Assembly (NCBI GenBank): GCA_004791645.1
Contig: SRSN01000012.1
Coordinates: 1-33,904, forward strand
Length of the DNA stretch: 33,904 nucleotides
Source of the DNA: Alcaligenaceae bacterium 429
GTDB lineage: Bacteria; Pseudomonadota; Gammaproteobacteria; Burkholderiales; Burkholderiaceae_B
Direction: 5' to 3'
Under the pieces are notes generated by a model. That model was not told where the DNA came from. It saw nothing but the letters and a program-made list of their open reading frames with translations, and made no database searches. Shown piece by piece: positions 1 to 33,904 of the stretch. The number at the start of each line of letters is the position of its first letter. Positions within the stretch are counted from its first letter, which is position 1. The translations under genes and the position numbers were made by a program.

Positions 1-21
1 CGTTTTGTATATAGGTAATGT

Positions 22-234
22 ATGGGTATAGTAAATATCGACGATGAACTGCACGATCAACTGCGCAAAGCTAGCGCTGTCACATGCAGGTCCATCAATG
101 CACAAGCGGCTTTCTGGATCAAAATGGGTATGCTGTGTGAACTGAATCCTACCGTACCGTTTAATGAGCTGGTTGCTCGTGAGCTGCAAGCTGCAGGCGT
201 AGACCCTCAATCGGCAAGTAGCACATCCTTATGA
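22..234 (+). CDS. ParD-like ribbon-helix-helix protein (orphan antitoxin-like)
   Basis: Small 70-residue protein resembling the ParD-like antitoxin family. The N-terminus reads as a ribbon-helix-helix fold: a short strand (VNIDDEL, residues 4-10), a first helix (about 10-20) and a second helix after the turn (SINAQAAFWIKMG, about 24-36). Such proteins are dimeric DNA binders that usually neutralise a ParE-type toxin. No toxin gene is visible; instead its TGA stop overlaps the ATG of map (ATGA, 231-234), so the two are probably translationally coupled. The ATG at 22 has an AGG six bases upstream. The upstream edge is cut by the window, so a partner on the left cannot be excluded. The family call is fairly sure; a toxin-antitoxin role is not shown. 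Confidence 0.82.
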   Translation: MGIVNIDDELHDQLRKASAVTCRSINAQAAFWIKMGMLCELNPTVPFNELVARELQAAGVDPQSASSTSL

Positions 235-989
235 TTAAAAGCCCCGAAGAGCTCTCCCTGATGGCAGAATCAGGAAAACTGCTGGCTGCTGTTTTTGCAC
301 ATGTAGATAGCTACAACCTAATAGGCATGTCTACCATGCAGATCAACGATATCGTTGATCATTTTATTGTTCATGAGCTACACGCCCGCCCTGCTAGCAA
401 GGGTCAATACGGCTATGCCTATGCCCTCAATGCCTCACCCAACAATGTAGTGTGTCATGGCATGCCCTCACACACCGATATTCTACAAAACGGCGATATC
501 GTCAATTTCGATATTACGTTAGAAAAAAATGGCTTTATTGCTGACTCCAGCAAAACCTACATGGTGGGCGAGGTATCGCCTGCCGCCAAGAAATTAGTGC
601 AAATCACCTACGAAGCCATGTGGAAAGGTATTCGTGCTGTGCGCCCTGGTGCAAGATTAGGTGATATAGGTCATGCCATTGAACGCCACGCACGCCTGCA
701 TGGTTACTCTGTTGTGAGGGACTACTGCGGCCACGGCATTGGTAGAGAAATGCACGAGCAGCCTGATGTACTGCACTGGGGTAAACCTAAAACTGGGCAG
801 ACCTTAAAAGAAGGCATGGTGTTCACCATTGAACCTATGCTGAATCAAGGTAGCTATTACGTGCATACTGAGCACGATGGCTGGACAGTAGTCACCGACG
901 ACGGCAAACTTTCAGCCCAATTTGAGCATACGGTTGCTGTCACGCGCACAGGCGTCAAAGTACTCACGCTGCGTGACGAAGAGAAATAA
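231..989 (+). CDS. map: Type I methionine aminopeptidase
   Basis: Removes the initiator methionine from nascent proteins in the cytoplasm using a dinuclear metal centre. The 252-residue length fits the type I catalytic domain without an N-terminal extension. All expected residues are visible: His76 (VVCHGMPS), metal ligands Asp94 and Asp105 (NFDITLEKNGFIADSS), His168 (CGHGIGREMHE), Glu201 (TIEPML) and Glu232 (QFEHTVAVT). It starts inside the stop codon of the ParD-like gene, so expression is likely coupled to it. It is not beside rpsB, where proteobacterial map often lies, so it may be a second copy; this cannot be decided from the window. Confidence 0.96.
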   Translation: MIKSPEELSLMAESGKLLAAVFAHVDSYNLIGMSTMQINDIVDHFIVHELHARPASKGQYGYAYALNASPNNVVCHGMPSHTDILQNGDIVNFDITLEKNGFIADSSKTYMVGEVSPAAKKLVQITYEAMWKGIRAVRPGARLGDIGHAIERHARLHGYSVVRDYCGHGIGREMHEQPDVLHWGKPKTGQTLKEGMVFTIEPMLNQGSYYVHTEHDGWTVVTDDGKLSAQFEHTVAVTRTGVKVLTLRDEEK

Positions 990-1017
990 CCACGTTTATG
1001 CTTTTCCATACTCTTAG

Positions 1018-1806
1018 CTAAGCGTTGGTGTAGGCAGGCAAATCTGCTTGCCTGAACGCGGACGGCGACCGCCCCAATTGTTTTCTAAACATCGCTGAAA
1101 ATGCCGCAGGGCTTTCATACCCCAAGTCCAACGCAACCTGTGTCACCGACTGCCCTGTGGATAATCTTGTTAAAGCAGCCATCAAGCAAGCTTGCTGACG
1201 CCACTCACCAAATGACATACCGGTCTGTTGCCTAAAAAAACGCGTAAACGTGCGTAAGCTTTTATGTAAAGACTCTGCCCACGCATCAGGTGTGGATTGG
1301 ATACTAGGCTGCAACAAGAAAGCTTTACACTGCTCAGCTAGCAACACATCGTGGGGCAGTGGTGCAAACAGTGGCATGGTAGGCGCACGCCCTACCTCGT
1401 ACAGGAGTAATTGCATCAATGCCCCGTCGCGTCCTGCTTCGTCGTACAGTGCTGGCACATCTAAAGACGCCAAAAGTAAATGGTGCAACAGCGGCGAAAT
1501 AATTAATGCCTCGCATTGCTCTGTCGCTCTAGGCGCTGCCTGCGGTTCTATGTATAAGCTACGCGTACTAACCCCCTGCATACGCACACGATGGGGCTGC
1601 CCCGCTGGAATCCACACACCACTGTACGGCGGAATCACCCACGCGCCTGCAGCGGTATCCACTTCCATCAGCCCACTCATGCCATAGAGCATTTGTGCTC
1701 GCCTATGACTGTGCGTATCCAATAGCGTACCCGGCGTGTAATCCGTACCTATTGCCAACACAGGTCGGTCAACAGCATCTACCTCTATGAGTCGTACATT
1801 GTGCAT
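1018..1806 (-). CDS. AraC-family transcriptional regulator with N-terminal cupin
   Basis: About 262 residues. The N-terminal half is a cupin-like sensor domain with the histidine pattern HSHRRAQ followed by WIPAGQPHRV. The C-terminal hundred residues form the AraC double helix-turn-helix, ending in VALDLGYESPAAFSAMFRKQ, the well-conserved second HTH. The reading frame is open to a GTG at 1833, but no Shine-Dalgarno precedes it; the ATG at 1804-1806 has a purine-rich AGAGAAAG just upstream and gives the N-terminus MHNVRLIEV, so I chose it. It is divergent from the TSUP transporter, with a 14-bp dyad between them, which suggests it controls that transporter and possibly itself. The ligand is unknown. 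Confidence 0.88.
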   Translation of the reverse strand: MHNVRLIEVDAVDRPVLAIGTDYTPGTLLDTHSHRRAQMLYGMSGLMEVDTAAGAWVIPPYSGVWIPAGQPHRVRMQGVSTRSLYIEPQAAPRATEQCEALIISPLLHHLLLASLDVPALYDEAGRDGALMQLLLYEVGRAPTMPLFAPLPHDVLLAEQCKAFLLQPSIQSTPDAWAESLHKSLRTFTRFFRQQTGMSFGEWRQQACLMAALTRLSTGQSVTQVALDLGYESPAAFSAMFRKQLGRSPSAFRQADLPAYTNA

Positions 1807-1836
1807 AACTTTCTCTGTTTGGCCTAAACTCACCCA

Positions 1837-1850
1837 TTATTGACCAATAA
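1837..1850. promoter_or_regulatory. Candidate operator: perfect dyad between divergent AraC and TSUP genes
   Basis: TTATTG-AC-CAATAA, two perfect 6-bp arms around a 2-bp centre, lies in the roughly 100-bp divergent intergenic region, 31 bp upstream of the chosen regulator start. Position suggests an operator or an A/T-rich promoter element. AraC proteins more often bind direct repeats, so the binder is uncertain. Confidence 0.35.
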
Positions 1851-1908
1851 GCTAAAGCAGGCCAGAGCTGGCGTGCCTATAGTACAGTTTTAATTCTAGA
1901 GATTGATC

Positions 1909-2718
1909 ATGTACTGGCTACTCTTAGGCTTTGGTGTGCTAACTGGTGTCACCACGGTGTTATTCGGTTTTGGTGGTGGGTTTATTGTGGTTCCACTGCT
2001 ATATACCTTGTTGCTAGCACTGCATGGAACACAAAGCGAAATAGGCCAAGCAGCTATGCATATTGCCGTGGCCACTTCTACTTGCGTGATGATCTTTGGC
2101 ACGGCCTTAGCCACGCGACGACACCTCATCGCTGGCACATTACGTTGGGACTTAATACGCCCTTTCCTGATTTACATTGCGATTGGCGCTGTGATTGGTG
2201 CAACAGCCGCATTGAACTTGAATGCCACCTGGCTACGCTGGGCATTCATTATTTATCTGATACTCACCATTCTAGATAGCTTATTTAGACCTGGTTTCTT
2301 GCATGAAAGTCAAAACAACATACGCCCTATGCCACCGCTGCAATTGGCATCACTGGGTATTACGATTGGTGGTTTCGCTGCATTGTTAGGCGTAGGCGGT
2401 AGTGTGATGACCGTACCGTTAATGCGTAGACGTGGTGCCAGCATGACCAGCGCCACCGCCATGGCTAACCCTCTGTCATTGCCTATGGCGATTTCCGGCA
2501 CCTTAACCTACATGGTTCTAGCATCCCGCGATGCTGTATCACTAGGTGCTTGGCACATTGGTTATGTGGACTTAGCGGCCTGCTTAATTCTTGTGATAGG
2601 GTCGTGGGTAGGCATACGATTAGCCGCACCTTGGATTGGTCGCATCCCCGACCGCATACACGCCAAAATCTACATTTTTCTGCTTTGTCTTGTACTAGGT
2701 GTGATGATAGTAGTGTGA
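1909..2718 (+). CDS. TSUP-family (TauE/SafE) membrane transporter
   Basis: A 269-residue polytopic inner-membrane protein. Two glycine-rich half-repeats typical of the TSUP family are visible: GFGGGFIVVPLL near the N-terminus and LLGVGGSVMTVPLM near the middle, each followed by hydrophobic helices, about eight in all. TSUP proteins export or import small anions such as sulfite, sulfoacetate or other organosulfur compounds; the substrate here cannot be read from sequence. The frame is open to a TTG at 1903, but the ATG at 1909 follows TAGAGA (1897-1902) at a good distance and is preferred. Divergent from an AraC regulator. A hairpin at 2813-2837 could end its transcript. Confidence 0.9.
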   Translation: MYWLLLGFGVLTGVTTVLFGFGGGFIVVPLLYTLLLALHGTQSEIGQAAMHIAVATSTCVMIFGTALATRRHLIAGTLRWDLIRPFLIYIAIGAVIGATAALNLNATWLRWAFIIYLILTILDSLFRPGFLHESQNNIRPMPPLQLASLGITIGGFAALLGVGGSVMTVPLMRRRGASMTSATAMANPLSLPMAISGTLTYMVLASRDAVSLGAWHIGYVDLAACLILVIGSWVGIRLAAPWIGRIPDRIHAKIYIFLLCLVLGVMIVV

Positions 2719-2791
2719 CCCCACCTACCACAAAGCACAGTCTGAAATGGCCGCCCCGCTGCACTGCCATGCGATGCACAGGGCTTTGTCA

Positions 2792-2797
2792 TATAAT
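2792..2797 (+). promoter_or_regulatory. Candidate -10 box (TATAAT) for pyrF
   Basis: An exact TATAAT at 2792-2797. No good -35 is seen at the normal distance (TTGTCA abuts the -10 directly and is not correctly placed). A transcript from here would begin near 2804 and run at once through the hairpin at 2813-2837 before pyrF. Confidence 0.45.
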
Positions 2798-2812
2798 GTA
2801 GTCCGTCCCAAC

Positions 2813-2844
2813 AGGCATCAACACTAGGTTGATGCCTTTCTTTA
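2813..2844 (+). terminator. Hairpin with T-rich tail before pyrF (terminator or leader element)
   Basis: AGGCATCAAC (2813-2822) pairs perfectly with GTTGATGCCT (2828-2837) around a 5-base loop and is followed by TTCTTT. It may be the intrinsic terminator of the TSUP gene. Because a TATAAT lies just upstream, it could also sit in the pyrF 5' leader. Confidence 0.6.
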
Positions 2845-2863
2845 GCCCCCATCACGCACGCAC

Positions 2864-3688
2864 ATGAACACCTTCAACTCCAAACTAGAACACGCCTGGA
2901 ATCAAACCAACTCACTTTTGATGGTGGGCTTGGACCCCGATCCCAACCGCTTTCCTGCCGAGTTGCGTGATTGCCCTAATGCTATTTTCGAGTTTTGCCG
3001 CCAAATCGTAGACGCTACAGCCGAATACGCTTGCGGTATCAAACCCCAAATCGCTTACTTTGCGTCAGGTGCTGCTGAAGAACAGTTGGAAGCGCTGTGC
3101 CAATACGTACGTGAACATTACCCTTGGCTGCCCATCGTATTAGATGCCAAACGTGGTGACATTGGCTCTACCGCCAATCACTACGCCTTGGAAGCCTTTG
3201 GCCGTTACCAAGCCGACGCTGTTACCGTAAACCCATACATGGGTTTTGACTCGGTAGAACCTTACTTGGAATGGGATGACAAAGGCGTGATCGTGTTGTG
3301 CCGCACCTCTAACGCTGGCGGCTCTGACCTGCAATTCCTGAAATTGGAAAATGGTCAGCCCTTGTACCTACATGTAGCCGAACTCGTGGCAAACAAATGG
3401 AACAAGAAAGGTCAGTGTGGTTTGGTGGTAGGCGCTACCTTCCCTGAAGAAATCGCCGCTGTACGTCAGCACGTAGGTGATATGCCTTTATTGATTCCAG
3501 GCATTGGTGCTCAAGGTGGTGATATTCCTGCCACTGTTGTTGCAGGCGCTAGCAGCACAGGCAATGGCATGATGATCAACTCATCACGCGCTATTTTGTA
3601 CGCCAGCCAAGGTGAGGATTGGCGCGAAGCCGCAGCACAAGCGGCTCGCCAAACCCGCGACGCGATCAATCAAGCGCGCGGTCGTTAA
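2864..3688 (+). CDS. pyrF: Orotidine 5'-phosphate decarboxylase, type 2
   Basis: Last step of de novo UMP synthesis: decarboxylates OMP to UMP in the cytosol. At 274 residues it matches the longer type 2 subfamily rather than the roughly 240-residue type 1 enzymes. The catalytic Asp-Lys-Asp network is in [13 protein letters not shown] (Asp94, Lys96, Asp99), with substrate-binding [11 protein letters not shown] at 21-31 and the phosphate loop PGIGAQGGD at 212-220. It is monocistronic and faces the pncC-pgpA operon end with only 3 bp between stop codons. A candidate promoter and a hairpin lie in its leader. Confidence 0.96.
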
Positions 3689-3691
3689 GTT

Positions 3692-4189
3692 CTACAATGA
3701 CGTGAATGCGCTGTGCAAAATAAATTGCACAGCCTGTTCGCGTACGTGCGCTCTATCACCTTCAAAAAGCTGTGTATAAGCACGCGCCGTAACGCCTTCC
3801 TCGGTGCGTCTAGCCACAGCAAAACACACCATACCTACTGGTTTACCTGCTGTAGCGCCGCCTGGCCCAGCAATGCCTGTAGTAGACACAGCCAAATTTG
3901 CCTTAGGCACTACTGCCAACACCCCTGCTGCCATTTCCATGGCTGTTTCTTCACTTACTGCACCAAAACGCTCTAGCGTATCGGTATTCACACCTAACTC
4001 TTCTTGCTTGGCTTCATTGCTGTAGGTGATGTAGCCACGCTCAAACCAGTTGCTAGAGCCCGCAATAGCCGTGCAAGCCCCTGCTACCAAACCACCTGTA
4101 CAAGACTCCGCTGTCGCCAGAAAAAGCTTTTCTCGCGTCAGTTTGTCACCTAATGCAGCAGCCAACTCAATAATGGATGTATTCAGCAT
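3692..4189 (-). CDS. pncC: Nicotinamide-nucleotide amidohydrolase PncC (CinA C-terminal domain family)
   Basis: A 165-residue stand-alone CinA C-terminal domain. It converts NMN to nicotinate mononucleotide and ammonia in pyridine-nucleotide salvage. Family motifs are present: AESCTGG (27-33), YITYSNEAK (53-61), GIAGPGG (105-111) and KPVG (116-119). The N-terminal molybdopterin-binding-like half of full CinA is absent, which is normal for proteobacterial PncC. Its ATG directly abuts the TAA of pgpA (TAAATG), making it the last gene of the ribBA operon. Its stop is 3 bp from that of convergent pyrF, so no room is left for a separate terminator. Confidence 0.94.
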   Translation of the reverse strand: MLNTSIIELAAALGDKLTREKLFLATAESCTGGLVAGACTAIAGSSNWFERGYITYSNEAKQEELGVNTDTLERFGAVSEETAMEMAAGVLAVVPKANLAVSTTGIAGPGGATAGKPVGMVCFAVARRTEEGVTARAYTQLFEGDRAHVREQAVQFILHSAFTSL

Positions 4190-4696
4190 TTAGAACACCT
4201 CGAAACGTACCAATAGCGCCATGATGATCACCACGTAAAGCGCAGCAAGTAAATCGTCCAGCATCACCCCAAAACCGCCCTTAAAACGACGGTCTAAGAA
4301 GCGAATAGGTTCCGGTTTAACAATATCAAAAAATCGGAACAGAATAAATGCGCAGAGCTGTGCCCATAACGAGGCCGGTGTAAAACACAGCACCAACCAC
4401 ATCGCAACAGCTTCATCCCAGTTCATACCACTGTGATCTGGCTCACCCAACTCATCACCCACTTTTTGACTGACCCAACATCCTACAAGGAAGCCTACGC
4501 CCCCTGCAGTTAGAGCCAACCACAGCGGCATAAACTGTCCAAGCACCAACCACAGCGCCCAGCCCAGTACAGTTCCCCAGGTACCAGGGCCAGGATAAAT
4601 CACCCCACTACCAAAACCGAAGGCCACAATGCGCTCAGGGCGCTCAAACACCCAACGCAAAGAAGGGCGAGACTGTTGAGAGTAATCTTTAACCAT
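4190..4696 (-). CDS. pgpA: Phosphatidylglycerophosphatase A
   Basis: Dephosphorylates phosphatidylglycerophosphate to phosphatidylglycerol at the inner membrane. Signature blocks: GFGSGVIYPGPGTWGT near the N-terminus, DELGEPDHSGMNWDE with the acidic metal-binding residues, FFDIVKPEPI, and GGFGVMLDDLLAA with the Asp pair. Several hydrophobic segments fit a membrane protein. The frame also has an ATG at 4723 overlapping the thiL stop (ATGA), but the ATG at 4694-4696 has a clear AGGA eight bases upstream and gives a typical 168-residue protein, so I chose it; the longer form (177 residues) stays possible. It lies between thiL and pncC in one operon. Confidence 0.93.
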   Translation of the reverse strand: MVKDYSQQSRPSLRWVFERPERIVAFGFGSGVIYPGPGTWGTVLGWALWLVLGQFMPLWLALTAGGVGFLVGCWVSQKVGDELGEPDHSGMNWDEAVAMWLVLCFTPASLWAQLCAFILFRFFDIVKPEPIRFLDRRFKGGFGVMLDDLLAALYVVIIMALLVRFEVF

Positions 4697-4722
4697 GCTT
4701 ATTTCCTGTAGCACAGGCGTCA

Positions 4723-5682
4723 TCAGGCGAAATGATCAAAACCTTGATGAGCTAAGAGAAGAGGTTGTCCGTTCTGATCTAGCACACGTAGGCCAGAACC
4801 ATTAACGATGCGGCCAATACGATGCACCACAATATCATGTTGCTCAGCCAACGCTTGTAGTGCGTCGCGCTGTGTTGCAGCAGCGGTAAAACATAACTGA
4901 AACACATCACCACCTGCCAACATGGCTTCGTTCTGCAGATCAGTAGATAGACCACGCAAAGCATCATGCATAGGAAGGTCTGCAAGCATCAGTTCAGCGC
5001 CACATTGACTGGCTTTTAGAATATGGCCTAAATCTTGAGCTAGGCCGTCAGAAATATCGATAGCAGCGTGTGCCATACCGGGTAGGTGCGCCGCAAACGA
5101 CACAGGCGGTGCTGGGTTTTCCAAAGCTGCTCTAGAAGCATGCAGGCGCTGTGTGTCTAGCTCTAGGCTGCCACTTAAATAGCGTAATGCTAAGTCTGCT
5201 GCCCCCAGATACCCAGTGACCCAAATGTCATCGCCCTCTTGCGCATCACTACGCAATAACGCTTTGCCTCTAGGCACTTCGCCCATTACCGTCACACCAA
5301 TCGTAATGTGATCCAGTGATCGGGTCGTATCGCCACCAATTAAGGGGCAATGATGCGCATCCGCCATTTCCAGAAAGCCACGGCTAAAACCAGCTAGCCA
5401 TACTTCATCTACCGATGGCAATGCCAAACTAAGCAGGCACGCACGCGCGGAAGCACCCGCCGCCGCAAGGTCTGACAGGTTCACTGCCAAGGCTTTGCGC
5501 CCCAGCAAATAGGGATCCACATCAGAGAAAAAGTGCCGCCCTTCCAGCAACAGGTCGGTGCTGGTGGCCAAGTCATGGCCTGAGCGCAATGAAAAAATCG
5601 CACAGTCGTCACCAACCCCTACCATCTTTTCAGGGGCAGGACGGGTGAAATACTGTGCGATTAGATCAAATTCTTTAGGCAA
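4723..5682 (-). CDS. thiL: Thiamine-monophosphate kinase
   Basis: Phosphorylates thiamine monophosphate to the cofactor thiamine diphosphate using ATP. The 319-residue protein shows the AIR-synthase-like ThiL fold: EFDLIAQYF at the start, VGVGDDCAIF (21-30) and STDLLLEGRHFF (41-52) for metal and nucleotide binding, AVNLSDLAAAGA, the LIGGDTTRS block near 114-122 and AIDISDGLAQDLGHI near 210. The start codon is TTG (5680-5682); no ATG is suitable because the conserved N-terminus begins immediately. It lies 1 bp after the nusB stop without a strong Shine-Dalgarno, so translation is probably coupled to nusB. Confidence 0.95.
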   Translation of the reverse strand: MPKEFDLIAQYFTRPAPEKMVGVGDDCAIFSLRSGHDLATSTDLLLEGRHFFSDVDPYLLGRKALAVNLSDLAAAGASARACLLSLALPSVDEVWLAGFSRGFLEMADAHHCPLIGGDTTRSLDHITIGVTVMGEVPRGKALLRSDAQEGDDIWVTGYLGAADLALRYLSGSLELDTQRLHASRAALENPAPPVSFAAHLPGMAHAAIDISDGLAQDLGHILKASQCGAELMLADLPMHDALRGLSTDLQNEAMLAGGDVFQLCFTAAATQRDALQALAEQHDIVVHRIGRIVNGSGLRVLDQNGQPLLLAHQGFDHFA

Positions 5683-5683
5683 C

Positions 5684-6184
5684 TCAGCTGCGATTCTGGT
5701 ATTTCTTGACTTCAGCAGGACGTACTGCCGCTGCCACTCGGTCTAGAACACCATTCACGAACTTGAAGCCGTCAGTGCCGCCAAATTCTTTTGCCAACTC
5801 AACAGCCTCGTTGATGGCTACACGGTAAGGCACTTCTACGTGGTGGGCCAACTCATAGCTGCCCAGCAACAAGATGCCGTGCTCAATGGGAGACAGCTCT
5901 TCCAAAGGACGATCCACGTGTGGCATGAACTGCTCACGCAATTCTGGTGCCTCTTGAATCACCCCGTAAAACAGCGTGTGGTACCACTGTGCATCGGCGT
6001 CGTTAAAGTATTCTTCACCGCGTATATGTGCATCAATAGCCCCCGCTTCGCGGGTACCATCAACACCACGGATCAACCAAGCATAAACCCCCTGCAACGC
6101 AAACTCGCGTGCCCGTCTGCGGGCACTGCGAGTGGGGTTCTGGCGACCGTTACTACCCGGCGTTTTATTCGTCGTCGTTGTCAA
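5684..6184 (-). CDS. nusB: Transcription antitermination factor NusB
   Basis: RNA-binding component of the Nus antitermination complex acting on rRNA operons with NusE (S10). The conserved all-helical domain starts at [18 protein letters not shown] and continues through [15 protein letters not shown] and [19 protein letters not shown] to [13 protein letters not shown], all typical NusB blocks. An ATG at 6217 would overlap ribH by 53 bp and has no Shine-Dalgarno. The TTG at 6184 has GAGGA eight bases upstream, inside the codons for the acidic ribH tail, and yields an N-terminus ([13 protein letters not shown]) of more usual length, so I prefer it (166 residues; 177 from ATG). Confidence 0.95.
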
Positions 6185-6683
6185 AATCTTCTTCCTCTTC
6201 GAACTCGTCTTCTTCATCGAAGTCGGGTTCTAGCAATGCCATCAAGTTGGCCATTTCTACCGCTGTACGGGCACAATCACGGCCTTTCTCAGCAGCGCGC
6301 ACCTGCGCTTGTTCATCATTTTCGGTAGTCAGAATACCGTTGGCAATAGGCATGCCCATTTCCAGCGACACACGGCTAATAGCCGCTGCGCTTTCGTTAC
6401 TGACAATCTCGAAGTGGTAGGTTTCACCACGGATTACGGCACCCAATGCAACCAATGCATCGAACTCGCCTGTTTCAGCCATTTGAGCCAAAATCAAACC
6501 CGCTTCCAAAGCACCAGGAATAGACAACACTGTGATGTCACGTGCATCTACACCCAACGCCACCAGTTCTGCCACGCAAGCTTCCAGCTGCGCTGTACCG
6601 ATTTCTTCGTTGAAACGTGCACGAACAATACCTACGTGCAGGCCTTCGCCGTTAAAGTCAGGATTTACAATATAAGGATTCAT
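6165..6683 (-). CDS. ribH: 6,7-dimethyl-8-ribityllumazine synthase
   Basis: Condenses the DHBP product of RibB with the ribityl-pyrimidinedione to make lumazine, the penultimate step of riboflavin synthesis. Conserved blocks: [37 protein letters not shown] with the catalytic His, and [17 protein letters not shown]. The ATG at 6681-6683 has GGAG eight bases upstream; a TTG at 6701 overlaps the ribBA stop but lacks a site. The protein is about 172 residues because it carries an unusual Asp/Glu-rich C-terminal tail of about 20 residues beyond the usual end; its codons overlap the start of nusB. Confidence 0.95.
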
Positions 6684-6697
6684 AGTGGCGGCTCCGA

Positions 6698-7867
6698 TCA
6701 AGCAGAATGAGTTGGTTCGCTATAGTAACCCGTAATGGTCAGGGCAAAGCCTGCCATACTTGGCATTTTACGTGGACGGGCCAGTAATCGCGCTTTGCCC
6801 ACATTCAAATCACGCAAGATTTGTGCACCAATACCGTAAGTACGCAAATCGTAGCGGTGTTGACGTTGTTCGCCAGCAGCAGAGGCACCCTCGGCTTGGC
6901 GTGCAGAGAACTGCTCAAACAAGGTATCAGCCTCGCCTTGGCAATTCATTAATACCACAACACCGGCCTCGGATTGTTTAATTACATCCAATGCACCAGC
7001 AACTGTCCAACTGTGCTCTTTACCTTCGGAGCACAACAAATCCAACACGGTTGTTGGCTCATGCACACGCACCAGCGTTTCGGTGTCTGGCGAAATAGTG
7101 CCATGTTGTAACGCCAAGTGCAGCGCACCTGATGCCAAATCACGGTAACCAATCGCTTGGAATTTGCCCCAAGGAGTAGTCAGTTCGTTATCGAACAGAC
7201 GCTCAACCATGGATTCGTGTTCGCTACGGTATTGAATCAAATCGGCAATCGTACCGATTTTCAAACCATGCTCACGCGCAAATACGATCAGGTCTGGCAA
7301 CCGTGCCATGCTGCCATCAGGTTTCAAGATTTCACAGATAGCGGCAGCAGGAGTAAGCCCTGCCATACGTGTCAAATCGCAACCAGCTTCGGTATGGCCG
7401 GCACGTACCAACACGCCGCCATTCACTGCTTTGACGGGGAAAATGTGGCCTGGCTGTACCAAATCAGCGGGTTTAGCATCGTGTGCAACTGCCGCCTTAA
7501 TAGTGCGGGCACGGTCAGCTGCCGAAATACCGGTAGCCACGCCTTCAGCGGCTTCAATGGATACCGTGAAATTTGTACCAAAGCGCGTGCCATTACGGGA
7601 CGCCATCAGGGGCAGATCCAGTTGTAAGCAACGTTCTTCGGTCAGGGTCAGGCACACCAGTCCGCGTGCATGGGTAACCATGAAGTTAATGGCTTCTGGC
7701 GTGACAAACTCTGCCGCCATTACCAAGTCGCCTTCATTCTCTCGGTCTTCTTCATCGACCAGAATCACCATCCGACCAGCCCGTAGCTCAGCCACGATCT
7801 CGGTCACGGATGAAATTGCCTGTTGCATATCCGCTTCGGAAAGCTCTGTCTGTACTGTATGACTCAT
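6698..7867 (-). CDS. ribB: DHBP synthase with degenerate GTP cyclohydrolase II domain (RibBA/RibBX type)
   Basis: The N-terminal half (about 15-215) is a complete 3,4-dihydroxy-2-butanone 4-phosphate synthase: [18 protein letters not shown] (37-54), [14 protein letters not shown] (158-171) and Glu179 in ICEIL. It converts ribulose 5-phosphate to DHBP plus formate for RibH. The C-terminal half (about 233-389) aligns with GTP cyclohydrolase II but lacks the zinc-binding cysteines: where active enzymes have RVHSECLTGD followed by CDCG, this protein has [19 protein letters not shown] with one cysteine. GTP cyclohydrolase activity is therefore unlikely, and a separate ribA is expected elsewhere. 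The ATG has AGGA seven bases upstream. It is the first gene of the operon; no FMN riboswitch fits in the short leader. Confidence 0.92.
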
Positions 7868-7981
7868 GACGTTCCTGCTTTATAGTAGATAGCTCCATTT
7901 TAGCGCTTGCACGGCAAATTCGTACAATACGCTGATGGCGTGTGCCAATATCACTCATCAACCCAACACTTTTGTCATCCT

Positions 7982-9484
7982 GTGCTAGAACGCGAGCTGA
8001 AACTGTATGTACCTGAGCAGAGCCGGAAGGGGCTACTGGATCAGATTGCAGCATTAAACCCTTCCATACAGCCCCTACATGCTATTTACTTTGACACACC
8101 GTCTCGCACGCTGGCCAAAGCTCGTGTTGCGCTGCGTTTACGACTAGAAGGCGACCAATGGATTCAAACCCTAAAAGCCGCCGGTCCTGATGAGCTGTCA
8201 AAGTTGGAATACAACCATGTGCGCCCCATGCCCACACTGGATCTGACGCTCTACGACAATCTACCTGCCGCTGCGGTAGTACAACAACATGCAGCACAGT
8301 TGGCTCCACGCTATGAAACACGCATAGAGCGTCAACATGTACGCTTGGACTGTGCTGGTTCTATCGTAGAGATCGCCTTGGACAAGGGTGTTATCCAATC
8401 TGGCCATGTAGAACTGCCTGTCAACGAAATTGAGTTTGAGCTGATTGAGGGTGATGTAGCCAGTATTTTCCAACTGGGCGGCCAATGGATGGAGCAATTC
8501 GGCCTCATCATTGATTTGCGCAGTAAATCAGAACGCGGCGATATCTTGGCACAGGTAGTAAACTGCGGTGCCACCAGCCCTGAAGCCGTGCATGATGCGC
8601 TGTATCAAGCCTACAGGCTACATACTCACGCTTTTCCTACCATCCATAACCTGCAACAAGGGTATGTCGACAGTGCGCTACTGTATCTGGGGCAAATCAT
8701 CCGTAATGCGTCGCTGTTAGCGGGCATTGATGACCATGAAGCCGATGAAGAGCAACAAGCCACCTACTTGGCATTAATGCGCGTAGGAATGCGCAGACTA
8801 CGCTCCTGCCGACGTTTGTTCAGTCCATGGATGAGCACAGCAGAGCAGGCTGCCACACGTGAAATGCGCCCATTTTTTGCCATGTTTGGGGAAGCAAGAG
8901 ACTCTGACTTGCTAAGCCTAGAAACTCTGCCACGCCTAATGTTGGCAGGCTTACCTGGCCCTGCTTTGGTGCTACCTACTACCGCCAGCACCAGCGCAGA
9001 GATACAGCAATTAGCGGCTAGCTCTAGCTTTCAGCGCTGCTTATTGAGCAACCTTGCCCAACTCCTAAGTGGTCAAAATTTAGTTGAAGAAGAACGTCAC
9101 GACGCACAGCCCAAACCCTATTTGGCCTTACATGCAGTATTGCGTGCTCAGCTACAGTCCATTCAATTGCGTAGCCAAAACTTTGCCGAACTAAGTCAGC
9201 GCCAACAGCACAGACTGCGTAACCGCATCAAAACCTTGCGTTATTGCTTGGAATTTCTAGGTACCTCATCGCATAGACCTCTATACGATGCCCTACGTAA
9301 TACACAGCACTTCTTGGGGAAAATCACCGATTGCGATGTCACCCACGAATGGTGCCAACAGCATTTGGATGACCTAGAGCAACGCTATTGGGCGCTAGGT
9401 TGGCTAACCGCCACGCGACAACATTACGTGAAGCAAGCAAAGAAAGTACTGAAGCAGTTGGTACATACTGCCTATCCAGACTAA
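7982..9484 (+). CDS. CYTH-CHAD domain protein, probable inorganic triphosphatase
   Basis: About 500 residues in two domains. The N-terminal CYTH domain opens with the diagnostic ExExK motif (ERELK) and continues with the basic and acidic strands of the tunnel fold (RVALRLRLEGD, VEIALDKGVI, EIEFELIEGD). The C-terminal CHAD domain has helical blocks rich in basic residues and histidine (RVGMRRLRSCRRLF, GEARDSDLL, LRNRIKTLRYCLEFL). The E. coli relative YgiF hydrolyses inorganic triphosphate; CHAD domains bind polyphosphate. The frame is open to a TTG at 7907, but the first 25 residues are not CYTH-like; the GTG at 7982 places ERELK at the N-terminus and is my choice, though no good Shine-Dalgarno is visible. 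Confidence 0.88.
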   Translation: MLERELKLYVPEQSRKGLLDQIAALNPSIQPLHAIYFDTPSRTLAKARVALRLRLEGDQWIQTLKAAGPDELSKLEYNHVRPMPTLDLTLYDNLPAAAVVQQHAAQLAPRYETRIERQHVRLDCAGSIVEIALDKGVIQSGHVELPVNEIEFELIEGDVASIFQLGGQWMEQFGLIIDLRSKSERGDILAQVVNCGATSPEAVHDALYQAYRLHTHAFPTIHNLQQGYVDSALLYLGQIIRNASLLAGIDDHEADEEQQATYLALMRVGMRRLRSCRRLFSPWMSTAEQAATREMRPFFAMFGEARDSDLLSLETLPRLMLAGLPGPALVLPTTASTSAEIQQLAASSSFQRCLLSNLAQLLSGQNLVEEERHDAQPKPYLALHAVLRAQLQSIQLRSQNFAELSQRQQHRLRNRIKTLRYCLEFLGTSSHRPLYDALRNTQHFLGKITDCDVTHEWCQQHLDDLEQRYWALGWLTATRQHYVKQAKKVLKQLVHTAYPD

Positions 9485-9514
9485 GACTTACCTGCCCGCA
9501 AAGAAAACCGGCAT

Positions 9515-9533
9515 GAGCGTGTACATCACGCTC
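9515..9533 (+). repeat. Short inverted repeat after the CYTH-CHAD gene
   Basis: GAGCGTG (9515-9521) pairs perfectly with CACGCTC (9527-9533) around a 5-base loop, 30 bp after the stop codon. There is no T-run on the plus strand, so it is at best a weak or factor-assisted terminator. Confidence 0.35.
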
Positions 9534-9567
9534 AAAACACGCACCAAACTTATCAAAAGTGATCATT

Positions 9568-9601
9568 TTGATTGGTAATGTGAAATAATTGATTGGATAT
9601 G
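9568..9601 (+). promoter_or_regulatory. Direct repeat with 21-bp period, candidate AraC-family operator
   Basis: TTGATTGGnnATG occurs at 9568-9580 and again at 9589-9601, identical at 11 of 13 positions and exactly 21 bp apart, so both copies face the same side of the helix. A weak -35 (TTTAGA, 9606-9611) and -10 (TAGAAT, 9628-9633) with 16-bp spacing follow directly. This is the geometry of AraC-type activator half-sites next to a promoter. It precedes the PEBP gene and an AraC regulator. Confidence 0.5.
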
Positions 9602-9605
9602 GTGC

Positions 9606-9633
9606 TTTAGAGTAGTTCCTGCGCCCGTAGAAT
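9606..9633 (+). promoter_or_regulatory. Candidate promoter of the PEBP-AraC operon
   Basis: TTTAGA (9606-9611) and TAGAAT (9628-9633) with a 16-bp spacer, immediately downstream of the 21-bp direct repeat. The weak -35 fits an activator-dependent promoter. It is about 64 bp before the chosen start codon. Confidence 0.35.
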
Positions 9634-9696
9634 GGCCATCAGTTGTGCACCACGCTGCACAGCATGCCTTTAACTATCCACAGGACTACACCTCAT

Positions 9697-10332
9697 ATGC
9701 AACTCATCAGTCACAGTTTCAAGGACGGTCAGGCCATTCCTGGCGAATTTGCTTTCGCCGTGCCTGATGCTGCCCAGCACGTTGCTCTCTCAGCAAACCG
9801 CAATCCACACTTTGCATGGAGCAATGTCCCCGTAGGCACCCAGTCATTTGTCATGGTGTGCCACGATCCTGACGTGCCAAGTCGCGGTGATGACGTGAAT
9901 CAGGAAGGTCGTGAGGTTCCTGCCGACCTGCCCAGAATAGACTTCTTTCACTGGTTGCTACTAGATATTCCCGCCAACACTACAGAGATCGCTGCTGGCT
10001 CGCACTCAGACGGCGTCACGCCACGCGGCAAGCCCGGTCCCGATACCATGGGCGGCATGCGCCACGGCATTAACGACTACACAGCCTGGTTCGCCGGCGA
10101 CGAACAAATGAAGGGCAATTACCATGGATACGATGGCCCATGCCCTCCCTGGAATGACACACGCGTTCACCACTATGTTTTCACGGTCTATGCGTTGGCA
10201 ACCCCCTCCTTGTTGGTCAACGGACCACTGACGGGCGCTAACGTACTCGCAGCATTGAAGACTGCTCCAGTACTAGGACAAGCCAGCCTCACTGGTTTGT
10301 ACAGCCTCAACCCTTGCGTACCACTTAACTGA
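9697..10332 (+). CDS. YbhB/YbcL-family phosphatidylethanolamine-binding (PEBP) protein
   Basis: About 211 residues. PEBP signatures include CHDPDVPS, FFHWLLLDIP, GMRHGINDYTAWF and GYDGPCPPWNDTRVHHYVFT, the last containing the anion-binding pocket residues; FTVYALATPSL ends the fold. It is longer than the roughly 160-residue E. coli YbhB because of an insertion around 115-145. Bacterial PEBPs are cytosolic or periplasmic small-molecule binders of unclear role; no signal peptide is apparent. The frame is open to a TTG at 9643, with an ATG at 9664, but the ATG at 9697 places the conserved MQLISHSF at the start and follows AGGA (9682). An AraC regulator begins 3 bp after its stop. Confidence 0.88.
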   Translation: MQLISHSFKDGQAIPGEFAFAVPDAAQHVALSANRNPHFAWSNVPVGTQSFVMVCHDPDVPSRGDDVNQEGREVPADLPRIDFFHWLLLDIPANTTEIAAGSHSDGVTPRGKPGPDTMGGMRHGINDYTAWFAGDEQMKGNYHGYDGPCPPWNDTRVHHYVFTVYALATPSLLVNGPLTGANVLAALKTAPVLGQASLTGLYSLNPCVPLN

Positions 10333-10335
10333 CCA

Positions 10336-11226
10336 GTGACTCAGCACAAACCGCGCCTCCAAGAACCGCTACAAACAGCCTCACCGGCTGTACAAACCAA
10401 GGCTCACAAGCACTGGGTATTACCATCTGGCACGCCCGTGCTTAGACGCGGCTTGTGCGCACTGGCACAGCCTGTGTTAACACGAACTCAGCATACTCCG
10501 GGGTTTTTATTCCATGACGCCACCGTACTGCTGATCGTAGCAGGCCGATTGGACTTAGATGATGACACTCATCAACTTGCGCTTGATGCACAGGCGTCGT
10601 TACTGCTCGTCGAGCCGGGCACGTGCGTCAATTTAGTGAAAACGCCGGATGAGCATGAGAAGTGCTTCCGCTCCATTTTCCTGACTCTTTCTACAACCTT
10701 ACTAGAAGCATTTCGGCGCACTAGCCACGCCAATCCCTCCGATGCTGCTAGACAGGCCCCTTATGGGCTAGCAGCACTGGACGACGACCTAGCCGCTACG
10801 TTTCAGTTGGTGCTAGAAAGCGTGGATATCAAACGTGTAAGCGACGAACGGCTACAGTGCAGGCTCATTGATTTACTCTTTGCGCTTGCTGAACGAGGAC
10901 ATGTCTTTCACGGACCTAAACAAAGCGGAACAGCTGGGCGCTTACGTACTTTGATTAGCGAAGCTCCTGATCAAGCTTGGACAGCACACGAAGCTGGCCG
11001 TGCACTAGCGATGAGTGAGGCCACACTACGACGACGCCTCGCCAGTGAAAGTGTGCGCTTCGAGAATCTGCTGATAGATACTCGCATGCACCATGCCCTA
11101 ATGCTGCTACAGACCACATCGTGGAGCATTCCGCACGTTGCGCAGGCTTGCGGCTATCAGTCACCCGCACGATTTTCCGAACGCTTCCGAGCGCGTTTTG
11201 GCTACCTGCCTTCTGGGGTTCGCTGA
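10336..11226 (+). CDS. AraC-family transcriptional regulator, co-transcribed with PEBP gene
   Basis: A 296-residue regulator. The C-terminal third carries two helix-turn-helix motifs: AHEAGRALAMSEATLRRRLA and VAQACGYQSPARFSERFR, followed by the conserved FGYLPSGVR. The N-terminal part (about 25-170) is a divergent cupin-like sensor (HDATVLLIVAGRLDLDDD). The start is GTG at 10336, 3 bp past the PEBP stop, with no ATG nearby, so the two genes form one unit. The upstream direct repeats are a natural candidate target, implying autoregulation. The effector is unknown. A strong bidirectional terminator follows. Confidence 0.88.
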   Translation: MTQHKPRLQEPLQTASPAVQTKAHKHWVLPSGTPVLRRGLCALAQPVLTRTQHTPGFLFHDATVLLIVAGRLDLDDDTHQLALDAQASLLLVEPGTCVNLVKTPDEHEKCFRSIFLTLSTTLLEAFRRTSHANPSDAARQAPYGLAALDDDLAATFQLVLESVDIKRVSDERLQCRLIDLLFALAERGHVFHGPKQSGTAGRLRTLISEAPDQAWTAHEAGRALAMSEATLRRRLASESVRFENLLIDTRMHHALMLLQTTSWSIPHVAQACGYQSPARFSERFRARFGYLPSGVR

Positions 11227-11272
11227 TAGCGATAACGCTGTTGGTGGCACACGCCAAGACACGCTGAAATAA

Positions 11273-11308
11273 AAATGCCACCTGTAGGATGCAGGTGGCA
11301 TTTCTTTT
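11273..11308. terminator. Bidirectional intrinsic terminator between AraC gene and ftsY
   Basis: AAATGCCACCTG (11273-11284) pairs perfectly over 12 bp with CAGGTGGCATTT (11292-11303) around a 7-base loop. CTTTT follows on the plus strand, and the minus strand has a matching T-rich run. It serves both convergent genes. Confidence 0.9.
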
Positions 11309-11319
11309 GCAAGCGATAC

Positions 11320-12693
<1,374 letters not shown>

Positions 12694-12748
12694 ACAATCT
12701 ACACTTAAGCAAAATTCTGGATCACGCCACTGGCGATACTACGCGCCC

Positions 12749-13327
12749 ATGAAAAAACACACAATCCGTATTGTAGGCGGGGAATACCGCCGCACACCTA
12801 TCACTGTACCGGAAGCGGCAGGGCTACGCCCTACTCCTGATCGTGTACGCGAAACTCTCTTTAATTGGTTACGCCATTTCTGGCAGGACGATTTTCAGCA
12901 AAAACGCGTGCTGGACTTGTTTGCCGGCTCAGGTGCCTTGGGTTTTGAGGCAGCTTCGCACGGCGTCGCGCATGTACAAATGGTAGAAAACAACCCAAAC
13001 GCCATTTCATCGCTGAGGGCAATACGCAACAAGCTAGATGCCCTATCTGTACGCATTCATGCAGGCGATGCACTGCATGTTTTGGAACGTACTGAAATGC
13101 CTTATGATCTGGTTTTTCTGGACCCCCCTTTCAACCAGCAATGGCTGGAGAAGGTTTGGCCCCTACTACCTCGTATTTTAGCGCCGGATGCTCTGGTATA
13201 TGTAGAGTCTGAAAATACTATTACTGTCCCTGAGTTTCTTACGCCATTACGGGAGCAACGAGCAGGAAATGTGTATTATTCACTGTTCATGTTTGCTGCA
13301 GCGCAAAAAACAGATAATAATGCCTAA
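12749..13327 (+). CDS. rsmD: 16S rRNA (guanine(966)-N(2))-methyltransferase RsmD
   Basis: SAM-dependent methyltransferase acting on G966 of 16S rRNA during 30S assembly. The 192-residue protein shows IRIVGGEYRR at the start, SAM motif I DLFAGSGALGFEAASHG (from residue 55) and the catalytic DPPF at about 125-128. The frame stays open far upstream through antisense ftsY repeats, but that extension encodes low-complexity Ser-Gly; the ATG at 12749 gives the correct family N-terminus (MKKHTIRIVGG). It is divergent from ftsY with a 55-bp gap and followed by coaD, a conserved betaproteobacterial order. Confidence 0.95.
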   Translation: MKKHTIRIVGGEYRRTPITVPEAAGLRPTPDRVRETLFNWLRHFWQDDFQQKRVLDLFAGSGALGFEAASHGVAHVQMVENNPNAISSLRAIRNKLDALSVRIHAGDALHVLERTEMPYDLVFLDPPFNQQWLEKVWPLLPRILAPDALVYVESENTITVPEFLTPLREQRAGNVYYSLFMFAAAQKTDNNA

Positions 13328-13402
13328 CGCCATAACTACATATTCATCGTGACAGTATTGTTCTGCGCAACATTTGCTACCACTCTCATCGATAATTAAT
13401 AA

Positions 13403-13924
<522 letters not shown>

Positions 13925-13990
13925 AGCGGCAAAGTAGGGCCAGACGGTATACACTGAACTCATTGTTTTGCTTTAGCTTTTGCAATAGCC

Positions 13991-14248
13991 ATGGCCCTTA
14001 CCATTACCGAAGAATGCATTAACTGCGATGTCTGTGAGCCGCAATGCCCCAACACCGCTATCTACATGGGTGAAGAGATCTACGAGATCAATCCTTCACT
14101 CTGTACTGAATGCGTGGGACACTTTGACGAGCCACAGTGCGTTGTCTTTTGCCCTGTTGAGTGCATTGAAGTGCACCCTGAGCATCAAGAAAGCCAAGAG
14201 ATTTTACTGAAGAAATTTCAGAAACTCGCTGGGCTGACTGAAGCCTAA
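13991..14248 (+). CDS. YfhL-family two-cluster [4Fe-4S] ferredoxin
   Basis: An 85-residue ferredoxin with two iron-sulfur motifs. The first is Cys9-x2-Cys12-x2-Cys15-x3-Cys19-Pro. The second is Cys38-x2-Cys41-x8-Cys50-x3-Cys54-Pro, with an additional Cys58. The long x8 insertion in the second motif is the mark of the Alvin/YfhL group, whose clusters have very different and low potentials. It is cytosolic; the electron partner is unknown. It follows coaD by 66 bp, an arrangement usual in betaproteobacteria, and ends at a strong terminator. Confidence 0.94.
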   Translation: MALTITEECINCDVCEPQCPNTAIYMGEEIYEINPSLCTECVGHFDEPQCVVFCPVECIEVHPEHQESQEILLKKFQKLAGLTEA

Positions 14249-14257
14249 GCAGGCAAT

Positions 14258-14287
14258 AAAAAACGGGGCTATCAGCCCCGTTTTTTA
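14258..14287. terminator. Bidirectional intrinsic terminator between ferredoxin gene and asmA-like gene
   Basis: CGGGGCT (14264-14270) pairs with AGCCCCG (14274-14280) around a 3-base loop. It is flanked by A-rich sequence on the left and TTTTTT on the right, so it works in both directions. It ends just at the stop codon of the minus-strand gene. Confidence 0.92.
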
Positions 14288-16978
14288 TTAGGGTTTTGAT
14301 CCCCCTAACAAATCTCTAAACAATACCCCCAGACTGCGACTAGGTGCTGCTTGTTCCACACGCTTAGTCAATGCTTCGCCTGTCTCACGGGCATCCATCA
14401 GTGTATCCAACAAGGGTTGACCCACTAGTTTTTCAACCAAGCCATTTTCCAACGCCTGCTGCACCAATTTACTGCTGATCTCATTCCACAAGATTTTATG
14501 CTCTGGATGCGAGAGAGAACCTACCAACTGCACTGGAACCGTTACCCTAAACAGCTCTTTCAACAAGCTGGCATTCGTGTTGTTACGCATTTGGCTTAGC
14601 AGACGGAACTCTAAGGTCAAATCCAAACTCTGATCCACCAAATTAATGGAGGATGGTTTACGCATACTGATACGTAAATCAGGGGAATTCGCCAACATAG
14701 AGTTAAAGCTCAGCACACCATCACGCAAAGTAGATTGCAAACTCAACGCAGAAAAACTGGTACTGCGGCGTAAGTCAAAACCTAACGCCAGAGGTGGCAA
14801 CTGTGGGCTAAACGCATTCTTAGCAACATCAACAACACTAGCAAGTGTTTCAAAGGCATCTAGACCATAAACACGGCCATCTACAGTATCCAGATTGAAG
14901 GTGCCGCTTAGGCTGCGCAACCACGCTGCTGGTGTATGCCCCGATGCGGTGACTCGAGCACTGATATCGCTCTTACCACTCATACGAGTTTGCCCAAACG
15001 CATCTTCCAGGATAGCGCCCGACTCAATGCCGTAGGCATCTACCGAAGCACGCACACTACTATCCGCCTTCAAACGCAGCTCACTTAACAAGCTACCTTG
15101 GTAGAACTCTGCGCTGTTGAGCTTCAGCAGTAGCTCACCTTGGCCTATGCCTAAATCTGCTTTGAGCTGCTCTAACGTGAGCTTGCCCACTTTCACGTTT
15201 TGCAGCTGTGCTTTGCCCTGTACCGTGTATTTGTTCAAGAAACTTAAGTCCATGACTGTACCAGCCACTGGACCTACGAATTGCTCGTTAGCATCTTGCT
15301 GCTCACCCGATACCACTCGACCACGCTGCTTGCGCACCTCGGCTGATGGAATCCAATTAGCAAAATCTGTGTCTTGCACCTGCATGGTGAAATCCAGATT
15401 TGGATCCGCTTGCGGCTGATAACGTGCATCCAAGGCAATACGCCCTGCACTTTCACCAATATCCAGATGCGTATTCCACTGATTTACAGGGGTTGCCCAT
15501 GTTAACGAACCTGTTAAATCTGCCTCTACACGCTGATTAGGCAAGCCCTCATCCTCAAGGCTAAATACCCCTTTTAACTCTGCCCAAGACAGCTCTTTTT
15601 GCTCGCGCTGCCATACCAAGGGGCTAGCAACTTTCACTACCCAAGCCTGCAAAGGCTGCTTCAAGACGGCATCTACGCTAAAGCGTTCAGCCCGCAACTG
15701 CTCATCCGTACCGCTAAGGTCTTCTATGCGCAATTTAACGCCCGTAGAATTCACTCCAGAGCGGATAAAGCTACCCACTATAGGAGACTTCATCTCAGCC
15801 GAGTTGCTGTCTGTATACACATCAGGTATATCCAAAGCCAACTCTACTGCATCATGCTCGTAGTTACCTTTGGTACGCAGTGCCATGCGCTGAATACGCA
15901 ATAACGAATGCTGGCCTGCATAAATTAAATCGGGGATGCTCAAGCTTGCCTGTACATCAGAGAGCGGCATGGTTCGACTGGCCAACTCACCTTGAGTAGT
16001 AAGCTCCATGCCTTGTACACGCACTACCCCCACCAAGGATTGGTATTCCACACCACCTTTAAGCTGCAACTGCTCGGTTTTGTAGCTACCTACATCCCCT
16101 TGTACTTGTACATTGATACGCTGCGCAGCGTAGATATGGCTGTAAGGGTCCAGACGCAGCAGCGCCTGGCCATCCAGCGCTGCCTCCATGTGTGGTTTAG
16201 TTCCTTGTAGACGACCTTTAAACTTCAGATCAAAAGGCTGCCCAAAAGTCATGCGCCCAGTATTCATGTCTAGGCCTACGATTTGCCCACCACCACCTAA
16301 AATATGGTCGTAGTAGTGCACTTCGCCTTCACGGAAATCTAGGCCCGCGATATCAATTTGGAATTGGGTTTTACCTGTATCTGGGCGTACAGCTTCTTTC
16401 AAGCTCGCCAATACTTTACTCAGCTCTGAGCCAGGCTCTTCCTCTTTAGGAATCGTTGCGTGAGCTGGGTCGTCAGACACCGTACCTTCTGCTGGGTCTT
16501 CTACTTCAGCAGCGTGTGCAGCACCTATGATCCAACCACCAGAACTAGCTGTAGTAGCCGGCACGTTTTCCAGTGCCGTGTCATCCAGTAGATCGGAGAA
16601 ATTAAAACTGCCGTCTTTTTCACGCTCAAGCCAAACCTTAAAACCATTTAGCGAGACATGATCCACCACGAACTGGTTAGACATTAACGGCCAAATCGCC
16701 ACGGCAAAGCGAGCACTGTCTACCGACATAAAGGTTTGGTCGCTATTACGCTCAGACAGCGACACACCGTTAACAGACAAACCTATACGGGGAAATAAAG
16801 ACAGTTCTATTTCACCCTCTATAGCCAGGGTGCGTTGGTAGCGCTCGTAGACAATTTCTTCTAGCTTACGTTTGTAGGCATTAGGATCAAAAGTCAGCAA
16901 AAAAATGGCGGCACCTACTAATGCCACGATGAAAATCACTACCAAGCCTAATAGGCTACGCTTGAACCACACTTTCAT
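14288..16978 (-). CDS. AsmA-family envelope protein
   Basis: A large 896-residue protein. A single N-terminal membrane segment (SLLGLVVIFIVALVGAAIFL, about 8-27) is followed by the AsmA N-terminal block (FDPNAYKRKLEEIV, EGEIELSLFPRIGLSVNGV) and a long beta-rich periplasmic region. The C-terminal part carries the AsmA_2 pattern (GTFNLDTVDGRVYGLDAF, LRDGVLSF, LDLTLEFRL). AsmA-like proteins are bridge-forming or lipid-transfer proteins (relatives of TamB and YhdP) important for outer-membrane lipid balance. A low-complexity acidic stretch around 150-180 separates the N-terminal block from the rest. It is single, with a terminator at its end. Confidence 0.9.
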   Translation of the reverse strand: MKVWFKRSLLGLVVIFIVALVGAAIFLLTFDPNAYKRKLEEIVYERYQRTLAIEGEIELSLFPRIGLSVNGVSLSERNSDQTFMSVDSARFAVAIWPLMSNQFVVDHVSLNGFKVWLEREKDGSFNFSDLLDDTALENVPATTASSGGWIIGAAHAAEVEDPAEGTVSDDPAHATIPKEEEPGSELSKVLASLKEAVRPDTGKTQFQIDIAGLDFREGEVHYYDHILGGGGQIVGLDMNTGRMTFGQPFDLKFKGRLQGTKPHMEAALDGQALLRLDPYSHIYAAQRINVQVQGDVGSYKTEQLQLKGGVEYQSLVGVVRVQGMELTTQGELASRTMPLSDVQASLSIPDLIYAGQHSLLRIQRMALRTKGNYEHDAVELALDIPDVYTDSNSAEMKSPIVGSFIRSGVNSTGVKLRIEDLSGTDEQLRAERFSVDAVLKQPLQAWVVKVASPLVWQREQKELSWAELKGVFSLEDEGLPNQRVEADLTGSLTWATPVNQWNTHLDIGESAGRIALDARYQPQADPNLDFTMQVQDTDFANWIPSAEVRKQRGRVVSGEQQDANEQFVGPVAGTVMDLSFLNKYTVQGKAQLQNVKVGKLTLEQLKADLGIGQGELLLKLNSAEFYQGSLLSELRLKADSSVRASVDAYGIESGAILEDAFGQTRMSGKSDISARVTASGHTPAAWLRSLSGTFNLDTVDGRVYGLDAFETLASVVDVAKNAFSPQLPPLALGFDLRRSTSFSALSLQSTLRDGVLSFNSMLANSPDLRISMRKPSSINLVDQSLDLTLEFRLLSQMRNNTNASLLKELFRVTVPVQLVGSLSHPEHKILWNEISSKLVQQALENGLVEKLVGQPLLDTLMDARETGEALTKRVEQAAPSRSLGVLFRDLLGGSKP

Positions 16979-17245
16979 TTAGTCCTCAAACCACCGTTCC
17001 ATCCATTTGTGCTGAGCTTTCACGCTTCCAGCCTGCATGCTACCGCAACCATTGGCACTGCGCATCACACTGTAAAAAAGTGTGTTTTTCCAGCAATAAG
17101 CCTACAATCGTACTATCAGCCGGCTGCACATTACCAAAAGAAATATAGAAATCTGCTTTCTGTCTAACTATAGCCAGTCAGCCACCGGTACGATGCACAT
17201 ATTACCTGCGATTATTTCACTTACCTTCTTTTGCCCGCTCCCATT

Positions 17246-18520
17246 ATGAAACTGGAAACACTTGCCGTTCATGCTGGTTACAGCCCTGATCCAACTACTA
17301 AAGCTGTTGCCGTACCGATTTACCAAACCACCTCTTACGCCTTTGATAATACTCAACATGGCGCGGATCTGTTTGATCTGAAGGTACCAGGTAATATCTA
17401 CACCCGCATTATGAACCCAACCAATGCTGTGTTGGAGGAGCGCGTTGCGGCACTGGAAGGTGGTGTTGCTGCCCTAGCTGTAGCATCCGGCATGGCCGCC
17501 ATTAGTTATGCTATACAAACCATCGCTGAGGCGGGTGACAATATTGTTTCGGTGAGTAAACTTTATGGCGGCACCTACAACCTGTTTGCCCACACGTTTC
17601 CACGTCAAGGTATTGAGGTTCGTTTTGCAGCCCATAACGAATTAGCCAAACTCGAATCTCTGATCGATGCACGCACCAAAGCCGTATTCTGCGAAACCAT
17701 CGGCAACCCCGGCGCTAACATCGTAGATATTCAAGCCTTGGCTGACTTAGCTCACCGTCATGGCGTACCACTGATTGTGGATAACACTGTTGCTTCCCCA
17801 GCGCTGTGCCGCCCGTTTGAACACGGTGCAGATATCGTGGTGCACTCCCTGACTAAATACATGGGCGGCCACGGTACAACCATTGCTGGCGCAGTCGTGG
17901 ATTCCGGTAAATTCCCTTGGGCTGAGCACAAAGAGCGTTTTGCTATTCTGAATACGCCTGATCCATCCTACCACGGCGTGGTTTACACCGAAGCCTTTGG
18001 TGCCGCTGCATTTATTGGCCGCTGCCGCGTAGTGCCTCTGCGTAACACCGGTGCAGCCTTGTCTCCTTTCAATGCATTCCAAATCCTGCAAGGCATTGAG
18101 ACTCTGCCCCTGCGCATGGAACGTCACACAGAAAATGCACTGAAAGCGGCTCAGTTTCTGCAGAAACACCCACAAGTAAAATGGGTGAACTACGCAGGCC
18201 TGCCAGAGCACCCAGAGCACGATTTGGCAGTACGTTACATGGGCGGCAAACCTGCTGCGATTTTGAGCTTCGGTATTGAAGGCGGTCGTGAAGCTGGTGC
18301 ACGCTTTATTGATGCACTGAAACTGATCACGCGCTTAGTTAACATCGGTGACACCAAATCGTTGGCTTGCCACCCAGCTACCACCACACACCGTCAGTTA
18401 AACGAGCAAGAGCTGAAAACTGCAGGTGTAAGTTTGGATATGGTGCGCTTGTCCATCGGGATTGAGCACATTGATGACATCTTGGCTGATTTGACCCAAG
18501 CATTGGATGCAGCTAAATAA
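17246..18520 (+). CDS. metY: O-acetylhomoserine aminocarboxypropyltransferase (O-acetylhomoserine sulfhydrylase)
   Basis: PLP enzyme that makes homocysteine directly from O-acetylhomoserine and sulfide, feeding MetH. About 424 residues, the usual MetY length and longer than MetB or MetZ. Landmarks: [12 protein letters not shown] at the start, [22 protein letters not shown], and the PLP lysine Lys204 in [12 protein letters not shown]; the C-terminal [13 protein letters not shown] is typical. The frame extends to a TTG at 17231, but the ATG at 17246 fits the family ([11 protein letters not shown]). No Shine-Dalgarno is evident. The 267-bp region upstream has a partially repeated element but no recognisable riboswitch. 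Confidence 0.95.
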
Positions 18521-18536
18521 GCTAGTGTTTAGGTAA

Positions 18537-18557
18537 GGCTACCTCTTGCGGGTAGCC
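18537..18557. terminator. Hairpin between convergent metY and yddG-like gene (weak terminator)
   Basis: GGCTACC (18537-18543) pairs with GGTAGCC (18551-18557) around a 7-base loop, just after metY and overlapping the stop codon of the minus-strand gene. Neither strand has a good T-run, so termination here is uncertain. Confidence 0.4.
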
Positions 18558-19423
18558 TGCCAACACAATACAGACCCCACACATACCATTGCCGCACCTT
18601 GCCAGAATGACCATGACAACGGTGTACGCAACAGCAACGCCGCAAAGGCTGCCGAAAACACCGGAATAAAGTAAGACGCCCCAGCAAGCAGCGTCACATT
18701 TCCGTACAAAATTCCCACATTCCACGCCGCATATCCAAAGCCCATCGCAATGGCGGCAAACACCAAATACACTAATGAACCCACGTTGAAATGCATAGCG
18801 GGTTGCTCACCTACGGCGTACATCCCCCACAGCGCTATCGCTACCAACATAAAAAATAGCGTGATGCCATTTTTACCCTGCGCTATACGTGTAGTGACCG
18901 TGCAGTAGGCAGCCCAAATCAACGCCCCTAGCAGCGCTAACCCATAGCTTAGTGGGTTTTCTTGAATGTTCACCCACATGCTGGGTAGGTCCAAACCTTG
19001 ATCTGAGCCCAATACCCACGCCACGCCTAGCATAGACAACACAAAGCCTGGCACGATCAGCCATGTGGTTTTTTGCTTATTGAAGAGAATGGCAAAGACA
19101 ATCGTCAGCGTAGGCCATAGATAGTTCACCATTCCCACTTCTATGGCCTGCCTAGCATGGCTGGCATAGCCTATGGATAAGGCTAAACACAGCTCATACA
19201 GCACAAATAACAGGCTGCCCCACACCAGATAACGGCGTGGGAATTCTTGCACCTTAGGGAAACCTACGCTCACCCACAGAATCAGCGATGCCACACTGTA
19301 AATCAGCGCCGCACCACCTACCGCACCAAAGCTTTCGCTGACCCCGCGTATTAAGCCTACGATCAGGCTCCATAACAACACGGCAAGCAAACCTATAAGC
19401 GTGGCTTTCTTTGCTGAAGGCAT
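18539..19423 (-). CDS. yddG: YddG-like DMT-family exporter (probable aromatic amino acid exporter)
   Basis: About 294 residues with roughly ten hydrophobic segments, an EamA/drug-metabolite transporter. The opening KKATLIGLLAVLLWS followed by GLIRGVSE and the internal ARQAIEVGMVNYLWPTLT closely resemble E. coli YddG, which exports aromatic amino acids across the inner membrane. The ATG at 19421-19423 is chosen over a TTG at 19429. It starts 17 bp after the panC stop on the same strand, so it may be the distal gene of the DUF3460-scpA-panC unit. Substrate assignment rests on similarity only. Confidence 0.82.
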   Translation of the reverse strand: MPSAKKATLIGLLAVLLWSLIVGLIRGVSESFGAVGGAALIYSVASLILWVSVGFPKVQEFPRRYLVWGSLLFVLYELCLALSIGYASHARQAIEVGMVNYLWPTLTIVFAILFNKQKTTWLIVPGFVLSMLGVAWVLGSDQGLDLPSMWVNIQENPLSYGLALLGALIWAAYCTVTTRIAQGKNGITLFFMLVAIALWGMYAVGEQPAMHFNVGSLVYLVFAAIAMGFGYAAWNVGILYGNVTLLAGASYFIPVFSAAFAALLLRTPLSWSFWQGAAMVCVGSVLCWQATRKR

Positions 19424-19440
19424 ACCCAAGGCCTGCCTTT

Positions 19441-21190
<1,750 letters not shown>

Positions 21191-21196
21191 ACAACA

Positions 21197-21388
21197 TTAG
21201 TCGTTGGAGTAGTACACATAGGCTGGTTGTGCCACACGTCCGGCACGGTAGCCTTCCTGCAGCTCAGCATCCAGCTGTTTGTCCCACAACCTACCGCGAC
21301 CTTCGCGTTGACGGTTGTCGGTTTCTGGATGTTCCTGTTTGAAGCCTTTCAGGAATTGTGTAATTTCAGATTCGTAATTCTTGGCCAT
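21197..21388 (-). CDS. DUF3460 family small protein
   Basis: About 63 residues, starting at the ATG at 21386-21388 (MAKNYESEITQFL); the frame extends 9 codons further but the conserved part begins here. It resembles the betaproteobacterial DUF3460 family of unknown function: a short helical N-terminus (SEITQFLKGFKQEHPE), a basic stretch (RQREGRGRLWDKQ) and a conserved end (RVAQPAYVYY). It has no signal peptide or membrane segment. It precedes scpA by 6 bp and so likely shares its transcript; a link with chromosome condensation or pantothenate synthesis is only a guess from position. Confidence 0.85.
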   Translation of the reverse strand: MAKNYESEITQFLKGFKQEHPETDNRQREGRGRLWDKQLDAELQEGYRAGRVAQPAYVYYSND

Positions 21389-21508
21389 AATCACCGCACA
21401 CTTAACAAATAGCATTCACCAAACCTTGAGTTTACTGCAAACCCGCCCATAAACAGAGCATGCCGTGTAAACCCGGCTACAGTTACTTCATTCTTCTTTC
21501 TATACGTT

Positions 21509-21543
21509 TTAGCGCAAAGCGTACAAAAACCGCTTTATGCTAA
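21509..21543. repeat. Imperfect inverted repeat upstream of yjdM-like gene
   Basis: TTAGC-GC-AAAGCG (21509-21521) pairs with CGCTTT-AT-GCTAA (21531-21543), with one 2x2 mismatch and a 9-base loop. It lies about 56 bp before the zinc-ribbon gene and overlaps a possible -10 (TATGCT, 21536-21541), so it could be an operator or a leader hairpin. Confidence 0.35.
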
Positions 21544-21598
21544 CATCTGCAGTCAAAATCCTAGAACTAATGCTTAATTCCTTTAGACTGGAGTTTCC

Positions 21599-21940
21599 AT
21601 GACACAACCCTCTTCCTGTCCATCTTGCTCTGGCGAACATACCTACCAAGACGGTGAGTTCTACGTTTGCCCTGATTGTGCGCATGAGTGGTCTATTCAC
21701 GCCGAAGAGAACAGCACCGAATCCGATGAGCGCCAGATCAAAGACGCACACGGCACACCATTGCAAGACGGTGACGATGTACACCTGATCAAAGACCTGA
21801 AGGTAAAAGGCTCTTCTACTACCTTGAAAAAAGGTGCCAAAGCGCGTGGCATCCGTATCGTAGCAGGCGACCATGAAGTCAGCTGCAAAATTGATGGTGT
21901 CAGTTACGAGCTTAAAGCAGAGTTTCTAAAAAAAGCCTAA
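21599..21940 (+). CDS. yjdM: YjdM/PhnA-type zinc-ribbon protein
   Basis: A 113-residue protein of the PhnA/YjdM family. The N-terminus is a zinc ribbon with Cys7-x2-Cys10 and Cys24-x2-Cys27 (CPSC ... CPDC), followed by an SH3-like PhnA domain (DGDDVHLIKDLKVKGSS, ARGIRIVAGDHEVSCKIDG). Despite the old name, it is not a phosphonoacetate hydrolase and its function is not established. The ATG follows GGAG by seven bases. The TAA stop abuts directly the stop codon of the convergent MmyB-type gene (no base between). Confidence 0.92.
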   Translation: MTQPSSCPSCSGEHTYQDGEFYVCPDCAHEWSIHAEENSTESDERQIKDAHGTPLQDGDDVHLIKDLKVKGSSTTLKKGAKARGIRIVAGDHEVSCKIDGVSYELKAEFLKKA

Positions 21941-22759
21941 TTAGTCGTCTTTTTGAGGAATCAGCATCACCAACTTGCAGTCTGGTCGTATAGCCAACCT
22001 GAAGGTGTATTGTCTGAAGTGCAGCACCCCATCCTCTGGATGGGAAAAGCTGCGCAAACCACCCTCACGCTCTACCACTGTTTGTCTGCCCCACCATTGT
22101 GCAAAAACAGGGCTAGTCGATAACAACGACTGCAACAACGCATGTAGTTCAGGTTCATCTACATGCGCCCCCACATCTCCCCTAAACTCACTCACCACGC
22201 GTGTTGCACGCTGCTCCCAATCCACCACCAAACTACGGGCGGCAGGATCTAGAAAAATGTAGTGTAATAAGTTAGGTGCGGGATTTCTATCTGGCCAGCC
22301 ATCAAACAGCCGCAATAAGGCGTCGTTGCGCGCGAGCACATTCCAGCATCTATCCAAAATATACGCTGGAGCGGCAATACTACGTACGCAATCTTCCAAG
22401 CCATCTGGCAGTTGAGTCTGCAACTCACCATGCTCAGGGTCAGCGCATTCTGCCAACTCAAATAGATACTGGCGCTCCGCGCGCCCTAGACGCAATTCGC
22501 CCGCTAAACGTGCACACACAGTAGGAGAGATAGCGATTTCTCGCCCCTGTTCCATCCAGGTGTACCAGGTCACACTAATGTCGCACAGTTGCGCAACTTC
22601 TTCGCGTCGCAAACCGGGGGTACGGCGTCGACTGCCTGCTGGCAGCCCCAATGCTTCTGGTCGTGTGCGCTCACGCACGCTACGCAAGAAATCGCCCAGC
22701 GCTCTACGCCGCGTACTCGCGGCGTGATCTGAAGAGGTGATGGTTTCAGTGCGTCCCAT
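21941..22759 (-). CDS. XRE/MmyB-type transcriptional regulator
   Basis: A 272-residue regulator. An N-terminal XRE helix-turn-helix (RTPGLRREEVAQLCDISVTW then YTWMEQGR, about 47-75) precedes an MmyB-like ligand-binding domain (AAPAYILDRCWNVLARNDAL, FLDPAARSLVVDWEQRA, FSHPEDGVLHFRQYTFRLA). This architecture is widespread; a fatty-acid-like ligand has been proposed for the family. It starts 5 bp after the metH stop on the same strand, so it is probably read from the metH transcript. Whether it regulates methionine or cobalamin genes is not known. Confidence 0.9.
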   Translation of the reverse strand: MGRTETITSSDHAASTRRRALGDFLRSVRERTRPEALGLPAGSRRRTPGLRREEVAQLCDISVTWYTWMEQGREIAISPTVCARLAGELRLGRAERQYLFELAECADPEHGELQTQLPDGLEDCVRSIAAPAYILDRCWNVLARNDALLRLFDGWPDRNPAPNLLHYIFLDPAARSLVVDWEQRATRVVSEFRGDVGAHVDEPELHALLQSLLSTSPVFAQWWGRQTVVEREGGLRSFSHPEDGVLHFRQYTFRLAIRPDCKLVMLIPQKDD

Positions 22760-22764
22760 GAAAG

Positions 22765-25700
22765 TTACCCACGCAATACCGAGGCTAACGATCTACGTAC
22801 ATCGTCTTCGTCTCTGCCGGAACGCTGTATGTAGTCTTGCAACTGGTCTTCACCAATATTACCCACGTTGAAATACTGTGAGTCTGGATGGCTAAAGTAG
22901 AAACCCGACACACTGGAAGCGGGGAACATCGCCAAGCTTTCGGTCAGTTGCATATTGATATCTTCCCACTGCATCACACGGTTCATGTCTGCTTTCACCA
23001 CGTGCTCAGGACAAGACGGGTAGCCCGGTGCAGGTCTAATACCTTGGTAACGCTCGTCAATCAAGGCTTCGTTATCTAAGTCTTCCTCAGACACATAGCC
23101 CCACAAATCAGTGCGTACCCGAGCATGTAGACACTCAGCAAAGCCTTCCGCAAAACGATCAGCCAATGCTTTGAGCATGATGTCAGAGTAATCATCGCCC
23201 TCTGCTTGGAAGCGTTCAGAATGCTTCTCTATACCCAAACCACCGGTTACCGCAAACATACCTATGTAGTCGATAATGCCGCTTTCTTTGGGTGCAATGT
23301 AATCCGCCAAACATTTACTGTGTACGCCAGACCGTTTCACGGTTTGCTGACGCAGATTACGCCATGTAAACAGCACTTCGGAGCGTGTCTCATCGCTGTA
23401 CACCTCGATGTCATCGCCATTCACACTATTGGCTGGGTAGAAGGCCACCACACCATTGGCTTGCAACCAGCGACCTTCGATGATTTTTTTCAACATCGCT
23501 TGGCCTTCGGCGTACAACTGTTTAGCGTGCTCGCCTACTACCTCGTCTTCCAAAATACGTGGAAAGCGACCAAAGAGGCTCCATGTTTGGAAGAATGGCG
23601 TCCAATCTATGAAACGAGCGATATCGGCCAGATCGTAGTTAATAAAGGTACGTCTACCAATGAACTTCGGGCGTGGTGGCGTGTAATTGGCCCAATCTAT
23701 GGGCGGCGCATCAGCACGAGCATCCTCTAAACTGATCAGCGGTGTTTCTTTACGATTCGCGTGACGCGTACGCACCATGTCATATTCTTCGGCAATTTCT
23801 TGCACGTAGTTATCGCGGTTGTCCGACATCAAGCTGGTTGCTACCCCTACCGAACGACTAGCATCCGGTACATAAATCACAGGGCCTTCATAGTGCGGCG
23901 CAATTTTCACGGCGGTGTGAACACGACTGGTAGTGGCACCACCAATCAACAACGGGATCTTTTTCTCGCGGAAATATGGGTCACGCTGCATCTCAGAGGC
24001 GACATAACTCATTTCTTCTAAGCTAGGTGTAATAAGCCCAGACAAGCCCACCATATCGGCATTTACTTCTTTGGCTTTTTCTAGAATCTGAGCACATGGC
24101 ACCATCACGCCCATGTTCTCTACTTCAAAGTTATTACATTGCAGCACCACGGTCACAATGTTTTTACCAATATCGTGCACGTCGCCTTTCACTGTCGCCA
24201 TGACGATCTTGCCCTTAGAGCGCACATCGCCACCAGCCAACGCAATTTGGCGTTTTTCTTCTTCAATAAAAGGCACCAAGTGCGATACGGCTTGCTTCAT
24301 CACACGAGCGGATTTCACCACCTGCGGCAAGAACATTTTGCCCTCGCCAAACAAGTCACCCACCACGTTCATACCATCCATCAGTGGTCCTTCAATCACC
24401 TCGATGGGTCGGCCACCTGCATTAGCAATTTCTTGGCGTACTTCTTCGGTATCTTCCACAATAAAGGTAGTGATACCGTTTACCAGCGCATGCACCAAAC
24501 GCGCACGCACAGGCTGCTCGCGCCATGTAAGGTCTTCTTCACGCTTAGCACCAGACCCTTTGATGTTCTCGGCCAATTCCACTAAACGCTCAGTAGAACT
24601 ACGCTCGTCATTAGGGCTTTCTTTAGCGACGGGATCAGCACGGTTCAATATGACGTCTTCCACCATATTGCGTACTTTCTCATCCAAGTCAGCATACACA
24701 CCTAGCTGACCAGCATTCACAATCCCCATGGTCAGCCCCTCGCGGATGCTGTAGTACAGGAATACGGTGTGAATGGCCTCACGCATGGCTTCATTGCCAC
24801 GGAAAGAGAAGCTGACGTTAGAAATACCACCCGACATACGAGCATGAGGCAGATTCTGGCGAATCCATTTCACGCCTTCGATAAAGTCTCGTGCGTAGTT
24901 ATTGTGCTCATCAATACCAGTAGCGACTGCGAACACGTTGGGGTCAAAAATGATGTCCTCAGGCGGGAAACCTACTTCGTTCACCAGCATCCAATATGCA
25001 CGCGCACAAATTTCTTTACGTCGCTCTAGGCTGTCGGCCTGCCCTTGTTCATCAAAGGCCATCACCACTGCCGCCGCACCGTACTTACGGCACAAACGCG
25101 CATGCGCCAAGAAAGACTCTTCGCCCTCTTTCAGCGAAATAGAGTTCACCACCGCTTTACCTTGAATGCAGCGTAAACCTGTTTCAATCACTTCCCATTT
25201 GGAGCTATCTACCATGATGGGCACACGAGAGATATCAGGTTCAGATGCAATCAGGTTCAAGAATTTACGCATGTTGGCAACTGAGTCCAACATCGCTTCA
25301 TCCATATTGATATCGATGATCTGCGCACCGTTCTCTACTTGCTGGCGTGCTACTGACAACGCTTCTTCAAAGCGCTCCTCACGGATCAAACGCAAGAAGG
25401 CTTTACTGCCCGTCACGTTGGTACGCTCACCCACGTTAATGAACAAACTTTGTTCATCAAAGTTCAAGGCTTCTAGACCTGACAAACGGGTGCGTACAGG
25501 AATCTCCGGCACTTGGCGGCGTGGCAGACTTTGTACCTGCTGCACAATCGCGCGAATGTGTTCTGGCGTCGTACCACAGCAACCGCCCACCATATTCACC
25601 AACCTGGCTTCAGCAAACTCGTGCAATAAACCAGAGGTGTCTTTAGGCGTTTCATCAAAGCCTGTTTCTGCCATAGGGTTTGGCAAACCAGCATTGGGGT

Positions 25701-26547
25701 ACACGCAGATGTAGGTGTCACAGATTTTGGACAATTCGGCGATATAGGGGCGCATCAACGCCGCGCCTAACGCACAGTTCAAACCTATGGTGACTGGTCG
25801 TGCATGGCGCACAGAGTTCCAGAAAGCCTCTACCGTTTGGCCTGACAAAATACGGCCAGAAGCATCAGTAACCGTACCGGAAACCATCACCGGCAAGCGG
25901 ATATTACGTTCTTCAAAGACGGATTCGACGGCAAAAATTGCAGCCTTAGCGTTCAAGGTATCGAAGATGGTTTCTATCAGTACGATATCAGCGCCACCAT
26001 CAATCAAGCCATTTAGCTGTTCGGTGTAGGCATCACGCAGTTCTTCAAAGGTGACGTTACGCACGGACGGGTCATTCACGTCGGGCGAAATAGAGGCTGT
26101 CTTGGGTTGTGGCCCCAACACCCCTGCCACATAACGACGCTGGCCTTTGGCGATGAACTCGTCACAGACTTTACGTGCGATTTTTGCAGATGCTACGTTT
26201 AGTTCATAGGCTATACCGTGCAAGGCGTAATCGCTTTGCGCTACCTCTGTCGCACCAAAGGTGTTGGTACAGATTACATCTGCACCCGCTTCCAAATACT
26301 GGCGGTGTATGGCCTCAATAACGTCTGGCCGCACCAACGACAGCAGCTCGTTATCACCCCGTACATCTTTGTGATGATCTTTAAATCGCTCACCACGGAA
26401 ATCGGCTTCGCTTAATTTGTAGCGCTGAATCATGGTGCCCATCGCGCCATCCAGAATCACAATGCGATCAGCCAACAACTGTACAAAATCCCCTGCACGG
26501 GTGTACGAAGATACGGGGTATGGAATAGCGGGATATGACACGGTCAC
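22765..26547 (-). CDS. metH: Cobalamin-dependent methionine synthase
   Basis: Transfers a methyl group from 5-methyltetrahydrofolate to homocysteine through methylcobalamin. All four modules are present: homocysteine-binding with the zinc cysteines (GLNCALGA and [11 protein letters not shown], near 320), pterin-binding ([30 protein letters not shown]), B12-binding with the axial DxHxxG ([10 protein letters not shown], near 785) and the C-terminal SAM-dependent activation domain ([12 protein letters not shown]). The frame opens at a TTG at 26571; the GTG at 26545-26547 has AGGA eight bases upstream and is preferred, giving about 1260 residues. It is divergent from the riboswitch-controlled btuB; no riboswitch is seen on its own side. 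Confidence 0.96.
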
Positions 26548-26642
26548 GAGCAAAATCCTGAAAATCGTCAAGCACTATGTCGTGGAGCAAAAACGACTCG
26601 CTTACACCACAACCAAAGAGATGTATTGTACCCCCCTGCGAC

Positions 26643-26651
26643 TGCTATGCT
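26643..26651 (+). promoter_or_regulatory. Candidate extended -10 promoter for the btuB transcript
   Basis: TGCTATGCT matches an extended -10 (TGn followed by TATGCT) about 15 bp before the first riboswitch pairing. A TTGTAC at 26626-26631 is too close to be an ideal -35 (14-bp spacer). Confidence 0.35.
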
Positions 26652-26664
26652 AAATTCCCTTTGC

Positions 26665-26830
26665 ATATCAAGGTACATACTAAGACTCCCTTTTCTTATG
26701 TAGCTGAGCAGAAAACCACACTGCTCATCGGGAAGCCTGGCCCTATTTCATAGAACAAACAGCGCTGCCCCCGCAACGGTACTCATGCTCCATGCATGTC
26801 AGCCCGATACCGAGCCCTGATATACCTGAA
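26665..26830 (+). ncRNA. Cobalamin riboswitch upstream of btuB
   Basis: The conserved core is visible: CGGGAAGCCTGG (26729-26740), AGCGCTGCCCCCGCAACGGT (26761-26780) and the B12-box-like CAGCCCGATACCGAGCC (26800-26816). AGGTA at 26671-26675 can close the element by pairing with TACCT at 26823-26827 (P1). Adenosylcobalamin binding should lower expression of the outer-membrane receptor btuB. The rest of the 364-bp gap between metH and btuB holds the divergent promoter region (26548-26664) and the expression platform (26831-26911). Confidence 0.92.
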
Positions 26831-26838
26831 TGTATATA

Positions 26839-26875
26839 GCTAGTTTTCTTTTCTAAAACCTAGCCCATTTTTATT
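26839..26875 (+). terminator. Putative intrinsic terminator of the btuB riboswitch
   Basis: GCTAG-TTTT (26839-26847) pairs with AAAA-(C)-CTAGC (26855-26864, one bulged C) around a 7-base loop and is followed by ATTTTTATT. It is directly downstream of the aptamer, so it can act as a transcriptional off-switch. The stem is A/T-rich, so its strength is moderate. Confidence 0.6.
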
Positions 26876-26877
26876 GT

Positions 26878-26897
26878 GGTGTGCGGGGTCGCGCACC
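26878..26897 (+). promoter_or_regulatory. Hairpin just before the btuB ribosome-binding site (L13-like)
   Basis: GGTGTGCG (26878-26885) pairs with CGCGCACC (26890-26897; one G-U) around the loop GGGT. It ends 4 bases before the AGGA of btuB (26902-26905). Its G-rich loop is complementary to the C-rich part of the aptamer (26766-26772), as expected of the kissing-loop hairpin of cobalamin riboswitches. Confidence 0.5.
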
Positions 26898-26911
26898 GAA
26901 CAGGATTCGTC

Positions 26912-28762
26912 ATGAAAACAACTCACTTGGCTGCGTTGCTGGCCTGCATTTTTCCGTTAAGTGCTGCGGCACAGTCCTCCCAACCCGTTTCCGAATTAGA
27001 CAACATTGTCGTTACTGCTAGCCGTGTGGCGCAGTTGGAAAGCGAGGTGGTGGGTGACGTTAGCGTTATTGATAGAGCTACCTTGGAAAAAGCAGGTCAA
27101 AGCAGCGTAGCTGAATTGCTGTCACGTGAGCACGGTATTCAAATTAGCACCACGGGCGGCCCTCAAACCCCTACGTCTATTTTCATGCGTGGCACAGATA
27201 GCCGACACGTATTGGTATTGATTGATGGCGTGCGTATTAATAGCAGTATCTCTAATGCTGTTAACTTTAATGCGATTAACCCTGCTCAAATTGAACGCAT
27301 CGAAATTTTGCGTGGTGCGGGCAGTAGCTTGTACGGTTCTGAGGCCATTGGTGGTGTGATCAACATCATCACCAAAAAAGGCCAAACCGATACACCTATG
27401 GCTTTCTGGGGTGAGATGGGTATTGGCACGCACAGCCTGTTCAAAAGTAGCGTAGGTTTTTCCGGCCAAAGTAATGGTTTGTCGTATAACCTGATTGGCT
27501 CGATGGCCAATAGCGACGGTTTCCGCTCTACGAACTCCCACTCTGATGTGGGCGCCTCTAAACGCGCAGATGGCTACGAAAGCAATAGCGTCAAAGCCGA
27601 CTTAGGTTATGCATTTTCAGATCAACACCGTCTGGATGCCCATCTATTTTCGTCATACATTAATGGCGAATTCACCGGCTACACCGGTCAAGAATCCAGC
27701 GCGACACGCCAGCAAGCGTATGGCTTAAGCTCTACCAATACATTCTTTGGTAACTGGACTAGCAAACTGAGCGTTAACGACACGCGTGAAACGCGTCAGG
27801 GTTACAGTAGCTTTAACGTAGAGACCTCGTCCTACCAAACCACCTTGCGTAACTACGCATGGCAAAACGATGTCACATTGGGTCAATACCAAACACTGAC
27901 TGCTCTGCTGGAACACAATGACGAACGCGGTAAACAAGCTGGCTACACTAGCTTAAATGCTAAACGTCACAGCAATGCTGGCGCACTGATTTACAGTCTG
28001 AACTACGGCCGACACCATGCGCAAGCAAGCCTACGCCACGATCGTATTGCGGGCCATACCAGCCGTACTACCGGTGCTATAGCCTATGACTTCGACATCA
28101 CCAACCGTTGGACGGTAGGGGCCTCGTATAACACCGGCTTCAAAATGCCTACTTTGTACGAAGACTACGTGAACCAAAGTGCACTGATTTCTACCGTGTC
28201 ACCTGAAACATCCAAAAATGTGGAAGCACGTATTGCCTACACCCATGACACGGGCTCTGTGAAATTGGTTGCCTACCAAAACCGCATTAACAACCTGATT
28301 AACTGGCGCTTTGCCGGTGGCCCTAACGGCGAGTACTTCAACACCAACCGTGCCAAGATCAAAGGTTACTCGTTGATGTTTGATCAACAGTTCGACGACT
28401 TGTCGCTGTGGGGTAGCCTTGATTTAACTAACCCTCGCGATAAAGAAACCGACAACCGCCTAACTCGTCGTGCTGCGCAAGTGTACCGACTGGGTGCTAA
28501 CTACAGTTTCACTAACCTGCAAGTAGGCGCAGAGTACTCGTGGACGGCTAAACGTTCAGATCAAGACTTCCGCTCATTCCCTGCCAAAGACGTCACTTTA
28601 GGCAGCTTCAGCTTGGTTAACCTGACAGCAAAATACGATTTCAGTAAATCCGTTACGGCCTCTGTACGTTGGGATAACGTCTTTAACAAACGTTATGAGT
28701 ATGCATACGGCTACAACACGCCTGGCTCTAACGTATTTGTAAACCTGACCTGGCGCATGTAA
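26912..28762 (+). CDS. btuB: TonB-dependent vitamin B12 receptor
   Basis: Outer-membrane receptor that imports cobalamin using TonB energy. It has 616 residues with a signal peptide (KTTHLAALLACIFPLSAAAQ), a TonB box (DNIVVTASR, about 28-36), a plug domain with SVAELLSREHGIQ, FMRGTDSRHVLVLIDGVRI and YGSEAIGGVINIITKKG, and a beta barrel ending in NVFVNLTWRM. The frame extends to a GTG at 26876 but the ATG at 26912 has AGGA six bases upstream. Control by the cobalamin riboswitch supports the substrate assignment. btuF follows, separated by a strong hairpin. No BtuC or BtuD is in the window. Confidence 0.94.
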   Translation: MKTTHLAALLACIFPLSAAAQSSQPVSELDNIVVTASRVAQLESEVVGDVSVIDRATLEKAGQSSVAELLSREHGIQISTTGGPQTPTSIFMRGTDSRHVLVLIDGVRINSSISNAVNFNAINPAQIERIEILRGAGSSLYGSEAIGGVINIITKKGQTDTPMAFWGEMGIGTHSLFKSSVGFSGQSNGLSYNLIGSMANSDGFRSTNSHSDVGASKRADGYESNSVKADLGYAFSDQHRLDAHLFSSYINGEFTGYTGQESSATRQQAYGLSSTNTFFGNWTSKLSVNDTRETRQGYSSFNVETSSYQTTLRNYAWQNDVTLGQYQTLTALLEHNDERGKQAGYTSLNAKRHSNAGALIYSLNYGRHHAQASLRHDRIAGHTSRTTGAIAYDFDITNRWTVGASYNTGFKMPTLYEDYVNQSALISTVSPETSKNVEARIAYTHDTGSVKLVAYQNRINNLINWRFAGGPNGEYFNTNRAKIKGYSLMFDQQFDDLSLWGSLDLTNPRDKETDNRLTRRAAQVYRLGANYSFTNLQVGAEYSWTAKRSDQDFRSFPAKDVTLGSFSLVNLTAKYDFSKSVTASVRWDNVFNKRYEYAYGYNTPGSNVFVNLTWRM

Positions 28763-28769
28763 GCCTACC

Positions 28770-28802
28770 GCCGCTGCCTGACCACGCTAACCAGGCAGCG
28801 GC
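28770..28802 (+). repeat. Strong intercistronic hairpin between btuB and btuF
   Basis: GCCGCTGCCTG (28770-28780) pairs perfectly over 11 bp with CAGGCAGCGGC (28792-28802) around an 11-base loop. There is no T-run afterwards, so it is more likely an RNA-stability or processing element than an intrinsic terminator. It ends 7 bp before the btuF Shine-Dalgarno (AGGA, 28810). Confidence 0.75.
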
Positions 28803-28818
28803 TTCATCTAGGAAAACA

Positions 28819-29775
28819 GTGCTCATGGGCATAGTGCATAAAACACGCTGTTGGTTGATCTCGGCTCTACTGCCTTTCACCGTATTAGTGCAACCTGCGC
28901 ATGCACAGCAGACGTTTAGCATCCCTGATGACCCATGCAGCAGCACAGCCCCCTCACCTTCATTTCAACGGGCGATTAGTCTTGCTCCACATCTGACCGA
29001 GTTGCTGTATGCCGCCGGAGCTGGTGACGCCATCATTGCAACAGTAAGTAGCAGCGACTACCCCCAAGCTGCCACCACACTGCCACGTATAGGGGATGGC
29101 ATCACGCTACACCCCGAACGTCTGTTAGAGCTACAACCTGATGCTATTTTTGCGTGGTTACCGGGCAGTACGCTTGCCTCCATGCAACCTACGCTAGAAC
29201 GCTTAGGCATCCCGTTACTGTATTCACGCCCTACCCGTCTACGCGATATCCCTCAGGAAATACGCCGGTTGGGTTGGCTATTTAATACCCGTGATATTGC
29301 CTGCCCTGTTGCACAGCAGTTGGATGGTCGTTTAGATGCGCTCGCCAGCCCTGCGCGAAAGGACAAGCCAACCGTGTCGGTATATTTAGAATTGGGACAT
29401 GACCCCATCTACACTATTGGCAACGACCCGCTAATTGCCGATGTACTGGCTACCTGCAACGCTAGCAATAGCTATGCACACAGCACTGTAGCCGCTCCCC
29501 AAGTCCTACCAGAAGAGCTATTACGTCGTAACCCACAAGTGGTGATCGTCTCGCAGCCCTCTGCTCTAACGCAACAAGAACGCCTGCACTACTGGCAACA
29601 GCACCAACTACCTGCCGCCATCGCAGGGCACTTTTTTAGTATCTCGCCCGACCTGCTGTATAGACCTGGCCCTCGACTCATTGATGCCACCGAGCAACTG
29701 TGCGGCTATGTAGATCATGTACGAGCAAATCAACATGCTGCGGCGCAGCATGGCAAAAGCCCTGCCAAACCCTGA
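28819..29775 (+). CDS. btuF: Cobalamin-binding periplasmic protein (BtuF-like)
   Basis: A 318-residue ABC-transporter substrate-binding protein with a Sec signal peptide (WLISALLPFTVLVQPAHAQQ). The periplasmic binding fold is recognisable from RAISLAPHLTELLYAAGAGD, ATVSSSDYPQAATTLPRIGD, LLELQPDAIFAW and YLELGHDPIYTIGNDPLI. Its place behind riboswitch-controlled btuB supports cobalamin as ligand. The GTG at 28819 is five bases from AGGA and starts the longest form; an ATG two codons later (28825) is an alternative. Its partner permease and ATPase (BtuCD) are not adjacent; thiG follows instead. Four cysteines in the mature part are compatible with disulfides. Confidence 0.88.
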   Translation: MLMGIVHKTRCWLISALLPFTVLVQPAHAQQTFSIPDDPCSSTAPSPSFQRAISLAPHLTELLYAAGAGDAIIATVSSSDYPQAATTLPRIGDGITLHPERLLELQPDAIFAWLPGSTLASMQPTLERLGIPLLYSRPTRLRDIPQEIRRLGWLFNTRDIACPVAQQLDGRLDALASPARKDKPTVSVYLELGHDPIYTIGNDPLIADVLATCNASNSYAHSTVAAPQVLPEELLRRNPQVVIVSQPSALTQQERLHYWQQHQLPAAIAGHFFSISPDLLYRPGPRLIDATEQLCGYVDHVRANQHAAAQHGKSPAKP

Positions 29776-29852
29776 TAAATGCATTATCCTTTAAGGTTTT
29801 GACGCTACGGATAACCCTAGCATTTCTGTCATACCACTAGAGCATCACCACC

Positions 29853-30662
29853 ATGAGCATTACTACTCCTGCCGATCCATTTGTTATTGCTGGTAAATCC
29901 TATCAGTCCCGTCTGCTAGTAGGCACAGGGAAATACAAGGATTTCGAAGAAACCAAGCTAGCGATTGAAGCCAGTGGTACAGAAATTGTTACCGTCGCCA
30001 TCCGTCGCACTAATATTGGCCAAGACGTTAACGCGCCTAGCCTGCTGGACTATGTTCCACCTTCCCGCTACACCATTTTGCCTAATACTGCCGGCTGCTT
30101 TACTGCAGACGACGCCGTACGCACTTTGCGCTTAGCGCGTGAATTGCTGGATGGCCACTCGTTGGTGAAACTGGAAGTGCTGGGCAGCGCCCAAAACCTG
30201 TTCCCAAACATGCCTGAAACCTTGATCGCCGCCAAAACACTGGTCAGCGAAGGTTTTGATGTCATGGTGTACTGCTCGGATGACCCTATTCAGTGCAAGA
30301 TGTTGGAAGACATTGGTTGTGTGGCCATCATGCCATTGGCATCATTAATTGGTTCTGGCATGGGCATTATTAACCCATGGAACCTGCGTCTAATTATCGA
30401 CCAGTCCTCCGTGCCTGTGTTGGTAGATGCCGGTGTAGGCACTGCCTCAGATGCCGCTATTGGTATGGAATTAGGCTGCGATGGCGTGTTGATGAACACC
30501 GCGATTGCAGGTGCTCGCGACCCAATTCGCATGGCATTGGCCATGAAAGAAGCCGTACAAGCTGGTCGTAATGCGTACCTTGCTGGCCGTGTACCTCGTA
30601 AATATTACGATGCAGACCCTAGCTCGCCTGTTGAAGGCATGATTCATTCTCGTTCTAAGTGA
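29853..30662 (+). CDS. thiG: Thiazole synthase
   Basis: Forms the thiazole phosphate of thiamine from deoxyxylulose 5-phosphate, dehydroglycine and ThiS thiocarboxylate. The 269-residue TIM barrel shows [42 protein letters not shown], the Schiff-base Lys106 in [20 protein letters not shown] and [15 protein letters not shown]. No THI box or TPP riboswitch is recognisable in the 77 bp after btuF. It overlaps thiD by 4 bp (GTGA). ThiS, ThiC and ThiE are not in the window; ThiL is encoded at 4.7-5.7 kb. Confidence 0.96.
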
Positions 30663-31492
30663 AGTCTATGATTCCCAGTACTCTGACCATCGCCGGCGTA
30701 GACCCCTCTGGGGGTGCTGGCGTATTGGCCGATGTAAAGGCCATGAGCGCGCTTGGCGCCTATGCTAACGGTGTGATTGCCGCACTGACCGCACAAAACA
30801 CCAAAGGCGTTACTGGCATTTTGCCAGTGGACCCAGCCTTCGTGGCCTTGCAGATTGATACGCTGTTTGATGATGTGCGTATTGATGCGGTGAAACTGGG
30901 CATGTTGGGACAACAGCGCGTGACTGAAGTGGTTGCTGACCGCTTGGCGCATTGGAAACCTAAGCATCTGGTACTAGACCCCGTCATGGTGGCTAAAAGC
31001 GGTAATTTGCTTTTGGAAAAACCAGCCGTAAACGCCCTGCGTGAACAGCTGTTACCACAGTCCACCATGATTACGCCTAACCTGCCTGAAGCCGGAGTAC
31101 TGCTGGAAGCTCGCCCCGCCGAAACCCTCAAAGAGATGTTTGGTGTAGCCGAGAAGCTGCATAAACTCATTGATGATGGCAAAGAGCGCTGGGTATTTCT
31201 AAAAGGTGGTCACCTACCCGGTGACGATTGCCCTGATCTGCTGTTTAACGGCGATCAAATGGTAGAAATGCCTGCTTTGCGCATCCAAACCAAAAACACA
31301 CACGGCACGGGTTGCACCTTGTCAGCGGCATTAGCGGCGTTACTGCCACAAACACCCAATGCGGTTGAAGCGGCAAAACTGGCCAAACAATATTTGTTTA
31401 AAGCGATTGCTCGTTCCCATGAAATGAACATTGGTTCTGGTCATGGGCCAGTGCATCACTTCCACCACTGGTGGCCACCTGTTAATCCGTAA
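30659..31492 (+). CDS. thiD: Hydroxymethylpyrimidine/phosphomethylpyrimidine kinase
   Basis: Phosphorylates HMP and HMP-P to HMP-PP for coupling with the thiazole from ThiG. The 277-residue ribokinase-fold protein shows [20 protein letters not shown] near the N-terminus, [12 protein letters not shown] and the anion-hole motif [16 protein letters not shown]. The GTG at 30659 overlaps the thiG stop, allowing coupled translation; an ATG three codons later (30668) is an equally good start. No fused ThiE domain is present. Confidence 0.95.
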
Positions 31493-31517
31493 TTTGGTCT
31501 GAGTCACCACTGTAGTT

Positions 31518-32219
31518 ATGACACATAGCACCGCCATTATTGTGGCCATGCAGGAAGAGTTAGAAATTGTCCTGCAACATTTGGATCATGCCAGTACTCA
31601 CGAACGTGCTGGCATGCAGTTTCACCAAGGCCTGTTCGCAGGCAAACCTGTTGTTGCGGTAATTTGTGGCGTGGGTAAGGTGAATGCTGCCACCTGCACA
31701 CAAATACTGATTTCTGAATTCGCTGTAAGCCGTGTCATCAATATAGGGATTGCGGGGGGCATAGGCCCTGGCATTTCCCCCGGTGATGTGGTGATTGCTG
31801 ACTGCTTGGTACAGCACGATATGGATATCGCTGCTCTAGGCTTACCGCCAGGACAGATCTTCCGTATGGATACGCTGTACTTCCCTACTGATCCTACGCT
31901 ACGTAAATTAGCTCAGGCTGCTGCCAGCCACATTACAGGGCATCAGCTCAGCACCGGCTGCATTGCCAGCGGGGATCAATTTATTGCTTGCCCAGAAAAA
32001 AGCCGCTGGATACACCAGCAGTTCAATGCACTTGCCTGCGAGATGGAAAGTGCTAGTATTGCGCAAGTGTGTTACCTGAATAAGGTACCTGTGATTTGCA
32101 TTCGATCTATTTCCGACAATGCGAATGACGGTGCCAACATGGATTTTGAGCAATTTATGAGTATTGCTGTGCAGAATGCTAGTATTCTTCTGCAACAGAT
32201 GCTGCCTGCTTGCCCATGA
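31518..32219 (+). CDS. mtnN: 5'-methylthioadenosine/S-adenosylhomocysteine nucleosidase
   Basis: Cleaves MTA and SAH to adenine plus the thioribose or ribosyl-homocysteine, clearing by-products of SAM use. The 233-residue protein has the catalytic acid block VAMQEELE (Glu13/14), INIGIAGGIGPGISPGDVV, the Glu of ACEMESASIAQ and Asp of RSISDNAND. It begins 25 bp after thiD and may belong to the same transcript. Methionine genes metH and metY are elsewhere in the window. Confidence 0.95.
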   Translation: MTHSTAIIVAMQEELEIVLQHLDHASTHERAGMQFHQGLFAGKPVVAVICGVGKVNAATCTQILISEFAVSRVINIGIAGGIGPGISPGDVVIADCLVQHDMDIAALGLPPGQIFRMDTLYFPTDPTLRKLAQAAASHITGHQLSTGCIASGDQFIACPEKSRWIHQQFNALACEMESASIAQVCYLNKVPVICIRSISDNANDGANMDFEQFMSIAVQNASILLQQMLPACP

Positions 32220-32278
32220 CTTGAAGTACCGGATAGAAAAGCCTGTTTTTGAACAAAGCAGTATCAGGCATCCTGTCC

Positions 32279-32284
32279 TATAAT
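32279..32284 (+). promoter_or_regulatory. Candidate -10 box (TATAAT) for the Pcm-like/tolC unit
   Basis: Exact TATAAT at 32279-32284, 39 bp before the ATG of the Pcm-like gene. TTGAAC at 32249 is too far away to be a normal -35, and no good -35 is seen at 17 bp. Confidence 0.45.
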
Positions 32285-32323
32285 CAGATTTCTGTACGAC
32301 TAACCAAACGCTTATTGGACGTT

Positions 32324-33004
32324 ATGAACATTCACGCGCTGTCTGAGCTCGAACGTGCCCGCTATTACATGATCGAGCAACAAATCCGCCCTTGGCACCT
32401 GTCTGATGAGAACGTGCTTGATGCCCTGCTAGAGGTCAAACGCGAGCGCTTTGTGCCTCCAGCTATGGAAGGCGCAGCCTTTTCCGACACTGAACTGCCA
32501 CTGATTGTTGACGGTATAGACACAGGTGAAACCATGCTGTTCCCCAGCCTGGAAGCCCGTCTAGCTCAAGAGCTGCAACTCAAACCGTCTGATGGTGTGC
32601 TTGAAATTGGTACTGGCTCGGGTTTCCAAGCCGCTTTGCTGGCCTGTTTGTGCCAGCAAGTGACCTCTATTGAAATCAACAGTACGCTTGCTGGCTTTGC
32701 AAAAAACAATCTGCAACGTAACAAAATCACGAATGTTACCGTTGAAACTGGCGATGCACACGCAGGCTGGGGTACTACCGAATACGATGCAATTTTGCTG
32801 ACTGGGTCGGTGCCTACAATACCTGATGCGCTGAAATATCAGTTGGCTATTGGTGGCCGTTTGGTAGCAGTCGTTGGTCAGCAACCTGTAATGACCGTGA
32901 CCCGTATCACGCGTACTAGTGCTGCAAGTTTTGACGTGGAACTTCTTTTTGATACCAACATCAAAGCTTTGCATGGTACGGCTATTTCGCATTTCAAATT
33001 CTAA
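32324..33004 (+). CDS. Protein-L-isoaspartate O-methyltransferase family protein (divergent)
   Basis: A 226-residue SAM-dependent methyltransferase. The N-terminal MIEQQIRPWHL and VPPAMEGAAFSDTELPL match the isoaspartyl methyltransferase (Pcm) family, and SAM motif I is VLEIGTGSGFQAALLA. The Pcm substrate-site block usually reading like ISQPY is replaced here by TMLFPSLEARLAQ, so isoaspartyl repair activity is doubtful. The frame opens at a TTG at 32249, but the ATG at 32324 lies after a TATAAT and starts the family N-terminus. It sits directly before tolC and overlaps its probable start, a common betaproteobacterial arrangement. Confidence 0.88.
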   Translation: MNIHALSELERARYYMIEQQIRPWHLSDENVLDALLEVKRERFVPPAMEGAAFSDTELPLIVDGIDTGETMLFPSLEARLAQELQLKPSDGVLEIGTGSGFQAALLACLCQQVTSIEINSTLAGFAKNNLQRNKITNVTVETGDAHAGWGTTEYDAILLTGSVPTIPDALKYQLAIGGRLVAVVGQQPVMTVTRITRTSAASFDVELLFDTNIKALHGTAISHFKF

Positions 33005-33904
33005 TTGTTCCCGTCGCCGCCCTTTGCAGCGCACGCTGAGCATCTTATTGTTCAGCTCCCTGTACACAGCACTTCCTGCCTCTGCTGCAGGTTTGCTTGA
33101 TATTTGGGAGCTGGCTTTAGCGCGTGATCCGGCTTATGCCGCCACACGCTATGCCAGTACTGCTGACCAAGAGCAAATCAATCAGGCTAAAGCACAGCTA
33201 TTACCCCATCTACAGGGTAATGCTCAAGCCGGTACTACTGATCGTCGTAGAGCCAGCACACTTAAGCAGCATGGCCATAGCAACATGAATCAATGGAACC
33301 TGACACTTAGTCAGGTGATTGTTGATTTGCAAGCCTACAGTCTCTACGAACGCTCCAAACACTTGGCTGCTGTAGCTGTGCTAAACGAAGAGCAAGCGCG
33401 CCAACAGCTAATGATTCGTGTGGCACAAACCTACTTTAATGTGCTGACTGCGCAAGATACACTGCGCTCGCTGTATGCCCAACGCCAAGCCGTTACCCAC
33501 CAATTACAAGCATCCGAAGCCTCGTTTGAGCTAGGTGGAACATCCATCACCGACGCTTACGAAGCCAAAGCTAGACTGGATTTGGTGAACAGCTCTATTG
33601 TGGCCGCCGAAAGCCACTTACAAGTACAGCAACAAGCACTTGAAGCTCTGATTGCTGAGCCTGCTCCGGTGTTAAATGGGTTATCCACCAACAACTTACC
33701 CACACCAGAGCCTGCCCAACCAGAAACGTGGGCCACACAAGCCTCACAAAGCAATCTTAGTGTGCTGAAGGCAGAGCTAAACTGGTTAAGCACCCAAGCC
33801 GCTTTGGATGCCGCCAAAAATGAGCATGCTCCTACCCTGTCTTTGCAGGCCCGTACTGGCAGCAGCAACCAACAAGGTGTGTACCAAGACAGTCGCTCAC
33901 CCCG
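32973..33904 (+). CDS. tolC: TolC-family outer-membrane efflux protein (3' end outside window)
   Basis: Open from an ATG at 32973 to the window edge (about 310 codons seen). After an Arg-rich leader comes a signal peptide (LSILLFSSLYTALPASAAG) and the canonical mature start LLDIWELALARDPAY, then alternating helical stretches typical of the TolC tunnel (NEEQARQQLMIRVAQTYFNV, FELGGTSITDAYEAKARLDL). It is the outer-membrane channel of tripartite pumps or type I secretion. The only in-frame ATG overlaps the preceding gene by 32 bp and has no Shine-Dalgarno; TTG at 33024 is an alternative. It is truncated by the window, not broken. Confidence 0.93.
   Translation, partial: MVRLFRISNSNCSRRRPLQRTLSILLFSSLYTALPASAAGLLDIWELALARDPAYAATRYASTADQEQINQAKAQLLPHLQGNAQAGTTDRRRASTLKQHGHSNMNQWNLTLSQVIVDLQAYSLYERSKHLAAVAVLNEEQARQQLMIRVAQTYFNVLTAQDTLRSLYAQRQAVTHQLQASEASFELGGTSITDAYEAKARLDLVNSSIVAAESHLQVQQQALEALIAEPAPVLNGLSTNNLPTPEPAQPETWATQASQSNLSVLKAELNWLSTQAALDAAKNEHAPTLSLQARTGSSNQQGVYQDSRSP

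Follow-up and report, generated by a model that had tools for sequence, protein, structure and literature searches.

An antitoxin-type RHH gene and a spare methionine aminopeptidase gene as a putative self-contained module, also carried on plasmids

The window analyzed here, 33,904 nucleotides at the start of a contig from Alcaligenaceae bacterium 429, opens with a small gene of the PF11903 (ParD_like) family that overlaps the gene for an alternative type I methionine aminopeptidase (Map). We propose, with a probability of about 0.8, that such pairs constitute a self-contained module, also carried on plasmids, in which an antitoxin-type RHH protein would act as a repressor of itself and of a spare Map with a possible tolerance to an inhibitor or analogue. 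The pairing of the two genes, the lack of ParE-like and zeta-like toxin genes beside them, an array of short palindromes in front of them, the near-confinement of this array to the pair in the genomes that have it, the presence of a second map gene, and the changes in the methionine pocket of the enzyme were all seen directly in the sequences. The sequence-only reading of this DNA had offered two possibilities, namely, a dedicated regulator of an alternative map gene or a module with aminopeptidase activity as its controlled output; both gained support, as the sequence evidence fits both and proves neither.

The two-gene locus and its distribution

The small protein at the start of the window matched the PF11903 ParD_like profile at 66.1 bits (curated gathering cut-off, 23), and the product of the following frame matched TIGR00500, the type I methionyl aminopeptidase profile, at 289.9 bits (cut-off, 171.35). 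The 70-residue ParD-like ORF with a stop codon overlapping the map start codon, as described in the sequence-only reading, was confirmed together with the map ORF and the ATGA overlap (Table 1), and the translation of the two genes is likely to be coupled through this overlap. The source genome contains one PF11903 gene. The same reading had raised the question of a second map gene beside rpsB, and a canonical copy in that position is indeed present in the source genome (contig C14, locus L121). By sequence reading, its neighbors are a divergent gene with an RpsB-like protein start, followed by a long ORF that we took to be glnD. Beyond the pair, at positions 1018–6217 of the window, ORF reading gave an AraC-type regulator, a TauE-like permease, and an apparent housekeeping run of pyrF, cinA-like, pgpA, thiL, and nusB genes; this pyrF-to-nusB-like run places the pair at the edge of a core region.

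Table 1. Positions of the features of the RHH–map locus in the window
Feature	Position	Strand	Details
PF11903 (ParD_like) family gene, putative RHH regulator	22–234	+	70 aa, N-terminus MGIVNIDD; map-linked subfamily by alignment and neighbor
map, alternative type I methionine aminopeptidase, lineage A	231–989	+	252 aa; metal ligands intact
ATGA, RHH stop codon overlapping map start codon	231–234	+	Sequence
Predicted operator, truncated right-hand end	1–13	.	CG of middle box (1–2), TTT spacer (3–5), one imperfect box TGTATATA (6–13)

A PF11903 profile search of 398 genomes of the phylum gave 117 matches in 109 genomes, and the surroundings of all 117 were inspected. When a map gene was regarded as linked if it was on the same strand and started no more than 300 nt from the RHH stop codon, map was found directly downstream of 48 of the 117 matches. 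The 48 map-linked RHH proteins formed one subfamily, and every member of it found with the Pfam profile (48/48) adjoins map, a pairing far in excess of chance; none of the other 69 matches adjoins map, one of them (in genome G140) has a map gene 779 nt away, and the remainder showed none in the surrounding DNA inspected. Apart from the window, the map-linked loci of this sample (47) were examined over at least 1.4 kb to either side of the RHH gene. With start codons assigned by script, the two frames overlapped or lay at most 5 nt apart in 44 of the 48 pairs, and the exact −4 overlap of the ATGA type occurred in 18 of these 48 loci and in 76 of 80 further named loci.

The named loci were the best 80 of at least 592 RHH relatives and comprised 50 from Betaproteobacteria, 15 from Gammaproteobacteria, and 15 from Alphaproteobacteria. 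Because they were found with peptide patterns that included MGIV[KN]I, they are unusable for judging the N-terminus, for which the 48 loci of the phylum sample can be used. The map gene adjoined the RHH gene in 80/80 named loci, with short map frames in three of them (127 aa in L178, 226 aa in L180, and 88 aa in L230). The genes flanking the pair varied, and the commonest family within 3 kb, which looks LysR-like, occurred in only 10 of the 80 loci. These varied flanks define the unit as the two genes plus what precedes them.

The pair was also present on plasmids. A tblastn search with the RHH protein gave matches in 161 of 72,556 plasmid records, including 95 Pantoea, 12 Klebsiella, 4 Acinetobacter, and 2 Salmonella records, and no match in 50,697 phage records. 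In the 16 plasmid records inspected, map was located downstream on the same strand in 13, was divergent in two (Sulfitobacter), and was absent in one (Aureimonas). The plasmid records annotate the two genes as “ParD-like family protein” and as “map” or “type I methionyl aminopeptidase.” The conservation of the pair, for which a check had been suggested, thus extends beyond close relatives to Alpha-, Beta-, and Gammaproteobacteria and to plasmids.

Some of the plasmid loci had individual arrangements. On the two Sulfitobacter plasmids (L165, positions 4032–5207; L301, positions 1532–2707), the map and RHH genes are arranged divergently with 114 bp between them, and the genes that come next carry the annotations SAM-dependent methyltransferase and rpsU. 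The Aureimonas plasmid (L302, positions 2501–3155) carries an RHH gene of the map-linked type, with an upstream array (described below) scoring 20 of 24, without map; the next gene is annotated as hypothetical and, by sequence reading, looks SnoaL/NTF2-type. On the Pantoea plasmid pPAT9B01 (L164, positions 7105–7635), msrA, encoding methionine sulfoxide reductase, directly follows a pair with a map gene of lineage B.

All 48 genomes with the pair contained at least two map genes, and a second map gene without the pair was found in 22 further genomes of the sample, G279 among them. The G279 locus (L161, G279:C1:1600816) has a map gene of lineage A without a PF11903 gene; upstream of it, only a trace of a box remains, in the form of an isolated TATATATG-like stretch, which would fit a loss of the regulator.

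The upstream array and the RHH family

Upstream of the map-linked RHH genes, we found tandem 8-bp palindromes with the consensus CRTATAYG, repeated once every 11 bp and usually three times. A three-box score of at least 20 of 24 was obtained for 102 of 127 map-linked upstream regions, and 25 scored below this; the 127 regions include a few duplicates, and 92 of 116 reached the score after dereplication. No such score was obtained in 2,540 first-order shuffles, nor in any of 59 control regions, which were those of PF11903 genes above 40 bits without map, some of them without a recognized toxin gene. In the phylum sample, the score was reached in 27 of 33 loci with a lineage A Map and in 7 of 14 with a lineage B Map. 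Because the box consensus was derived from the same upstream regions that were then scored, this score is partly circular, and a genome-wide comparison is fairer.

When a pattern allowing one mismatch was run over the 398 genomes, it matched the upstream region of the pair in 35 of the 48 pair genomes, and a single match lay elsewhere in all 48; the remaining 13, including the genome of the window with its truncated copy, had no match. Of the 350 other genomes, 20 had matches, mostly one-mismatch and AT-rich, and a backward control pattern matched 21 genomes. We rejected a wider regulon, since the pair genomes contained just one additional site matching the three-box pattern. This site, in G360 (G360:C12:59504–59529, at about 7005–7030 of locus L122), is a second perfect three-box match approximately 1 kb beyond the pair, and the gene downstream of it is, by ORF reading, a probable flavin-binding, pyridoxamine-oxidase-like gene. 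A two-box site search of the source genome of the window found none, the window's own array being cut by the contig end. What remains of that array agrees with its relatives in position and in the 11-bp register; its one box, TGTATATA, matches 6 of 8 consensus letters, the array ends 8 nt before the start codon, and the rest lies beyond the contig end.

Among the 102 high-scoring regions, the array most often ended 9 nt before the start codon (42/102). In a lax count over 114 non-identical regions, the best −10-like hexamer fell over the array in 97, most commonly starting 4 nt into it (47/114), and TTG occurred 19–20 nt before the first box in 49; these counts are suggestive only of promoter-like elements over the array. 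A strict sigma-70 promoter scan of one locus (L202) found none. No clear three-box array was seen at some loci, among them those of G348, G146, and the Acinetobacter plasmid L163, and the Sulfitobacter plasmids have a weaker array (18 and 17 of 24) between their divergent map and RHH genes. RHH proteins with Asn5 and those with Lys5 showed no clear operator difference in the middle box.

An array at the promoter region, present at about one locus per genome and adjacent to a small RHH-family gene, is the pattern expected of an autorepressor. The near-confinement of the array to the pair in pair genomes suggests that the RHH protein is a dedicated autorepressor, with DNA binding presumed from this arrangement. 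MetJ is a small autoregulating RHH repressor that acts at tandem 8-bp met boxes, which are short palindromes in helix phase. The putative regulator of the RHH–map pair resembles MetJ in being a small RHH-family protein with helix-phased short palindromes and, presumably, autoregulation, but it differs in the sequence and spacing of its boxes, in having practically one target operon, and in having no known co-repressor.

The 48 map-linked RHH proteins were 66–91 aa in length and shared G2, H11, R15, R23, S24, N26, Q28, A29, W32, G36, and E40, 11 invariant positions among those checked. They start with M-G-[I/L]-[V/I], two of them from a TTG or GTG start codon. Conservation extends into the C-terminal part, as E54, A58, and G59 were invariant in 57 sequences close to the RHH protein of the window. 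All 30 members of a subfamily alignment matched PF11903, eight of the 30 gave a weak, sub-threshold match to FitA-like RHH, and none of the 30 matched in an NCBIfam search. An AlphaFold2 model of the monomer had a mean pLDDT of 74.6, with helices at residues 8–18 and 24–41 and no strand. Because the model is a monomer of a normally dimeric fold, structure searches with it were uninformative: Foldseek gave 12 matches, none with an E-value of 0.001 or better and none titled RHH, and VIA-align gave three weak rows with Z up to 2.8; a sequence search of the PDB with the RHH protein gave no match.

The PF11903 relatives without map have other partners. Among the 64 of them scoring at least 30 bits (five weaker matches were left out), the downstream gene was ParE-like in 48, zeta-like in seven, and neither in nine, two of which are at a contig end. 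The three ParE-like pieces compared with Pfam matched PF15781 at 78.6–87.1 bits (cut-off, 28), and the single zeta-like piece so compared matched Zeta_toxin only below the cut-off. With ParE-like and zeta-like profiles built from eight and four partial sequences of the same loci, respectively, an adjacent toxin gene was found in 55 of these 64 relatives and in 0 of 135 map-linked loci, whose flanking DNA gave no match. In a quick tree based on few columns, 20 PF11903 proteins without map separated from the 48 map-linked proteins (SH-aLRT 100). Since toxin-like partners occur elsewhere in the family, the antitoxin name fits the rest of PF11903, whereas the map-linked clade has another partner.

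The RHH–map pair and the PF11903 operons with a PF15781 ParE-like or a zeta-like toxin are alike in that a homologous RHH gene comes first and the partner lies directly downstream, often overlapping. In contrast to these operons, the partner in the pair is a complete Map, no ParE-like or zeta-like gene is nearby, Gly2 is invariant, and there is a box array that the relatives without map lacked (59/59). Because the adjacent toxin gene of type II systems, sought in the relatives as a ParE-like or zeta-like gene, was not found, we did not class the pair as a toxin-antitoxin system and instead filed it as a variant arrangement distinct from such systems, in which a putative antitoxin-type autorepressor has an alternative enzyme as its partner. 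The earlier claim that the pair comes without a toxin held for ParE-like and zeta-like genes around the 135 loci but could be upheld only in part for the window itself, which starts at base 1 of its contig (in a 391-contig assembly), so that the DNA to the left of the pair is unreadable here.

It is very improbable that the pair is nevertheless a true type II toxin-antitoxin module, with the aminopeptidase as the toxin and plasmid addiction by over-trimming. Its gene order, gene overlap, RHH family, and plasmid carriage do resemble those of toxin-antitoxin modules, but the partner is a complete enzyme with metal-ligand positions identical in all aligned Maps (see below), the host already makes such an enzyme from another map gene in all 48 pair genomes, and the lineage A map of G279 stands without an RHH gene; the lack of matches in phage records also argues against a toxin, although it bears only weakly. 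That the RHH protein is an antitoxin for a toxin encoded elsewhere, with map as a passenger, is hardly credible. The name and descent of the PF11903 family are in keeping with this, whereas the adjacency in every map-linked and named locus, the mostly overlapping genes amid otherwise varied neighbors, and the lack of ParE-like and zeta-like genes at the 135 loci speak against it.

The alternative aminopeptidase

Paired Map proteins were divided into two lineages, A and B, by a threshold of 58% identity to the window Map, and 111 lineage A (34 + 77, with a few duplicates), 14 lineage B, and 15 canonical sequences were aligned, Maps from short frames being left out. Of the 15 canonical Maps, 13 were seen beside rpsB, the exceptions being L250 and L261. 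D94, D105, H168, E201, E232, H76, and H175 (window numbering) were identical in 140/140 aligned Maps, and the first five of these are, as we assume by homology, the metal ligands, H76 and H175 being the positions of the catalytic histidines. Together with the TIGR00500 match, the identity of all seven positions bears out the earlier description of the downstream partner as a complete metalloenzyme. The window Map is about 47–48% identical to the canonical Map of its own genome (46.8% over the blast match), and the closest solved chain was 4fo7, a Map of the canonical type.

The pocket residues were taken from Table 2 of PMC10724148. In the P1 pocket, the window Map has S56, Q59, N67, and M174 at the E. 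coli positions C59, Y62, C70, and F177. The replacements Y62Q, C70N, and F177M (E. coli numbering) were present in 111 of 111 lineage A Maps, including that of the window, whereas the canonical Maps had Tyr62 in 14/15, Cys70 in 15/15, and Phe177 in 13/15; in other words, the window Map and its lineage lack the Tyr62, Cys70, and Phe177 of the canonical P1 pocket. Lineage B had Tyr62 in 14/14, Cys70 in 11/14, and Tyr at position 177 in 14/14. The P1′ pocket was kept, with C78, E204, M206, and Q233 in 140/140 Maps and Tyr or Phe at position 168 in all three groups. Thus, the canonical rpsB-linked type I Maps and the lineage A Maps share the enzyme family, the metal ligands, and the P1′ pocket but differ in three P1 pocket residues, in the operon, and in the upstream region. 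With its ligands kept and its P1 pocket changed, lineage A is probably still a working aminopeptidase, with a changed methionine site.

In a careful tree that comprised 34 Maps of lineage A, 14 of lineage B, and 22 that were canonical or of other kinds, lineage A (including the window) was placed on a long, fully supported branch, and lineage B fell on the canonical side. Forcing the two together cost 222 log-likelihood units (AU p = 7.9e−53), the groups having been named after the tree was seen. The Sulfitobacter plasmid Map fell outside both lineages in a quick tree. The paired Maps are therefore not one clade, indicating that the same kind of regulator and array has been joined to Maps of different descent, in at least two lineages. 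Four map genes without an adjacent PF11903 gene (L254 and L266, from G322 and G249; L264 and L265, from G154 and G294) branch just outside lineage B, which was perhaps recruited from among such genes.

A model of the module and its possible signals

In the most likely scheme, the RHH protein would bind, as stacked dimers, the tandem CRTATAYG boxes that cover the leader and promoter region of its operon, thereby repressing both itself and map. Its release would make a second Map available beside the housekeeping Map encoded next to rpsB. Given the rebuilt methionine pocket of the window's lineage, the spare Map would probably tolerate something that the housekeeping Map does not, such as an inhibitor or a modified first residue. 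Three leading candidates can be named for the signal that would lift repression: the Map protein, a small molecule, and the condition of the first residue of the RHH protein.

Toxins enhance repression by their antitoxins in many toxin-antitoxin operons, for example, RelE with RelB. By analogy, the signal may be the Map protein, with RHH dimers binding Map, the complex repressing better, and Map being held at a set level; we regard this as possible, at clearly less than even odds. The kinship with antitoxins, which bind their co-encoded partners, the strict co-occurrence of the RHH and map genes, and the C-terminal conservation near the window (E54, A58, and G59 in the 57 sequences) agree with such sensing. 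However, members of this RHH subfamily are paired with at least two Map lineages, as well as with the Sulfitobacter Map, which the quick tree placed outside A and B, and a private RHH–Map interface would need to have been rebuilt each time.

A small molecule or metal as the signal, such as an inhibitor of Map or a lack of metal, seems unlikely. Other RHH repressors, such as MetJ and NikR, work in this manner. Where an alternative enzyme has its own local repressor, the trigger is often scarcity or inhibition, which favors a signal of this kind; the rebuilt P1 pocket of lineage A also suggests a chemically different task. On the other hand, at 66–91 aa in all 48 cases, the RHH protein is too short to hold a sizeable additional ligand domain.

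A third and decidedly doubtful proposal is that the repressor gauges the N-terminal methionine excision capacity of the cell through its own Met-Gly-Ile N-terminus. RHH proteins touch DNA via their N-terminal strand. Map would cleave Met-Gly-Ile, though as a suboptimal substrate. With ample Map capacity, Met1 would be removed and the mature repressor would occupy the boxes; with the housekeeping Map inhibited, metal-starved, or overloaded, newly made repressor would keep Met1 and bind poorly, and the operon would open. The spare lineage A Map, with Y62Q, C70N, and F177M, would then escape the inhibitor or handle an altered first residue. Residue 2 was Gly in 48/48 map-linked RHH proteins of the Pfam-model sample, in which all four Gly codons are used, and, with starts assigned by script, in 0/69 PF11903 relatives without map; 51 of 58 such relatives (at least 30 bits, Met start) have Ala, Pro, or Ser at this residue. 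The joining of the module to more than one Map lineage is also expected if Map activity, rather than the surface of a partner, is read. In PMC12930335, Gly at P1′ ranked below Ala and Ser in a Map kinetic assay, and Ile at P2′ was in general disfavored; the profiling part of the same study assigned Gly to its best-cleaved tier (about 85%), and the substrate can thus be called slow only in relative terms. Furthermore, the requirement for Gly2 may come simply from DNA contact or strand pairing, which would count against this proposal.

A likeness to the proposed autorepressor of a spare Map is found in Bacillus subtilis, of which YvoA is a GntR-type regulator, unlike the RHH-family protein discussed here. 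According to the abstract of PMC1266368, B. subtilis has an essential map gene and a non-essential, weakly expressed second Map gene, yflG, and YvoA was reported as a possible weak repressor of the latter. YflG thus resembles the RHH–map pair as a non-essential second Map beside an essential one, with a possible repressor, but that abstract mentions no adjacent RHH gene. Other reports touch on single elements: a Map mutation led to phage resistance in streptococci (PMC6761271), map and a RelB antitoxin were ORF4 and ORF29 of one fosmid and not a pair (PMC3948609), and, for the Acinetobacter plasmid with locus L163, map was classed among virulence factors in passages that leave the RHH gene unmentioned (PMC6796979). 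In the open-licence full-text literature, judged mostly from search entries, we found no description of a pair of RHH or ParD-like and map genes.

The annotation “ParD-like family protein” is read as an antitoxin and is a misleading name for the whole map-linked clade, on chromosomes and plasmids alike. Map is essential in bacteria and is under study as a drug target. A mobile spare Map under local control, its methionine pocket altered, is what would be expected of a by-pass for Map inhibition. We know of no bacterial sensor of N-terminal methionine excision; if the repressor does read its own first residue, the module would be a direct genetic sensor of this process.
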